NCBI GenBank assembly: GCA_900319225.1
Contig: ONNV01000007.1
Coordinates: 62,001 to 126,000 of the forward strand
Reading direction: 5' to 3'
Length of the DNA stretch: 64,000 nucleotides
Source of the DNA: an uncultured Prevotellaceae bacterium
GTDB lineage: Bacteria; Bacteroidota; Bacteroidia; Bacteroidales; Bacteroidaceae
Below, one piece after another: positions 1-64,000 of the stretch. Each line of letters opens with the position of its first letter. Within the stretch, counting starts at the first letter, position 1. A program made the position numbers and the translations under genes. The notes under the pieces were generated by a model, which did not search any database, was not told the DNA's origin, and saw nothing but the letters and a program-made list of their open reading frames with translations.

Positions 1-2
1 CC

Positions 3-233
3 TATATAAAAGCATTCAACCGTAAGATCATACCCACCATGCTTACAATCCTGAGTACTGTACTGGGTCTGATCCCGTTCCTGTTTGACGGTCGTGACAG
101 CCAGTTCTGGTTCAGTTTTGCCATCGGCGTAATGAGTGGCATGCTGTTCTCGGTAGTGGCCATTGTCTTTGTGATGCCGGTATTCTTCCCGGTAGGAAAG
201 AGTAAAGTACCGGATCTGGGTAAAGAACCATAA
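3..233 (+). CDS. RND efflux transporter permease, C-terminal end (partial)
   Basis: The reading frame is open from the left edge (frame of base 3) to a stop at 231-233, so the start lies outside the window. The 76 visible residues begin YIKAFNRKIIPTMLTILSTV, which matches the conserved stretch before the last two membrane helices of AcrB/HAE1-type RND pumps. Two hydrophobic helices follow (roughly residues 13-30 and 40-63), then a short hydrophilic tail. In this family the protein is the inner-membrane, proton-driven pump of a tripartite drug or metal exporter. Substrate cannot be inferred from this end. An intrinsic terminator follows directly. Confidence 0.75.
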   Translation, partial: YIKAFNRKIIPTMLTILSTVLGLIPFLFDGRDSQFWFSFAIGVMSGMLFSVVAIVFVMPVFFPVGKSKVPDLGKEP

Positions 234-260
234 AGATGATTTTATAGTGTAATAATATGA

Positions 261-289
261 AAAGGAGGTCATTAAGGCCTCCTTTTTTT
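261..289 (+). terminator. Intrinsic terminator after the RND pump gene
   Basis: AAAGGAGG (261-268) pairs with CCTCCTTT (278-285) around a 9-nt loop and runs into a T tract. It closes the upstream operon. Confidence 0.8.
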
Positions 290-304
290 GTTGCCGGTTT
301 AAAA

Positions 305-360
305 GCAACAGAATTGCAGCGCCCTAAACTTGCCTTATGATAGCCGCTCATATACTTTTG
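305..360 (+). promoter_or_regulatory. Promoter with upstream GCAA-N5-TTGC dyad
   Basis: A Bacteroidetes-type promoter is visible: TTG at 330-332, 20 nt, then TACTTTTG at 353-360. Starting 48 nt before the -7 box is the dyad GCAACAGAATTGC (305-317), followed by AGCGCC. The same dyad and continuation occur at 2851-2869, again 48 nt before a TACTTTTG box. This suggests a shared operator or a duplicated promoter for the genes at 436 and 2930. Confidence 0.6.
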
Positions 361-435
361 TCACAAATTTAAAAAACAGGAGACGCATTTTCTGTATTTA
401 AACGTTTTGATTTCAGACAACCAATTAATGATAGT

Positions 436-1140
436 ATGAATAGGAAACTCTTTGTTTTAAGCCTTACGGCAATCTGTTTATCCCTGACGTCATTGGATGC
501 GCAGGATCTTAATCCTGATCAGGGAAACTTTGTGGAACAGATTGAGCGCTTGAGTTCACAGGCGGGAGGCCTGCATAATCTTATGAAGCAGATGAATGAA
601 GATAGGCGCAAGCCTATAGATGAAGCCCCTGTAAAAGGAGGCAGAGTGAACGGTTTTATCCTGGACAGTGAGGGTAATCCCATAAAATTCAGGGATGTCA
701 AGGCATGTGAGCGTGACATAGTGGGCCGGGCCGTGATGGAGTGGTACGCATCAGATGACGGGTTCTTTGATATGCTGCAGGTTACAGATACCAATAATAA
801 GATATCATTTGAGGCCGAGGGTTATGAGACCCAGACATTGCCGTTTGACCGCGGAACATATCAGATCAGGCTCAAACCAGCTGCCTGCACCCTTAAGCCC
901 GGCGATGTGATAAGCGGCCGCGTAATATTGGGTAACTGGGCCAATGCCGGTGGCATATCGGTCCAGGAGATAGATGCGGACGGCAAGGTGGTGGCCGGCA
1001 CAAAAACAGAGAATGGTGAATTCAAACTTACAATAGTAAAGCCCGGCAATACGCTGAGGGTTTCTATGGAAGGTTATAACACTTTCAGCACTCCCATTGA
1101 TATTTCTAAATACACTCTTGGACTTGAAAAAATTAAATGA
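436..1140 (+). CDS. Secreted protein with two carboxypeptidase-regulatory-like domains
   Basis: 234 residues. An N-terminal signal peptide (residues 1-22, cut after LDAQ or SLDA) implies export. After a linker of about 50 residues there are two beta-sandwich-like repeats: residues about 68-150 (GFILDSEGNPIKF, later FEAEGYETQTLPF) and about 155-234 (GDVISGRVILGN, later VSMEGYNTFSTPI). The pattern of G-x-V/I at the start, D-x-x-G-N/K-x-V in the middle and E-G-Y near the end is typical of CarboxypepD_reg-like modules in Bacteroidetes surface proteins. No catalytic domain is seen. The stop overlaps the next start (ATGA), so both genes are probably co-translated. The function is unknown; a structural or adhesion role is a guess. 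Confidence 0.65.
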   Translation: MNRKLFVLSLTAICLSLTSLDAQDLNPDQGNFVEQIERLSSQAGGLHNLMKQMNEDRRKPIDEAPVKGGRVNGFILDSEGNPIKFRDVKACERDIVGRAVMEWYASDDGFFDMLQVTDTNNKISFEAEGYETQTLPFDRGTYQIRLKPAACTLKPGDVISGRVILGNWANAGGISVQEIDADGKVVAGTKTENGEFKLTIVKPGNTLRVSMEGYNTFSTPIDISKYTLGLEKIK

Positions 1141-1892
1141 TTATGAAACAGAATTTTAAGATGGCTGTATTCAGCCTTATGTTTGCACTGGCAATGCCGG
1201 TAATGGCACAGGGAACGGAAGATTATTTAAAACCTTGTGACAAACCTCTACCTCAATTCACTTTGAAAGCGGTTGGAAATCTGAACGATCCGGATTTCAT
1301 GAATCAGTTGACCGCTCAAATGAACGCTCCCAGATCCAATGACATAGTATGTTGGAGCACAAAGGTAGAGCCGTCTTTCTCAGAGAGTTATGAGATACAG
1401 TGTGTCTGCAACTCTGATTCAAAGAAGTGCCGTCTTGAGCTTAAGATTCAGAACCAGCAGGAGCCTCATGTCCTTGAAATAGATGAGGAGCTGGCTTATC
1501 AGATGCGTACTCTTATTGATGCAGCGGTATATTCGGCCACAAACCTGCCTTCAAAGCAATCGGTGCAGCAAAAGCTTGACATATTAAAGACAGGTGAGGG
1601 TGCCGATTTTATGGCTATAGGTACTGATGGTACGACTTTCCGTTTCTTTAACCGACAGTATGGAGCAAAATGCTGGTCTCCCAGAGGAGGCAATAACGGT
1701 GCGTTGGTTGCAATAGGACAGGATTTATACAATGCCATCGCTTACAAGGATGCTGACAAGATCAACTCCAAGCTTGCCGACATAAAGAGCCTTGCCAGGA
1801 AATATGCGTCTCTGCTTGATGATCCCTACAAGGAGTATCTGCTGCTAAGGATTGACAAGAAACCCCAGAACTGGTGGTGGTCAGAAATCTGA
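1137..1892 (+). CDS. Secreted protein of unknown function
   Basis: 251 residues. The start at 1137 overlaps the upstream stop by four bases; a second ATG at 1143 would give the same signal peptide (ending about VMAQ). The mature part has three to five Cys residues, including CVCNSDSKKC near residue 90, which could form disulfides. No known domain is recognised. Translational coupling to the carboxypeptidase-regulatory-like protein suggests that the two work together outside the cytoplasm. An intrinsic terminator follows, so the two genes form a complete bicistronic unit under the promoter at 330-360. Confidence 0.6.
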   Translation: MIMKQNFKMAVFSLMFALAMPVMAQGTEDYLKPCDKPLPQFTLKAVGNLNDPDFMNQLTAQMNAPRSNDIVCWSTKVEPSFSESYEIQCVCNSDSKKCRLELKIQNQQEPHVLEIDEELAYQMRTLIDAAVYSATNLPSKQSVQQKLDILKTGEGADFMAIGTDGTTFRFFNRQYGAKCWSPRGGNNGALVAIGQDLYNAIAYKDADKINSKLADIKSLARKYASLLDDPYKEYLLLRIDKKPQNWWWSEI

Positions 1893-1901
1893 TTTATACG
1901 G

Positions 1902-1935
1902 AAAATGCGTCTTTAACTGAAGACGCATTTTTCAT
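1902..1935 (+). terminator. Intrinsic terminator
   Basis: AAAATGCGTCTT (1902-1913) pairs perfectly with AAGACGCATTTT (1920-1931), and T residues follow. It ends the 436-1892 operon. Confidence 0.85.
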
Positions 1936-1979
1936 ATAATGGAGTTTAGATAGCAAACAACCTACAGAATAATTGCAGT

Positions 1980-2606
1980 ATGAGAGTAAGAGTCCTTTTG
2001 CTTGCATTGATATCCGTCATGGCTTCTTCCTGCAGGACTGTAAAGGTTCAACAGGAACAGAGTAATTCCCCTGTGAGCCTTAAAGAATTATCGGCCGATA
2101 TGATTGCAAAGGTCAAGGCCTATGATAGAGACGATTACTATAAATTAGAGAAAGGGGAGTATGTCATTGAGATTGAGCCGATATCTGATGAAGGCGGCGC
2201 AATGCCTGAATACAAAGAATATCCTGATGGCGTAAGAACCAGCATAATACCTGCGGGTACAACAGTAAAAGAGTTACTCTCATTGTTGCCCGATGTTGAA
2301 ACAGACAAAGACGGAAACCTTATTACCAAAAACGGAAAAGAGGTTGTTACCAGCATAGTTTTTGAGGACCAGCTATTATATCCCCATAACAACAATCCCA
2401 TATATACGGATGATTATAAACTGGAAAAGGGGATTCTGCATGTCCAGATAATAAATCAGGAATATTTCAAGGAGAGATCATGGTCTCCATTCCCCGGAGA
2501 CCCCACTGAAGGTACAGCCAGAATAAGGATCAACTACTATCCCGGCAGGGGAGCAACATCCATCATCCGTCACAATCCCGGCGATCAACGCCAAACCGGA
2601 TTGTAA
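1980..2606 (+). CDS. Lipoprotein of unknown function
   Basis: 208 residues. The N-terminus MRVRVLLLALISVMASSC is a lipoprotein signal with the acylated Cys at position 18, so the protein should be anchored in the outer or inner membrane. The body is acidic with no recognised domain. The phrase FKERSWSPFPGDPTEGTARIR near the C-terminus is reminiscent of small Bacteroidetes surface proteins but gives no function. It is monocistronic: there is a terminator upstream and a repeat-filled gap downstream. Confidence 0.6.
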   Translation: MRVRVLLLALISVMASSCRTVKVQQEQSNSPVSLKELSADMIAKVKAYDRDDYYKLEKGEYVIEIEPISDEGGAMPEYKEYPDGVRTSIIPAGTTVKELLSLLPDVETDKDGNLITKNGKEVVTSIVFEDQLLYPHNNNPIYTDDYKLEKGILHVQIINQEYFKERSWSPFPGDPTEGTARIRINYYPGRGATSIIRHNPGDQRQTGL

Positions 2607-2620
2607 CCACGCAGCTTCAA

Positions 2621-2762
2621 GCGTATTGGGGCGAAGCGAGTATGCGAGCGAGAGCGGCCGGGTAGGCCGCCCTGTTCGCTGTGGCGAACTAAAAAAAGGT
2701 ATTATTCGACCCCGGCCTGGGCACGAAAAAGGGAGGTCTGAGAACCTCCCTTTTTCGTACCC
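2621..2762 (+). repeat. Modular palindromic intergenic element, copy 1
   Basis: The stretch from GCGTATTGGGGCGAAGCGAG (2621 on) to the TAAAAAAAGG at 2690-2699 is almost identical to 3751-3830. It contains a hairpin GTTCGC-tgtg-GCGAAC at 2674-2689. A 19-bp stem with one mismatch follows (2719-2737 with 2744-2762, loop CTGAGA). The matching element at 3.75 kb has a stem of the same length but different sequence. The ORF across this segment is a repeat artefact. Confidence 0.75.
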
Positions 2763-2850
2763 CGAAGGATCCCTGTTTTCGAACCAGACTTATAGAAGAG
2801 CTGGATGTACTGTGCAGGCTGGCAGCGAAGTATAAGGCCGTAAAGTGATT

Positions 2851-2906
2851 GCAACAGTTTTGCAGCGCCTAATGCTTGGGGTTTGTTGATTTGACAATTA
2901 CTTTTG
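2851..2906 (+). promoter_or_regulatory. Promoter with upstream GCAA-N5-TTGC dyad, second copy
   Basis: The dyad GCAACAGTTTTGC (2851-2863) is followed by AGCGCC, a TTG at 2876-2878, 20 nt, then TACTTTTG (2899-2906). Layout and spacing equal those at 305-360, while the sequence between the motifs is diverged. Confidence 0.6.
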
Positions 2907-2929
2907 CTTGCAGATAAGCGAACGCAGTT

Positions 2930-3739
2930 ATGAAAATACGCAGAATAAAGGTTTTGTTGGCCAAGGGATGGTGTAAGGTGGTTTGCTTTGTGTCATTCTC
3001 ATTATTGTCAATTGTTTGCAATCATGCATCGGCCCAGAAGGCAGGTGATATGATAAGCGGTGTTGCTGGTGTAAAAATTGATACGGTTCTTATGTCAATA
3101 GATGAAGCCATAGAGGAATTAGAGCGCATACCTGGTTATGGTATGGTATTTGATGATGAGGCATCATTTGTTAATACTAAATTTGAGAACGGTTATGGGT
3201 ATGTTGACCTGGGCCTGAGTGTCAAGTGGGCCATGTGTAATGTGGGGGCCGAAAGGCCTGAGGAATATGGTGATTATTTTGCCTGGGGTGAGGTTGAAAC
3301 AAAAGAGTCTTATGAGCCCAATAATTACAAATTTGTTAATGGTGGTAGCGCAGTAAACGATAAGAACACTCTGGATATAGAGAACGATGTGGCTCACAAG
3401 GAGTGGGGTGGAAAATGGCGTATGCCGTCCAGAGAAGAGTTTGATGAACTCATACAGAATTGTACTTGGACATGGACAACACAGAAAGGTGTGAATGGTT
3501 TTTTGGTTACCAGCAATAAGCCTGGATATACAGACCGCTCAATATTCCTCCCGGCAGCAGGGCTACGCAGTCTCTCTGAACTGAGGCTCTCAGGTAACAT
3601 CGGTTTCTACTGGACTACAACTCCCAGTGAACATTTTGCTGAAAGCGCATGCTTTCTGTATATTACTCCTGGTTTTAAAAGTTTGTATGAAAGTGCAGCC
3701 CGTAACCAAGCTCATACTGTCCGTCCCGTCTGCCCGTAA
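2930..3739 (+). CDS. Secreted FISUMP-type domain protein
   Basis: 269 residues with a long N-region signal peptide (cut near ASAQ, residue 36). Residues about 83-268 carry the pattern of the Fibrobacter major paralogous (FISUMP) domain common in Prevotella and Bacteroides: YVDLGLSVKWAMCNVGA, then GDYFAWGEVE, WGGKWRMPSREEFDEL, FLPAAGLR, FYWTTTPSE and a final VRPVCP. These modules are usually surface-exposed and of unknown activity. Residues 50-80 (SIDEAIEELERIPGYGMVFD) faintly resemble an STN motif, but this is weak. The gene shares its promoter architecture with the 436-1892 operon, suggesting joint regulation. Confidence 0.7.
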   Translation: MKIRRIKVLLAKGWCKVVCFVSFSLLSIVCNHASAQKAGDMISGVAGVKIDTVLMSIDEAIEELERIPGYGMVFDDEASFVNTKFENGYGYVDLGLSVKWAMCNVGAERPEEYGDYFAWGEVETKESYEPNNYKFVNGGSAVNDKNTLDIENDVAHKEWGGKWRMPSREEFDELIQNCTWTWTTQKGVNGFLVTSNKPGYTDRSIFLPAAGLRSLSELRLSGNIGFYWTTTPSEHFAESACFLYITPGFKSLYESAARNQAHTVRPVCP

Positions 3740-3750
3740 CCCGCGATATT

Positions 3751-3897
3751 ACGTATTGGGGCGAAGCGAGTATGCGAGCGAGAGCGGTCCCGGAGGGCCG
3801 CCCTGTTCGCTGTGGCGAACTAAAAAAAGGAACAGGTTCGGCCCCGGCCTGGGTACAGGAAAAGGCAAGCGTTAAGCCTGCCTTTTCCTGTACCCAG
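3751..3897 (+). repeat. Modular palindromic intergenic element, copy 2
   Basis: Bases 3752-3830 match 2622-2699, including the GTTCGC-tgtg-GCGAAC hairpin and TAAAAAAAGG. They are followed by a perfect 19-bp stem (3849-3867 with 3879-3897). The right arm of this stem includes the 3' acceptor strand of tRNA-Leu (minus strand). The hairpin may therefore also act as the tRNA terminator. Confidence 0.75.
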
Positions 3898-3972
3898 AGC
3901 CGGGGTCGAACCGGCACGGGTTGCCCCACTGGTGTTTGAGACCAGCGCGTCTACCGATTCCGCCATCTGGGC
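3891..3972 (-). tRNA. tRNA-Leu (anticodon CAA)
   Basis: Read on the minus strand from 3972: acceptor GCCCAGA pairs with TCTGGGT (G1-U72 wobble, as in other bacterial tRNA-Leu). The anticodon stem CTGGT/ACCAG encloses the loop CTCAAAC, giving anticodon CAA. A variable arm follows, then T-arm GCCGG-TTCGACC-CCGGC and discriminator A at 3891. CCA is not encoded. A TACCTTCG box on the minus strand (3991-3998) could be its -7 element. Confidence 0.93.
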
Positions 3973-4069
3973 TTGGTACTGAAACCGCCGCGAAGGTACA
4001 ACAAATTGATGAAACTTACAGATAGACTGCCGAATTTTTTAGAATGCCTCCATTTTGTGCCGGTATTGC

Positions 4070-4099
4070 TTGTTTTAATGGAAATATGATATAACTTCG
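4070..4099 (+). promoter_or_regulatory. Promoter of the manC-nhaC unit
   Basis: TTG at 4070-4072, 19 nt, then TAACTTCG at 4092-4099, close to the Bacteroidetes consensus. It lies about 50 nt before the start codon. Confidence 0.45.
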
Positions 4100-4150
4100 T
4101 AGCAGACTATCTTTTAATGACAGTTCATTACCAACACCAATATAGATACT

Positions 4151-5239
4151 ATGTTAGGATCAGACAATTTCTGCGTTGTGCTGGCTGGTGGTTTCGGCAC
4201 CAGACTGTGGCCCTTGAGCCGTAAGGGCATGCCCAAGCAGTTCCTTGATTTCAATAATAACGGACGTACACTCCTTAAGGAGACTGTTGAGAGAATGAGA
4301 AGCATTTTCCCCGAGGAGAACATAATAGTTTCAACAAATCTGGATTTCTATGAGGATGTGTGCAATCAGCTGCCGGACTTGAATCCGCTGCAGGTGTTGC
4401 GTGAGCCGGTAATGAAAGGTACTGCACCCAGCATCACGCTTGCTGCATACCATATCCGCGATATCAATCCTAATGCGAATATCCTGGTGGTTCCATCGGA
4501 CCTCGTTATAAAGGATGAGAAGCCTTATATCGATGTCATTGAGCGCGGTATGTCTTTTGTAGCCGATAATGACCGCATTCTGACTGTAGGAATCAAACCT
4601 ACACGGCCCGAGACCAGGTTCGGCTATATCCAAATGGATGAGAAGGTGGCCGATGGCATATACAGCGTTCGTACGTTTACCGAGAAACCTGAGGAGTCTT
4701 TTGCCAAGGTGTTCGTGGACAGCGGTGAGTTCTACTGGAACTCCGGTATCCTTATGTGGAACGTCAACACCTACATTGAGATAGCCAAGACCTATCTGCC
4801 GGATATGATATCGCAGTTTAACCGCATTTATGATACCAAGCACAACCGCGACGAGCGTCGCAGCCTGCTCTACTCGGTCTATGAGGCGTTCCCCCGCATA
4901 TCAATAGACTACGGTATCCTGGAAAAGACCGATAAGGTTTGCATGACCATAGGTGATTTCAGCTGGAACGATATAGAGAGCTGGGACCTGCTCTATGATT
5001 ACTGCGCCAAGGATGATCAGGGCAATGTGCTGGGTATGTACAATTATCAGGTTTATGACTGCCATAACAGCATGTTCCTGTGCAACAAGGAGAAGAAGCT
5101 TGTGGTTATTGATGACCTGAGTGATTTCCTTGTGGTTGATACAGATGATGTGCTGGTCATATGCCGCCGCAATAATGAGACGGACTTTAAACGCTACATA
5201 AATGACGCCATGCTCAAGTATGGTGAAAAATACTCCTGA
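4151..5239 (+). CDS. manC: Mannose-1-phosphate guanylyltransferase
   Basis: 362 residues, the usual length for the single-domain Bacteroidetes enzyme. It makes GDP-mannose from GTP and mannose-1-phosphate in the cytoplasm, feeding glycan, O-antigen and GDP-fucose synthesis. The nucleotidyltransferase signature VVLAGGFGTRLWPLSRKGMP is at residues about 9-28, followed by KQF. VVPSDLVIKD holds the metal-binding Asp region, FTEKPEESF is the sugar-phosphate binding motif, and FYWNSGILMWN is typical. No C-terminal phosphomannose isomerase domain is present. The stop codon overlaps the start of the next gene by one base, so translation may be coupled. Confidence 0.88.
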   Translation: MLGSDNFCVVLAGGFGTRLWPLSRKGMPKQFLDFNNNGRTLLKETVERMRSIFPEENIIVSTNLDFYEDVCNQLPDLNPLQVLREPVMKGTAPSITLAAYHIRDINPNANILVVPSDLVIKDEKPYIDVIERGMSFVADNDRILTVGIKPTRPETRFGYIQMDEKVADGIYSVRTFTEKPEESFAKVFVDSGEFYWNSGILMWNVNTYIEIAKTYLPDMISQFNRIYDTKHNRDERRSLLYSVYEAFPRISIDYGILEKTDKVCMTIGDFSWNDIESWDLLYDYCAKDDQGNVLGMYNYQVYDCHNSMFLCNKEKKLVVIDDLSDFLVVDTDDVLVICRRNNETDFKRYINDAMLKYGEKYS

Positions 5240-6516
5240 TGAGCAAAGAACATAGTAAGATGCCGGGGTTTCTGGCCTTGAGCCCCCTGGTGGTTTTTCT
5301 GGTAGTTTATCTGGTTTCATCACTGCTGGCAGGTGATTTCTATAAAGTCCCTGTATCGGCAGCATTCCTGCTGGCATCGGTCTATGCTGTGGGTATCACT
5401 CGCGGCAAACTGATTGACAGAGTCAACATTTTCTCGCAGAGCGCCGGTCATTGGAACATCATGCTCATGGTGTGGATTTTCATGTTGGCGGGTGCGTTTG
5501 CCGGATCGGCCAAGGAGATAGGATCAATAGAGGCTACTGTCAATTTTACGCTCAGCATAGTGCCTGTCAAGGCTCTGCTGGCAGGATTGTTCCTGACAAG
5601 CTGTTTCGTGTCACTTGCCATAGGTACAAGTGTGGGTACGATTGTTGCGCTTGTCCCTATTGCCAACGGTATTGCCGCGGAGACCGGAATGAGCCAGGCC
5701 ATGATGGCTGCCCTTATTGTGGGCGGTTCATTTTTTGGTGATAACCTGTCATTCATATCCGATACCACCATAGCCGCCACCCGTGCAGTAGGATGTGCCA
5801 TGAAGGATAAGTTCAAGGCCAATTTCATCATTGTGCTGCCTGCGGTGCTGGTTGTTGCCGGTATTTATATCTATCAGGGACTGCACCTGAACGTTGAACC
5901 CGATACAGGTTCCATTGAGTGGCTCAAGCTGATACCCTATATTGCAGTCATATTGCTCTCGCTTATCGGTCTTGATGTGACCATGGTCCTGTTCATGGGT
6001 ATTGTGCTGAATGCTATCATAGGCTTCTGCACAGGATGTCTGGACTGGTATTCTCTGCTTGGGGCCATCGGCAGCGGAATTGGCGGAATGGGTGACCTCA
6101 TTATCGTAACCCTGATGGCCGGCGGAATGCTGGGCCTGATACGCCATAACGGCGGACTGGAGTACATCATGAACGGAATTGTACGTCATGTACGCGGCCG
6201 CAGGGGGGCGGAGTTGGGCATAGGACTGCTTACCGGCCTGTCAAATCTGTGCACAGCGAACAATACGATTGCAATCATTACGGTGGGTGGCATCGTGAAT
6301 GACATATCTGATAAGTATGGAATCCCCAAACGCCGTGCGGCCAGCCTGATGGATATATTCAGCTGCTTTGTCCAGGGTATCATCCCTTATGGAGCACAGT
6401 TGCTCATGGCTACCGGTCTGACCGGTCTTGCCGCCACGCAGATAATACCTTATCTCTATTATCCGTTTGCTGTCGGCATCTGTGTAACTCTCTCCATTAT
6501 CTTCCGTAGGAAATAA
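5239..6516 (+). CDS. NhaC-family Na+/H+ antiporter
   Basis: 425 residues with about ten to eleven hydrophobic segments, so it is an inner-membrane protein. Family-typical stretches are SLAIGTSVGTIVALVPIANG, GGSFFGDNLSFISDTTIAAT and a late LCTANNTIAIITVGGIVNDI. The FGDNLSFISDTT motif is the conserved core of NhaC-like exchangers, which move Na+ (sometimes with a dicarboxylate or amino acid such as malate/lactate or Met) against H+. It is coupled to the guanylyltransferase gene by a one-base overlap, with no obvious metabolic link. The exact substrate cannot be told from sequence. Confidence 0.82.
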   Translation: MSKEHSKMPGFLALSPLVVFLVVYLVSSLLAGDFYKVPVSAAFLLASVYAVGITRGKLIDRVNIFSQSAGHWNIMLMVWIFMLAGAFAGSAKEIGSIEATVNFTLSIVPVKALLAGLFLTSCFVSLAIGTSVGTIVALVPIANGIAAETGMSQAMMAALIVGGSFFGDNLSFISDTTIAATRAVGCAMKDKFKANFIIVLPAVLVVAGIYIYQGLHLNVEPDTGSIEWLKLIPYIAVILLSLIGLDVTMVLFMGIVLNAIIGFCTGCLDWYSLLGAIGSGIGGMGDLIIVTLMAGGMLGLIRHNGGLEYIMNGIVRHVRGRRGAELGIGLLTGLSNLCTANNTIAIITVGGIVNDISDKYGIPKRRAASLMDIFSCFVQGIIPYGAQLLMATGLTGLAATQIIPYLYYPFAVGICVTLSIIFRRK

Positions 6517-6544
6517 TACAATAGGTTCAAGTCCATAAAACAAA

Positions 6545-6570
6545 ATCAGTTCCAATTTCTTGGAACTGAC
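6545..6570 (-). terminator. Terminator of tRNA-Asn (minus strand)
   Basis: TCAGTTCCAA and TTGGAACTGA pair around a 4-nt loop (6547-6570). On the minus strand the hairpin is followed by TTTTGTTTT, so it reads as a terminator for the tRNA. It may also stop transcripts arriving from the antiporter gene. Confidence 0.65.
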
Positions 6571-6573
6571 CAG

Positions 6574-6647
6574 CGCTCCTTCTAGGACTTGAACCTAGGA
6601 CCCCCTGATTAACAGTCAGATGCTCTAACCAACTGAGCTAAAGAAGC
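6574..6647 (-). tRNA. tRNA-Asn (anticodon GTT)
   Basis: Read on the minus strand from 6647: acceptor GCTTCTT pairs with AAGGAGC. The D arm is GCTC...GAGC, and the anticodon arm TCTGA-CTGTTAA-TCAGG gives GTT. The T arm is CTAGG-TTCAAGT-CCTAG and the discriminator is G. CCA is not encoded. Confidence 0.95.
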
Positions 6648-6689
6648 ATTTTTGATGCTGTTTGGAGCGTTCTGCTCTCAAACGCGGTG

Positions 6690-6719
6690 CAAATTTACCG
6701 CCTTTTTTGGAATATCCAA
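6690..6719 (-). promoter_or_regulatory. Promoter of tRNA-Asn (minus strand)
   Basis: Minus-strand TTG (6717-6719), 19 nt, then TAAATTTG (6690-6697), about 43 nt before the tRNA 5' end. Confidence 0.55.
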
Positions 6720-6821
6720 CATCTGCGGGCAAAAAAATCTGTCAGAAAGCTAAAAATTCGGCTGGATTGCCAAAAATGTATATCTTCGCAGACATGAATC
6801 AGACTATTGAATTCAATTGAT

Positions 6822-8492
6822 ATGAAGAGATTTCTTGGTAGTGTTACCCTTTTTACAATACTGGGACTTGTTCCCGCCATCAGCTTTGCCCAGAAAACCG
6901 ATGACCATAATTTTGAGGTTTCAAAGAATCTGGAGATATTCCATGATATTGTTGCCGAGCTGGACCGTTTCTATGTGGATACCATAAATCCCACAAAGAT
7001 TATTGAGACCGGCATTCAGGCCATGCTCAAAGGGATAGACCCATACACTGAGTACTTCCCGGAGAATGACATGAATGACCTTAAGATGATGACCACCGGA
7101 AAGTATGCCGGCATTGGTGCCCTTATCCGTCAGTATTCAGGACGTGACTACATATATATAGAGGAACCCTATGAGGATATGCCAGCCGCCCGTTCCGGAC
7201 TCAAGGCCGGTGACGAGATACTGCGCATTGACGGCGAGAGCATGAGAGGAAAACCGTCATCTTATGTGAGCGATCACCTGCGCGGTGATGCCGATACCAA
7301 ACTTAAGGTTACGGTGCGCCGTCCCGGTGTTGAGGATTCAATCGATGTGGAGATAGTCCGCAGCGTGATAAAACTGCCTGCCGTTCCCTACTACGGAATG
7401 TGGAAAGGCTACGGATATATTCTGCTGGAGTCATTTACCGAACACTGCTCACATGATGTCATGGAGGCTGTGGTGGAACTCAAGGAACAGGGTGCCAAGG
7501 GCATCATCCTGGATCTGCGTGGCAACGGAGGCGGTCTGTTGCAGGAGGCTGTTGACATTGTGGGCCTATTTGTACCCAAGGGAACCAAACTTGTAGAGAC
7601 CCGCGGCAAGATTCCGCAGGCTGCATCCACTTACGTAACCCAGCGCAACCCGATAGATGAGAACATCCCGTTGGTGGTTCTGACCGATGACCAGTCTGCA
7701 TCGGCATCAGAGATTGTGGCCGGCAGCCTTCAGGATCTGGACCGTGCCGTGATTGTGGGCTCCCGTACATTTGGAAAGGGACTGGTGCAGACCACCCGTA
7801 TGCTGTCATTCAACGGCACGCTTAAGGTTACTACTGCCAAGTATTACATACCCAGCGGCCGTTGCATCCAGGAGATAGACTACTCCAAGCGCAATGACAA
7901 GGGGCAGGCGCAGCATATCCCTGACAGCCTGACCAAGGTCTTCCATACCGCAGCAGGTCGTCCGGTGCGTGACGGTGGCGGTATCCGTCCCGATGTGGAG
8001 ATCAAGCCCGATACATTGCCCGACATTCTATATTCCATAGCCCAGAATCTGGTATTCTTTGATTTCCTGAATGAGTGGTGCTCCAAGCATGAGCAGATAG
8101 CTCCGATACAGCAGTTTGCACTTACAGACCAGGATTACAATGACTTCAAGGATTTTGTGTGCAACTCTGACTTCAAGTTTGAGAGCAACAGCGGCAAGGC
8201 ACTTGAGTCTCTCATCAAGATTGCCCAGCGTGAAGGTCTGGCCGATAAGGCACAGGATGAGTTCAATGCGCTTGAAACCAAGTTGCAGTATGACCTTAAG
8301 AATGACCTGGATACATTCCGTGGGGATCTGGAGCGTGTTATAGCACTGCAGATAGCATCACGCTACTATTACCAGCGTGGAGCCGTAATGCAGAACCTTA
8401 AATCAGACAAGGTGGTGGATCAGGCTGTAAGCCTGCTCAATGATATGGACCGTTATAAGTCCATACTGGCCAGTCCTTTGAGTGATAATTGA
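6822..8492 (+). CDS. S41-family C-terminal processing protease (secreted)
   Basis: 556 residues from the ATG at 6822; an upstream TTG in frame (6807) is less likely because 6822 begins a clean signal peptide (MKRFLGSVTLFTILGLVP...FAQ). The order is signal peptide, helical segment, PDZ domain (about 90-165, SGLKAGDEILRIDGESMRG) and tail-specific protease domain. GIILDLRGNGGGLL, SASASEIVAG (catalytic Ser within residues 292-296; Ser294 by the usual 25-residue spacing) and FGKGLVQ (general-base Lys319) are visible. Residues from about 400 form a C-terminal helical extension common in Bacteroidetes CtpA proteins. It probably trims or degrades periplasmic proteins. A TATCTTCG box at 6781-6788 could be the -7 element. 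Confidence 0.88.
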   Translation: MKRFLGSVTLFTILGLVPAISFAQKTDDHNFEVSKNLEIFHDIVAELDRFYVDTINPTKIIETGIQAMLKGIDPYTEYFPENDMNDLKMMTTGKYAGIGALIRQYSGRDYIYIEEPYEDMPAARSGLKAGDEILRIDGESMRGKPSSYVSDHLRGDADTKLKVTVRRPGVEDSIDVEIVRSVIKLPAVPYYGMWKGYGYILLESFTEHCSHDVMEAVVELKEQGAKGIILDLRGNGGGLLQEAVDIVGLFVPKGTKLVETRGKIPQAASTYVTQRNPIDENIPLVVLTDDQSASASEIVAGSLQDLDRAVIVGSRTFGKGLVQTTRMLSFNGTLKVTTAKYYIPSGRCIQEIDYSKRNDKGQAQHIPDSLTKVFHTAAGRPVRDGGGIRPDVEIKPDTLPDILYSIAQNLVFFDFLNEWCSKHEQIAPIQQFALTDQDYNDFKDFVCNSDFKFESNSGKALESLIKIAQREGLADKAQDEFNALETKLQYDLKNDLDTFRGDLERVIALQIASRYYYQRGAVMQNLKSDKVVDQAVSLLNDMDRYKSILASPLSDN

Positions 8493-8519
8493 TTTTTTAA
8501 CTTTAAACAATAGTCCGTT

Positions 8520-10064
8520 ATGAGAAGATTTACATTTGCCTTGATGGGCGTTATTGCCTGCGTATTGTCAGTTTCATGTGAGGATAAGCTGCAGTCCGAT
8601 GAAAAGAAAAACTCCGGCCAGAGCGGTGACGGGGATTCATACAAGAGCCTCCTGGACAGTGCCTTTTATTATGATGAAGGTAGGCTGTGCCAAGAGACCC
8701 GTAATATTTATGACCAGAACGGCCTGGTGCAGAAAAGCATAACTATTGATTATGACTCATTAGGCAGTCCCAGCGCCACTGTTGAAGAGGCATATACATA
8801 TTCTGATAAGGAAGGAAAAAACTATGTGCTTGTTACCAGCAAAAATGGTGTTGATGTTGAAAGGCAGGAAAAAAGTTACTCCGGTACAGATGGGGACTAT
8901 GTCTCTGACACCAGAACATATGTAAAGCATGGAGAATGTTGGTTCTTAACGAAAAGGATTTATTTAAAATCTGAAAACCACAAATGCCGTGGCTATAATG
9001 TACAGTATGCTATTTACAACGGCCAGAGTTTTGTTGTCAGTCGTATTGATTTGATTAACCAATCAGACCCGGTAACGAAAACATCGCTGGATATGGAGAG
9101 AATCAATTACAGTATCAGTTACAAAAAGGATCCTTCTGATCCTGACGGATTGACAATCAGCAACTTGGGAAGCGAAAACTGGGTTAAGACCATACGGAGA
9201 TGCAAAAGCAATGGTGATGTGTTGTTCAATCAGAATCTGATTTCGGAGGATAGTATTACCTGGAGAGACATGGGTGCGTATGAGTATGAATATGACCGGA
9301 ACGGGAACCTTATTTATTCTGAGTCGTCAACGGGTGGTAAAATTGAGAGTAAAGAGTACGTTACATACTCTGATGACAACAGATTTTTAAGTTCCTATGA
9401 ATACAGTTGGGACAAGAACGGAACAGATTCCGTATTGGATTATAGTACGGTGTATTATTACTCAGAGTCAGGAAGGCTGGATTCTGCTGTGATTCTTTCT
9501 GAGAGTCGATGGGTGTGGAGCCTGCCTCTGAATCTTAGGGATATTACAAAGGGCTATAACTATGGACAGGGCCAGAACGGCTTGACCGGTTCCAAATGCG
9601 TGGTTTTGTTTGATTCAAAAGGGAACCCTGTAACAGAGACTCTCTATAGAATGGATGATAACGGTAATATGGAGGATGAGGCTTATGTACGCAGTACACT
9701 CACATATGATTCGTTTGGCAATTGCACCGGTTTTGCTGTGAGCCAGAATGATGAAGGTGAATGGACTGAGATTGAAACCCAGAGTAATGCCTATGACTCT
9801 GAGGGTAGGCAATTATCAAGCCACTCAAGATTTAATGGTCAGACAAAAAGTGTGAGTAAAAAAGAACCGGAACGCTACGTGATTGCTACTACTGATTATG
9901 AGTCAACTAAAAGAACAGATTATGACTCATTCGGAAACGTAAGTTACAATCTGGATGTATATAGAAGACATGTCCTTTATACATTTAGCGACGGCAGGGA
10001 TCCTGAAGAGGAGAACGTTGATGATAGAGAAGAAAAGTATTATTCAACCAGAAAGATAAAGTGA
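8520..10064 (+). CDS. YD-like-repeat lipoprotein, paralog A
   Basis: 514 residues. The signal ends in LSVSC, so Cys20 is the lipidation site. The mature protein consists of many short segments of the type YD-x-x-G-N/L followed by strand-forming sequence (YDQNGLVQKSI, YDRNGNLIYSE, YDSFGNCTGFA, YDSEGRQLSSH, YDSFGNVSYNL). This resembles YD/RHS-type beta repeats but lacks an RHS core. It is clearly homologous along its length to the gene at 10138 and more distantly to 12180. The function is unknown; a surface-exposed beta structure is an inference. A 17-base hairpin CACTCC-N5-GGAGTG follows the stop. Confidence 0.68.
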   Translation: MRRFTFALMGVIACVLSVSCEDKLQSDEKKNSGQSGDGDSYKSLLDSAFYYDEGRLCQETRNIYDQNGLVQKSITIDYDSLGSPSATVEEAYTYSDKEGKNYVLVTSKNGVDVERQEKSYSGTDGDYVSDTRTYVKHGECWFLTKRIYLKSENHKCRGYNVQYAIYNGQSFVVSRIDLINQSDPVTKTSLDMERINYSISYKKDPSDPDGLTISNLGSENWVKTIRRCKSNGDVLFNQNLISEDSITWRDMGAYEYEYDRNGNLIYSESSTGGKIESKEYVTYSDDNRFLSSYEYSWDKNGTDSVLDYSTVYYYSESGRLDSAVILSESRWVWSLPLNLRDITKGYNYGQGQNGLTGSKCVVLFDSKGNPVTETLYRMDDNGNMEDEAYVRSTLTYDSFGNCTGFAVSQNDEGEWTEIETQSNAYDSEGRQLSSHSRFNGQTKSVSKKEPERYVIATTDYESTKRTDYDSFGNVSYNLDVYRRHVLYTFSDGRDPEEENVDDREEKYYSTRKIK

Positions 10065-10066
10065 TT

Positions 10067-10083
10067 CACTCCGTCCTGGAGTG
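10067..10083 (+). repeat. 3'-flank hairpin shared by two paralogs (copy 1)
   Basis: CACTCCGTCCTGGAGTG lies just after the stop. The identical 17-mer occurs at 11676-11692 after the second paralog. No T tract follows, so termination is uncertain. Confidence 0.7.
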
Positions 10084-10137
10084 ATCACTCAATGAAGGAA
10101 TTGACTACTCCAAATGTAATTTAATAGATAGTTTATT

Positions 10138-11673
10138 ATGAGAAGAATTATATTTGCCTTTATTGTCGTTCTTGTTTGTGTATTATCAGTTTCCTGTGAG
10201 GATAAACTTCTGGATAACGGAAAGAATAACACTCAGGAGAATAGTGACGGCGAATCATACAAGAGTGTTCTGGACAGTAGTTTTAAATATGTTGACGGCA
10301 TACTTGCAACAGAAATCCACAGATCTTATACTCAGAACGGTCTTTTGGAAAAGGATGTAAGAAAGGTGTATGATTCAGACGGTAACCTTTCTGCCAATGA
10401 AGAGAATGTGTATACCTATTCTGACAGTGAAGGTGATAACTACGTATGTATCAGTAGCAGCAACGGTGTTGAATTAAGAAAGAAAGAAGCATATTATACA
10501 GGTACTAAAGCTAACCATGTTACCCAAAACAAAGAATATGTGAAACATGGCGGTGAATGGTTCTTAAGGTCTGATTTATATGCGAAAACAGAAAACAACC
10601 GAGGTCATGGTTGCAATTTTATCTACATGATTTACAATGGTCAGAGAGTTGCTGTTGAACGCATTGTTCTTATAGACGGCATAGTTGATCCTGTGGAGGA
10701 TGTATTGCTGTATTCGGACAGAACCTACTACAATGCCAGCTACAGACTTGACCCGAGTGACCCTGACGGTCTGACAATCAGCACCCTGGGAAAGGGATCT
10801 TGGAGGAAAAGAATACAGAGAAACAACAGCCAAGGTGTGATGTTGTTAAAAGAGGAATTTTTGTCGGTTGACAGTATTACATGGATAAGTACTGGCGGAA
10901 ATGAGACGCAGTGTGATATAAACGGTAACGTTGTTTGTGAGAGATATTTCTCGGGGGATGGCAAAATAAGGGGAAAAAGGTATAATACATACTCTGATGA
11001 CAACAGATTTATCAGTTCCTGTTATTGTGAATTCAGTGAAAACGGCGATTCAGTATCTACTACAGACAAAGTGTTTTATTACTCTGATGCAGGTGTTCTT
11101 GACTCTGCTGAATTGCTCTTTGGTTTCAATATGGCAGGCAGATTTCCGATAGATTTCAATCGTTTATCGAATGACATATACATGGGAACGGGCAATAACA
11201 ATGTGTTAGGTGCAAAATATGTTGCTTTGTTTGATTCAGACGGGAATCTTGTAAAAGAGACATTGTATCATATGGATGATAACGATGAAATGGAGAATAC
11301 GCCGTGTGCGTACTGTACCATGTCATATGATTCCGATGGCAGGTGCACCGGTTATGAGGTGTATGTATCGGGTAATGGAGAATGGGTCCGGATTGAAACC
11401 GGTAGCAGTGTGTATGACTCTAAGGGCAATGAATTGTCAAGTCACATCATTTATACGGGATTACCGGAAAGCGCTGCCGAATTAGATCCCAGGCCTTCTA
11501 AAACCACATATCAAGAGTCCAATAGAAGGGCGGAGTATGATTCATACGGAAACGTGAGCTACAGGATGAATGAGGAGCGTTACGCAAGATTGTCCAATAA
11601 TGACGGTAGTCCTGTAGAGAGTAATGGTAGTGAAAAGACCGAAGAGTTTTATTCAACCGTTAAAGTAAAGTGA
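10138..11673 (+). CDS. YD-like-repeat lipoprotein, paralog B
   Basis: 511 residues. The lipoprotein signal (LSVSC, Cys20), CEDKLLDNG start and repeat layout mirror the gene at 8520. Shared blocks include SYKSVLDSSF, YVKHGGEWFL, DPSDPDGLTIS, YNTYSDDNRFISS and YDSYGNVSYRM. Identity looks roughly half by eye, spread over the full length, which indicates a tandem duplication followed by divergence. The shared 3' hairpin shows that the duplicated block extended past the stop codon. No domain with known activity is visible. Confidence 0.68.
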   Translation: MRRIIFAFIVVLVCVLSVSCEDKLLDNGKNNTQENSDGESYKSVLDSSFKYVDGILATEIHRSYTQNGLLEKDVRKVYDSDGNLSANEENVYTYSDSEGDNYVCISSSNGVELRKKEAYYTGTKANHVTQNKEYVKHGGEWFLRSDLYAKTENNRGHGCNFIYMIYNGQRVAVERIVLIDGIVDPVEDVLLYSDRTYYNASYRLDPSDPDGLTISTLGKGSWRKRIQRNNSQGVMLLKEEFLSVDSITWISTGGNETQCDINGNVVCERYFSGDGKIRGKRYNTYSDDNRFISSCYCEFSENGDSVSTTDKVFYYSDAGVLDSAELLFGFNMAGRFPIDFNRLSNDIYMGTGNNNVLGAKYVALFDSDGNLVKETLYHMDDNDEMENTPCAYCTMSYDSDGRCTGYEVYVSGNGEWVRIETGSSVYDSKGNELSSHIIYTGLPESAAELDPRPSKTTYQESNRRAEYDSYGNVSYRMNEERYARLSNNDGSPVESNGSEKTEEFYSTVKVK

Positions 11674-11675
11674 TG

Positions 11676-11692
11676 CACTCCGTCCTGGAGTG
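11676..11692 (+). repeat. 3'-flank hairpin shared by two paralogs (copy 2)
   Basis: Identical to the 17-mer at 10067-10083. Here it also lies just beyond the stop of the convergent gene at 11695, so it could serve both strands. Confidence 0.7.
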
Positions 11693-11694
11693 TA

Positions 11695-12078
11695 TCACTC
11701 ACGGAAGAACTTGTCTTCACGTTTGCCCAGACGGATGGTCTCCGAATGGTCAGGCAGAGCGATGGTTGACACAACATCGGTCTTGCCGTCCACAATGAGC
11801 AGTGTGCTTTCCTCTGTGAACCGACCTACGGACAATGTAAGGGCTGACTGAGGTGTTCCGTCAAATATCAGGCTGTCATTAACGTATACAGAGAGGGGGT
11901 TGCCCAGCGTTGTTGTGCCCAGCACAATGTCATAACGCTCTGAGTAACCCTCATCCTTTTTGTCATATATCTTGAATGCCATGAACATGAACAGGACAAT
12001 GATTACAAGGACAAGTACTATAAGTATGAGAGAGCCTAACAGGAAAGCGTTGTTGGCTCTTGCGGTTTTTCTCTTCAT
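11695..12078 (-). CDS. Single-pass membrane protein with small extracytoplasmic domain
   Basis: 127 residues from the ATG at 12078; an in-frame TTG 21 bases upstream is less plausible. A basic N-terminus (KRKTARANN) precedes one strong membrane helix (residues about 13-38). The remaining 85 residues have a beta-rich look, with LGNPLSVYVNDSLIFDGTPQ and LLIVDGKTDVVSTIALPD. This suggests a small beta-sandwich outside the membrane. No family is recognised. It sits alone on the minus strand between two members of the lipoprotein family, which may mean an insertion into that array or a functional link. Confidence 0.55.
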   Translation of the reverse strand: MKRKTARANNAFLLGSLILIVLVLVIIVLFMFMAFKIYDKKDEGYSERYDIVLGTTTLGNPLSVYVNDSLIFDGTPQSALTLSVGRFTEESTLLIVDGKTDVVSTIALPDHSETIRLGKREDKFFRE

Positions 12079-12179
12079 AAAATCCCGATTTGGCTGCAAA
12101 CTTACTGAATTCTTGTGTAACTCGTTAATAATTCTGATATTTGCGCTCTGTTTCTTAAATAGTCTTTAGTCTTTATTAT

Positions 12180-13748
12180 ATGAAAAGAACACTTTTGCCT
12201 TTAGTCGGACTTATCTTGTTAATGAATGTGTCTTTTGTATCATGTGATGACAATCTCATTGAAAAGGATAACGGAAATGAAGAGATTGATGAGGGAGATA
12301 TCTATGTAACCGTTGTAGACAGTATGTTCAGCTATGAGAACGGACGGTTGAGGGTTGCACGCTACAATACTTACGGGCAGGATGGAAGGAATCAGTCTGT
12401 CATATATCAGGAATTTGACGAGAATGGCGATCTGATAGATGATGAGTATGCTGTTTATGATTATTCAATGTATAAGCCGCACAAGGGCTATTCCGATTAT
12501 GAATATACCATGACAGTGGATAATCATGGTCTTTGGCCTGACATAAAGGAGATACGTAAGAGCAATGGTACCGGTAACAACAGTACAAGTTCCATTTATC
12601 AGTATTTCAAAAGCAATGACGGGAAATGGCTTAAGAGAGTTGAACAGGAAAAAGAGAGGAATAGTAAGGTATCAAAAGAGAAACTGACCTATTATGCCCT
12701 GTACGATGGAGATCTGGTGGTCATATCCTCCAACTCATCGACAACCCAAATCGATCCCGAGACAGGTAGGGGTAATTACTATGAGACTGAGTCTTACAGT
12801 AAGGATGCATCATTTGACGAGCACGACCGTTATCAGGTGTATGCCCAGTATGCGAATGATGAGATCTGGAAAAGGACAGCGTTCAGACCGACAGAGAGCG
12901 GTAACGGACAGGAATATGTAACCTGGGCGTCACATGACAGTCTGAAATGGTTCGTAGAGACCAGGAAGGTTCTTTCTTTTGACGATAATGGTAATATGAT
13001 TGAAGAGGAACTGACTGGTGATGAGACAAATGGCTACAAGCTACTCTGGACCTATAATGACAGCAATCAGCTCCTCAAGGAAGAATATTTCAGGATATAT
13101 GATGGGCGCTTTGTTCCCGCCGCAGTATGGGAATACTGCTATTCTCAGGACGGATTGTTGGATTCAGTAGTTGCGCTCTTTGCGTTTCCTGACCTTAAAC
13201 TTCCGGCCATCCAGTACTTTGACGACTATGGAAGGGACAGGTTTGATTTCTACCTGAACAACACGGCATATGATTATCAGGTGACTCCCGATATGGAATA
13301 TACCGTCAAATGTCTGATAATAGTTGATTCAAGGGGGCTTCCCGTCAGCGAAAGTCTGTGTAGACTGAAAGAGGATAACAGTTGGGAGGAGTATTCAAGG
13401 TGCACTCTTGTTCATGATGCAAACGGTAATAACACTGATTACCTTGTAAAGAATCTGGAATCGGGCGAATGGGTGGAGAGTGAATCCATGAAAAGGGTGT
13501 TTGATGCTGCCGGAAGGATGGTGTCACATAAATCCCAAATCGTAACCACGTTTGTTGAGGCCAGATATTCCCTCACTGTAACTGAAAGAAATGAGGCGGA
13601 GTGGGTATATAATGAGCTTTCAGATGTAAGTTACTCTCGTGAATCGTTCTCCAATGTTGAACATTATGCTTTTAAAGACGGTAGCAGTAATGATGTGAAC
13701 ACAAGCAGTAGCGGTGAATCTTTCTCTTCGGTCATAAAAGTCAAGTGA
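12180..13748 (+). CDS. YD-like-repeat lipoprotein, paralog C
   Basis: 522 residues. The lipoprotein signal ends VSFVSC (Cys21), followed by DDNLIEKDNG. Repeats such as YGQDGRNQSVI, FDENGDLIDDEY, FDDNGNMIEEE, HDANGNNTDYL and FDAAGRMVSHK place it in the same family as 8520 and 10138, but it is more diverged, with several Y replaced by F. The final residues SSVIKVK match the ends STRKIK and STVKVK of the others. A GATATTTG box at 12136-12143 could be its -7 promoter element. The function is unknown. Confidence 0.66.
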   Translation: MKRTLLPLVGLILLMNVSFVSCDDNLIEKDNGNEEIDEGDIYVTVVDSMFSYENGRLRVARYNTYGQDGRNQSVIYQEFDENGDLIDDEYAVYDYSMYKPHKGYSDYEYTMTVDNHGLWPDIKEIRKSNGTGNNSTSSIYQYFKSNDGKWLKRVEQEKERNSKVSKEKLTYYALYDGDLVVISSNSSTTQIDPETGRGNYYETESYSKDASFDEHDRYQVYAQYANDEIWKRTAFRPTESGNGQEYVTWASHDSLKWFVETRKVLSFDDNGNMIEEELTGDETNGYKLLWTYNDSNQLLKEEYFRIYDGRFVPAAVWEYCYSQDGLLDSVVALFAFPDLKLPAIQYFDDYGRDRFDFYLNNTAYDYQVTPDMEYTVKCLIIVDSRGLPVSESLCRLKEDNSWEEYSRCTLVHDANGNNTDYLVKNLESGEWVESESMKRVFDAAGRMVSHKSQIVTTFVEARYSLTVTERNEAEWVYNELSDVSYSRESFSNVEHYAFKDGSSNDVNTSSSGESFSSVIKVK

Positions 13749-13806
13749 TTCTCTTGTAGAAGTCACGGGAAATTCCGAAACTTGCACTCACTAATCAAAT
13801 TACTGA

Positions 13807-14646
<840 letters not shown>

Positions 14647-14665
14647 TAAAGCTGGCGATTTAACT

Positions 14666-14727
14666 GGGGACGGTTCTCTTTGTGCTCCTTCTGGGGCACA
14701 AAGAGAACCGTCCCCTTTGTGCCCCAG
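14666..14727 (+). repeat. REP-like element with two alternative hairpins
   Basis: GGGGACGGTTCTCTTTGTGC (14666-14685) pairs perfectly with 14696-14715. A second perfect stem, CTGGGGCACAAAG (14691-14703) with 14715-14727, uses the same central bases, so only one can form at a time. The GGGGACGGTTC core resembles REP sequences linked to RAYT transposases in other genomes (from memory). Confidence 0.7.
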
Positions 14728-14808
14728 CTAGCGACTTTTTAGGCCCTATAAGGGCCATAAAAGTCAAAAACACCCGAGCGCCAAAGGCGCGAGCCTCCCG
14801 CCGGACGG
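14724..14808 (+). repeat. CCAGCTAGCGAC module, copy 1
   Basis: It begins CCAGCTAGCGACTTTTTAGG, has a GGCCC-tata-AGGGCC-type hairpin closed by GACTTTT/AAAAGTC, then ACCCGAGC, the hairpin GCGCC-aaa-GGCGC and CCCGCCGGACGG. Further copies are at 38547-38629 and 55804-55882. Confidence 0.7.
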
Positions 14809-14825
14809 CTTTTTTCAAAGAAAAG

Positions 14826-14857
14826 TTTGGTGGAAAAGACAAATACCCCTATCTTTG
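14826..14857 (+). promoter_or_regulatory. Promoter of the rimP-nusA-infB-suf operon
   Basis: TTTG (14826-14829), 20 nt, TATCTTTG (14850-14857): a full match to the Bacteroidetes consensus. Confidence 0.75.
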
Positions 14858-14880
14858 CACCCGATAAGATGATGTGTGGA

Positions 14881-14902
14881 GAGGCCCCAAGGCCTCTTTT
14901 TT
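14881..14902 (+). terminator. Leader terminator / possible attenuator before rimP
   Basis: GAGGCC-ccaa-GGCCTC followed directly by six T residues is a complete intrinsic terminator. It lies between the promoter (14850-14857) and the rimP start (14934), so it sits inside the expected 5' leader. The downstream nusA product acts on such hairpins in other bacteria. Confidence 0.65.
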
Positions 14903-14933
14903 ATATCCATACATTACATATTAATTAATATAT

Positions 14934-15404
14934 ATGATTGACAAACAGCAAGTTATCGGAATTGCAGAGCAATGGTTAAAGTCCAAGGAAGGTTATTTCC
15001 TTGTGGACGTGGATATTACCCCTGATAACCGTATCGTGGTCGAGATTGACCAGGCAGAGGGTGTATGGATTGACGACTGCGTTGAGCTGAGTCGTTTCAT
15101 TGAGTCCGCCCTGGACCGTGACGTTGAGGATTATGAACTTGAGGTGGGATCGGCCGGAATAGGTCAGCCGTTCAAGGTTCTGCAGCAGTATATCAATCAT
15201 ATAGGCCAGGAGGTTGAGGTGCTGCCCAAGAGCGGTGCCAAACTGAAAGGCATACTTACTCAGGCCGATGAGAAGGGTTTTGCAATCAAGACCACCCGTA
15301 AGGAGAAGGTTGAGGGCTCAAAGCGTCCCAAGACCGTTGAGGTTGAGTTGCCCTTTGGCCACGATGAAGTGAAATATGTAAAATACGTAATAAGTTTAAA
15401 GTAA
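14934..15404 (+). CDS. rimP: Ribosome maturation factor RimP
   Basis: 156 residues, the normal length. The N-terminal alpha/beta domain contains GYFLVDVDITPDNRIVVEID and DCVELSRFIESALDRD, followed by LEVGSAGIGQPFK, matching the family's conserved E-V-S-S/G-P-G-L-D-R/P-P-L position. The C-terminal SH3-like domain starts about residue 90. RimP binds free 30S subunits and aids late assembly of 16S rRNA. It heads the operon with nusA one base downstream of its stop, the classical arrangement. Confidence 0.93.
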   Translation: MIDKQQVIGIAEQWLKSKEGYFLVDVDITPDNRIVVEIDQAEGVWIDDCVELSRFIESALDRDVEDYELEVGSAGIGQPFKVLQQYINHIGQEVEVLPKSGAKLKGILTQADEKGFAIKTTRKEKVEGSKRPKTVEVELPFGHDEVKYVKYVISLK

Positions 15405-15405
15405 A

Positions 15406-16692
15406 ATGGCTACTAAGAAAGAAGAGACGATCTCATTGATCGATACCTTTCAGGAGTTTAAGGAACTCAAGAACATTGACCGCATGACGCTGGTATCAGT
15501 TCTTGAGGAGAGTTTCCGCAGTGTTATCTCTAAGATGTTCGGAACGGATGAGAACTACTCAGTCATTGTAAACCCTGACAAGGGTGACTGCGAGATCCAG
15601 CGTTCACGTATAGTTGTAGAGGATAAGGATCTGGAGGATTCAAACACCCAGATATCACTCACTGAGGCCCGCCAGATTGACGAGGACTTTGAGGTAGGTG
15701 AGGAGGTATCAGAGCAGGTTGATTTCTCAAAGTTTGGCCGTCGTGCCATTCTGAACCTACGTCAGACCCTTGCTTCAAAGATTCTGGAGCTTGAGAAGGA
15801 CAGCCTGTACAACAAGTACGTTGAGAAGATAGGCACCATCGTTACCGGTGAGGTTTATCAGATCTGGAAGAAAGAGATCCTGCTTCTGGATGAGGAGGGT
15901 AATGAGCTGCTTCTGAGCAAGACTGACCAGATTCCCAGCGATTTCTTCCGCAAGGGTGAGACCGTACGTGCAGTCGTTGACCGCGTGGACAACGTGAACA
16001 ACCCCAAGATCATGCTGAGCCGTACATCACCTGTGTTCCTGCAGCGTCTGCTGGAGCAGGAGGTTCCTGAGATTGCCGACGGTCTGATCACAATCAAGAA
16101 GATTGTCCGCATACCGGGTGAGCGTGCCAAGATTGCCGTTGAGTCATATGATGACCGTATCGATCCCGTTGGCGCCTGCGTAGGTGTCAAGGGTTCACGT
16201 ATACACGGTATCGTACGCGAGCTGCGCAATGAGAACATTGACGTTATCAACTACACCTCAAATATTGAGCTCTTCATCAAGCGTGCCCTGAGCCCCGCCA
16301 AGATCTCTGAGCTGAATCTTGATACTGAGAACCGCAGAGCTGAGGTTTATCTTAAGCAGGATCAGGTATCTCTTGCTATCGGTAAGAGTGGTCTGAATAT
16401 CAAGCTTGCCAGCATGCTGACCGAGTATACCATCGATGTATACCGTGAGCTTGAGCAGGAGCAGGCTGAGGAGGATATCTATCTGGATGATTTCCGTGGC
16501 GATATTGAGGATTGGGTTGTGGATGCACTGCATGATGCAGGATTTGAGACCGCCAAGGCCGTTCTGCGTGCTGACCGTGAGATCCTGACCGAGTCTGTTG
16601 ACCTTGAGGAGGAGCAGGTTGATGAGATTCTGGATATACTGGCCCGTGAGTTCGCTGACGAGGAGGAGTTCCAGAAGTTTATTAAGAAGTAA
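15406..16692 (+). CDS. nusA: Transcription termination/antitermination protein NusA
   Basis: 428 residues. The order is NusA N-terminal domain (about 1-135), S1 domain (about 138-205, GTIVTGEVYQIWKKEILLL), KH1 and KH2 (about 210-360, including DPVGACVGVKGSRIHGIVRE and AIGKSGLNIKLAS), and a C-terminal acidic helical segment. NusA binds RNA polymerase and nascent RNA, and modulates pausing, intrinsic termination and antitermination. The C-terminus is shorter than in enterobacteria but normal for Bacteroidetes. Confidence 0.95.
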   Translation: MATKKEETISLIDTFQEFKELKNIDRMTLVSVLEESFRSVISKMFGTDENYSVIVNPDKGDCEIQRSRIVVEDKDLEDSNTQISLTEARQIDEDFEVGEEVSEQVDFSKFGRRAILNLRQTLASKILELEKDSLYNKYVEKIGTIVTGEVYQIWKKEILLLDEEGNELLLSKTDQIPSDFFRKGETVRAVVDRVDNVNNPKIMLSRTSPVFLQRLLEQEVPEIADGLITIKKIVRIPGERAKIAVESYDDRIDPVGACVGVKGSRIHGIVRELRNENIDVINYTSNIELFIKRALSPAKISELNLDTENRRAEVYLKQDQVSLAIGKSGLNIKLASMLTEYTIDVYRELEQEQAEEDIYLDDFRGDIEDWVVDALHDAGFETAKAVLRADREILTESVDLEEEQVDEILDILAREFADEEEFQKFIKK

Positions 16693-16738
16693 AGATGTAA
16701 AATCGGGGCAAAGCCCTGTTCATAAGATATTTTTATAG

Positions 16739-19711
16739 ATGGCGATAAGAATAAGTAAAGCAACGAGAGAGTTGAATGTGGGAGTTTCCACACTGGTGGA
16801 GTTCCTGCACAAGAAGGGTTTTGCCGATATAACCGAAGACCTGAACCAGAAACTCACCGATGAGGAGTACAATCTCCTTGTAGCTGAGTACAGTCAGGAC
16901 AAGACCATCCGTGAGGAGGCCAACCGTTTCCTGCAGGACCGTATGAGCCGCAAGTCCGGCCCGGAGGAGCCTCAGCAGGAGGAGAAGCCTGCCCATAAGG
17001 AGCCCGAGATGATAAAGACTGTCATCCCTGAGGAGCCGGTCATCAAGTTCAAGACCGTAGGTAAGATTAACCTGGATACTCCCAAGGAGGAGCCTAAGGA
17101 GGAACCGGCCCCCAAGAAGGAGCCTGTAAAGCCTGTGGCACAGCCTAAGGAGAAACCTGCAGAGGCCAAGAAGGAGCCTGAGAAACCTGTAAAGGCCGCT
17201 GAGCCTGTAAAGGTTGCAGAGCCCCAGGTTAAGGAGGAGCCCAAGGCAGAGCCTGTAAAGGCCGTTGAGCCCGCACCCAAGCCAGAGCCCAAACCGGAGC
17301 CTGTAAAGGAGCCGGTAAAGGTTGAGCCCAAGGAGGAGCCTGCTCCTGTCAAGGAGGTTGAACCCGCACCTAAGGCAGAGGCTAAGGAGCCTGCTCCCAG
17401 CGAGGAGGTATTCAAGCTCTCATCTCCCCAGAACGGAGGTCTTAATATCAAGACCGTGGGAAAGATTGACCTGGCAGCCATCAACCAGTCAACCCGTCCC
17501 AAGAAGAAGTCAAAGGAGGAGAAGAAAAAGGAGCGTGAAGCCAAGGAGCAGCAGCGCCAGCAGCAGCGTCAGCAGTTCAAGGAGTCACTCATGAAGGAGA
17601 TCAAGCCGGGTGAAAAGTCTCAGAACGGCGGCGACGCACCGCGCAAGAAGAACCGTGTTCGCATAGGCGGTGAGAAGGTTGACCTTACCAAGGCCGACAG
17701 CTACAGCCAGTCACAGAATAACGGTGGTGAGAACCGTGGCGGAAAGGATTCCCAGAAGGGAGGCGGCCGCAACAACAAGGACCATCGCTTTAACAAGGCT
17801 GACAAGGCCGATTTCTCAAATGAGGATGTAAACCGTCAGATACGTGATACCTTCTCATCATTCCAGAAAGGTAAGACCAAGTCTTCAAAATACCGTAAGG
17901 ACAAGCGCGAGCAGGTACAGCAGCGTCAGATGGAGGCTCTTGAGCAGGAGATGGCCGAGAGCAAGGTACTTAAGCTGACCGAGTTCGTAACTGCGAATGA
18001 GCTTGCCACAATGATGAACATCCCGGTAACCAGCGTAATAGCCACCTGTATGAATGTGGGCGTGATGGTATCAATCAACCAGCGTCTGGATGCCGAGACC
18101 ATCAATATCGTGGCCGATGAGTATGGCTTTACGACAGACTTTGTGAGCGCCGAGGTTGCCCAGCAGATCAGTGAGGAGGCAGACAAGGAGGAGGATCTGG
18201 TACCGCGCGCACCTATCGTAACCGTTATGGGTCACGTAGACCATGGTAAGACCTCTCTGCTGGACTACATACGTAAGTCTAACGTGATTGCCGGTGAGGC
18301 CGGTGGTATCACACAGCACATAGGTGCATACAACGTCAAGCTGGATGACGGTCGTCATATCACATTCCTGGATACTCCGGGTCATGAGGCATTTACCGCC
18401 ATGCGTGCCCGTGGTGCTCAGGTAACTGATATCGCCATCATCATTGTCGCTGCCGATGACAACGTGATGCCCCAGACCAAGGAGGCTATCGCACATGCCA
18501 CCGCAGCAGGCGTTCCTATCGTATTCGCAATAAACAAGGTTGATAAACCCGCCGCCGATCCCGAGCGTATCAAGCAGGAACTGGCACAGATGAACTTCCT
18601 GGTTGAGGACTGGGGAGGTAAGTACCAGAGCCAGGATATATCGGCCAAGCAGGGTATTGGTGTTCCTGAACTTATGGAGAAGGTGCTGCTGGAGGCCGAG
18701 ATGCTTGACCTCAAGGCTAACCCCAACCGTAAGGCTACAGGTACCATCATCGAGTCTTCACTTGACAAGGGCCGCGGTTACGTGGCTACCGTACTGGTAT
18801 CAAACGGTACACTTAAGATGGGTGATATCGTGATTGCCGGAACATCCTGGGGTAAGGTAAAGGCCATGTTCAACGAGCGTAACCAGAAGCTCAAATCAGC
18901 CGCTCCCGCAGAGCCTGTGCTGATTCTGGGTCTGAACGGCGCTCCCCAGGCCGGTGTAAGCTTCCATGTTGTGGACAGCGAGCGTGAGGCCCGTGAGATT
19001 ACCGGCAAGCGTGAGCAGCTGCAGCGTGAGCAGGGCGTACGTACTGCACAGACACTTACTCTGGATGAGTTGGGCCGCCGTATCAAGATGGGTGACTTCC
19101 ACGAACTCAACCTTATCGTCAAGGCCGATGTGGACGGATCTGTAGAGGCTCTGAGTGACTCACTCATCAAGCTCTCCACACCTAACGTTCAGGTTAACGT
19201 TATCCACAAGGCTGTAGGTGCCATCTCTGAGAGTGATGTTAGTTTGGCATCGGCATCGAACGCCATCATCATCGGCTTTGATGTGCGTCCTTCAGGTGCC
19301 GCCAAGCGTCTGGCCGAGCAGAATGATGTAGATATCCGTATCTACTCAATCATATATGATGCCATTGATGAGGTCAAGTCAGCCATGGAGGGCCTGCTTG
19401 CACCCAAGGTCAAGGAGGAGGTTACATCAACCATCGAGGTTATGGAGGTGTTCCATATATCAAAGGTTGGTATGGTAGCGGGTTGCCGTGTACGTGACGG
19501 AAAGGTTTCACGTAATGACAAGGCACGTGTAATCCGTGACGGTATTGTAATCCACACCGGTGAGATTCAGGCTCTTAAGCGTTTCAAGGATGACGTCAAG
19601 GAGGTTCAGTCCGGTATGGAGTGCGGTATCAGCCTGGTATCATATAATGATATCAAGGAGGGTGATATAATTGAGACATTCACTCAGATTGAGGTTAAAC
19701 AGACTCTTTGA
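16739..19711 (+). CDS. infB: Translation initiation factor IF-2
   Basis: 990 residues. IF2_N-like helical start ([20 protein letters not shown]), then a long low-complexity linker (about 75-400) rich in K, E, P and A with repeated EPVK/KEEP units and a basic Q/R-rich part. A second IF2_N motif is near 420. The GTPase domain has G1 GHVDHGKT at residues 498-505, DTPGHEAF (G3) and NKVD (G4), and domains II-IV follow. It positions fMet-tRNA on the 30S subunit and promotes subunit joining. The PE/K repeats vary in length between relatives and are a likely site of indels. Confidence 0.96.
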
Positions 19712-19716
19712 TACTT

Positions 19717-20277
19717 ATGAACACACTTGACTGGGTAATTGCCGGTGTGCTGGGCGTAGGTTTTATCGTGGGCTTTATAAGAGGCGTGATAAGGCAGGCT
19801 TTCAGCTTGGGAGGACTGATTCTGGGTCTTATCCTGGGCACTCTGCTTTACAGGCCGTTTGCGGATCTGCTGCAGAATGTGTTCAGCATGCAGGACCAGA
19901 CAGCCAGGATTGTGGCGTTCATAATCATACTGATTGTAGTGCCCATTGTATGCGGTCTGCTGGGTAAGTTACTGGCCAAGTTGGTACATGCTGCCAATCT
20001 TGGACTGATAGATTGCCTTGCAGGTGGCCTGTTTGGTGTACTCAAGTACCTGCTTGTTATGGGGCTTGTAATAAAGCTCCTTAGTTTTGCAGGTGTGATG
20101 GACAGCGTGATACGCCAGTCCGAGAGAGATCAGTCCAAACTGTACGGCCCCGTATGCGGCGTGACAGGTTTCTGTCTGCAATGGACATGGAGTAAGGTTA
20201 TGGGTACTGCCGATGACCTGATTCCGGATATCCCCCAGATGGAGGAACAGGATAAGAAAGACACAAAAAGGATTTGA
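19717..20277 (+). CDS. CvpA family membrane protein
   Basis: 186 residues from the ATG at 19717. Four hydrophobic helices (about 4-22, 27-45, 64-88, 105-125) and the conserved start [20 protein letters not shown] with RQAFSLGG are typical of CvpA. In E. coli CvpA is needed for colicin V production and envelope stress tolerance; here only membrane localisation is safe. It lies five bases after infB, and its stop overlaps the non-ATG start of sufB by four bases. Confidence 0.85.
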
Positions 20278-21743
20278 AAAAAGTGAATTCTGTTGAACAG
20301 GATAACAGTCTGATCAGGGAAATCAGTGCCGAGAAATACCGGTACGGATTCACCACCGATGTGCACACGGAGATCATAGACCGTGGCCTTACGGAGGATA
20401 CCGTACGTCTGATATCGGAGCGTAAGGGCGAGCCCGACTGGATGCTTGAGTTCAGACTCAAGGCATATCGTCACTGGCTTACCATGGAGATGCCCCATTG
20501 GGCACATCTGGATATCCCTGAAATAGATTTCCAGAACATATCATACTACGCAGACCCCACAGTAAAGAAAGAGGGCCCCAAGAATCTGGAGGAGATAGAC
20601 CCGCAGGTGATGAAGACCTTTGACAAGCTGGGTATTCCACTTGAGGAGCGTCTGGCGCTGAGCGGAGGTGTGGCCGTGGATGCGGTCATGGACTCAGTAT
20701 CGGTCAAGACCACATTCAAGCAGACCCTGGCCGAGAAGGGCATCATATTCTGCTCCATGGGTGAGGCCGTTCGGAACCATCCGGACCTGATAAAGCAGTA
20801 TCTGGGCAGCGTGGTGAACTACCGTGACAACTTCTTTGCCGCACTCAACAGCGCGGTATTCAGTGACGGATCATTCGTCTATATACCCAAGGGCGTACGT
20901 TGCCCCATGGAACTCTCCACCTATTTCCGCATCAATGCGGCAGGTACCGGTCAGTTTGAGCGTACCCTGATTGTGGCCGATGATGACAGCTATGTATCCT
21001 ATCTGGAGGGCTGTACCGCACCTATGCGTGATGAGAACCAGCTGCATGCCGCTATCGTTGAGATTGTGGTGCTGGACCGTGCCGAGGTCAAGTACAGCAC
21101 AGTTCAGAACTGGTATCCGGGCGACGAGAACGGCCGTGGCGGTGTATATAATTTTGTGACCAAACGCGGTCTTCTCAAAGGCGTGGACAGCAAACTCTCC
21201 TGGACACAGGTTGAGACGGGATCGGCCATCACATGGAAGTATCCAAGCTGCGTGCTTCAGGGCGACGGTTCACAGGGAGAGTTCTACTCCGTGGCACTTA
21301 CCAATAACTGGCAGCAGGCCGATACCGGAACCAAGATGATACATCTGGGACGTAACACCAAGAGTACCGTTATAAGTAAAGGTATATCGGCAGGACACAG
21401 CCAGAACTCATACCGCGGTCTGATAAAGGTGGGTGAGCATGCCGACGGCGCACGCAACTACAGCCAGTGTGACTCACTGCTGCTGGGAAGTGACTGCGGC
21501 GCACATACGTTCCCTTACATGGATGTAAAGAATGAGACAGCTATCGTGGAGCATGAGGCTACCACATCCAAGATATCCGAGGACCAGCTTTTCTACTGTA
21601 ACCAGCGCGGCATACCTATGGAGCAGGCCATCGGCCTTATCGTGAACGGTTATGCCAAGGAGGTGCTAAACAAGCTGCCTATGGAGTTTGCCGTAGAGGC
21701 CCAGAGGCTTTTGTCTGTTTCACTTGAAAATACTGTTGGATAA
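20274..21743 (+). CDS. sufB: Fe-S cluster assembly scaffold SufB
   Basis: 489 residues from TTG at 20274 (TTGA overlap with cvpA); GTG at 20283 is the alternative, and no ATG is near. Conserved SufB blocks are [58 protein letters not shown] and NYSQCDSLL, with Cys in the last. The beta-helix core forms a complex with SufD and SufC2 on which [4Fe-4S] or [2Fe-2S] clusters are built. The weak start codon may set a lower level than for SufC. Confidence 0.95.
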
Positions 21744-21744
21744 T

Positions 21745-22509
21745 ATGATGCTTAAGATAGAAAACCTTCATGCCGGAATAGACGGCAAAGAGATACTTAA
21801 AGGCATTAACCTGGAGGTCGGTGCCGGTGAGGTTCATGCCATTATGGGTCCCAACGGATCTGGCAAGAGTACCATGAGCAACGTGCTTGTGGGCCACCCC
21901 TCATATAATGTTACTCAAGGTAAGGTTACCTTTAAGGATAAGGACCTGCTGGCCATGAGTGCCGAGGAGCGCAGCCATCAGGGTCTGTTCATGTCATTTC
22001 AGTATCCGGTTGAGATACCCGGAGTGAGCATGACCAACTTTATGCGTACCGCCATAAATGAGAAACGCAAGGCTCTGGGACAGCAGCCGCTTTCACCCAC
22101 AGATTTCCTCAAGCTCATCAAGGAGAAACGTGACCTTGTAAAGCTTGACTCCAAATTCATGAACCGATCGGTCAATGAGGGATTCAGCGGCGGTGAGAAA
22201 AAACGTAACGAGATATTCCAGATGGCCATGCTTGAGCCGTCACTGAGTATACTTGACGAGACCGATTCAGGACTTGACATTGACGCCCTGCGCATTGTGG
22301 CCGACGGCGTGAACCGTCTCAAGAGCCCGGAGACATCGGTCATTGTCATTACCCACTACCAGCGTCTGCTGGATTATATCAAGCCCGATATCGTTCATGT
22401 ACTCTATCAGGGACGTATCATCAAGACCGCCGGTCCTGAGCTGGCTCTGGAGCTTGAGGAGCGTGGATATGACTGGGTTATTAAGGAGTATGAGGATTCA
22501 CTTAAATGA
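21745..22509 (+). CDS. sufC: Fe-S assembly ATPase SufC
   Basis: 254 residues from the first ATG at 21745 (a second at 21748). ABC-type ATPase: Walker A GPNGSGKST (35-43), Q-loop in MSFQYPVEIPGV, signature GFSGGEKKRNE and Walker B LSILDETDSGLD. The DETDSGLD form and lack of membrane segments are diagnostic of SufC. It powers conformational change of the SufBD scaffold. It starts one base after the sufB stop and overlaps sufD by four bases. Confidence 0.96.
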   Translation: MMLKIENLHAGIDGKEILKGINLEVGAGEVHAIMGPNGSGKSTMSNVLVGHPSYNVTQGKVTFKDKDLLAMSAEERSHQGLFMSFQYPVEIPGVSMTNFMRTAINEKRKALGQQPLSPTDFLKLIKEKRDLVKLDSKFMNRSVNEGFSGGEKKRNEIFQMAMLEPSLSILDETDSGLDIDALRIVADGVNRLKSPETSVIVITHYQRLLDYIKPDIVHVLYQGRIIKTAGPELALELEERGYDWVIKEYEDSLK

Positions 22510-23852
22510 TGCCTGTGCAGAATTACATTGACATATTCGGCCAGAACAGGGCGCTTATAGACAAGGGCTCTGCCGGGGTTATGAATACCCTGCGTGATAA
22601 GGCTATGGAGAGCCTTATGCGCTATGGTCTGCCCCACAAAGGTCTGGAGGAGTATCTGCATACTGATGTGGCAACTTGGTTTGAACCTGACTGGGGAATG
22701 AACCTGAGCCGCATAGACATGCATGTGGATAAGGCTCAGGCATTCAAGTGCAATGTCCCAAACCTGAGCACGCTGCTCTATTTCCTGGCCAATGATGAGT
22801 TTGCCGCATCAGATACCGCAGCCAAGGCATTTCTTCCCGACGGTGTCTTTATAGGCAGTCTGCGTGAGGCCGCAAACCGTCACCCTGAGATAGTGGACGC
22901 TTATTACGGACGTCTGGCCGATATGAACCGTCCGGGCATAGCCGCAATAAACACCATGTTCGCCCAGGACGGAATGATGATATATGTTCCCGACGGCGTG
23001 ACAATAGATAAACCCCTGCAGCTTGTAACTCTCCTGCACTCACCAGTTGACCTTATGGTAAACCGCCGCATACTGGTGGTTTTGGGACGCGGAGCACAGC
23101 TCAAACTACTGCTTTGTGACCACGCATTGACTGCGAACGGATTTTTAACGACCCAGGTTGTTGAAGTATTCGCTGGTTCGGAGTCCCGTTTTGAACTTTA
23201 CGATCTTGAAGAGACGCACAACTCAAACCTGCGTGTATCAGAACTATATATCAATCAGGATGCTGACAGTCAGGCTGAGATTGACTATGTGACACTCCAT
23301 AACGGTAAGACACGTAACAGCGTCTTCTCCACATTTGCCGGTCGCGGCTCAAATCTGTCACTTAACGGTATTGCCACCGTTGATAAGGAGCAGCACGTGG
23401 ACAACATGACGTTTGTTGACCATCGTTTATCGGACTGCACCAGTACGGAACTCTTCAAGTACGTGCTCAATGACAGCGCGACCGGTGCGTTTGCCGGCAA
23501 GGTTCTGGTACGTCACGGGGCGCAGCATACCGTATCGGAGCAGACCAACCGCAACATCTGCCTTACACGCCAGGCACGTATGTTCACACAGCCCCAGCTT
23601 GAGATATATGCCGATGATGTCAAGTGCTCGCATGGTGCTACCGTGGGCCAGCTTGATGAGAAAGCCATGTTCTACATGCGTCAGCGCGGTATTCCTGAGG
23701 CAGAGGCACGTATGATGCTTATGCAGGCATTTGTAGGTGAGGTGATAGGACGCGTGGCCCTGGAGCCGTTACGCGACCGCCTTAACCGTCTGGTAGAGAA
23801 ACGTTTCCGCGGTGAGCTGTCACAGTGTGAGGGCTGCCGTGCATGCAGATAA
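22506..23852 (+). CDS. sufD: Fe-S assembly protein SufD
   Basis: 448 residues. The C-terminal half has the SufB/D beta-helix pattern: YVTLHNGKTRNSVFSTFAGRG, VRHGAQHTVSEQTNRNICLT, and YADDVKCSHGATVGQLDEKAMFYMRQRGI split over the SufD motif. His in CSHGATVG corresponds to the family's conserved interface residue. The N-terminal helical domain is family-typical. The C-terminus CEGCRACR carries three Cys residues, which is worth noting as a possible metal or cluster site. ATGA overlap with sufC. Confidence 0.93.
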   Translation: MMPVQNYIDIFGQNRALIDKGSAGVMNTLRDKAMESLMRYGLPHKGLEEYLHTDVATWFEPDWGMNLSRIDMHVDKAQAFKCNVPNLSTLLYFLANDEFAASDTAAKAFLPDGVFIGSLREAANRHPEIVDAYYGRLADMNRPGIAAINTMFAQDGMMIYVPDGVTIDKPLQLVTLLHSPVDLMVNRRILVVLGRGAQLKLLLCDHALTANGFLTTQVVEVFAGSESRFELYDLEETHNSNLRVSELYINQDADSQAEIDYVTLHNGKTRNSVFSTFAGRGSNLSLNGIATVDKEQHVDNMTFVDHRLSDCTSTELFKYVLNDSATGAFAGKVLVRHGAQHTVSEQTNRNICLTRQARMFTQPQLEIYADDVKCSHGATVGQLDEKAMFYMRQRGIPEAEARMMLMQAFVGEVIGRVALEPLRDRLNRLVEKRFRGELSQCEGCRACR

Positions 23853-23868
23853 ATAATGAGCGAGGATT

Positions 23869-25083
23869 ATGTTTGACGTAGAGAGTATTCGCAGGGATTT
23901 CCCCATTCTGGGACGTGAAGTATACGGTAAACCGCTGGTTTATCTGGATAATGCCGCAACCACCCAGAAGCCTCAGTGCGTCATAGACTCAATAAGTGAT
24001 GCCTACCGTAACGTGAACGCCAACGTCCACCGCGGTATACATTTCCTTTCACAGGAGGCAACCGATATGCTGGAGGCTGCACGTGAGAATGTACGCAGTT
24101 TTATAGGTGCAGGCAGCACGGAGGAGATCATATTCACCCGCGGCACTACAGAGAGCATGAACCTTCTGGCCAGCTCTTTTGCCGCAGCATTCCTTAAGGA
24201 GGGTGATGAGGTCCTGATATCGGGAATGGAGCATCACAGCAACATAGTACCCTGGCAGATTCAGGCTCAGAGGTACGGATTCACCATTAAGGTCATACCC
24301 GTAACAGACCTTGGTGAGCTTGATCTGGATGCTTTTGACAAGCTTATCGGCCCCAAGGTAAAGCTTGTAAGCATAACACATGTATCCAATGTGTTAGGTA
24401 GTGTGAATCCCATTTCCGCCATCATAAACAAAGCCCATTCGCATGGTATTCCGGTGGCAGTAGACGGTGCACAGTCCGTTCCACATATCAGCGTGAACGT
24501 AAAGGAACTGGGTGCTGACTTCTATGCGTTCAGCGGACATAAGATATACGGACCTACGGGCATAGGAGTGCTGTACGGCCGTAAGGAGCTGCTTGAAAAG
24601 ATGCCTCCTTATCAGGGCGGTGGCGAGATGATAAGGAAGGTTACGTTCCAGGGTACCACATATAACGACCTCCCCTATAAGTTTGAGGCCGGAACCCCTG
24701 ACTATGTAGGCTCCATTGCCTTGGGCGTGGCACTTGACTATGTCCGTGGTATCGGAATGGAACAGATTGCCGCTTATGAGTCAGAACTCTGCTCATATGC
24801 TCTGAAACGTCTGGCCGATATTCCCGGAATGCGTTTTATAGGTAACTCACCTTACCGTAGCGGCGTCATCTCATTCCTGGTGGGTCAGATCCATCCCTCT
24901 GACATGGGTACGCTGCTGGACCGTCTTGGTATAGCTGTCCGCACCGGTCATCATTGCGCCGAGCCTCTCATGGACAGGTTCGGTATACCCGGAACAGTAC
25001 GCGCATCATTCTCATTTTACAATACCAGATCTGAAATCGACACCCTTTTTGAAGGAATTGAACGTGTAAGGGTCATGTTCTGA
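23869..25083 (+). CDS. sufS: Cysteine desulfurase SufS
   Basis: 404 residues, class V aminotransferase fold. The PLP-binding Lys is K225 in FSGHKIYGPTG. The catalytic Cys is C363 in RTGHHCAEPLM, the group II (SufS) context. FTRGTTESMN and AVDGAQSVPH support cofactor binding. It releases sulfur from cysteine for the SufBCD scaffold. No SufE or SufU partner is encoded within the window, so a sulfur carrier must be elsewhere or unnecessary. It is the last gene of the long operon; no strong terminator is evident before the next promoter. Confidence 0.95.
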   Translation: MFDVESIRRDFPILGREVYGKPLVYLDNAATTQKPQCVIDSISDAYRNVNANVHRGIHFLSQEATDMLEAARENVRSFIGAGSTEEIIFTRGTTESMNLLASSFAAAFLKEGDEVLISGMEHHSNIVPWQIQAQRYGFTIKVIPVTDLGELDLDAFDKLIGPKVKLVSITHVSNVLGSVNPISAIINKAHSHGIPVAVDGAQSVPHISVNVKELGADFYAFSGHKIYGPTGIGVLYGRKELLEKMPPYQGGGEMIRKVTFQGTTYNDLPYKFEAGTPDYVGSIALGVALDYVRGIGMEQIAAYESELCSYALKRLADIPGMRFIGNSPYRSGVISFLVGQIHPSDMGTLLDRLGIAVRTGHHCAEPLMDRFGIPGTVRASFSFYNTRSEIDTLFEGIERVRVMF

Positions 25084-25089
25084 ATTTTT

Positions 25090-25123
25090 TTTGCTTATTC
25101 TTTGAATTATTTGCATACTTTTG
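25090..25123 (+). promoter_or_regulatory. Promoter of lipoprotein gene at 25152
   Basis: TTTG at 25090-25093 and TACTTTTG at 25116-25123, 22 nt apart, slightly wide. The -7 box is 28 bases before the start codon. Confidence 0.55.
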
Positions 25124-25151
25124 TACCCAAATAATCATTAAGCAAAGAATT

Positions 25152-26648
25152 ATGAAAAAACTGTTTTTGGGTATTCTTGCACTTGCAATCGGTGCTTTTT
25201 CTTTTGTTTCTTGTGATAAGGATGATAAGGTAGACGACGATTCAGGTGTAAAGGTTAAGGACTATCTGACATTGGATGAGCAGGAGCAGTTGATCTCCAA
25301 TGCTCTCGTAGCAGCAACTCAGGCTTTTGAGTTCTCAGATTTTACAACCGGAGTAAAGAATGTAGTAAAGGGTCTTGTAGGTGACAGCGTAGACTGGAAA
25401 CTCAGCTATGAACTGATGAGAGAGGACTCTGTCATAAACGCCAGAATGGACATCCTGGGAGGTGAATATGACGGTGAATATGATTTTTCCAGTCTGGACT
25501 CACTCTATTTTGCCGCATATATGAGTGTTAAGGACACCATCATAGATGAGGAGATGTACAGGGTTGCCGTATTGGATAGTGCCGATTATGAGGCTGAAGG
25601 TTTCGTTTCAATTATTGAGACTCTGGATGGTCACAGACTCATCCTGGGCGGAAAACTCGATATGGACAGCATTTCCAGAATCAATTTCAACACACTGAAT
25701 CTGGATTCATTGATTGATACTGTATTCTTCCATCTGCCTGAAATGGCTTCATTTGTAGTAGGTGTGGATAGTACTGTGCTGTTCGGTGGTGGCTATGATT
25801 ATACAACTGACTTTGTTGCAAACTTATGCAAGGTTGAGAGAATGTATGGTCCAGACTCTGTTGCCGGTCTGTACATTTCAGGAAAAGACCTCCAATTTAA
25901 GACTATGGCTTTATTAGATGCTACAATGTTTGGCGCTGAGGTTGGCTACGATGATGAAAATAATGAGCTCTCTTTCGGACTGGGCCTGGCTTATGAAGGC
26001 ATGACGGTTGCAACTCTTGACTTCAAGGGTGTACTTCCGTTACTGGGTGAAGATGCCAGTTATCTTGATACCAGAAATCTTATAATGCTTGCTCTCAGCT
26101 TGAGTGATTTGAGTGCTGAGGCAAATCTCATGAACGGTCAGATCAATATCAGTGCTGAACTTAAATCCAATTTTGTAACTAATGTCTCTCCTATAGCATT
26201 TACTTCTGCTGAGCAGATGCCTAAGCTTGTTGAGACTCTCAACAAGAACTTTAGCGGCAGTATCTCTTTCAAGGGCTTCTCAGAGCCTCAGGCAAAGATC
26301 ATGTTTGCTTATGACGAGAACAGACGCGATACCGTAGGTTATCAGGGAGAATACGGAGATAATGTCTATATGCAGTTTGTCTGGAGCTTTACCCATTCAG
26401 GTCTGTATGTAGCAATTGAGGGTCGTGACTCAAATGGTGAGACCGTTATGGTATCTGTAGATGATTACCTTGATGAGGTTGCTCTTAAGTTCATGCATTA
26501 CTTCATGGTTGAGGACGGAAAGGATACTGATCCTGTAAAGCTGGTGTTCAAGAGCGGTGATTTTGCACATAAGGTTATCAGACTGATCAATAAGGTAAGA
26601 AGAGTGAGATATCCTTATATGACAGAACCCGTTAGGTATATTGATTAA
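25152..26648 (+). CDS. Large lipoprotein of unknown function
   Basis: 498 residues. The lipoprotein signal ends FSFVSC (Cys21), followed by an acidic DKDDKVDDD linker typical of Bacteroidetes surface-sorted lipoproteins. The body is acidic with alternating hydrophobic positions and no recognised domain. It has its own promoter and a strong terminator, so it is monocistronic. The A/T-leaning codon choice resembles the other lipoprotein genes at 8.5-13.7 kb rather than the housekeeping neighbours. Confidence 0.65.
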   Translation: MKKLFLGILALAIGAFSFVSCDKDDKVDDDSGVKVKDYLTLDEQEQLISNALVAATQAFEFSDFTTGVKNVVKGLVGDSVDWKLSYELMREDSVINARMDILGGEYDGEYDFSSLDSLYFAAYMSVKDTIIDEEMYRVAVLDSADYEAEGFVSIIETLDGHRLILGGKLDMDSISRINFNTLNLDSLIDTVFFHLPEMASFVVGVDSTVLFGGGYDYTTDFVANLCKVERMYGPDSVAGLYISGKDLQFKTMALLDATMFGAEVGYDDENNELSFGLGLAYEGMTVATLDFKGVLPLLGEDASYLDTRNLIMLALSLSDLSAEANLMNGQINISAELKSNFVTNVSPIAFTSAEQMPKLVETLNKNFSGSISFKGFSEPQAKIMFAYDENRRDTVGYQGEYGDNVYMQFVWSFTHSGLYVAIEGRDSNGETVMVSVDDYLDEVALKFMHYFMVEDGKDTDPVKLVFKSGDFAHKVIRLINKVRRVRYPYMTEPVRYID

Positions 26649-26673
26649 TAGGATTTAGTCATTATATGCATAT

Positions 26674-26710
26674 AAGGCGGTCGCAAAATAGCGACCGCCT
26701 TTATTTTTAC
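26674..26710 (+). terminator. Intrinsic terminator
   Basis: AAGGCGGTCGC (26674-26684) pairs with GCGACCGCCTT (26691-26701); TATTTTT follows. Confidence 0.88.
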
Positions 26711-26716
26711 ACATTT

Positions 26717-26752
26717 TTTGTGAGGCTAAAGTGCTAATTTTTTGTACCTTTG
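26717..26752 (+). promoter_or_regulatory. Promoter of gpmI
   Basis: TACCTTTG at 26745-26752 is a good -7 box. TTTG at 26717-26720 is the best -33 candidate but is spaced 24 nt away. Confidence 0.5.
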
Positions 26753-26786
26753 CGGTCTGAAATTGAGAGGGTTAAAAAAACGAAAT

Positions 26787-28289
26787 ATGAAACAGAAAGC
26801 ACTTCTTATGATTCTGGACGGCTGGGGCATCGGAAACCGCTCCAAGGCCGATGTGATTTACAACACACCTACTCCTTACATGGATTACCTGAACGCCAAT
26901 TATCCTAACGCTCAGCTGCTTGCAAGCGGTGAGAACGTAGGTCTTCCTGACGGTCAGATGGGTAACTCGGAGGTTGGTCACCTTAACATAGGTGCCGGTC
27001 GTGTTGTTTATCAGGACCTGGTTAAGATAAACCGCGCCATTGCCGACGGCAGCATCCGCCAGAACAAGGAGGTTGTTTCAGCATACAGCTATGCCAAGCA
27101 GAGCGGCAAGAAGCTGCATCTGATGGGTCTGGTATCAGACGGAGGCGTTCACAGCTCACTGGAGCACCTGTTCTGCCTTACTGATATTGCCCGTGAGTAT
27201 GGCATAGACAAGACATACGTACACTGCTTCATGGACGGTCGTGACACCGACCCCAAGAGCGGTAAGGGTTTCATTGACCAGCTTGTAAAGCGTGGTGACA
27301 AGGTTGCCACCATCATCGGCCGTTACTATGCAATGGACCGTGACAAGCGTTGGGAGCGTGTAAAGATTGCATATGACCAGCTGGTAGGCGGTGAGGGCCG
27401 TAAGGTTTCCGATATGGTCAAGGCTGTTGAGGAGTCATATGCCGAGGGCGTTACCGATGAGTTCATGAAGCCTATCGTAAACGAGGCTTATGACAGCCGC
27501 ATTGAGGAGGGCGATGCCATCATCTTCTTCAATTTCCGTAATGACCGTGCCAAGGAGCTCACTATCGTTCTCACTCAGAAGGATATGGATGCCGAGGGTA
27601 TGCACACCATTCCCGGCCTGCAGTACTACTGCCTCACTCCGTATGACGCTTCATTCACCGGCGTACACATTCTCTTTGACAAGGAGAACGTGAACAACAC
27701 TCTGGGTGAGTATCTCTCTGCACAGGGTCTCAAGCAGCTTCACATAGCTGAGACAGAGAAATACGCACATGTAACATTCTTCCTGAACGGTGGCCGCGAG
27801 CTTCCGTTCGAGGGTGAGGACCGTATCCTGGTTCCTTCTCCCAAGGTTGCCACATATGACCTGCAGCCCGAGATGAGCGCTTACATCGTTCGTGACAAGC
27901 TGGTTGAGGCCATCGGTACCGATAAGTATGATTTCATCGTCGTTAACTTTGCCAACGGTGACATGGTAGGTCACACCGGCGTATACGAGGCTATTGAGAA
28001 GGCTGTCGTTGCCGTTGATGCCTGCGTACATGATGTAATTGAGGCTGCCAAGGCTCACGGATATGATGCCATCATCATTGCTGACCATGGTAATGCCGAT
28101 AACGCACTCAATCCTGACGGCACACCCAACACCGCCCACTCACTCAATCCTGTTCCCATCATCTACGTGACTTCACGTGAGGGCGCCAAGGTAGAGTCCG
28201 GTATCCTGGCCGATGTGGCTCCGTCAATCCTGACCATCATGGGTCTGCCCATTCCTGCCGAGATGAACGGCAAGGTGCTTGTAAAATAA
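26787..28289 (+). CDS. gpmI: 2,3-bisphosphoglycerate-independent phosphoglycerate mutase
   Basis: 500 residues from ATG 26787. An upstream in-frame TTG at 26742 overlaps the promoter and is rejected. It is an alkaline-phosphatase-fold enzyme that interconverts 3- and 2-phosphoglycerate in glycolysis using two Mn2+. MILDGWGIG has metal ligand Asp11, and [16 protein letters not shown] has the phosphoserine Ser61. [32 protein letters not shown] and [10 protein letters not shown] are the remaining metal and substrate motifs. It has its own promoter and a terminator behind it. Confidence 0.96.
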
Positions 28290-28311
28290 CTGTCCAACTA
28301 AAATACCATAG

Positions 28312-28345
28312 CCGACGACCTGCAATATGGCCGTCGGTTGTGTTT
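28312..28345 (+). terminator. Intrinsic terminator after gpmI
   Basis: CCGACGACC and GGCCGTCGG form a nine-pair stem with one mismatch (28312-28337), followed by TTGTGTTTTT. It lies just before nhaA, so nhaA may rely on readthrough or its own promoter. Confidence 0.6.
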
Positions 28346-28358
28346 TTAATTTTTCAAG

Positions 28359-29768
28359 ATGAAACTTATCCCTATCTACACCTGGAACAAGAGCATGCTC
28401 CAGTTCAACCGTAAGCGTGACAAGCTTACCCGTCAGCCCTGGACTCAGGGTGTCCTGCTTCTGCTGTGCGTAATCATCGCTATGCTGCTGGCTAACCTGC
28501 CTCTGGTAAGTACCTACTATAGGGCATTCCTTGAGACCAATATCCAGATTCACCTGCAGAGCCCCAAGGGTAACATTAACTGGTTGTTCCCCCACGACAT
28601 GACCATAGAGAAATTTATCAATGACATTCTCATGGTGATATTTTTCTTTACCGTTGGCCTGGAAATCAAGCGTGAGGTAGCTCACGGAGAGCTCTCGTCA
28701 CTTAAGAAAGCCATGCTTCCGGTAATTGCAGCATTCGGTGGTGTAATCATGCCTGCAGTGCTCTATACTCTGGTTAACCGCGGCACACTGGCTGCATCAG
28801 GCTGGGGAATCCCTACCGCTACCGATATAGCTTTTGCGGTATGCATACTCTCCGTACTGGGTGACCGTGTTCCCGTATCGCTCAAGGTGTTCCTTACCGC
28901 ACTTGCCATTGCCGATGACCTTATAGCGATCCTTGTGGTGGCCCTGTTCTATGGCGGACATATCAATTTCCTGCTTCTGGCACTCTCAGTGGTGGTTATA
29001 TGCGTGGCTCTGCTTCTGTCTCATTTCGGTCAGAAACATATCTGGGTATATCTGATGCTGGCAGTCATACTGTGGATACTGTTCTACTACTCAGGCATCC
29101 ATGCAACTATGTCGGGTGTGGTAATGGCATTCGTAATCCCTTCCAAGGCCCGTTACGAGCGTCCTTATGTGCTGCATAAGGTCAAGTTCTTCTCACAGAA
29201 ACTGCTCTCATTTGACCAGATTGATGACGAGACCATGTTCCCCAACGGCCCGCAGCGTCATATCCTGCGCCGTATTCACAAGACCGCATACGGTTCACTT
29301 GACATGAGCTACCGCGTGGAGCACGCCCTCTCACCGTGGGTCAATTTCTTCATCATGCCCATATTCGCGCTGGCCAATGCAGGCGTGGAGATTCCGGACC
29401 TTTCATATTTCAATATCCTGAACACTCAGGGTGTGGCAGGCGGAGTAGGTCTGGGTATATTCCTGGGACTGGTTCTGGGCAAGCCTCTGGGCATAACACT
29501 GTTCAGTTACCTTGCCATAAAGACACGTATCTGCGCCATGCCCGATAAGGCCGGTTGGGCCATGTTCTTTGCCGTGGCCTGTCTGGGTGGTATAGGATTC
29601 ACAATGTCAATATTTGTTGATACCCTCTCATTCTCTGATGTGGAGGTTGTGGAGCAGATGCGTAATGCAGGTAAGATTGCAATCCTTGTGGGTTCTCTTG
29701 CTGCAGGTGTGCTGGGCTCCGTACTTATCACCACGGTATCAAAGATCCAAAATACCAAGGCTGCTTGA
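28359..29768 (+). CDS. nhaA: Na+/H+ antiporter NhaA
   Basis: 469 residues with about twelve hydrophobic segments. Family motifs: FFTVGLEIKREVAHGEL, GGVIMPAVLYTL, GWGIPTATDIAFAVCILS, LTALAIADDLIAILVVA (the paired Asp of the ion-binding site) and GIHATMSGVVMAF. The insert of about 40 residues near position 270 (KFFSQKLLSFDQIDDETMFP) is usual in Bacteroidetes NhaA. It exchanges Na+ or Li+ for protons across the inner membrane and serves in pH and salt homeostasis. Confidence 0.95.
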   Translation: MKLIPIYTWNKSMLQFNRKRDKLTRQPWTQGVLLLLCVIIAMLLANLPLVSTYYRAFLETNIQIHLQSPKGNINWLFPHDMTIEKFINDILMVIFFFTVGLEIKREVAHGELSSLKKAMLPVIAAFGGVIMPAVLYTLVNRGTLAASGWGIPTATDIAFAVCILSVLGDRVPVSLKVFLTALAIADDLIAILVVALFYGGHINFLLLALSVVVICVALLLSHFGQKHIWVYLMLAVILWILFYYSGIHATMSGVVMAFVIPSKARYERPYVLHKVKFFSQKLLSFDQIDDETMFPNGPQRHILRRIHKTAYGSLDMSYRVEHALSPWVNFFIMPIFALANAGVEIPDLSYFNILNTQGVAGGVGLGIFLGLVLGKPLGITLFSYLAIKTRICAMPDKAGWAMFFAVACLGGIGFTMSIFVDTLSFSDVEVVEQMRNAGKIAILVGSLAAGVLGSVLITTVSKIQNTKAA

Positions 29769-29796
29769 CAATATTCAGGGATTTGGATTACATTTG
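29765..29796 (+). promoter_or_regulatory. Promoter of the flavodiiron protein gene
   Basis: TTG (29765-29767, overlapping the nhaA stop), 21 nt, TACATTTG (29789-29796), 18 nt before the start codon. Confidence 0.55.
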
Positions 29797-29813
29797 TAAA
29801 CCAAACTAACAGT

Positions 29814-30998
29814 ATGATCAGGAATTTGAATGACAAGGTCAGGTACATCGGATGTGATGACCTGGATCTGGACCTTTTTGAGAGTCAGTATATTGTCCCG
29901 GAAGGAATGGCGTATAACTCATACCTTATCCTGGATGATAAGGTTGCCATTATGGATACCGCCGATGCCCGCAAGGGTGATGAGTGGAAAGCCAACCTCA
30001 AGGAGGCTCTCTCCGGCCGTACTCCGGATTACCTTGTCGTTCACCATATGGAGCCTGACCATTCTGCCCTTATTGCCTGGGTACTTGCGGAGTATCCGTC
30101 ACTTACCCTTGTAGCCAGCGCCAAGGCTATCCAGATGTTGGGACAGTTCTTTGAGGACCTTAATATTGACGGCCGTACCTTGGCTGTAAAGGAGGGCTCG
30201 GAACTGGAACTTGGCGAGCATAAGCTGCGCTTTATCGGCGCCCCTATGGTTCACTGGCCAGAGGTTATGGTATCATTCGATGAGGCTGACGGTGCACTTT
30301 ACAGTGCCGATGCGTTTGGTAAGTTCGGTGCCCTGAGCAAGTGCGGATTCTACGGCCGCGATGATGATGACTGGGCATGTGAGGCACGCCGTTACTATTT
30401 CAATATTGTAGGAAAGTACGGCGCTCCCGTACGTACACTGCTTGAAAAGATCCTGCAGCTGCCCATCCGCAGCATCCGTCCGCTTCACGGACCCATTCTT
30501 GAGGATAACCTGTCAGAATATATAGACCTCTATAAGATCTGGAGCAGCTATGCCGTTGAGACTGATGGCATATTCATTGCATGTGCCTCAATCCACGGCG
30601 GTACGATGGCTGCCGCCCAAAAACTTGCTGAGATACTGCGTGCCAAAGGAGCAGGCCGTGTCGAGGTAAGTGACCTGTGCCGTTCAGATTTTGCCGAGAA
30701 CGTGGAGGATGCGTTCCGTCACTCCAAACTGGTTCTGGCCGCATCGTCATATGATGCAGGTGTGTTCACTCCCATGTATGAGTTCCTGCACCGTCTCCAG
30801 ATAAAGGGATTCTGCAACCGTAAGGTGGCCATCGTTGAGAACGGATCGTGGGCTCCGTCGGCCGGCCGTGTAATGAAAGAGATGCTCTCTGCAATGAACG
30901 GCATTGAGATCGTGGATCCCATGGTTACCATTCGCAGCCGCATGAAAAAGGCCGACATTCCGGCTCTGGAATCTCTTGCAGACGCAATCCTGAACTAA
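29814..30998 (+). CDS. Flavodiiron protein (FprA-type, O2/NO reductase)
   Basis: 394 residues. The N-terminal metallo-beta-lactamase-like domain has the di-iron motif H78-x-E80-x-D82-H83 in HHMEPDHS. Further ligands lie in MVHWPEVM, LYSADAFG and RPLHGPIL. A C-terminal flavodoxin domain starts about residue 250 (IFIACASIHGGTMAAAQKLA, then AASSYDAG and ENGSWAPSAGR for FMN). Class A flavodiiron proteins reduce O2 to water or NO to N2O and protect anaerobes. No rubredoxin domain is fused, so electrons must come from a separate donor. Apparently monocistronic. Confidence 0.92.
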   Translation: MIRNLNDKVRYIGCDDLDLDLFESQYIVPEGMAYNSYLILDDKVAIMDTADARKGDEWKANLKEALSGRTPDYLVVHHMEPDHSALIAWVLAEYPSLTLVASAKAIQMLGQFFEDLNIDGRTLAVKEGSELELGEHKLRFIGAPMVHWPEVMVSFDEADGALYSADAFGKFGALSKCGFYGRDDDDWACEARRYYFNIVGKYGAPVRTLLEKILQLPIRSIRPLHGPILEDNLSEYIDLYKIWSSYAVETDGIFIACASIHGGTMAAAQKLAEILRAKGAGRVEVSDLCRSDFAENVEDAFRHSKLVLAASSYDAGVFTPMYEFLHRLQIKGFCNRKVAIVENGSWAPSAGRVMKEMLSAMNGIEIVDPMVTIRSRMKKADIPALESLADAILN

Positions 30999-31065
30999 TC
31001 AGACTCTAGTTGTATTACTGATATGATACCGGGTAAACCCTCTGTGGCTTATCTGGATGTGAGTG

Positions 31066-31815
31066 TCATTTCCAGTATTCAATATCGCGCAGGAGTACCT
31101 CTACCGGCAGTTTGAACCGGTTGAATGTGCGGGCCTCACGCCAGTTGCCCTGCTCGTCAAAGTCCCTGTACTCTATATATGTGATCTCCTCCTCCTTTTC
31201 ATTGCCGTCTACGACGGAGTGCTTCTCCTTTACGTTGTGACGGTCATCAAGGATATTGGTCTCGACAGTCTTGGAACCGGTACGGGGATCATCGGTCGTA
31301 ATCATGACGGGATATCCGTCACGGTCTGTCTTGATGGTACGTATGGTGATTACGGTTCCGTTCTCGGATACCACGGATTTGTGTTTCCTAAAGAATGAGC
31401 TCTTCTTTACGGTCATTGTTACAACCTGGCCGTTTGACTCTTTCCTGTACTCCAACTTGTTGCCTTTGTTTGAAATCAGGTCCAGACGTGCTATCATGCG
31501 GTTGCCGGCCTTACGGGTGCTGCGTATGCTGACTCCGTTCTCAAACAGGCTCTCGGACTCGGTCAGTATGCGTCCGGTGCTGTCTATCGTGGCCGAGCAT
31601 ATCTCATTTCCGTTCAGGTCATAGACTGATGTGCCAATGAAAATTATCCTGTCATAGTTGGTATGGTAAACCTCAGGGTCCTTATGGGTGATGGTGACCT
31701 TCTGTACACGGCCGTTCAGCCCGCCGAACGGAGGCTCCTGGTAACTTTTGCCGCATGATGCCGCAAGACACATGCCTGCAATAATGACGATATATCGGAA
31801 TATGCTCTTTTTCAT
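31066..31815 (-). CDS. Lipoprotein with YD-like segments
   Basis: 249 residues. The lipoprotein signal ends LAASC (Cys20). Segments such as YDLNGNEICSATID, DRDGYPVMITT and FDEQGNWREARTF resemble the repeats of the lipoproteins at 8.5-13.7 kb, though the protein is half as long. It is translated from an ATGA overlap with the DUF3109 gene upstream, so the two are co-expressed. The function is unknown. Confidence 0.62.
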   Translation of the reverse strand: MKKSIFRYIVIIAGMCLAASCGKSYQEPPFGGLNGRVQKVTITHKDPEVYHTNYDRIIFIGTSVYDLNGNEICSATIDSTGRILTESESLFENGVSIRSTRKAGNRMIARLDLISNKGNKLEYRKESNGQVVTMTVKKSSFFRKHKSVVSENGTVITIRTIKTDRDGYPVMITTDDPRTGSKTVETNILDDRHNVKEKHSVVDGNEKEEEITYIEYRDFDEQGNWREARTFNRFKLPVEVLLRDIEYWK

Positions 31816-32393
31816 ATGATATTCTGTTTTTTCATTTCACTTACTGTCAGTTCCAGCTCATCATACCACTCCTTTCCAAAGCGGCGTATCAGAGGTTCCT
31901 TAAGGCACTTGTATACCGGGATATGTTCCCTGTGGCCCTTGATGACTGCAGCCTGGCAAACATCCCAGCGGTCATAGTTGAGTCCCATGTAAGGGCCAAT
32001 CTTCTTGACGCGGATGGGGTAGAGATGGCATGATACGGGTTTCATGAAGCTGACCTTACCCTCGCGGTATGCCTTCTCTATGGCGCAGAAACAGCATCCG
32101 TTCTCATCATAGCAGGTAAAGACGCAGTCCTTGCCGTTCACAATCTGGGTTACCAGCTCTCCCTCGGGGTCGGGGTAGGCTATACCTCTCTCCTCAATTG
32201 CCTTTATGGCATCGGCCGATAACATATCCCTGATCTGAGGCAGCAGCTGCTCAATCTGTGCTATCTCATCCACTGTTACCGGAGCACCTGCATCGCCTTC
32301 TATGCAGCATGCACCGTGACACTTCTTAAGGTCACAGCAGAATTCCTTTGTTATGACATCGAGCGATACTATTGTGTCTTGGATCTGTACCAT
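31812..32393 (-). CDS. DUF3109 family Cys-rich protein
   Basis: 193 residues, soluble. Cys-rich stretches FCCDLKKCHGACC (about 18-30), DCVFTCYDENGCCFC and later PVSCHLYPIR match the DUF3109 / YkgJ-like putative zinc- or iron-chelating family common in Bacteroidetes. The biochemical role is unestablished; metal binding is inferred from the Cys spacing. It is first in a two-gene minus-strand operon with the lipoprotein. A minus-strand TACTTTTG box at 32417-32424 is a likely -7 element. Confidence 0.8.
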   Translation of the reverse strand: MVQIQDTIVSLDVITKEFCCDLKKCHGACCIEGDAGAPVTVDEIAQIEQLLPQIRDMLSADAIKAIEERGIAYPDPEGELVTQIVNGKDCVFTCYDENGCCFCAIEKAYREGKVSFMKPVSCHLYPIRVKKIGPYMGLNYDRWDVCQAAVIKGHREHIPVYKCLKEPLIRRFGKEWYDELELTVSEMKKQNII

Positions 32394-32416
32394 CGGGCTG
32401 TTATCATTCGGGAGGG

Positions 32417-32424
32417 CAAAAGTA
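32417..32424 (-). promoter_or_regulatory. -7 box for the DUF3109 operon
   Basis: Minus-strand TACTTTTG, 24 bases before the start. A TTTG (32449-32452) lies 24 nt further upstream, which is wider than usual. Confidence 0.45.
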
Positions 32425-32464
32425 ATGATTTTATTGCTATCTTAGCGGCAAATAGAGTCAAATC

Positions 32465-32944
32465 ATGTGGTCGACAGTATTGATAGTGCTTGCCATTATA
32501 CTCTGTATAACAGGTATAATAGGGAGTGTGGTTCCGGGACTTCCCGGTCCTCCGCTCAGTTGGGTGGGAGTGTTGCTGGCTTATTTTAGCCATAAGTTGG
32601 GCGGGGCAGATATGTCTATGACGTCTGTGCTTATCTGGCTGGGCGTGACTGTCGTGGTTTCCGTACTGGATTACACTATTCCTGCCCGGTTTACAAAACT
32701 TGCGGGCGGTACGAAAGCGGGCAGTACAGGTGCCACCATAGGTATGATTTTAGGATTGTTCCTTACTCCGATAGGAATGATTCCGTGCAGCCTTTTGGGC
32801 GCTTTCCTGGCCGAATGGCTCCAGGAGAATAAGAGCATAGGGGGTGCGTTGAAGTCTGCAGTCGGTACGTTTATAGGTTTCATGTTAGGCTCCGGACTTA
32901 AGATTATTGCATCCGGAACCATGTTTTTTTACATCTTATTCTGA
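32465..32944 (+). CDS. DUF456 family membrane protein
   Basis: 159 residues with about four to five hydrophobic helices. The start (VLAIILCITGIIGSVVPGLP) and G-P-P-L-S-W-x-G, together with later GGTKAGSTGATIGMILGLF, GMIPCSLLGAFLAEWL and AVGTFIGFMLGSGLKI, are the DUF456 pattern of glycine-rich helices. The function is unknown in this family; small-molecule or stress-related membrane roles have been suggested only by context. It is divergent from the DUF3109 gene. Confidence 0.8.
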   Translation: MWSTVLIVLAIILCITGIIGSVVPGLPGPPLSWVGVLLAYFSHKLGGADMSMTSVLIWLGVTVVVSVLDYTIPARFTKLAGGTKAGSTGATIGMILGLFLTPIGMIPCSLLGAFLAEWLQENKSIGGALKSAVGTFIGFMLGSGLKIIASGTMFFYILF

Positions 32945-32994
32945 AAATCCTGTACATTTTAGGCTTATTGAGAACTTTTATATCCTTTAAGGTT

Positions 32995-33002
32995 TAACTT
33001 TG
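32995..33002 (+). promoter_or_regulatory. -7 box for the esterase gene
   Basis: TAACTTTG, 54 bases before the ATG at 33057. No well-spaced -33 element is clear. Confidence 0.4.
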
Positions 33003-33056
33003 CGCTGCCTATGAGTTATTATCAATAGTACTTACTTTACTTAATTACACAATAAA

Positions 33057-34112
33057 ATGAAAAAACAGATTCTTCTTGCAGCGGCTGTAATGATGTCGCT
33101 CACATGTTTCGCCCAGTTCCCGGGCGGTGGTTTTGGTGGCGGTTTCCCCGGTGGCGGTATGCCCGGTGGTGGCGGCGGATTCGGCGGCGGAATGCCTATG
33201 GGCGGCTTTGGCGGATTCGGTGGTGACCAGAGCGCACAGACCCAGGCTGAATATTCAGAGAAATTCTCAGATATCAACTATGCCGGTGATGACGGCCAGG
33301 TTTATCATATGCTTGACATCTACCTTCCCAAGGAGGTAAAGGACAAGTATCCTGTAGTTGTACACATCTATGGCAGCGCATGGGGCAGCAACAACTCTAA
33401 GGGTGCAGCCGATATCAACACTATCTGCGCAGCTCTGCTCAAGGCCGGTTATGCAGTGGTTACTCCTAACCACCGTTCAATCGCTGACGGCAAGTGGCCT
33501 GCTCAGGTTAACGATATCAAGGCCGTTATCCGCTTTATCCGCGCTAACGCAGCCAAGTATAAGTTCGATACATCATTCATTGCAACATCAGGTTTCTCAT
33601 CAGGCGGTCATCTGAGCGCTGTTACCGCTCTGTCAAACGGCGTTAAGGTTGCCAAGCGCGGCAAGGCTGAGTATGACATTGAGGGTAACGTAGGCCCCTA
33701 CACCAAGGAGTCAAGCTATGTTAACGCATTCTGCGACTGGTCAGGTCCCACTGAGCTCCTGCAGATGGAGTGCGGTAACGCAATGGTATTCGGTGGCAAG
33801 GGTAACACCCCCGAGGAGCAGCTTATCGGACTCCCCAAGGAGGGCAATGAGGACAACTTCATGCTGCTGAGTGCTACCGGTTTCCTGGATAAGGATGATG
33901 TTGCCGGTTACATGTTCCATGGTGACGCTGACTTTGTAGTTGCATCATGCGTAAGCCAGTATCTCTATGATGAGATGCAGAAGGCTGGCGTAGAGAGCTA
34001 TATCGTTCGTGAGCCTCAGGGCGGTCACGGTATGGGTATGTACTCAGAGGAGAACCTCAAGAAGATGGTTGACTTCCTGAATGCCCAGCGTGCCAAGACT
34101 TCTAAGAAATAA
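33057..34112 (+). CDS. Secreted alpha/beta hydrolase (BD-FAE-like esterase) with Gly-rich N-terminus
   Basis: 351 residues. The signal peptide ends near CFAQ (19-20). Residues 21-57 are almost pure Gly with Phe, Pro and Met (FPGGGFGGGF, MPGGGGGFGGG), then the hydrolase fold follows. VVVHIYGSAWGS is the oxyanion strand, GFSSGGH has nucleophile Ser181, and GDADFVVA and GGHGMGM supply Asp and His. This is the HSL/BD-FAE group (carbohydrate or feruloyl esterases, general lipases). The Gly-rich segment is not part of the fold and may anchor the enzyme or be a flexible spacer. Optimised codons suggest high expression. Confidence 0.82.
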   Translation: MKKQILLAAAVMMSLTCFAQFPGGGFGGGFPGGGMPGGGGGFGGGMPMGGFGGFGGDQSAQTQAEYSEKFSDINYAGDDGQVYHMLDIYLPKEVKDKYPVVVHIYGSAWGSNNSKGAADINTICAALLKAGYAVVTPNHRSIADGKWPAQVNDIKAVIRFIRANAAKYKFDTSFIATSGFSSGGHLSAVTALSNGVKVAKRGKAEYDIEGNVGPYTKESSYVNAFCDWSGPTELLQMECGNAMVFGGKGNTPEEQLIGLPKEGNEDNFMLLSATGFLDKDDVAGYMFHGDADFVVASCVSQYLYDEMQKAGVESYIVREPQGGHGMGMYSEENLKKMVDFLNAQRAKTSKK

Positions 34113-34131
34113 TTGAGTTACATTTATAAGG

Positions 34132-34171
34132 GAATGCCGCGGCTCTTGGTGAGTCGCGGCATTCATTTTTT
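34132..34171 (+). terminator. Intrinsic terminator between convergent genes
   Basis: GAATGCCGCGGCTC (34132-34145) pairs with GAGTCGCGGCATTC (34151-34164, one G-U). ATTTTTTA follows on the plus strand, and the T run overlaps the stop of the convergent receptor gene. Confidence 0.85.
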
Positions 34172-36140
34172 AGAAGGTGGTTACGGATATTCCTGCTATG
34201 GCCCAGATACCCGGCTGGGGCACGCAGCCGTAATCAATGTATTGCCTGTCAGTAAGGTTGTTGCACTCAATGAACAGCCTGATACGCTCTTTCTGCCATT
34301 GCAGTCTGGCATCGGTAAGCAGGTAGGGCTTGTAGTCATAGACCAGCCCGTCTGTCCCGGTATATGATCCGGCACGGTCCTGATAGCGCAGGTTTATACC
34401 TAGGGTCAGGCCGGGAAGGATTCCCAGACGTACTCCCGCAACTGCCTTATGTCTTAGATACTCCAGTGTGGAGCGGCTCTGGATTCCCTCTACGTCAACC
34501 TTCTCCTGGTCTATATAGGTGTAGGCCAGGTCTGCCGACTGGAGTATATGCTGTGCGGGGATGAGTGTCTCAAAGTCAAATGATGCCTTCAGCTCAGTTC
34601 CCCATGAGTTGACCCGGGTGAAATTGACTGACTCCCAACGGCGCTGCTCACTGGGCAGGGTTATGTCCATAATCCAGTCAATCATATCGGTCCCATGGTT
34701 GTAGAACAGTGATGCCGATGCCTGGATTCCGTCGTAATCAGTGTATTTCAGGCCTAAGTCATAGGCTGTGAGTGTTTCGGGGCGCAGATGCTTGTCGGCC
34801 TTATAACCGCCTACGCTGTAGTAGAGCTCGGTTACTGACGGCAGGCGCAGTGACGTGTTGACAGTGGCAAAAGCCTTGAGTTTGCCGGTAAGACGGTAAC
34901 TCATGTCAATGCCGGGGTAGATCCTGAATGAGCGTCCGTTCCATGTGTTGTAAGTGCCTACCGCACCTGCGCTCATGGCAAACTTACCCAGTGTAAGGTT
35001 ATGCTCCAGCACTATGCTTAAGTTGGTGCGGTCCAGACCGTTTGTGTAGTCACGGTCAGTACCTTTTATATGTATGGGGTTGTCAAGGGGCTCACCAAGG
35101 TTGCCGCTTACCAGATTCTCATTCTTGATCTCCGCACTTACGGCGGTACGTCCCAACTTCCAGTCAAACCAGCTGTTCAGGGCGGTTCCGGCTACGTCAG
35201 AGCGGTGGTAATTGTACGGTACCGGAGTCTCGCTGCCGCGTATCAGCTCAAAACGGTCCTCGTTGTGGTTCCACCATATGCTGGGATGTATGTGAATGCC
35301 TCCAATGGTGCTTTCAGCCTGCACGGCGGTGTAGCTTTTTACGGTATGCTCAAACTGGTCGTCATACTTGGCGGAGTAGAAGGTGTTGCTGCCCCAATCC
35401 TTGGCACTTATGCCTGCATGCCAGTTGATACGTATCTTAGAGTTGTCAAAACTGCCTTTATAGAAAGCCTTCTTGTACTCCATATCGGCATTGAGGCGGT
35501 CCTGCTTGCTGCGGCTGTATCCGTCAGAGCGGCCATAACTGCCGGATATCATGTTGTTCCAGTTGCCCTTGACAGCGGCTGCACTAGCTCCGCCTGCCAC
35601 ATATCCGTAGCTGCCTGCCTCAACATGGGCCGATGCCGCATTCCTTGCGGCGGTCTTGGTCACGATATTGATGGCACCCATCAGTGATGATGATCCGTAT
35701 GCACGGCCGGCAGGTCCCTCCAGAACCTCTATATGGTCAATATCGCTCATGTCAACCGGAAAGTCAAATGAGTTGTGTCCGGTCTGGGGGTCACAGATAT
35801 TTATTCCGTCAAGCAGTATGGCAACCTGCTCAAAATTGCCTCCGCGTACACCTATGTCAGTCTGGGCGCCCATGGGGCCACGCTGGCGTACGTCAACTCC
35901 TGATGCGTATTTGAGTATGTCGTTTACGGACTGTACGGGATATGCGCTTATCTCATCGGCAGTCATTATATGGGCTATACGTGATGCCTTGGGTAGTGTG
36001 GTCTTGATCCTTGAGGCTGTTATCTCTATCTCATCCGTGCGGATAAACAGGGAGTCAACTGACTCGGCTTGTAAAGAAACGTTGCCTGCTGCTGTAAACA
36101 TCAAAGCGGCGAATAATGTTTTCAGGTTCATGTCATTCAT
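34170..36140 (-). CDS. TonB-dependent outer-membrane receptor (BtuB-like layout)
   Basis: 656 residues; a second ATG three codons on (36131) is equally possible. The signal peptide ends about LQAE. The plug domain (about 35-165) has EIEITASRIKTTLP, DILKYASGVDVRQRG, GVRGGNFEQVAILLDGI and VLEGPAGRAYGSSSLMGAIN. A 22-strand-type barrel follows and ends in a Phe-terminated strand (AIAGISVTTF). There is no N-terminal carboxypeptidase-like domain and no SusD neighbour, so it is a classical small-ligand receptor rather than a Sus transporter. BtuB-like cobalamin uptake is one option. No cobalamin riboswitch was recognised upstream, so the ligand stays open. Confidence 0.85.
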   Translation of the reverse strand: MNDMNLKTLFAALMFTAAGNVSLQAESVDSLFIRTDEIEITASRIKTTLPKASRIAHIMTADEISAYPVQSVNDILKYASGVDVRQRGPMGAQTDIGVRGGNFEQVAILLDGINICDPQTGHNSFDFPVDMSDIDHIEVLEGPAGRAYGSSSLMGAINIVTKTAARNAASAHVEAGSYGYVAGGASAAAVKGNWNNMISGSYGRSDGYSRSKQDRLNADMEYKKAFYKGSFDNSKIRINWHAGISAKDWGSNTFYSAKYDDQFEHTVKSYTAVQAESTIGGIHIHPSIWWNHNEDRFELIRGSETPVPYNYHRSDVAGTALNSWFDWKLGRTAVSAEIKNENLVSGNLGEPLDNPIHIKGTDRDYTNGLDRTNLSIVLEHNLTLGKFAMSAGAVGTYNTWNGRSFRIYPGIDMSYRLTGKLKAFATVNTSLRLPSVTELYYSVGGYKADKHLRPETLTAYDLGLKYTDYDGIQASASLFYNHGTDMIDWIMDITLPSEQRRWESVNFTRVNSWGTELKASFDFETLIPAQHILQSADLAYTYIDQEKVDVEGIQSRSTLEYLRHKAVAGVRLGILPGLTLGINLRYQDRAGSYTGTDGLVYDYKPYLLTDARLQWQKERIRLFIECNNLTDRQYIDYGCVPQPGIWAIAGISVTTF

Positions 36141-36419
36141 ATTTTTAAATAGGTTATTAGAGATTCATGTCTGATTTTGTGCGCAAATTTCTTAAAAAGT
36201 AATGTCGTGGGCAAGCCTTCTGCACTTATTCGGACCAATAGTTACCATTTGAGGGAAAAGTGTAAATCCCCGGTCTCCGGTTTGGTATCTCCGGATAGCA
36301 ATCATGGTTAAAAATGTATAATTATCTCAATGTTATGTAATTGAAATGGGATGCAGAGTTACAATGACTCTATAGAATGTGTAATTTCGCGGCCGAAAAC
36401 GAAAGGGTATAAATAAACA

Positions 36420-38132
36420 ATGTCGGTAAATGGCCGGCGTAAAAGACGTAACTTTATGAATCTCAAGGGATTTCAACCCAAACTGTTCTCATCTCTTAAG
36501 AACGGTTATGACAAGACAAAACTTGTTCAGGACCTGCTTGCAGGTGTAATTGTAGGTATTGTGGCTCTGCCGCTTGCCATCGCGTTCGGTATCGCATCGG
36601 GAGCAACCCCCGAGGCAGGTATCCTTACGGCTATCGTAGCCGGTTTCATCATATCGTTCCTGGGCGGAAGCAAGGTACAGATAGGCGGTCCCACCGGCGC
36701 ATTCATCGTGATTGTTTACGGTATCATCCAGGAGTACGGCATGAGCGGACTCTGCATTGCGACCTTCATGGCCGGCGCATTCCTGATACTTATGGGCGTG
36801 CTGCACCTGGGTACCATAATCAAGTATATTCCTTATCCCATTATAGTGGGTTTTACCAGCGGTATCGCGCTTACAATCTTTGCCACACAGGTCAAGGACC
36901 TGTTCGGTCTGCAGATTGCCGAAGTACCTGCCGGATTCATTGATAAATGGATTATCTATTTCAAGAATTTTGATACCGTCAGCTGGTGGTCACTTCTGGT
37001 GGGCGTGGGCAGCATCCTTATAATCGTCTTCACCCCCAAGGTGAGCCGTAAACTGCCCGGATCACTGGTAGCAATCATCGTGATGACAATAGTTTGCCTG
37101 ATACTTAAAAGTGTTGGCGTAGAGGGAATTGAGACAATCGGTGACCGTTTCTCTATCTCAACAGACCTGCCTCAGGCAGCGGTTCCCAAACTGGATTGGA
37201 ACAGCATTCGCGGTCTGGCTCAGCCCGCCATGGTGATAGCCATGCTTGGTGCCATTGAGTCACTGCTCTCTGCAGCAGTAGCCGACGGTGTTATTGGCGA
37301 CCGTCATGACAGCAACCAGGAGCTGATTGCCCAGGGCGTAGCCAACATGGTCACCCCGCTTATCGGCGGTATACCCGCCACCGGTGCAATTGCACGTACC
37401 ATGACTAATATAAACAACGGCGGCCGTACTCCAGTGGCCGGAATCGTGCACGCCGTTGTCCTGGCACTTATCTACCTCTTCCTGATGCCTCTGGTTCAGT
37501 TCATTCCCATGGCTTGCCTGGCAGGTATCCTGGTCGTGGTATCATATAACATGAGTGAGTGGCGCAGTTTCAAGGCCATCCTCAAGAACCCCAAGTCCGA
37601 TATCATCGTGCTGCTGGTTACATTCTTCCTGACCGTGATATTTGACCTTACAATCGCCATCGAAGTTGGTGTACTGATAGCCTGCCTGCTCTGCATGAAG
37701 CGTATGGCCGAGACAACCAACGTATCCGTGCTGAGCGATGAGATCGATCCCAACGCTGACTCCGATGTTCAGGGTAATCTGGATCATCTTACTATACCTG
37801 AAGGCGTTAAGGTGTATGAGATCAACGGTCCTTATTTCTTTGGAATAGGTAACAAGTTTGAGGAGATGATGGGTGATATGGGCGGTCGCGCCAAGGTTCG
37901 CATAATCCGTATGCGTAAGGTTCCGTTCATTGACTCAACCGGTGTACACAACCTGCAGAACATGTGCAAGATGTGTTCGCAAATGGGCGTTAAGGTGGTT
38001 CTGTCGGGTGTAAATCCCCAGGTCATGAAGGTAATTGAGGACGCTGGCATGGATGACGTGGTTGGCAAGGAGAATATCTGCAGCCACATCAACATCGCTC
38101 TTAAGCGGGCGGAGGAGATACTCTCGGAGTAA
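36420..38132 (+). CDS. SulP family anion transporter with STAS domain
   Basis: 570 residues from 36420; ATG at 36456 (MNLKGFQPKLF) is a plausible alternative start. Transport domain (about 25-430): DLLAGVIVGIVALPLAIAFG, SKVQIGGPTGAFIVIVYGI, GFTSGIALTIF and GGIPATGAIARTMTNINNGG. The cytoplasmic STAS domain (about 460-560) has KVYEINGPYFFGIGNKFEEM and PFIDSTGVHNLQ. SulP proteins move sulfate, bicarbonate or other anions by symport or exchange; the substrate is not decided by sequence. It is monocistronic and followed by a repeat-rich gap. Confidence 0.9.
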   Translation: MSVNGRRKRRNFMNLKGFQPKLFSSLKNGYDKTKLVQDLLAGVIVGIVALPLAIAFGIASGATPEAGILTAIVAGFIISFLGGSKVQIGGPTGAFIVIVYGIIQEYGMSGLCIATFMAGAFLILMGVLHLGTIIKYIPYPIIVGFTSGIALTIFATQVKDLFGLQIAEVPAGFIDKWIIYFKNFDTVSWWSLLVGVGSILIIVFTPKVSRKLPGSLVAIIVMTIVCLILKSVGVEGIETIGDRFSISTDLPQAAVPKLDWNSIRGLAQPAMVIAMLGAIESLLSAAVADGVIGDRHDSNQELIAQGVANMVTPLIGGIPATGAIARTMTNINNGGRTPVAGIVHAVVLALIYLFLMPLVQFIPMACLAGILVVVSYNMSEWRSFKAILKNPKSDIIVLLVTFFLTVIFDLTIAIEVGVLIACLLCMKRMAETTNVSVLSDEIDPNADSDVQGNLDHLTIPEGVKVYEINGPYFFGIGNKFEEMMGDMGGRAKVRIIRMRKVPFIDSTGVHNLQNMCKMCSQMGVKVVLSGVNPQVMKVIEDAGMDDVVGKENICSHINIALKRAEEILSE

Positions 38133-38154
38133 GGGAGTACAACAGCGGGCTCTC

Positions 38155-38296
38155 GCGCCTTCGGCGCTTGGGTGTTTGTTTACGTTTCCGTAAACACCCA
38201 GCCAATAAATTGGCTGGCTACCATAATCAAATACCTACGGTATTAACCTGTGCCGTTAGGCACATAATAGGGGTAGCCAGCCGTTTCAACGGCTGG
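38155..38296 (+). repeat. Cluster of short palindromes with nested alternative pairing
   Basis: Hairpins GCGCC-ttc-GGCGC (38155-38167), CAGCCAAT-aa-ATTGGCTG (38199-38216), AATACC-tac-GGTATT (38230-38244), GTGCC-gtta-GGCAC (38250-38263) and CCAGCCGTT-tc-AACGGCTGG (38277-38296). GGCTGGCTACC (38212-38222) also pairs with 38272-38282, enclosing the two middle hairpins. The GTGCCGTTAGGCAC unit resembles GCACCGCTAGGTGC at 62658-62671. Confidence 0.7.
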
Positions 38297-38390
38297 ATCT
38301 TTCCAAACATATATACGTTTCCCCGTGCGTATTCCAAATTCGCACAAGGTTTCCTGTAGCACAAACCAGCAAGGTTTCCAGTTGCACCCA

Positions 38391-38520
38391 GTAAAACGTA
38401 ACCCCGACAGCAAAGCGTTGTCGGGGTTTCGTTTTACCCGGCCTGGAAGGCCGGCAGAGCGGAATGGAATGAAATGGAATGCAGCGGGTTTGGGGCGTCG
38501 CCGCCCCAAACTAAAATAAG
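38391..38520 (+). repeat. GCAAAGCG-loop hairpin element, copy 1
   Basis: A 19-bp stem (38391-38409 with 38419-38437, one mismatch) closes the loop GCAAAGCGT. Then come CCGGCCT-gga-AGGCCGG (38438-38454), GGAATGG-type spacers, GTTTGGGGCG-tcgc-CGCCCCAAAC and TAAAATAAGG. Same architecture as 55487-55616 and 55645-55775. Confidence 0.82.
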
Positions 38521-38546
38521 GTTGTTTCTAATACGCAGATAGGTTC

Positions 38547-38629
38547 CCAGCTAGCGACTTTTTAGGCCCAAAGGGCCATAAAAGTCAAAAAATACCGAGC
38601 CGCAAAGCGGCGAGAAACCCGCCGGATGG
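38547..38629 (+). repeat. CCAGCTAGCGAC module, copy 2
   Basis: GACTTTT-ta-GGCCC-aaa-GGGCC-at-AAAAGTC hairpin, then ACCGAGC, the hairpin GCCGC-aaa-GCGGC and CCCGCCGGATGG. Near-identical to 14724-14808 except in the second stem, where both arms differ together. Confidence 0.75.
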
Positions 38630-38755
38630 TAATTTTCAATTTTATCAACAGGTTGCCACTAAAGCCTAAACCGTCACTTCAGCACTCTCCTGTCAACTAT
38701 TTGATATTGTGCGCGCTGACTTATTAACCGCTTGTTAAAAACTTTTTCAAATAAA

Positions 38756-38785
38756 AAGTGGGGAGAAGTGGGTGAAAGTGGAGTG
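38756..38785 (+). promoter_or_regulatory. MraZ operator: three 10-base direct repeats
   Basis: AAGTGGGGAG, AAGTGGGTGA and AAGTGGAGTG follow each other without gaps. Tandem TGGGN boxes at 10-base spacing are the known MraZ recognition pattern, so the first gene product likely represses or tunes its own cluster. Confidence 0.75.
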
Positions 38786-38793
38786 AAAAGTTA

Positions 38794-38801
38794 TAACTTT
38801 G
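38794..38801 (+). promoter_or_regulatory. -7 box of the dcw promoter
   Basis: TAACTTTG just after the MraZ boxes, which cover the -33 region. It supports the start at 38829 rather than the in-frame TTG at 38799. Confidence 0.6.
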
Positions 38802-38828
38802 AATCCGAATATAGATTATCAGCTAGAA

Positions 38829-39284
38829 ATGAGTTTTATAGGACAGTTCCCCGTGCGACTGGATGCCAAGAACAGGGCATTCATGCCGGCAGGTTTCCGC
38901 CGCCAGCTGCAGCAGGCCGGTGAGCAGACTCTGGTGGTCCGCAAGGATTACTTTGAGAACTGTCTTGTAATCTATCCCGCATCACAGTGGCAGCAGGAGA
39001 TTGCCGGGGTGCGTGCCAGACTCAACAGGTTTGACGGAAACCAGCAGATGGTTTACCGTAAACTGGTGTCCGAGGCTCAGGAGCTGCAGCTGGACAGCAA
39101 TGGACGCCTGCTGCTGCCCAAGCAGCTGCTGGACAAGGTGGGCATAAAGCAGGATGCCCTGTTCGTGGGCATGGAGCAGACCATTGAGATATGGGCTCCG
39201 GATACTGCCGCCACAACAGGTGACCAGCCGTTCATGACCGATGCTGAGTTTGCTGACAGTCTCAAGAAATTCATGACTGAGTGA
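38829..39284 (+). CDS. mraZ: Transcriptional regulator MraZ
   Basis: 151 residues from ATG 38829; the in-frame TTG at 38799 overlaps the promoter -7 box. It has two SpoVT/AbrB-like halves, each with the D-x-K/N-x-R-x-x-x-P signature: LDAKNRAFMPAGFRRQL near the start and LDSNGRLLLPKQLLDKVG near residue 90. MraZ forms a ring-shaped oligomer that binds tandem TGGGN boxes upstream of its own operon; three such boxes are present. It is the first gene of the division and cell-wall cluster. Confidence 0.92.
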   Translation: MSFIGQFPVRLDAKNRAFMPAGFRRQLQQAGEQTLVVRKDYFENCLVIYPASQWQQEIAGVRARLNRFDGNQQMVYRKLVSEAQELQLDSNGRLLLPKQLLDKVGIKQDALFVGMEQTIEIWAPDTAATTGDQPFMTDAEFADSLKKFMTE

Positions 39285-39309
39285 TACACTGTATATACAT
39301 ATCGGACAA

Positions 39310-40218
39310 GTGGAAACAAACGGGACTTATCATGTGCCGGTTCTTCTTAAGCAGAGCGTAGAAGGACTTGTTACAGACCCTGACGGGGTCTATGTGGATG
39401 CCACCTTCGGTGGTGGCGGCCACTCGCGCGAGATAGTGTCCAGACTCAGCCCCAAAGGTCATCTTTACGGATTTGACCAGGACGCCGATGCCATGCAGAA
39501 CATAATCAAGGATGAACGGTTCACGTTTGTTTACTCCAATTTCAGATACATGCGCAACTTTATGCGCTGGTACGGTCACACTAAGGTAACCGGCATATTG
39601 GCCGACCTGGGTGTCTCCTGGCATCACTTTGATGACAGCAGCCGCGGGTTCTCATTCCGTTTTGAGGGTCCCATAGATATGCGTATGAACCAGAAGGAGG
39701 GTTTCAATGCATCGGATGTGCTGAATGACTATCCTGTGGAGCGTCTCTCTCAGTTGTTCTGGCTTTACGGTGAGCTGCAGAACGGACGCCAGCTGGCACA
39801 GGCCATAGGGCGCGCCCGTGCTAACAGCCGCCTTGAGACCGTGACCCAGCTTATGGATGCCGTACGTCCGGTGATAGGCCGTGAGCGTGAGAAGAAGGAT
39901 ATGGCAAAACTGTTCCAGGCCTTGCGCATGGAGGTGAACCATGAGGTGGATGCGTTGCGTGAGATGCTTACCGGTGCAGTTGAGCTGCTTGACAAGGATG
40001 GCCGTCTGGTGGTGATCACGTATCACTCAATAGAGGACCGTATGGTCAAGAACCTGATAAAGAGCGGAAACATAGAGGGTGACATAAAGACTGATTTCTA
40101 CGGAAACCGCCAGGTGCCTCTGCGTGCCATAGGGAAGCCCATCATTCCCGATGCCGCCGAGCAGGCAGCAAACCCGCGTTCCCGCAGCGCAAAACTTAGG
40201 ATAGCCCAAAAGATCTGA
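39310..40218 (+). CDS. rsmH: 16S rRNA (cytosine-1402-N4)-methyltransferase RsmH
   Basis: 302 residues from GTG at 39310. SAM-dependent methyltransferase: HVPVLLKQSVEGL, the SAM motif YVDATFGGGGHSREI, LADLGVSWHHFDDSSRGFSF, LFQALRMEVNHEVDAL and VITYHSIEDRMVK. It modifies C1402 in the decoding site of 16S rRNA. Its place after mraZ is conserved across bacteria. The non-ATG start and the 25-base gap to mraZ are the only peculiarities. Confidence 0.95.
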   Translation: METNGTYHVPVLLKQSVEGLVTDPDGVYVDATFGGGGHSREIVSRLSPKGHLYGFDQDADAMQNIIKDERFTFVYSNFRYMRNFMRWYGHTKVTGILADLGVSWHHFDDSSRGFSFRFEGPIDMRMNQKEGFNASDVLNDYPVERLSQLFWLYGELQNGRQLAQAIGRARANSRLETVTQLMDAVRPVIGREREKKDMAKLFQALRMEVNHEVDALREMLTGAVELLDKDGRLVVITYHSIEDRMVKNLIKSGNIEGDIKTDFYGNRQVPLRAIGKPIIPDAAEQAANPRSRSAKLRIAQKI

Positions 40219-40219
40219 T

Positions 40220-40543
40220 ATGGAAGAGACCGTTACAGGCAATACGCACAGAAGGAGGGGGCTTATGCACTCCATGCCTGATTTCATCCACCGTAACATC
40301 TGGTTGCTGGTGGAGATTCTGGCGTGCGTCATCTTCTATATCGCCAACCGCTATGCATATCAGCGTGACCAGGCTTATGCCGAGAGACTGAGACGTGAAC
40401 TTGTGGATATGGAGTATCAGACCCTTAACACCACCAGTGACGTATCGGCCAAGAGCAAGCCGTCATACATAGAGAGTGTCGCTGCCCGGAACGGATCCGG
40501 CCTGCAGCCCAGTATAGAACCGCCTTTCCGTCTGCCCAAATGA
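40220..40543 (+). CDS. ftsL: FtsL-like division protein
   Basis: 107 residues, one base after rsmH. A short basic cytoplasmic part is followed by one membrane helix (about 27-44, NIWLLVEILACVIFYIA) and a heptad-rich stretch (RDQAYAERLRRELVDMEYQTL), then a Pro-rich tail. FtsL sequences diverge strongly; the call rests on size, topology and the slot between rsmH and ftsI. It would link FtsQ/FtsB-type proteins to FtsW-FtsI at the septum. ATGA overlap with ftsI. Confidence 0.78.
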   Translation: MEETVTGNTHRRRGLMHSMPDFIHRNIWLLVEILACVIFYIANRYAYQRDQAYAERLRRELVDMEYQTLNTTSDVSAKSKPSYIESVAARNGSGLQPSIEPPFRLPK

Positions 40544-42729
40544 GTGTAAAGCCTGACATGGATGATTCCGGCAAGAAGGAGAAAAAGAGGGTATCACGCA
40601 AATACCTCTCTCTCTTCTTCCTCATGGCTGTATGGGGCATATTCATCATCATCAAGATGGCTATGGTGATGTTTGGCGAGAGGGCATACTGGAATGAGGT
40701 AAGCAAGCATCTCACATCGACCAACAAGGTCATTGAGGCCCGTCGCGGAAATATCCTGAGCGATGAGGGGCTGCTGCTGGCCAGCAGCGTGAAGCAGTAT
40801 CGCGTGTTCCTGGATTTCAGGAGTGCCGAGAAGACTCCCCAGCGCGCCGAGAAGGATCAGATGCGTAAGGATACCCTCTTTAACAGGCACGTTGTGGAGT
40901 TTGCGCGTCAGATAAACGAGATATTCCCCAAGTATTCGGTCCAGGAGTTCGTGAACCATTACCAGAAGGGTTTTGACTCAAAATCCCATTCATGGCCGCT
41001 GCTGCCGGGCGTGTCACGCAACTCATACCCCGTATCTTACAATCAGTACAAGTCACTGTCCAGGACCGTATGGCTCAAGCCCAAGTATGAACGCTGGTTT
41101 TTCAGTGCCGAGTCAAAGATATCACGCCAGAAACCGTTCGGCACACTGGCAGCCCGCACCATTGGCGGCATGTATGAGGCTAAGGACTCGGCCCGTAACG
41201 GTCTGGAACTCTCATTTGACTCACTGCTGCGCGGAGTTCCCGGACGCGGTCATGTGGAGAAGGTGCAGAACGTATCGCGTATAGTGGCCGATATACCCCA
41301 GGTGGACGGCTGTGACATACGTACCACGATAAATGTGGATATGCAGGATATTGCCGAGGTGGCCCTGCGTAAGGTGATGGACAAGTGGAATGCGGCATCG
41401 GGAATAGTGGTGCTGATGGAGGTGCCCACCGGTGATATCAAGGCAATGGCAAGTCTCACCAAGACCGGCCCCGGCCAGTATGATGAGATCCAGAACAATG
41501 CCGTGAGGGAGATTTATGAGCCCGGATCCACATTCAAGCCCGTATCCATGATGGTGGCACTTGATGACGGCAAGATATCCATGACTGACAGCGTGTTCTG
41601 CGAGAACGGCGTATACACCGGATTCGGCGGTTCCAGAATGACCGATTCACATAAGTACGGATGGCTGGATGTGACACATATTATCATGAACTCCAGTAAT
41701 ATAGGCACCTCAAAGCTGATACATGCAGCCTATAAGGATAATCCGCAGGCCTTTGTGGACGGGGTTTACCGCACCGGAATCAACACCCATTTTGACCTGC
41801 AGCTCAAGGGTGTGGCTGCTCCGGTCATAAGGCGTGAAGGCTATTGGGATGCCACCCGCCTGCCGTGGATGTCAATAGGTTACAACACCCAGCTGCCGGT
41901 AATAAACACGCTGGCATTCTATAACGGTATCGCAAACGGCGGCTGTATGGTCGCTCCGCGTCTGGTTACCGAGGTTACCCGTGAAGGTGAGGTCGTCAAG
42001 GAGTTCCCGGTTGAGGTGGTGCGCCGCCATATGTGTAAGGATGAGACCCTGAAAAAGATACAGTACATGCTTGAGCAGGTGGTAGTGGACGGAACAGGTA
42101 AGAATGCCGGTTCCAAATACTTCGTGGTAGCCGGCAAGACCGGTACCGCACAGCTGTCACAGGGATCGGGCGGTTACAGGAGCGGCCCCATGAGATACAT
42201 GGTTTCATTCTGCGGATATTTCCCGGCCGATAATCCGCAATACTCCTGCATAGTATCGGTACGTACTGACGGCGGTGCGGCAGGCGGTGCCACATGGGCG
42301 GCTCCGGCATTCCATGAGATATCGGAGAAGGTTATGGCAAGCCGTAACCTGCGCGAGATAAAGGAGGCTTATGACTCCATTCACCAGTTCATCCCCAAGG
42401 TGGTGAGCGGCAATCTGGCCAAATCGGCCACCGTACTCAAGGAGCTGGGCAAGAAGAACCTCATGAGCCGTGAGTACCGCAACGTGGCGGACAGCGTGTG
42501 GGGGGCAGTAAGCTCGGATTCCGGAGTGTACGTCATGAAACCCATGCTGTTCCAGGAGGGTCTGGTTCCCGATGTACACGGGATGGGGGCATCGGACGCA
42601 CTCTATCTGCTGGAGAGCATGGGAATGAGTGTGAGCATAACCGGAGTAGGCAGGGTTAAGAGCCAGACTCCGGCCAGGAATACCCGTTTCCGTAAGGGAG
42701 ACAAGATTCAGTTGACATTACAAATGTAA
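40540..42729 (+). CDS. ftsI: Division-specific transpeptidase FtsI (PBP3) with PASTA domain
   Basis: 729 residues. One N-terminal membrane helix (about 24-46), pedestal domain (VIEARRGNILSDEGLLLASS), and a transpeptidase domain with SxxK at S330-T-F-K333, SxN at S385-S-N387 and KTG at K533-T-G535. A single PASTA-type domain closes the protein (about 670-729, VPDVHGMGASDALYLLESMG). It crosslinks septal peptidoglycan with FtsW. The C-terminal PASTA is normal for Bacteroidetes and absent in E. coli PBP3. Confidence 0.95.
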   Translation: MSVKPDMDDSGKKEKKRVSRKYLSLFFLMAVWGIFIIIKMAMVMFGERAYWNEVSKHLTSTNKVIEARRGNILSDEGLLLASSVKQYRVFLDFRSAEKTPQRAEKDQMRKDTLFNRHVVEFARQINEIFPKYSVQEFVNHYQKGFDSKSHSWPLLPGVSRNSYPVSYNQYKSLSRTVWLKPKYERWFFSAESKISRQKPFGTLAARTIGGMYEAKDSARNGLELSFDSLLRGVPGRGHVEKVQNVSRIVADIPQVDGCDIRTTINVDMQDIAEVALRKVMDKWNAASGIVVLMEVPTGDIKAMASLTKTGPGQYDEIQNNAVREIYEPGSTFKPVSMMVALDDGKISMTDSVFCENGVYTGFGGSRMTDSHKYGWLDVTHIIMNSSNIGTSKLIHAAYKDNPQAFVDGVYRTGINTHFDLQLKGVAAPVIRREGYWDATRLPWMSIGYNTQLPVINTLAFYNGIANGGCMVAPRLVTEVTREGEVVKEFPVEVVRRHMCKDETLKKIQYMLEQVVVDGTGKNAGSKYFVVAGKTGTAQLSQGSGGYRSGPMRYMVSFCGYFPADNPQYSCIVSVRTDGGAAGGATWAAPAFHEISEKVMASRNLREIKEAYDSIHQFIPKVVSGNLAKSATVLKELGKKNLMSREYRNVADSVWGAVSSDSGVYVMKPMLFQEGLVPDVHGMGASDALYLLESMGMSVSITGVGRVKSQTPARNTRFRKGDKIQLTLQM

Positions 42730-42741
42730 AATATACAAGAG

Positions 42742-44187
42742 ATGACTATCAGGGAATTAATAGCAGGGATCAAGACAGTGGCAGTTGTCGGTAACCAGGA
42801 CAGGGAGGTTACGGACATACAGCTTGATTCACGCAAGGTTACGGGAGGTTGTCTGTTTGTGGCCATGCGCGGCACTACCGTGGATGGCCATCAGTTCATA
42901 TCCAAGGCCCAGGAACTGGGTGCTGCAGCCGTACTCTGTGAGGTGCTGCCTGCCGATCAGTCTGAGAGCGTGACATACGTTCAGGTACCGGACTGTGAGG
43001 ATGTGGTGGGCCTTGTGGCAACCCGTTTCTTTGGCGATCCTTCCGGTAAGGTGAAACTGGTGGGCGTGACCGGAACCAACGGCAAGACCACGATAGCCAC
43101 ACTGCTCTATAACATGTTCCGCAAGTTCGGTTACAAGTGCGGCCTGCTCTCTACCGTATGCAACTACATAGACGGTGAGCCGATACCTGCCGATCATACC
43201 ACCCCTGATGCCGTTACCCTTAACCGTCTGATGGGACGTATGGCCGATGAGGGCTGCAAGTACGTGTTCATGGAGTGCAGCTCACATGCCATTGTACAGA
43301 AACGTATAGGCGGCCTTAAGTATGCCGGCGGAATATTCACCAACCTGACACGTGACCATCTGGATTACCATAAGACCGTTGAGAATTACCTCAAGGCCAA
43401 GAAGATGTTCTTTGACGGACTCCCCAAGGACGCCTTCATGGTGACCAACCTGGATGACAGGAACGGACTGGTAATGGCACAGAATACCAAGGCCAAGGTT
43501 ACCACATACTCCCTGCGCAGCATGAGTGATTTCAAGGGCCGCATCCTGGAGTCAGGATTTGACGGTATGCTGCTTGAGATAAACGGACGTGAGGTATTCC
43601 TCAAGTTCATAGGCAAGTTCAACGCAAGCAACCTGCTGGCGGTTTACGGTACCGCCGTGAACCTGGGACGTGACCCCATGGAGGTGCTCACGGTAATGAG
43701 TACGCTGGTTCCGGTAAACGGCCGTTTTGATGCCATACGCTCACCCAAGGGGTTTACGGCAATCGTGGATTACGCACATACACCCGATGCTCTGACCAAC
43801 GTGCTTACCACCATCGTGGACGTCCTGGACGGCAAGGGACAGATAATAACCGTTGTGGGCGCAGGCGGAAACCGCGACAAGGGCAAACGTCCGCTCATGG
43901 CACAGGAGAGTGTCAAGTACAGCGACCGCGTGATCATTACATCGGACAATCCCCGTTTTGAGGAGCCGCAGGATATCATAAACGATATGCTGGCAGGTCT
44001 CACCAAGGATGACATGCATAAGGTTATAACCATTGTTGACCGCCGTGAGGCAATACGTACCGCGTGCATGATGGCACAGGCGGGCGATGTGATCCTGGTG
44101 GCCGGCAAGGGACATGAGGATTATCAGGATGTCAAGGGTGTAAAGCACCATTTTGACGACCATGAGGTGATTAAGGAATCGTTTTAA
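42742..44187 (+). CDS. murE: UDP-MurNAc-tripeptide synthetase MurE (diaminopimelate-adding)
   Basis: 481 residues. Mur ligase fold: an N-terminal UDP-binding domain, ATP loop GTNGKTT at 111-117, LTRDHLDYH, and a C-terminal domain with DNPR at 402-405 in [10 protein letters not shown]. The DNPR motif marks enzymes that add meso-diaminopimelate rather than lysine. It acts in the cytoplasm on UDP-MurNAc-L-Ala-D-Glu. It lies 12 bases behind ftsI. Confidence 0.95.
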
Positions 44188-44198
44188 ACAAAAAGAGG

Positions 44199-45485
44199 AT
44201 GCTATACTGGCTTATTGAATCTTTAAAGAGAATGGGTGTAGACATTCCGGGAGGCGGAATGTTCCAGTATGTGACATTCAGGGCCATATTCGCCCTGGTA
44301 CTGTCACTGGTGGTGTCATGCTGGTTCGGCAGTCATTTCATTGACATGCTCAAACGCCGCAACATATCCGAGACCCAGCGTGATGTGAAACTGGATCCGT
44401 TCGGCGTGACCAAGAAGGGCGTTCCCACCATGGGAGGCGTTATCATTATTGTAGCCATCCTGATTCCCTGTCTGCTGATAGGTGACCTTAAGAATGTCTA
44501 CATGTGGCTCATGCTCATAACCACCGTCATCCTGGGTGCCATAGGTTTTGCCGATGACTATATCAAGACATTCCGTAAGAACAAGGACGGACTTAACGGT
44601 TGGCTTAAGGTATCGGGCCAGTTGCTGCTGGGTCTGATTGTAGGCCTTACGCTGCGTTACAGCCCCCAGGTGACGATAAATGAGAAGGTTGAGACACGTA
44701 TTGAGTACAACACCGAGATAGTGATCAAGACTCCCGATGTAAAGTCCACCCGTACCACCATACCTTTCTTTAAGAACCATAACCTGAACTATGCCGATGC
44801 ATTCAGCTGGTTGGGTGACAAGACCAAGTATAAGGCAGGCTGGATATTCTTTGTGCTGCTTACGCTGTTCGTCGTGACCGCCGTGTCCAACGGATCGAAC
44901 CTGAATGACGGTATGGACGGTATGGCAGCCGGAAACTCGGCTATCATAGGAGTGACACTGGGTATTCTGGCCTATGTATCCAGTAACGTGGTTACGGCCA
45001 GCCATTTTGACCTTATGTATATACCGGGCAGTCAGGAGGTGGTGGTCTACCTGTGCGCCTTTGTGGGAGCGCTGGTGGGTTTCCTATGGTTCAACTCATA
45101 TCCGGCACAGATATTCATGGGCGATACCGGCAGCCTTACCATAGGCGGAATCATTGCCGTGGCTGCACTCTGCATACACAAGGAGCTGCTGCTGCCTATC
45201 CTGTGCGGCGTGTTCCTGGTGGAGAGCCTGTCGGTAATATGCCAGCGTTTCTATTACAAGCTGGGCAAGCGCAAGGGTGTGCATCAGCGCATCTGGAAAC
45301 GTACGCCCATACATGATCATTTCCGTACCAGCATGACCAAGGTCCTGGAGGCCGATCCCACCAGCACCGTCAAGTTCCAGGGAAATGAGAAGAAACTACT
45401 TTTTGAGACTAAGATAACGCTCAGGACCTGGATCATAAGCATAGGCCTTGCAGCACTTACAATATTGACCTTGAAAATCAGATAA
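44199..45485 (+). CDS. mraY: Phospho-MurNAc-pentapeptide translocase MraY
   Basis: 428 residues, about ten membrane helices. Conserved segments: KKGVPTMGGVIIIVAI, FADDYIKTFRKNKDGL (Asp-Asp), SNGSNLNDGMDGMAAGNS (Asn/Asp catalytic region), FMGDTGSLTIGG and RKGVHQRIWKRTPIHDHF. A hydrophilic insert of about 50 residues (near 165-215) explains the extra length compared with 360-residue proteobacterial enzymes and is usual in Bacteroidetes. It makes lipid I at the inner membrane. Confidence 0.96.
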   Translation: MLYWLIESLKRMGVDIPGGGMFQYVTFRAIFALVLSLVVSCWFGSHFIDMLKRRNISETQRDVKLDPFGVTKKGVPTMGGVIIIVAILIPCLLIGDLKNVYMWLMLITTVILGAIGFADDYIKTFRKNKDGLNGWLKVSGQLLLGLIVGLTLRYSPQVTINEKVETRIEYNTEIVIKTPDVKSTRTTIPFFKNHNLNYADAFSWLGDKTKYKAGWIFFVLLTLFVVTAVSNGSNLNDGMDGMAAGNSAIIGVTLGILAYVSSNVVTASHFDLMYIPGSQEVVVYLCAFVGALVGFLWFNSYPAQIFMGDTGSLTIGGIIAVAALCIHKELLLPILCGVFLVESLSVICQRFYYKLGKRKGVHQRIWKRTPIHDHFRTSMTKVLEADPTSTVKFQGNEKKLLFETKITLRTWIISIGLAALTILTLKIR

Positions 45486-45490
45486 TAAAA

Positions 45491-46825
45491 ATGGCAAAGA
45501 AGATTGTAGTATTGGGAGCAGGTGAGAGCGGCACAGGTGCCGCAATACTGGCTAAAGCCAAGGGTTTTGACGTGTTCGTATCGGACCTGTCGGAGATAAA
45601 GGAGCATTACCGCTCGGAACTGGATGCCCGCGGGATAGAGTGGGAGCAGCAACAGCATACCGAGGCGCGTATCCTGGCCGCCGATGAGGTGATAAAGAGT
45701 CCCGGTATTCCCAAGGAGGCTCCTATCATACAGAAACTCATGGCTCAGGGCACACCTATCATATCCGAGATAGAATTTGCAGGCCGATACACAAACGCCA
45801 AGATGATCTGCATCACCGGATCGAACGGAAAGACCACCACCACATCACTCATATACCATATATTCAAGATGGCGGGTATGAACGTGGGCCTGGCCGGAAA
45901 CATCGGAAGCAGTCTGGCATGGCAGGTAGCCGAGAAGAACTTTGACTACTATGTAATTGAGCTGAGCAGCTTCCAGCTGGACAACATGTATGATTTCAAG
46001 GCCGATATCGCCATCCTCATGAACATAACACCTGACCATCTGGACCGTTATGACTATGAGATGCAGAACTATGTGGATGCCAAGATGCGCGTAATCCGCA
46101 ACCAGACCAAGGATGATGCATTCGTTTACTGGAGTGATGACCCTATCATTACCCGTGAACTCAAGAAATACGGACTGCAGGCAACCCTCTATCCCTTTGC
46201 TGAGGCCAAGAAGGAGGATCTGGCAGCATATGTTGAGGACGGAACCCTCTACTTTGACAAGCCCTACGCATTCAACATGGAGCAGGAGTCGCTGGCCCTT
46301 ACCGGAAAGCACAACCTCTACAACTCCATGGCTGCCGGTATATCGGCCAACATAGCCGGTATCAAGAGCGAGACCATACGTAAGGCCCTGCAGACATTCA
46401 AGGGCGTGGAACACCGTCTGGAGCGTGTGGCAAGGGTAAACGGAATAGACTTTATCAATGACTCCAAGGCAACCAACGTGAACAGCTGCTGGTATGCCCT
46501 GCAGAGCATGCCCGTAAAGTGCGTGCTGATTCTTGGAGGAAAGGATAAGGGCAATGATTATAATGAGATAGCCGACCTGGTACGTGAGAAATGCTGCGGT
46601 CTGGTTTATATGGGCCTGCACAATGAGAAACTGCACGGATTCTTTGACGGATTCGGATTGCCGGTGGCCGATGTGCAGTCCATGAAGGATGCTGTGGATG
46701 CAGCTTACAAGATGGCTCACACAGGTGAGATTGTGTTGCTGAGTCCCTGCTGTGCCAGCTTTGACCTGTTCAAAAGCTACGAGGACCGTGGCGACCAGTT
46801 CAAGGCATGTGTAAGGGCATTATGA
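45491..46825 (+). CDS. murD: UDP-MurNAc-L-alanine:D-glutamate ligase MurD
   Basis: 444 residues. KIVVLGAGESGTGAAILAK forms the UDP-binding Rossmann start, GSNGKTT (110-116) the ATP loop, ITPDHLDRYDYE and FINDSKATNVNSCWYAL further Mur-ligase motifs, and LSPCCASFDLFKSYEDRG the C-terminal signature of MurD. It adds D-Glu to UDP-MurNAc-L-Ala. It lies five bases behind mraY. Confidence 0.96.
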   Translation: MAKKIVVLGAGESGTGAAILAKAKGFDVFVSDLSEIKEHYRSELDARGIEWEQQQHTEARILAADEVIKSPGIPKEAPIIQKLMAQGTPIISEIEFAGRYTNAKMICITGSNGKTTTTSLIYHIFKMAGMNVGLAGNIGSSLAWQVAEKNFDYYVIELSSFQLDNMYDFKADIAILMNITPDHLDRYDYEMQNYVDAKMRVIRNQTKDDAFVYWSDDPIITRELKKYGLQATLYPFAEAKKEDLAAYVEDGTLYFDKPYAFNMEQESLALTGKHNLYNSMAAGISANIAGIKSETIRKALQTFKGVEHRLERVARVNGIDFINDSKATNVNSCWYALQSMPVKCVLILGGKDKGNDYNEIADLVREKCCGLVYMGLHNEKLHGFFDGFGLPVADVQSMKDAVDAAYKMAHTGEIVLLSPCCASFDLFKSYEDRGDQFKACVRAL

Positions 46826-46833
46826 TTTGAAAT

Positions 46834-48123
46834 ATGGAGAATACGGAGAACAAGACCGAGCGTGGACCGCTGCTTAAGGGTGACCGTGCCATATGGGCAA
46901 TGGTCATAATACTGTGCTGTATATCCCTGATTGAGGTATTCAGCGCCAGCAGCCGTCTTACATTCGGTAAAAGCAGTTTCCTGAGGCCTATCATAGGCCA
47001 CTCCCTGCATCTGGGACTTGGCCTGCTGATTATGTACGGCGTACATCTGTTCCATTACAAGTGGTACAGGATGCTGCCGGTACTGCTTGTTCCCATATCG
47101 GTGATACTGCTGGGCTACCTCTCATTCCAAGGTATGACCACGACCGGTGCCGAGCGATGGATTGACCTGGGATTTTTCCAGCTGCAACCGTCCGAGGTGG
47201 CCAAGATCGCGGTCATAATGACGGTGGCCTACTGGCTATCCAAACTCAAACCCGATGATGAACTGAGCCAGATCAACACTTTCTGGCGTATCATGCTGCT
47301 AACGGGCTTTGTATGCCTGCTCATATTCGGTGAGAACCTCTCCACTGCCATATTGCTGGCAGGTGTGGTGTTCGTGATGATGATACTGGGCGGCATAGCA
47401 TGGAAACGGATGCTGGTACTGAGCGGTCTTGTGGCTGCAGTGGGTGCCCTGATAGTGGTGATACTGCTGTTTGTCCCTGCACAGACCATACGTGACTCCA
47501 GGATAATCCCGTCACGTGCCACCACATGGCAGGCACGTCTGCAGGATTTCTTCCAGCCCGGCAATGACGGCAATCCCAGCGCCTATGAGTATGCAGTCAT
47601 GGTGGCCCCTGAGAAACCGCAGGAGACCCATGCCAACATAGCCATTGCAACCAGCAACATACTGGGTAAGGGACCAGGAAACTCCGATGAGCGTGACTAC
47701 CTGCAGGAGGCAAGCTGTGACTTCATCTACGCCATCATCATCGAGGAGCTTGGTATGGCGGGCGGATTGCTGGTGATGTTCGTATACATGATACTGCTGT
47801 TCCGTGTAGGGCGTATAGTGAAACGCTGCAAGGAGAAATATCCCGCATATCTGGCCATGGGACTGGGTATGCTGCTGGGACTGCAGGCATTCATAAACAT
47901 GTCGGTGGCTGTGGGGCTCTTCCCGGTTACCGGCCAGCCGCTGCCGCTCATAAGCAAGGGCGGAACATCGGTCATAATGACCAGTTTCTGCATAGGCATG
48001 CTGCTTGGAATAAGCAACACGCTGGACCGTGAGGCGGCAGGTGAGCAGGCTCTGGGTACTGATACTGATGTACCTGCGCCTGTGGACGGAAACGAATCTT
48101 TTGACGATATAACAGAACAATAG
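46834..48123 (+). CDS. ftsW: Septal peptidoglycan polymerase FtsW
   Basis: 429 residues, about ten membrane helices, SEDS family. ERGPLLKGDRAIWAMVIILC start, GAERWIDLGFFQLQPSEVAK, EELGMAGGLLVMFVYMILL and PVTGQPLPLISKGGTSVIMT are the usual FtsW blocks. The acidic C-terminal tail (about 25 residues) is cytoplasmic. FtsW polymerises glycan strands from lipid II together with FtsI. Confidence 0.95.
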   Translation: MENTENKTERGPLLKGDRAIWAMVIILCCISLIEVFSASSRLTFGKSSFLRPIIGHSLHLGLGLLIMYGVHLFHYKWYRMLPVLLVPISVILLGYLSFQGMTTTGAERWIDLGFFQLQPSEVAKIAVIMTVAYWLSKLKPDDELSQINTFWRIMLLTGFVCLLIFGENLSTAILLAGVVFVMMILGGIAWKRMLVLSGLVAAVGALIVVILLFVPAQTIRDSRIIPSRATTWQARLQDFFQPGNDGNPSAYEYAVMVAPEKPQETHANIAIATSNILGKGPGNSDERDYLQEASCDFIYAIIIEELGMAGGLLVMFVYMILLFRVGRIVKRCKEKYPAYLAMGLGMLLGLQAFINMSVAVGLFPVTGQPLPLISKGGTSVIMTSFCIGMLLGISNTLDREAAGEQALGTDTDVPAPVDGNESFDDITEQ

Positions 48124-48126
48124 AAT

Positions 48127-50631
48127 ATGGAGGCAAAACCCAGAATTATAATCAGTGGAGGAGGTACGGGAGGACATATTTTTCCCGCCATATCAATAGC
48201 ACATGCCGTCAAGGCTCTCAGACCCGATGCGGAGATACTGTTCGTAGGTGCCGAAGGCCGTATGGAGATGCAGCGTGTGCCGCAGGCCGGATTTGAGATA
48301 AAAGGTCTGCCCATATGCGGGTTTGACCGTAAGAATCCGCTCAAGAACATAGCTGTACTCTTCAAGATAATGCGCAGCCAGATAAAGGCACGCCGTATAA
48401 TACGTCAGTTCAAGCCTATGGTTGCAGTGGGCGTGGGCGGTTATGCCAGCGGTCCCACACTGCGTATTGCAGGTAAGATGGGTATTCCCACACTGTTGCA
48501 GGAGCAGAACTCCTATGCCGGAGTCACCAACAAGATCCTGGCCAAGAAAGCCGCTAGGATATGCGTGGCATATGACGGTATGGAGCGTTTCTTCCCCGCC
48601 GACAAGATAATCAAGACCGGCAACCCGGTACGTCCCAGCCTTACAAGCAGCCATATATCACGTAAGGATGCTACAGCCAAAATGGGTCTGGATGCATCAA
48701 AGAAAGTAGTGCTGATAATAGGCGGAAGCCTTGGCGCACGCTCCCTGAATGAGAGCGTAATGGCCAATCTGGACCTGATACGCATGTCGGACGATGTACA
48801 GTTCGTATGGCAGACCGGCAAGTTCTACTTTGAGGAGATGAAGAGACGTCTGGCCGATGAACAGCCGGTTGCGAACCTCTTCCCTGTTGAGTTCGTACAG
48901 GATATGGATCAGGCTTATGCAGCTGCCGACCTGGTGATATCACGTGCCGGTGCCGGTACCATTTCTGAGCTTTGTCTGCTTGCCAAGCCGGTAATTCTGG
49001 TGCCTTCACCCAATGTGGCCGAGGATCATCAGACCAAGAATGCCCTGGCCCTGTCAGATAAGGATGCCGCCATTCATGTACGTGACGTGGATGCCCGCAA
49101 GGAGCTTATCCCTGCCGCAATAGACCTGGTCAAGGACAAGGCACGCCTGGAGGCTCTGAGTGAGAACATACTCAAACTGGCCTATCATGATTCGGCCCAG
49201 ATAATTGCCCGTGAGGTACTTAAACTGGCCGGAATAGGCAACGGCTCACTGTCACTCAAGGATATCAAGTCGGTTTACTTTGTAGGTGCCGGTGGCATTG
49301 GCATGAGTGCTCTGGTACGCTACTTCCTGGCCCGCGGATGCCAGGTGGGCGGATATGACAAGACCTCCACGGAGCTGACATCGGCCCTGATAAAGGAGGG
49401 TGCCAGGATCACCTTTGAGGACGGAGAGGACAAGATTGACTCTTGTTTCAGGGATCCGGCATCGACACTGGTGGTCTACACACCTGCCATTCCGGCAAGC
49501 AACCGCATACTGAGCTGGTTCAATCAGAACTGCTTTGACGTGCAGAAACGCGCCCAGGTGCTGGGTACGCTGACCCGTTCGCTGGACGGCCTTTGCGTGG
49601 CAGGAACCCACGGAAAGACCACCACATCATCAATGGTCGCCCATATACTGGACGGAACCGATGAGGGCTGCAACGCATTCCTGGGCGGTATACTCAAGAA
49701 TATAGGGACCAACCTCATGATAAGCAACAAGAGCCGTCGCGTGGTGATTGAGGCCGATGAATTTGACCGGTCGTTCCACCACCTTACACCGCTGCGCACG
49801 GTCATTACGGCTGTTGATGCCGACCATCTGGATATATACGGCACCTATGAGGCATATGTGGAGAGCTTCCGCAAGTATACGTCGCTCATAAAGCCGGGCG
49901 GTGATCTGATACTGCATGTGGGCCTGGAGGAGAAGATAAAGCCGCAGCTCCAGAAAGGCGTCACTCTCTATACCTACGGTCTGGATGAGGGTACATTCCA
50001 TGCAGCCAACGTAAGGATCGGTAACGGAGAACTCAAGTTTGACTTTGTATCGCCGCTGGGCAATATATCGGATGTGGAGTTGGGAGTACCCATTCCCATC
50101 AACGTGGAGAATGCAGTGGCTGCCATGGCTATGGCTCAGCTGAGCGGTGCCGATGAGAAGGTAATTCGTGAGCGTATCGGTTCGTTCCGCGGCTGCGACC
50201 GCCGTTTTGACTTCCACGTAAAGAGGGATGACAAGGTCTATCTGAGTGACTACGCACACCATCCGGCCGAGATAAAGCAGTGCGCCCTGTCACTGCGCCA
50301 GCTCTATGCCGACCGTAAGATCACCTGTATATTCCAGCCGCATCTGTATACCCGTACCAGGGATTTCTTTGGTGAGTTTGCCGATAGCCTGTCACTCTTT
50401 GACGAGGTTTGGCTGCTGGATATCTATCCGGCCCGTGAACTGCCTATCCCCGGTGTGACAAGTGCTCTGCTGGCCGACAACATGAAACCGGGTGTATGCA
50501 AGGGCATCATCTCCAGGGACCAGGTTCCGGAGCTTGTGGAGAAGATAAAGGATGATGTTCAGGTGCTGGTTACACTGGGTGCCGGTGACCTGGAGGATTA
50601 TGTAGAAACTATAGCCAAGATCCTGAAGTGA
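48127..50631 (+). CDS. murG-murC: Fused MurG-MurC: lipid II glycosyltransferase plus UDP-MurNAc:L-alanine ligase
   Basis: 834 residues in one uninterrupted frame. Residues 1-about 368 form a complete MurG (GGGTGGH at 11-17, GVGGYASGPTLRIAGKMG, QEQNSYAGVTNKILAKKA, RAGAGTISELCLLAKPVILV), which converts lipid I to lipid II. Residues about 378-834 form a complete MurC (KSVYFVGAGGIGMSALV, GTHGKTTTSSMVA with ATP loop 493-500, DEFDRSFHHLTP, YAHHPAEIKQ, QPHLYTRTRDFF), which adds L-Ala to UDP-MurNAc. The join (LAGIGNGSLSLKD) is only about ten residues and has no start codon near it. Both halves keep their catalytic motifs. Related genomes normally carry two genes here, so a true fusion or a sequence error at the old stop must be separated. 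The next gene overlaps by four bases. Confidence 0.9.
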   Translation: MEAKPRIIISGGGTGGHIFPAISIAHAVKALRPDAEILFVGAEGRMEMQRVPQAGFEIKGLPICGFDRKNPLKNIAVLFKIMRSQIKARRIIRQFKPMVAVGVGGYASGPTLRIAGKMGIPTLLQEQNSYAGVTNKILAKKAARICVAYDGMERFFPADKIIKTGNPVRPSLTSSHISRKDATAKMGLDASKKVVLIIGGSLGARSLNESVMANLDLIRMSDDVQFVWQTGKFYFEEMKRRLADEQPVANLFPVEFVQDMDQAYAAADLVISRAGAGTISELCLLAKPVILVPSPNVAEDHQTKNALALSDKDAAIHVRDVDARKELIPAAIDLVKDKARLEALSENILKLAYHDSAQIIAREVLKLAGIGNGSLSLKDIKSVYFVGAGGIGMSALVRYFLARGCQVGGYDKTSTELTSALIKEGARITFEDGEDKIDSCFRDPASTLVVYTPAIPASNRILSWFNQNCFDVQKRAQVLGTLTRSLDGLCVAGTHGKTTTSSMVAHILDGTDEGCNAFLGGILKNIGTNLMISNKSRRVVIEADEFDRSFHHLTPLRTVITAVDADHLDIYGTYEAYVESFRKYTSLIKPGGDLILHVGLEEKIKPQLQKGVTLYTYGLDEGTFHAANVRIGNGELKFDFVSPLGNISDVELGVPIPINVENAVAAMAMAQLSGADEKVIRERIGSFRGCDRRFDFHVKRDDKVYLSDYAHHPAEIKQCALSLRQLYADRKITCIFQPHLYTRTRDFFGEFADSLSLFDEVWLLDIYPARELPIPGVTSALLADNMKPGVCKGIISRDQVPELVEKIKDDVQVLVTLGAGDLEDYVETIAKILK

Positions 50632-51365
50632 TAAAGAAGATCCTATCCATATTGGCAGTCCTGGCGTTTGCCGGTTATCTGGTCTACTCTGCGGTGGCCA
50701 TGACTGACAGACATGAGGATATCCGTATATGCCGGGGCATAGACCTGCATATATCGGACAGCCTGGACTACGGACTGATTGATGGGGATATGGTGACATC
50801 ACTTTTGCAGGAAAGGGGCTTGGATCCGGTAGGACTCTCCCTTGACAGGATTGACATTGAGGGGATAGAATCCGTGCTGCTGCGCCATCCGCTTGTGGGG
50901 CGTGCACAGTGTTACAAGACAGCCGGTGACATGCTCAGGATAAACATATCGGGCAAGGTCCCGCTGGTACGCGTGCTCAACAACCGCGGTCAGGATTTCT
51001 ATGTGGACAGCCGCGGCGAGATCCTTACCCAGCACTCCCTGGCAGTTCAGCTGCCTGTGGCTACGGGATATATCGACCGTAAGTTTGCATCGGACGATCT
51101 TCTGGATGTGGTGAACGCCATAGACCGTTCGGAGTTCTGGAAGGCTCAGGTGGAGCAGATAAACGTGACACGTGAGGGTCAGATAGAGCTGGTACCCCGT
51201 GTGGGTGACCACCTGCTAATACTGGGAACTGCCCAGGATGTGGAGAACAAGCTGAAACGTCTGGAGAACTTCTACCGTAAGGGCCTGGACAATGTAGGCT
51301 GGAACAAGTACCGCTCCATAAGCGTGGCTTATGAGAATCAGGTAGTATGTAAGAAACGAAAATAA
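50628..51365 (+). CDS. ftsQ: Cell division protein FtsQ
   Basis: 245 residues from GTG at 50628 (GTGA overlap with the fused gene). One membrane helix near the N-terminus (about 4-24). A POTRA-like domain follows (about 33-105), then the FtsQ beta domain with VPLVRVLNNRGQDFYVDSRG and ITPQ-like ILTQHSLAVQLPVATGYI. The family is poorly conserved; the position before ftsA and the motifs make the call firm. It recruits FtsL-type partners to the septum. Confidence 0.88.
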   Translation: MIKKILSILAVLAFAGYLVYSAVAMTDRHEDIRICRGIDLHISDSLDYGLIDGDMVTSLLQERGLDPVGLSLDRIDIEGIESVLLRHPLVGRAQCYKTAGDMLRINISGKVPLVRVLNNRGQDFYVDSRGEILTQHSLAVQLPVATGYIDRKFASDDLLDVVNAIDRSEFWKAQVEQINVTREGQIELVPRVGDHLLILGTAQDVENKLKRLENFYRKGLDNVGWNKYRSISVAYENQVVCKKRK

Positions 51366-51370
51366 GATAG

Positions 51371-52822
51371 ATGGAAAACGAAAAAACAATTGTTGCCATT
51401 GAGCTTGGTTCATCCAAGATCTCAGGTGTGGCCGGTCAGATACTGACGGGCGGCTCTCTCAAGGTGTTGGCTTACGCCCAAGTGCCGTCATCATCATGTA
51501 TCAGACATGGTGCCGTATATAATCTGGACAAGACTGCCAATGCCATTGCCGAGGTTGTGGGCCGTCTGGACAACATCCTTTCCACACGTATAGAGAAGGT
51601 ATACGTGGGTTACAACGCCAAGGGACTGCGCTCAGTGATAAGCCGTGTGGAGCATAAGTTTGAGGAGGAGACGGTGGTCAGCCAGGAGGTGATTGACGAC
51701 ATGTTCCAGCAGTGCAGCGAGATTGAGTACAACGGTTACGTCAATCTGTTCCAGGAGTCTCAGGAGTATGTCGTGGACAGCAAACGCGGAATGGAGACCG
51801 ATCCCATGGGCGTGGCCTGCCGCTCTCTTGAGGGCAACTATCTGAATATACTGCTCAAGAAACAGGTTACCGATTATATAGCACAGTGTTTCCGTACCGC
51901 ACAGGTGCAGATTCTGGACGGTTATGTGGCTCCTATGGCCCAGGCCGATGCAGTCCTGACCGATGACGACCGCCAGCAGGGTTGCGCCCTGGTGGATTAC
52001 GGTGCAGACACTACCACCGTATCGGTCTACAAGAACGGTATGCTGCGTTACCTGCGTGTCATTCCGTTGGGCAGTGCACTGATAACCCGTGACCTGTCGG
52101 CCATACTCAAGATAGAGACCGAACAGGCCGAGCAGATAAAGTGCACCTACGGTCTGTGCAACCTGATAGGCAGTCAGGATAATGAGGAGACCATCATGCT
52201 GAATCAGCGTAAGGTGTCACTCAATGAGATCGGTGAGATAATTGAGGCCCGTAATGAGGAGATTATCCGTAATGTGGCCGCCCAGATAAAGGCATCGGGT
52301 TACAGTGAGGTGCTCTATGCCGGAATAGTGCTGACCGGAGGCGGATCGCAGCTGCGCCAGCTTGACCAGGTATTCATGAAGATCATGGAGACCAACCGCA
52401 AGCCCCGTGTGATTGCCGAGCCTATCTGCGGTGTGGTATGGAACGAGCAGAGCTGGAAACGCGGTGACGGATCACAGCTGTCACTTCTTTCAGTCATGGC
52501 CAAGGGTGACGAGAACTGCTGCGAGTTGCCCAAGATGGATGAGATAGACAACCTGGCACCCGAGAATCAGGATAAGGTGATACAGCAGAGCCTGTTTACC
52601 GAGGAGGGTGAGAGCGCCCAGGAGGAGCGTGACCGCAAAGAGGAGGAGGAACGCCGTAAGGCTGCAGAGGCTGCAGAGAAGGAGATTCAGGAGAAGGAAC
52701 CCGAAGATACCAATACCGGCGGAAAGAAGAAGATAAACTTCTTTAAGCGTGCCCTGGACAGTTTCCTCAACTACAGCGAGGATTTCTTTGATGACAGCGA
52801 TGACAAGAACACTGAAAACTGA
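51371..52822 (+). CDS. ftsA: Cell division protein FtsA
   Basis: 483 residues. Actin-like ATPase: TIVAIELGSSKISGVAG (phosphate 1), the SHS2 domain about 85-160, CALVDYGADTTTVSVYKNG (phosphate 2) and GIVLTGGGSQLRQLDQVF (adenosine). After about residue 410 comes a charged E/R/K/A-rich linker, probably a coiled coil, then an amphipathic segment KKINFFKRALDSFLNYSEDF with an acidic end. In FtsA such a helix tethers FtsZ to the membrane. It is followed here by 12 more acidic residues rather than lying at the very end. Confidence 0.94.
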   Translation: MENEKTIVAIELGSSKISGVAGQILTGGSLKVLAYAQVPSSSCIRHGAVYNLDKTANAIAEVVGRLDNILSTRIEKVYVGYNAKGLRSVISRVEHKFEEETVVSQEVIDDMFQQCSEIEYNGYVNLFQESQEYVVDSKRGMETDPMGVACRSLEGNYLNILLKKQVTDYIAQCFRTAQVQILDGYVAPMAQADAVLTDDDRQQGCALVDYGADTTTVSVYKNGMLRYLRVIPLGSALITRDLSAILKIETEQAEQIKCTYGLCNLIGSQDNEETIMLNQRKVSLNEIGEIIEARNEEIIRNVAAQIKASGYSEVLYAGIVLTGGGSQLRQLDQVFMKIMETNRKPRVIAEPICGVVWNEQSWKRGDGSQLSLLSVMAKGDENCCELPKMDEIDNLAPENQDKVIQQSLFTEEGESAQEERDRKEEEERRKAAEAAEKEIQEKEPEDTNTGGKKKINFFKRALDSFLNYSEDFFDDSDDKNTEN

Positions 52823-52840
52823 CCTTAATTGATTACGACT

Positions 52841-54052
52841 ATGAATCAGGAGATAAAAGACTTTGAGGAGAACGAGATACTTCCGTTTGACTTTCCTACC
52901 GAGGCACGTAAGATAATAAAGGTTGTCGGTGTGGGCGGCGGTGGCGGCAATGCCGTCAAGAACATGTACCGTGAAGGCATCCATGATGTGGTATTCGTGA
53001 TTGCCAATACAGACCAGCAGGCTCTGGCCGACTCGGATATACCTATCAAGCTGCAGCTGGGACGTCAGACCACCAACGGACTTGGCGCAGGTAACGACCC
53101 CGATGTAGCCCGTAAGGCTGCCGAGGAGAGCATTGAGGAGATAAAGGCACAGTTTAAGGATGACACCCAGATGGTGTTCATTACCGCAGGTATGGGTGGC
53201 GGTACCGGAACCGGTGCAGCCCCTGTCATTGCCCGTTGTGCCAAGGAGTGCGGTATGCTTACCGTGGGTATCGTGACCATCCCGTTCAAGTTTGAGATGC
53301 GCCCCAAGATCAAGCAGGCCCTTAAGGGTGTGCGTGAGATGTCACAGCATGTGGATGCCCTGCTTGTAATAAGCAACGAGAAACTGCTTGAGATCTACCC
53401 GGACCAGAGTGTGGCTACCGGATTCAAGCATGTGGACGAGACTCTTACCACTGCCACCAAGAGCATAGCTGAGCTCATTACCTGCCGCGGAATAATAAAC
53501 CTTGATTTCCGTGATGTAAAGAAGATACTGAGCAACGGCGGTGTGGCAATAATGAGTACCGGAATTGCCAGCGGCGAGAACCGTGTCAACCAGGCGTTTG
53601 ACGCAGCCCTCAAGTCACCGCTGCTCTATAACAATGATATCCACAAGTCCAAGAAGATACTGTTCAACATCTATCAGAGCACCAAGGCCGAGTATCAGCT
53701 CATGCTCGATGAGATGAATGAGGTTCGCCATTTCATGGACAAGTTTGAGGATAAGAACATTGAGGTTATCTGGGGTCTTGCCAATGACGATACCCTGAAT
53801 GATGAGGTCAAGATTACGGTGCTGGCCACCGGATTTGGAATGGAGAGCATCCCGATGATGGAGGATGAGGAGGAGACTGACCGCGTTATCGAGGATATTT
53901 ACGGCGACCGCGTCAACAAGAAGCAGCTCTATCTCTATGAGATGAGTGATGCCGATCTGGACAATGACGCACTGATTGACGCGATTGAGTCATCACCCTC
54001 ATATCTGCGCAACTCCGTTGGACTGGCCGAGATTAAGGCTCTGCGCGCTTAA
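52841..54052 (+). CDS. ftsZ: Cell division GTPase FtsZ
   Basis: 403 residues from ATG 52841; the in-frame TTG at 52829 is less likely. Tubulin-like: VVGVGGGGGNAVKNM, NTDQQAL, GGGTGTG (119-125, GTP signature), FKFEMRPKIKQALKG and NLDFRDVKKIL. The C-terminal linker is short and ends in IESSPSYLRNSVGLAEIKAL, where SPSYLRN takes the place of the usual D-I/V-P-x-F/Y-L-R partner-binding peptide. It forms the division ring and is the last gene of the cluster. Its last four bases overlap the end of recO on the other strand. Confidence 0.96.
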   Translation: MNQEIKDFEENEILPFDFPTEARKIIKVVGVGGGGGNAVKNMYREGIHDVVFVIANTDQQALADSDIPIKLQLGRQTTNGLGAGNDPDVARKAAEESIEEIKAQFKDDTQMVFITAGMGGGTGTGAAPVIARCAKECGMLTVGIVTIPFKFEMRPKIKQALKGVREMSQHVDALLVISNEKLLEIYPDQSVATGFKHVDETLTTATKSIAELITCRGIINLDFRDVKKILSNGGVAIMSTGIASGENRVNQAFDAALKSPLLYNNDIHKSKKILFNIYQSTKAEYQLMLDEMNEVRHFMDKFEDKNIEVIWGLANDDTLNDEVKITVLATGFGMESIPMMEDEEETDRVIEDIYGDRVNKKQLYLYEMSDADLDNDALIDAIESSPSYLRNSVGLAEIKALRA

Positions 54053-54777
54053 CCGAACACGGTCTCAAGGATCTCAATGGATTTGAGTACCGGGAAAGCC
54101 GGTATGTGCAGACGGAAATAATTGTTCAAAGAATTAAGCAGTGTGACGCGTTCCTGACCTGTCAGGGGCGCGTCGTTTATCTCATCATAGCTGCTGTTCA
54201 TAAGCAGGTTCAGCTTGTATGAAAGCTCGGCCGGCATATAGTCGGAGTGTAGGGGCGTCAGGGGCGTGAAACAGCCGTCACGCATATCCAGTACTGCACC
54301 GGGCGTGTATTCATCGGAATTGGGACATACGCCTATGTGGCTGGCCGTACCAATCATGAAGGCTATGTGAAAGTTGGCGTAACTGCCGTCCGGGGCATTG
54401 TCAAACCAGCGTAGTGACTCCGTAAGGAAGGTGTACAGGCCGGGGTTGTTCTGCTCCGAGCGCAGGGCATGGGTCAGGAACTCTGACAGGAACAGCGCAA
54501 TGGCGCTTTTCTGCGGGTTGAACGGAATCTCCCTGTAGGGCAGGGAGTTCTTGGCTTCCTTGATGTGATGCAGATTCTCGGTGGGTACATACTCAGCCTG
54601 GAATTCCAGGTGTGTGAGCGGCTGCAGAAGGGTGTTGCGTGACGCGTTCCTGCCGCTCTTGGACATGAACCATATGAACGGGACCATACCGTGCGTGCGC
54701 GTGAATATACGGGCCACACTGCTGCGGTCATTATGCCTTACCGCACCTATAAGTATGCCTTGTTCTGCTATCCACAT
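54049..54777 (-). CDS. recO: DNA repair protein RecO
   Basis: 242 residues. An N-terminal OB-fold (about 1-80: GILIGAVRHNDRSSVARIFT, GMVPFIWFMSKSG) and a C-terminal helical domain (ALFLSEFLTHALRSEQNNPGL, GVCPNS) match the Bacteroidetes RecO type, which lacks the four-Cys zinc finger of some relatives. RecO loads RecA on SSB-coated DNA with RecR. It converges with ftsZ, overlapping by four bases, and no terminator fits between them. Confidence 0.9.
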   Translation of the reverse strand: MWIAEQGILIGAVRHNDRSSVARIFTRTHGMVPFIWFMSKSGRNASRNTLLQPLTHLEFQAEYVPTENLHHIKEAKNSLPYREIPFNPQKSAIALFLSEFLTHALRSEQNNPGLYTFLTESLRWFDNAPDGSYANFHIAFMIGTASHIGVCPNSDEYTPGAVLDMRDGCFTPLTPLHSDYMPAELSYKLNLLMNSSYDEINDAPLTGQERVTLLNSLNNYFRLHIPAFPVLKSIEILETVFG

Positions 54778-54866
54778 GGAGGTTCTCTTTAGTCTGTAGC
54801 AAAATTAGACAATTATAATCAGAACTGCGCTAGGCTCTTAAGATTCTAAAAAATTTGGGGAGATTG

Positions 54867-54897
54867 TTTGCCGTTTGGAAAAATGTAACTACTTTTG
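54867..54897 (+). promoter_or_regulatory. Promoter of tRNA-Glu / rpsT
   Basis: TTTG (54867-54870), 19 nt, TACTTTTG (54890-54897): full consensus, 45 bases before the tRNA. Confidence 0.8.
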
Positions 54898-54941
54898 CAT
54901 CCGCTTTATAGGGCAGCCTCTGGGGGCTTCCCGGAAAGGAT

Positions 54942-55013
54942 GGCGCGTTCGTATATCGGCTAGTACTCAAGATTTTCATTCTTGCAAGATGAGTTCGACT
55001 CTCATACGCGCTA
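54942..55013 (+). tRNA. tRNA-Glu (anticodon TTC)
   Basis: Acceptor GGCGCGT pairs with ACGCGCT (G1-U72). Anticodon arm CAAGA-TTTTCAT-TCTTG gives TTC; T arm ATGAG-TTCGACT-CTCAT; discriminator A. CCA not encoded. The rpsT gene follows by 35 bases, so both may share a transcript. Confidence 0.95.
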
Positions 55014-55048
55014 CAAACAGAAAAAATTAAAATTTAAAAGTTGTTATA

Positions 55049-55303
55049 ATGGCAAACCACAAATCAGCCTTGAAGGCTATCAGAAAGAGCGAGAAGAGAA
55101 GACTTCACAACCGTTATTATGCAAAGACCATGCGTAATGCAGTTCGTCAGCTTCGCGCTATGACCAACAAGGAGGAGGCAGTAGCAACCTATCCCAAGGT
55201 TCAGAAGATGCTTGACAAGCTGGCCAAGACCAATCTTATCCACAAGAACAAGGCCGCTAACCTCAAGTCAAAGCTCTGCGCTCACATCGCTAAGCTCGCG
55301 TAA
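55049..55303 (+). CDS. rpsT: 30S ribosomal protein S20
   Basis: 84 residues, highly basic and helical. [29 protein letters not shown] at the start and [17 protein letters not shown] near the end are the S20 signatures. It binds 16S rRNA early in 30S assembly. It is probably cotranscribed with tRNA-Glu. Its terminator is enclosed in a perfect 31-bp inverted repeat that begins immediately after the stop codon. Confidence 0.96.
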
Positions 55304-55411
55304 CACATTAGGGACAGTCCCCTTTGTGTGCATTGGTCAAAAAAATAGGTTGGTTCTCACGAACCAACCTTTAATTTTTTAATGCACACAAAGGGGACTG
55401 TCCCTAATGTG
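55304..55411. repeat. 31-bp perfect inverted repeat around the rpsT terminator
   Basis: The 31 bases at 55304-55334 (starting CACATTAGGGACAGTCCCC) are the exact reverse complement of 55381-55411. The 46 bases between hold the rpsT terminator. The GGGACAGTCCCCTTTGTG core resembles the REP-like element at 14666. Confidence 0.85.
55347..55380 (+). terminator. Intrinsic terminator of rpsT
   Basis: AGGTTGGTTC-tcac-GAACCAACCT (55347-55370) followed by TTAATTTTTT. An A tract on the other side makes it possibly bidirectional. Confidence 0.85.
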
Positions 55412-55420
55412 CCACCGAAA

Positions 55421-55443
55421 AATACCATCGCACCTGCGTTTTC
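55421..55443 (-). repeat. ACGCAGGTGCGATGGTATTTT repeat, inverted copy
   Basis: The minus strand reads ACGCAGGTGCGATGGTATTT; related plus-strand copies start at 62574 and 62621. Confidence 0.55.
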
Positions 55444-55486
55444 CCGTGCGTGATCCTAACCTGCACGAGGTTTCCAGATGCACCCA

Positions 55487-55616
55487 GTAAAACGGAACCC
55501 CGACAGCAAAGCGTTGTCGGGGTTTCGTTTTACCCGGCCTGGAAGGCCGGCAGAGTGGAATGGAACGTAGTGGAATGAAACGGGTTTGGGGCGTCGCCGC
55601 CCCAAACTAAAAAAAG
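55487..55616 (+). repeat. GCAAAGCG-loop hairpin element, copy 2
   Basis: 19-bp stem 55487-55505 / 55515-55533 around GCAAAGCGT; then CCGGCCT-gga-AGGCCGG, GTTTGGGGCG-tcgc-CGCCCCAAAC and TAAAAAAAGG. Preceded by AGGTTTCCAG, as in the other copies. Confidence 0.85.
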
Positions 55617-55644
55617 GTAAAATGCAGGTTTCCAGCTGCAGTCA

Positions 55645-55775
55645 GTAAAAATGAATCCAAACAGCAAAGCGTTGTTTGGATTCATTTTTACCCGGCCTGG
55701 AAGGCCGGCAGAGTGGAGCGGGATATATCCCGCGGAACGGGTTTGGGGGCGTCGCCGCCCCCAAACTAAAAAAAT
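55645..55775 (+). repeat. GCAAAGCG-loop hairpin element, copy 3
   Basis: Perfect 19-bp stem 55645-55663 / 55673-55691 around the same loop. Compared with copy 2, five stem pairs are changed on both arms at once and one G-U became G-C. The loop and the following CCGGCCTGGAAGGCCGGCAG are identical. The last hairpin has one extra G-C pair, again matched on both arms. Confidence 0.85.
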
Positions 55776-55803
55776 GTCGTGTATCTAATACGTAGATAGG
55801 TTT

Positions 55804-55882
55804 CCAGCCTGACGCTTAAGGCCTTCAGGCCGTAAAGCGAAAACCACCGAGCGTAGTGAAGCAGCGAGAACCCGCCGCAAGG
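55804..55882 (+). repeat. CCAGC module, copy 3 (diverged)
   Basis: CGCTT-aa-GGCC-ttca-GGCC-gta-AAGCG replaces the GACTTTT/AAAAGTC stem of copies 1 and 2, with pairing kept. ACCGAGC and CCCGCCG flanks are conserved. Confidence 0.65.
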
Positions 55883-55889
55883 CCAAAAC

Positions 55890-57557
55890 CTACTTCTTAG
55901 CCTCAGCGTCCTTATTACGAATCTCCACGCGTTTGATCTTACCGCTGATAGTCTTAGGCAACTCCTCCACGAACTCCACCACACGCGGATACTTATAAGG
56001 AGCCGAAACCTTCTTGACATGATCCTGGATCTCCTTGATAAGAGCCTCCTTATCGGGATAATCCTTATACTCCTTAGCCAGAATGATGGTAGCCTTGACT
56101 ACCTGACCGCGAACCTCATCAGGGACGCCGGTAACGGCGCACTCCACAACTGCGGGGTGTGTCATCAGGGCGCTCTCAACCTCGAACGGTCCTATGCGGT
56201 AACCGGAGCTCTTGATAACGTCATCAGTGCGGCCTACGAACCAGTAGTAACCGTCACCGTCACGCCATGCAACATCGCCGGTATGGTAGATTCCGTTGTT
56301 GTGTACGGTCTTGGTGAGTTCGGGATTGTGGTAATACTCCTCAAACAGACCAAGCGGCAGGCGCTTATCGGTATGCAGGATTATCTCACCGCTCTCACCG
56401 TCCTCGGCGGAACGGCCGTCATTGGTGAGCAGGTCCATGTCATATGCGGGGTTGGGCACACCCAGTGAACCGGGTTTGGGAGTCATCCAGGGGAATGTGC
56501 CGATGGTCATGGCAGTCTCGGTCTGGCCGAATCCCTCATGGATATCCAGGCCTGTATGCTCTTTCCAGAACTCAAATACGCTGGGGTTGAGCGGCTCACC
56601 TGCAGTGGTGCAGTACTTGAGTGCGCTCAGGTCATACTGGCTCAGGTCCTCACGAATCAGATAACGGTAGATTGTGGGGGGAGCGCAGAATGATGTAACG
56701 CGGTACTTGGCCATTGCAGCCAGTATGTTGGCGGGAGTGAACTTCTCGTGGTCATAAACGAACACTGCTGCACCTGACAGCCACTGTCCGTAGAGCTTGC
56801 CCCATACGGCCTTGCCCCAACCGGTATCGGCTACGGTAAGATGCAGGCTCTGCTCATTTACGTTGTGCCAGTACTTGGCGGTAACGATATGTCCCAGAGG
56901 ATAGAGAAAATTGTGTGCCACCATCTTGGGGTTACCGCTTGAACCGGAAGTGAAGTATAGCAGTGATATGTCATGATTGTCATTTACATGCTCGGGGCGA
57001 TGGAACTCAGGTGCGTTTTTCATACCCTCATCCATGCTGTACCACCCGTCCTTGTTGTATGAACCGGTGGCAACGCGGATCTTTACCGACGGAGCATCCT
57101 TGAGACAGTCATTCACATGCTGTATCATGATGGGCTCATCGGCACTTACAATCATCTTGATCTGGGCTGAGTTGGCGCGGTAGATGAGGTCCTTGGGGGT
57201 GAGCAGGTGGGTTGCGGGGATTGCCACGGCACCCAGCTTGTGCAGAGCCACGATTGAGAACCAGAACTCGGCGCGGCGCTTGAGCATCATCATGACGCAG
57301 TCACCCTTGCCAATACCCAGTGACTGGTAGAATGCGGCCACCTGGTCTGATTTGCGCTTTATGTCGGCAAATGTATAACGGACCTCGGCGCCCTCGTCAT
57401 TGGTCCACAGAAGGGCAAGCTTGTCGGGGTTGGTACGGGCCCACTCATCGACTACGTCGTAGCCGAAATTGAAGTTGTCCGGTACTATTATCTCAAAATT
57501 CTTCTGGAAATCCTCCAGTGAGTCAAAATTGACTTTCTTCAGGTATTTCTCTAACAT
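55890..57557 (-). CDS. Acyl-CoA synthetase (AMP-forming, acetyl/medium-chain type)
   Basis: 555 residues, ANL superfamily. LLYFTSGSSGNPKMVAHN is the ATP loop, GEPLNPSVFEFW and GFGQTETAMTIG are core motifs, YHTGDVAWRDGDGYYWFVGR the hinge, and PKTISGKIKRVEIR carries the catalytic Lys. The VGRTDDVIKSSGYRIGPFEV form resembles acetyl-CoA and medium-chain (ACSM-like) ligases. It activates a carboxylic acid to its CoA thioester. It is last in a four-gene minus-strand operon, five bases after a cupin regulator that may sense its substrate or product. Confidence 0.88.
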   Translation of the reverse strand: MLEKYLKKVNFDSLEDFQKNFEIIVPDNFNFGYDVVDEWARTNPDKLALLWTNDEGAEVRYTFADIKRKSDQVAAFYQSLGIGKGDCVMMMLKRRAEFWFSIVALHKLGAVAIPATHLLTPKDLIYRANSAQIKMIVSADEPIMIQHVNDCLKDAPSVKIRVATGSYNKDGWYSMDEGMKNAPEFHRPEHVNDNHDISLLYFTSGSSGNPKMVAHNFLYPLGHIVTAKYWHNVNEQSLHLTVADTGWGKAVWGKLYGQWLSGAAVFVYDHEKFTPANILAAMAKYRVTSFCAPPTIYRYLIREDLSQYDLSALKYCTTAGEPLNPSVFEFWKEHTGLDIHEGFGQTETAMTIGTFPWMTPKPGSLGVPNPAYDMDLLTNDGRSAEDGESGEIILHTDKRLPLGLFEEYYHNPELTKTVHNNGIYHTGDVAWRDGDGYYWFVGRTDDVIKSSGYRIGPFEVESALMTHPAVVECAVTGVPDEVRGQVVKATIILAKEYKDYPDKEALIKEIQDHVKKVSAPYKYPRVVEFVEELPKTISGKIKRVEIRNKDAEAKK

Positions 57558-57562
57558 GCTTA

Positions 57563-58120
57563 TCAGAATATGATGGCAAGGAACCTTGCGGGCTCGCCGT
57601 TAAGTGCCCTCATGCCATGGGGCTGTGTTGAATCAAAGTATATGCTGTCTCCGGGGTTGAGTGTGAGTTCCTTGCCGCCGATGCTCAGGAGCAGTGTGCC
57701 TTTGAGTACCAGGTTGAACTCCTGACCCTCATGTGAGTTCAGGTGCATCACATTCTCCATCTTGGGATCTACCGTTACGATAAAGGGTGATGCCTTGGCA
57801 TGCTTGAATCCCATGGCCAGAGCCTGATACTTATATGCTTTCTGACGCTCTATTACTGGACCTTTGCCCTTGCGTACCAGCCAGTAGCTGCTCATGTTAG
57901 GGGCGTCGCCTGCAAAGAGTTCAAGAGGCTCCACACCGTACACACCGGCTGCGTTGCAGAGGAAATTCATCGGAATATCCGATTCACCTGACTCATAGCG
58001 TTTCAACTCATCGGGGGTGATGCCGCACTTCTGTGCCACCTCCTCAACGGTCATTTCCAGATCCTCGCGCAGTCCGCGAAGACGCATGGCCATCTGTTTG
58101 ATCTGTTCGTTTATCTCCAT
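57563..58120 (-). CDS. XRE-type regulator with C-terminal cupin domain (I)
   Basis: 185 residues. Helix-turn-helix about 10-65 (LRGLREDLEMTVEEVAQKCG, then ELKRYESGESDIP). Cupin about 115-185 (LNSHEGQEFNLVLKGTLLLS and LNPGDSIYFDSTQPHGMRAL) with His, Glu and His in metal-ligand positions. Such proteins usually sense a small metabolite and control adjacent genes. The start lies one base from the stop of the upstream ligase. Close in layout to the regulator at 59784. Confidence 0.88.
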   Translation of the reverse strand: MEINEQIKQMAMRLRGLREDLEMTVEEVAQKCGITPDELKRYESGESDIPMNFLCNAAGVYGVEPLELFAGDAPNMSSYWLVRKGKGPVIERQKAYKYQALAMGFKHAKASPFIVTVDPKMENVMHLNSHEGQEFNLVLKGTLLLSIGGKELTLNPGDSIYFDSTQPHGMRALNGEPARFLAIIF

Positions 58121-58121
58121 A

Positions 58122-59774
58122 TCAAATAACCTCTATTCCTTTCTCCTCGCAAAGCTTCAGACTGAGCTCACGAAGTTTGAATTTCTGAATCTTGCCGCTA
58201 CCTGTCAGCGGGTATTCCTTAACAAAGAATACGTATTTAGGTATCTTGTATCGGGCTATCTTGCCGCGGCACCAGTCACGAACCTCCTCCTCGGTGAGTT
58301 TTGCGCCCTCATCCAGTATGATGAATGCGCCAACCTCCTCGCCGTATTTCTTGGAGGGAACGCCGGCAACCTGTACGTCACGTACGCCGGGCAGGTGGTA
58401 GAGGAACTCCTCAATCTCACGCGGGTAGATGTTCTCACCGCCGCGGATGATCATATCCTTGATACGGCCGGTTATGCGGTAGTTGCCGTTCTCGTCCATG
58501 ACACCCAGGTCTCCTGAGTGCAGGTATCCGTTCTCATCGATAACCTCGGCTGTGGCCTCGGGGTTCTTGTAGTAACCCTTCATCACGTTGAATCCCTTGC
58601 AGCACATCTCTCCCTGAGTACCTACGGGAACCTCCTTATTGGTCTCGGGATCCAGTACCTTGACGTCAACGAACTCATAGTCACGTCCTACGGTGGTGTA
58701 ACGTACCTCATCGGGATCGTCTATGCGGGTCTGGCTCATACCGGGTGATGACTCGGTCAAGCCGTATACGCTGGTTACATGCAGGAACATCTTCTCTTCA
58801 ACCTTGCGCATCAGCTCGATAGGGCAGAGTGAACCGGCCATGATACCTGTGCGCAGGCATGAGAGGTCAAACATATCGAACATGGGGTGGTTGAGCTCGG
58901 CTATGAACATGGTAGGCACGCCGTACAGGGCTGTGCAGCGCTCCTTGTGGACCGATGCCAGCGTAACCAGCGGGTCAAAACGCTCAACCAGGACCTCGGT
59001 GCAACCGTGTGTGAGGCAGTTCATTGTGGCAAGTACCACACCGAAACAGTGGAACAGGGGCACGCATACGCAGAGCTTGTCATCCTGCGTGAATTTCATG
59101 TGCTCTCCTGTAAGGAAACCATCGTTTGCTATATTGTAATGGGTAAGCATGACTCCCTTGGGGAATCCTGTGGTACCCGATGTATACTGCATGTTCACTA
59201 CGTCATGGCAGGTCACAGACTTGCGCAGACGCTGGAACTCATCATCCTCAGTGTTCTCACCCAGCAGCAGGATCTCGGCTGTGTTGTACATGCCGCGGTA
59301 TTTCTCCTGGCCTATGTAAACCACATTCTTGAGTCTGGGGAACCTTTTGCTCTCCAGGTGTCCGCGCTCGCACTCACGCAGCTCAGGCAGCATGGTGTAG
59401 GCCATGTCCACGTAGTTGCTCTCCCAAGTACCGTCTGTAAGGCAGAGGGTGTGCATATCGGAGTTCTCAACCAGATACTCAAGCTCGTTCTGCTTGTAGT
59501 TGGTGTTTACTGTGATGCATACGGCTCCTATCTTGGCGCATGCATAAAGGAATGTGAGCCAATCGGGCACGTTCTGAGCCCACAGACCCACGTGGCTGCC
59601 CTTGGTAACACCTATCGCAATCAGGCCGCGGGCCATATCGTCAACCCTTTCGTTGAACTGTTTCCAGGTAAAACGCAGGTCGCGGTCAGAATATACTATG
59701 TATTCCTTATCGGGAGTAACCTGAGCCCAATGCTCAAGCCAGTCTCCAAGTGTTCTTTCTGATAACTGGTACAT
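58122..59774 (-). CDS. Acyl-CoA synthetase (AMP-forming, fatty-acyl type)
   Basis: 550 residues, ANL superfamily. [20 protein letters not shown] is the ATP loop, [13 protein letters not shown] the core motif, [20 protein letters not shown] the hinge, [20 protein letters not shown] the C-terminal start, and [16 protein letters not shown] the catalytic Lys region. It resembles FadD/AtoE-type ligases that take medium or long acyl chains. It is not a recent copy of the ligase at 55890; the two belong to different subgroups. It sits nine bases after one regulator and one base before the next. Confidence 0.9.
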
Positions 59775-59783
59775 ACGCTTTTA

Positions 59784-60359
59784 TCAGATGGGAGTGTAAA
59801 CGACTGCAAGGATACGTGCTTTCTGGCCGTTGTAGCCATGCACGTGATGCTTTACGATTGAATCGTAGTAGATGCTGTCACCTTTCTTGAGAACGTAGTT
59901 GTTCTTACCGTAGTTGATCTCAACCTCACCCTCAAGGACGTAGATGAACTCCTCGCCCTCATGGGTTGAGAGGTCGAACTTGGGATCCTGCTGCGGGAGG
60001 ATGTCAATTACGAACGGCTCCAAATGACGGTTGTCCTTACCCTCTGAGAGAGAGTGATAAATCATGTTTTCATGACCTTCTGAACCGTGGTTGGAGAACC
60101 TTACGCTCTCGTGCTCCTCATTGGCACGGCTTACAACGGCACCAACGCTCTGCTGGTCATCCAGGAAAGTACCCAGACGGACACCTAGTACGCGGGCAAT
60201 CTTGATTAGAGGAGCCAGGCCCGGCAGGGGACCGTCATTCTCAATTGCCTTGACTTGTTCTACTGAGAGCTGCGCACGCTCGGCCAGCACCTCAATCTCC
60301 ATCTGTTTTGACTCCCTCAGGGAGCGGATTTTCTTACCTACAGGTACTTTTGAATTCAT
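59784..60359 (-). CDS. XRE-type regulator with C-terminal cupin domain (II)
   Basis: 191 residues from the ATG at 60359; a longer frame reaching 60497 runs through the promoter region and is rejected. Helix-turn-helix about 8-65 (IRSLRESKQMEIEVLAERAQ, LSVEQVKAIEND). Cupin about 120-190 (LSTHEGEEFIYVLEGEVEIN, LKKGDSIYYDSIVKHHVHGY). The layout equals the regulator at 57563, so regulator-ligase units appear twice. First gene of the operon. Confidence 0.88.
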   Translation of the reverse strand: MNSKVPVGKKIRSLRESKQMEIEVLAERAQLSVEQVKAIENDGPLPGLAPLIKIARVLGVRLGTFLDDQQSVGAVVSRANEEHESVRFSNHGSEGHENMIYHSLSEGKDNRHLEPFVIDILPQQDPKFDLSTHEGEEFIYVLEGEVEINYGKNNYVLKKGDSIYYDSIVKHHVHGYNGQKARILAVVYTPI

Positions 60360-60400
60360 GATTTCTGTATTTTTATGCGGAATGTTCCTATTTTTCGCGG

Positions 60401-60408
60401 CAAAATTA
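60401..60408 (-). promoter_or_regulatory. -7 box of the regulator/ligase operon
   Basis: Minus-strand TAATTTTG, 42 bases before the start. The -33 element is not clear. Confidence 0.4.
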
Positions 60409-60435
60409 CAAAAAGCATCCGATATGCGCGCGTAA

Positions 60436-62493
<2,058 letters not shown>

Positions 62494-62510
62494 TCAAGTT
62501 CGCAGCAAAT

Positions 62511-62540
62511 AGAGAATTGAGAATTGAAAATTGAGAATTA
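62511..62540 (+). repeat. Short imperfect tandem repeat (GAGAATTGA-type)
   Basis: GAGAATT, GAGAATT, GAAAATT and GAGAATT units separated by one base. Similar stretches are common between Bacteroides genes (from memory). Confidence 0.65.
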
Positions 62541-62572
62541 GAAAACCTTGCCTTTCGCAAGGTTTTCTTTTT
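62541..62572 (+). terminator. Intrinsic terminator of gyrB
   Basis: GAAAACCTTGC-ctttc-GCAAGGTTTTC followed by TTTTT. Confidence 0.9.
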
Positions 62573-62573
62573 A

Positions 62574-62648
62574 CGCAGGTGCGATAGTATTTTTTATTAC
62601 CGTGTGCAAGTTGATACGCAGGTGCGGTTGTATTTAAAATACCATCCA
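62574..62648 (+). repeat. Two ACGCAGGTGCG(A/G)T repeats
   Basis: ACGCAGGTGCGATAGTATTTT (from 62574) and ACGCAGGTGCGGTTGTATTT (from 62621), 47 bases apart; an inverted relative is at 55421-55443. Confidence 0.6.
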
Positions 62649-62673
62649 TCCTGTTGAGCACCGCTAGGTGCAC

Positions 62674-62792
62674 AAATTTTTGGGGGATTTGGCAGGCAAA
62701 ACCATGGCCGCCCGTGGGCATGTGAACGGGAGGGGCCCGCTCCGTAGGAGTGGGAGGGATAGCGCGAAGCGCGTAGTTTTGACGTCAAACCC
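62674..62792. repeat. 119-base MITE-like inverted-repeat element
   Basis: AAATTTTTGGGGG (62674-62686) pairs perfectly with 62780-62792; after one bulged A, TTTG/CAAA adds four pairs. The G+C-rich interior has small hairpins (GCCCGTGGGC, CTCC-gta-GGAG, GCGC-gaa-GCGC). No coding sequence inside. Confidence 0.65.
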
Positions 62793-62817
62793 CCAAAAAT
62801 TTCCCTTTAAAAAGAAA

Positions 62818-62845
62818 AAAAGGTTGGACAAACGTCCAACCTTTT
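62818..62845. terminator. Bidirectional terminator
   Basis: AAAAGGTTGGAC-aaac-GTCCAACCTTTT, with A and T tracts on both sides. It ends the minus-strand kor operon and could also stop plus-strand transcripts. Confidence 0.8.
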
Positions 62846-62865
62846 GATAATGAATTATTTCCGCA

Positions 62866-63405
62866 TTATTCCTTTACCAATTCCATACCAGCTTTTATAG
62901 CCTTCTCGTTGAGGGGGAGGTATTTCCAGTTACGCTCTGATACGGAGTGCTTGATGCCTTCCATTACGTAATCTACCTGGAGGATGGGGCGGATCTTCAT
63001 GAACGCTCCAAGCAGGAACATGTTAGCTACCTTGGAGGCATTGATCTTGGCAGCCTCCTCGATGGCCTTGATGGGGTAGATTGTGATATCAGTACGTGTG
63101 GGCTTGCGGGTGATGGTGCTGGGGGTGTAGATGAGTACGCCACCGGGCTTTACCATCGGCTCAAACTTGTCCATTGACTGCTGGTTCAGGATGATAGCGG
63201 TGCTGAACTTCTGCAGGATAGGTGAGCTGATACGGCTGTCGCTAAGGATAACCGTAACGTTTGCTGTACCTCCACGGATCTCAGGACCGTATGACGGCAT
63301 CCATGATACCTCCAGACCCTGCATGAGGCCTGAATAAGCTATTATCTTACCCATTGAGAGGACACCCTGTCCTCCGAATCCGGCTATGATTATCTCTTCT
63401 GTCAT
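62866..63405 (-). CDS. korC: 2-oxoacid:ferredoxin oxidoreductase, gamma subunit
   Basis: 179 residues. IIIAGFGGQGVLSMGKIIAY at the start, MPSYGPEIRGGTANVTVILS and MFLLGAFMKIRP are the gamma-domain signatures of the pyruvate/2-oxoglutarate ferredoxin oxidoreductase family. With alpha and TPP-binding beta subunits it decarboxylates a 2-oxoacid to acyl-CoA and passes electrons to ferredoxin. 2-oxoglutarate is the likely substrate in this group, but branched-chain 2-oxoacids cannot be excluded. It lies 16 bases after the beta gene. Confidence 0.85.
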   Translation of the reverse strand: MTEEIIIAGFGGQGVLSMGKIIAYSGLMQGLEVSWMPSYGPEIRGGTANVTVILSDSRISSPILQKFSTAIILNQQSMDKFEPMVKPGGVLIYTPSTITRKPTRTDITIYPIKAIEEAAKINASKVANMFLLGAFMKIRPILQVDYVMEGIKHSVSERNWKYLPLNEKAIKAGMELVKE

Positions 63406-63421
63406 GATTCCTACTCCTTTA

Positions 63422-64000
63422 TTATCTGGGTGCGTTCATATCCATGACAAGCTTGCCATCGACCTTGATGTCGCCCAGAGGATATTTCTTGAACATGTTC
63501 TCTACCATCCAGTCGTTGGCGGCCTTAGGAGTCAGACCCCAGCCTGAGTTGCAGTTTGATACAACCTCAACGATTGATGTTCCCTTCTTGTCACGCTGGT
63601 TCTCAAATGCCTGACGCAGTGCCTTCTTGAGCTTACGTACGTTGGCGGGGGTGTGTACTGAGTGACGTGTCACATAGCATACACCGTCCAGCTGTGCCAG
63701 CAGCGGGGTGATATTGAGGGGGTAACCCATGGTCTTTACGTCACGTCCGCGGGGGCAAGTTGTGGTCTTCATACCCTCAAGTGTGGTAGGAGCCATCTGA
63801 CCGCCGGTCATACCGTATATACCGTTGTTGATGAACACGATTACGATGTTCTCACCACGGTTGCAGGCGTGCATTGTCTCACCTGTACCGATGGCGGCCA
63901 GGTCGCCGTCACCCTGATAGGTGAATACGAACTTATCGGGCTGAACGCGCTTGATACCGGTTGCAACGGCGCAGGCACGTCCGTGAGCTGCCTCAACTAC
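63422..64000 (-). CDS. korB: 2-oxoacid:ferredoxin oxidoreductase, beta subunit (partial, N-terminus missing)
   Basis: The frame is open to the right edge, so the start lies beyond the window; 192 C-terminal residues are visible. The TPP-binding motif begins FTYQGDGDLAAIGTGE and continues through IVFINNGIYGMTGGQMAPT, which holds the conserved Asn and Y-G-M-T-G-G-Q of KorB/VorB/PorB. An internal Met at 63874 is not the start because the TPP motif lies upstream of it. Same operon as korC; the alpha subunit is presumably further upstream. Confidence 0.88.
   Translation of the reverse strand, partial: VVEAAHGRACAVATGIKRVQPDKFVFTYQGDGDLAAIGTGETMHACNRGENIVIVFINNGIYGMTGGQMAPTTLEGMKTTTCPRGRDVKTMGYPLNITPLLAQLDGVCYVTRHSVHTPANVRKLKKALRQAFENQRDKKGTSIVEVVSNCNSGWGLTPKAANDWMVENMFKKYPLGDIKVDGKLVMDMNAPR

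Follow-up and report, generated by a model that had tools for sequence, protein, structure and literature searches.

The division and cell-wall gene cluster in the window (the whole 64,000-nucleotide stretch of DNA that was analysed) encodes MurG and MurC, two cell-wall enzymes that are usually separate, as one protein. The gene is a single frame of 834 codons plus TGA at 48127..50631 on the forward strand, with an ATG start in the ORF list and its translation. We consider it very probable that its product is one bifunctional enzyme, about 90 kDa in size, in which MurC would be tethered to the membrane-bound MurG at 1:1. Five Pfam domains follow one another within the protein: Glyco_transf_28 (PF03033, residues 7-146) and Glyco_tran_28_C (PF04101, residues 194-347), then Mur_ligase (PF01225, residues 383-484), Mur_ligase_M (PF08245, residues 491-670) and Mur_ligase_C (PF02875, residues 692-818). 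ORF, Pfam and NCBIfam analyses agree with the original prediction of a complete MurG followed by a complete MurC in one 834-codon frame. No bifunctional MurG-MurC model is among the best 25 of 30 NCBIfam matches to the protein.

The MurG half (residues 1-366; 48127..49224, forward strand) is identified by Pfam, NCBIfam, phmmer and its predicted fold. With the NCBIfam murG model TIGR01133 it reaches 284 bits over residues 5-362, above the cut-off of 250. Its best solved-structure matches in phmmer are 3s2u and 1f0k, the same structures that Foldseek matches to the predicted fold. The GGGTGGH loop, which we take to be the N-terminal mark of MurG, lies at residues 11-17; its columns are invariant in 31 of 31 fused rows of alignment A1, and H17 is invariant in a wider 31-row alignment, A3. 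With both GT28 domains and an equivalog model above cut-off, this half classifies by its sequence as MurG.

The MurC half (residues 379-834; 49261..50628, forward strand) is followed by the TGA stop at 50629..50631. By sequence, its best solved-structure matches are MurC 1gqq and others, and Foldseek matches its predicted structure to the MurC folds of E. coli and H. influenzae. It carries a GTHGKTT P-loop at residues 493-499. The GTHGKT columns (residues 493-498) are invariant in alignment A1, as are G493, H495, G496, K497 and T498 in alignment A3; we regard this ATP loop as a mark of Mur ligases. All three Mur-ligase domains together with the loop identify the half as a predicted MurC. Its best-scoring NCBIfam model by E-value, murC TIGR01082, gives 327.7 bits over residues 383-827, slightly below the curated cut-off of 335.1. 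None of nine genomes of the genus that we tested passes this cut-off. Because the nine include three with a separate MurC, the low score looks like divergence of the lineage rather than decay caused by fusion. MurC of this genus, fused or separate, falls just under the cut-off in nine of nine genomes, and model-based annotation may leave it unnamed.

The two halves are joined at about residues 367-378 (49225..49260, forward strand), as placed by the translation, the 31-gene alignment and the AlphaFold2 secondary structure. In the AlphaFold2 model, built from a 31-row alignment, the last MurG helix spans residues 356-367 and the first MurC strand residues 382-386, with coil between them except for three residues modelled as helical. 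Mean pLDDT is 90.3 and falls to 74 in the linker block 371-380; pTM is 0.63. High pLDDT with low pTM would fit two well-predicted halves whose mutual placement is uncertain. The linker is the least constrained part of the gene and is variable in sequence. In a 20-genome clade, dN/dS is 0.059 for MurG residues 1-350, 0.179 for linker residues 367-377 and 0.055 for MurC residues 393-834; over all 31 fused genes the values are 0.080, 0.310 and 0.090. These values come from simple pairwise counting with synonymous sites near saturation and are rough. Judged by these ratios, the linker evolves as coding sequence under less constraint than either enzyme. The intact main motifs and linker of roughly ten residues that had been proposed both held up, the motif columns being invariant and the linker measuring about 11 residues.

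The fused gene lies in a cluster with the order RsmH, PBP-type protein, MurE, MraY, MurD, FtsW-type protein, fused gene, an ORF in the ftsQ position, FtsA and FtsZ. The best models for the PBP-type protein are below cut-off, as is TIGR02614, the best match of the FtsW-type protein (46834..48123, forward strand). The fused gene starts 3 bases after the FtsW-type stop. The downstream ORF (50628..51365, forward strand; from the ORF list) is assigned to ftsQ by position only and has no NCBIfam match at E <= 1e-10. Farther along, on the reverse strand at 55890-60497, two AMP-forming acyl-CoA-synthetase-like ORFs are each accompanied by a small regulator ORF of helix-turn-helix plus cupin-like type. 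The division cluster lies on one side of this block and a gyrB-like gene, at 60517, on the other; the acyl-CoA-synthetase-like, regulator and gyrB-like labels were read by eye from the ORF list.

The fusion is the prevailing state in its genus. All 37 genomes have a MurG/MurC match. In 31 of them a stop-free frame covers all 834 residues, give or take a few at the ends, and the remaining six (G011, G015, G016, G017, G022 and G024) have separate genes. Stop-to-stop ORF analysis of the loci agreed in every case, fused (31) and split (six). The eight genomes that are at least 90% complete include both states, five fused (G001, G007, G019, G027, G036) and three split (G017, G022, G024). The search for the same architecture in related genomes that had been recommended therefore returned uninterrupted frames in most of the genus, and the outcome named as fatal to the idea, close relatives that are all split, did not appear. 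The 30 other fused proteins are 68-91% identical to that of the window. Random codons of the same composition would stay open over 14 codons with a chance of 0.49, about one half, so an open junction in a lone genome means little; its retention across divergent genomes is the evidence. In the six split members the two genes lie in different frames, and the nearest candidate murC start falls between 17 bases before and 11 bases after the murG end. Genes that nearly touch in this way bear out the suggestion that the fusion is easily obtained from neighbours.

The fused gene appears to be the cell's source of both enzymes. When nine genomes of the genus, eight of them at least 90% complete, were searched with family models, each gave a single MurG match and a single full-length MurC match, with no second copy of either found. 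The remaining matches to the MurC model were weaker and partial; those in the window genome correspond to MurD, to MurE, to the MurF-Alr gene and to another Mur-ligase-like ORF. For this genome alone, a 17-contig draft that is 84.7% complete, a second copy may lie in the missing part.

Outside the genus the fusion is scattered. Among the matches listed for 301 genomes of the family, no stop-free span of both enzymes comes from another genus, and 18 loci from other genera of the family (L032-L044, L052-L056) were all split by ORF check. A search of 295 genomes of the order returned at least five outside the genus with a full-span stop-free frame, in four families (G507, G511, G366, G401 and G502), all confirmed as single ORFs. 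In a phylum sample of 395 genomes, among the matches listed, only the window genome has such a frame. Three of 80 named loci are fused (L057, L100 and L127, the contig of L127 ending inside MurC); L057, L147 and L148 were dropped as repeats of L013, L141 and L143, and L002, a MurD region, was dropped from the ORF counts. Large open-frame values beside separate MurG and MurC matches were considered as further fusions and rejected, since all 14 fetched loci proved to be separate genes: the five family loci L052-L056 and the nine loci L184-L192 (eight from the phylum sample, one from the order sample). The open-frame length column seems to join neighbouring matches.

Within the families concerned, frequencies differ. 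MurG and MurC share one ORF in 12 of 45 genomes of f91, the family of G507, all 12 confirmed; ten are full-span matches, and in G1002 and G1018 the MurC match lies in two pieces inside one ORF. The open-frame check applied to six genomes of this family yielded these two fusions and four split loci (G1014, G1005, G1027, G1028). G1018 carries, on a different contig, a further copy that is split; contamination in this genome is 6%, and its fused copy may be foreign. The fusion is present in both genomes of f86, the family of G401, and in one of three genomes of the family of G511. Confirmed MurG-MurC fusions thus occur in five Bacteroidales families, that of the window included. Two further features of f91 concern MurC itself. 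In G1002, G1005, G1018, G1029 and G1032 a gap of about 70-150 bases interrupts the MurC match near model position 620, which suggests an insertion in their MurC; in G1002, G1005 and G1018 the broken match stays within one MurC ORF. The MurC of G1027 (L201) is separate from MurG and occupies an ORF of unusual length, 754 aa.

Tree analyses point to repeated changes between the fused and split states. On a 61-row MurG plus MurC tree the fused/split label needs eight changes, seven of them forced by starred branches; this tree was made by a quick method without a mixture model and overstates support where branches are long. A 44-row mixture-model tree, which left out L100 and L081, needs seven changes, four of them forced; six f91 fusions of the ORF check are in no tree. 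Each change could be a gain or a loss; since most of the sampled Bacteroidota are split, we infer that gains are the likelier. The stop-free frames in the four other Bacteroidales families apparently arose from separate fusions. In the best 61-row tree, one clade holds 29 of the fused genomes of the genus, and G013 and G008, also fused, stand apart. A single fused group was not rejected (AU test, 36 rows, p = 0.44), so that one or two fusion events in the genus are both compatible with the data. A mixed alignment of separate MurG and MurC rows (A2) misplaced about 80 MurC residues onto MurG and was not used. The MurG-MurC regions of L100, titled Sphingomonadales, and L112, titled Phycisphaerales, adjoin rows titled Bacteroidota in a tree without a proper outgroup (L130 was left out as short and L170 as a duplicate); both are possibly mislabelled or contaminated MAGs.

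From these observations we propose the following model. The short stop/start boundary between murG and murC, adjacent genes of the dcw cluster, would have been lost, and the fusion would then have spread by descent, after one or two events in the genus and independently in other families of the Bacteroidales. The N-terminal half, the only MurG found, would add GlcNAc to lipid I at the inner face of the membrane, and the C-terminal half, the only full-length MurC found, would ligate L-Ala to UDP-MurNAc in the cytoplasm. The linker between them, flexible and about 11 residues long, should let each half fold and work alone. If the protein stays whole, the join would keep MurC at the membrane site of MurG and in equal amount. 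No hand-over of product between the two active sites is envisaged. MurD, MurE, MurF and MraY act between MurC, which makes UDP-MurNAc-L-Ala, and MurG, which uses lipid I (an established pathway, also described in PMC6420597 and PMC4929429). Because the two steps are not consecutive, the channelling of precursors that had been suggested is unlikely in the strict sense; co-localisation through the fusion is plausible.

Whether co-localisation benefits the cell is a distinct question. Fusion of MurG to MurC may have occurred repeatedly in Bacteroidales, and been retained, for the advantage of tethering the first ligase to the last, membrane-bound step, which would make the fusion a recurrent natural sign of a MurG-scaffolded precursor complex; we hold this adaptive account to be possible, though on the doubtful side. 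We give even chances to the explanation that the same bifunctional protein arose by a join without advantage, boundary loss being easy and tolerated in a packed cluster, where two independently folding enzymes would accept fusion and drift could carry it to fixation. The near-contact of murG and murC in the six split members agrees with a neutral origin, as does the presence of exactly one stop between the genes in 24 of 45 named loci that have both in one frame, a set selected for similarity and including the fused L100. The relaxed, variable linker and the persistence of separate genes in six members of the genus point the same way. Against neutrality, fusions recur in separate lineages and are kept in 31 of 37 genomes of the genus, 12 of 45 of f91 and two of two of f86. 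Recurrence alone is no proof of selection, because adjacency gives every lineage the same opportunity. Between a useful tether and a tolerated accident of adjacency, we lean slightly toward neutrality.

Both accounts suppose one uncut protein. MurG and MurC could instead be freed from one mRNA frame, by translation starting internally near the junction or by linker cleavage, which we judge improbable. The short linker is modelled by AlphaFold2 mostly as coil, and an ATG, GTG or TTG occurs somewhere between aligned residues 366 and 387 in 18 of the 31 fused genes (ATG in three). However, no single junction position has a start-type codon in more than six of the 31; the recurrent case, GTG at aligned residue 386 in six genes, is inside the first MurC strand. 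The window gene has no in-frame ATG, GTG or TTG from residue 366 to 387, in line with the absence of a start codon noted in the original prediction. Its nearest non-standard candidate is CTG at residue 375, and the next in-frame ATG, at residue 393, lies inside the GxGGIGM motif of MurC. L029, in which the motif differs, is in the junction listing but outside its analysis; the start-codon and dN/dS analyses took in all 31 genes. Loss of a stop codon through faulty assembly or sequencing, conceivable in a draft of 17 contigs and 84.7% completeness, has a negligible chance and is for practical purposes ruled out by the same open frame in 30 other genomes of divergent sequence.

A single bifunctional enzyme that holds MurC to MurG would test, by a natural covalent link, the proposal that MurG acts as an oligomeric scaffold for a cytoplasmic precursor complex, as put forward in PMC6420597. 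The genus contains members both with and without the fusion, and the effect of the tether is directly comparable between them. Should the repeated fusion be a product of selection, it would speak for an organisation that brings together the non-consecutive first and last steps; if it is neutral, it would be a warning against taking gene fusion as evidence of channelling. As read from the genomes, the gene is real, conserved and, by prediction, bifunctional; its parts are ordinary and its kind known, and the repeated fusion in Bacteroidales is of modest interest.

We take C. gilvus, the named example in the literature, to be Cellulomonas gilvus, an actinomycete. MurG-MurC fusions were reported in 2016, with C. 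gilvus (murG/murC) among the actinomycetes in the legend of figure 3 (PMC4929429), and MurG and MurC were listed among known fused pairs in 2019 (PMC6420597); the novelty implied for the architecture falls away on these accessible passages. As there described, those fusions join the same two enzymes from neighbouring division and cell-wall cluster genes in the order murG/murC. The named example is an actinomycete, known here from its description and not its sequence, whereas ours is from Bacteroidota. The available parts of both papers name no Bacteroidota for MurG-MurC and mention bacteroidetes for MurE-MurF. In the portions of the literature available we found no description of a MurG-MurC fusion in Bacteroidota, including its recurrence and retention within Bacteroidales, a negative of this kind being no proof of absence. 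Two candidate precedents, as far as their available text goes, were set aside: the "fused MurG" of PMC4973528 concerns Alg13/Alg14-like proteins, and murG-murC2-murC1 of Frankia (PMC7231273) is an operon, not a fusion.

Other Mur fusions offer parallels. MurE-MurF of Bordetella pertussis likewise places two Mur enzymes in one chain, and is described as elongated, flexible and interacting with MurG (PMC6420597, in the text available); MurE-MurF linkers are put at about 20 residues in the corresponding part of PMC4929429. Unlike MurG and MurC, MurE and MurF catalyse consecutive steps. MurC-Ddl (NCBIfam NF011171) also fuses MurC to another precursor enzyme, with MurC N-terminal in that model and C-terminal in the window protein, which reaches 195 bits where the cut-off is 1015 and covers profile positions 6-440 of 809, the MurC part only. 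The window genome itself, on a contig outside the window (G000 contig C15:172374-174842; L178:475-2943), encodes an 822-aa MurF-Alr that scores 1257 bits against a cut-off of 804 with NF008897. Like the MurG-MurC gene it fuses a Mur ligase to another enzyme, here as a curated fusion with different partners and at a different locus.
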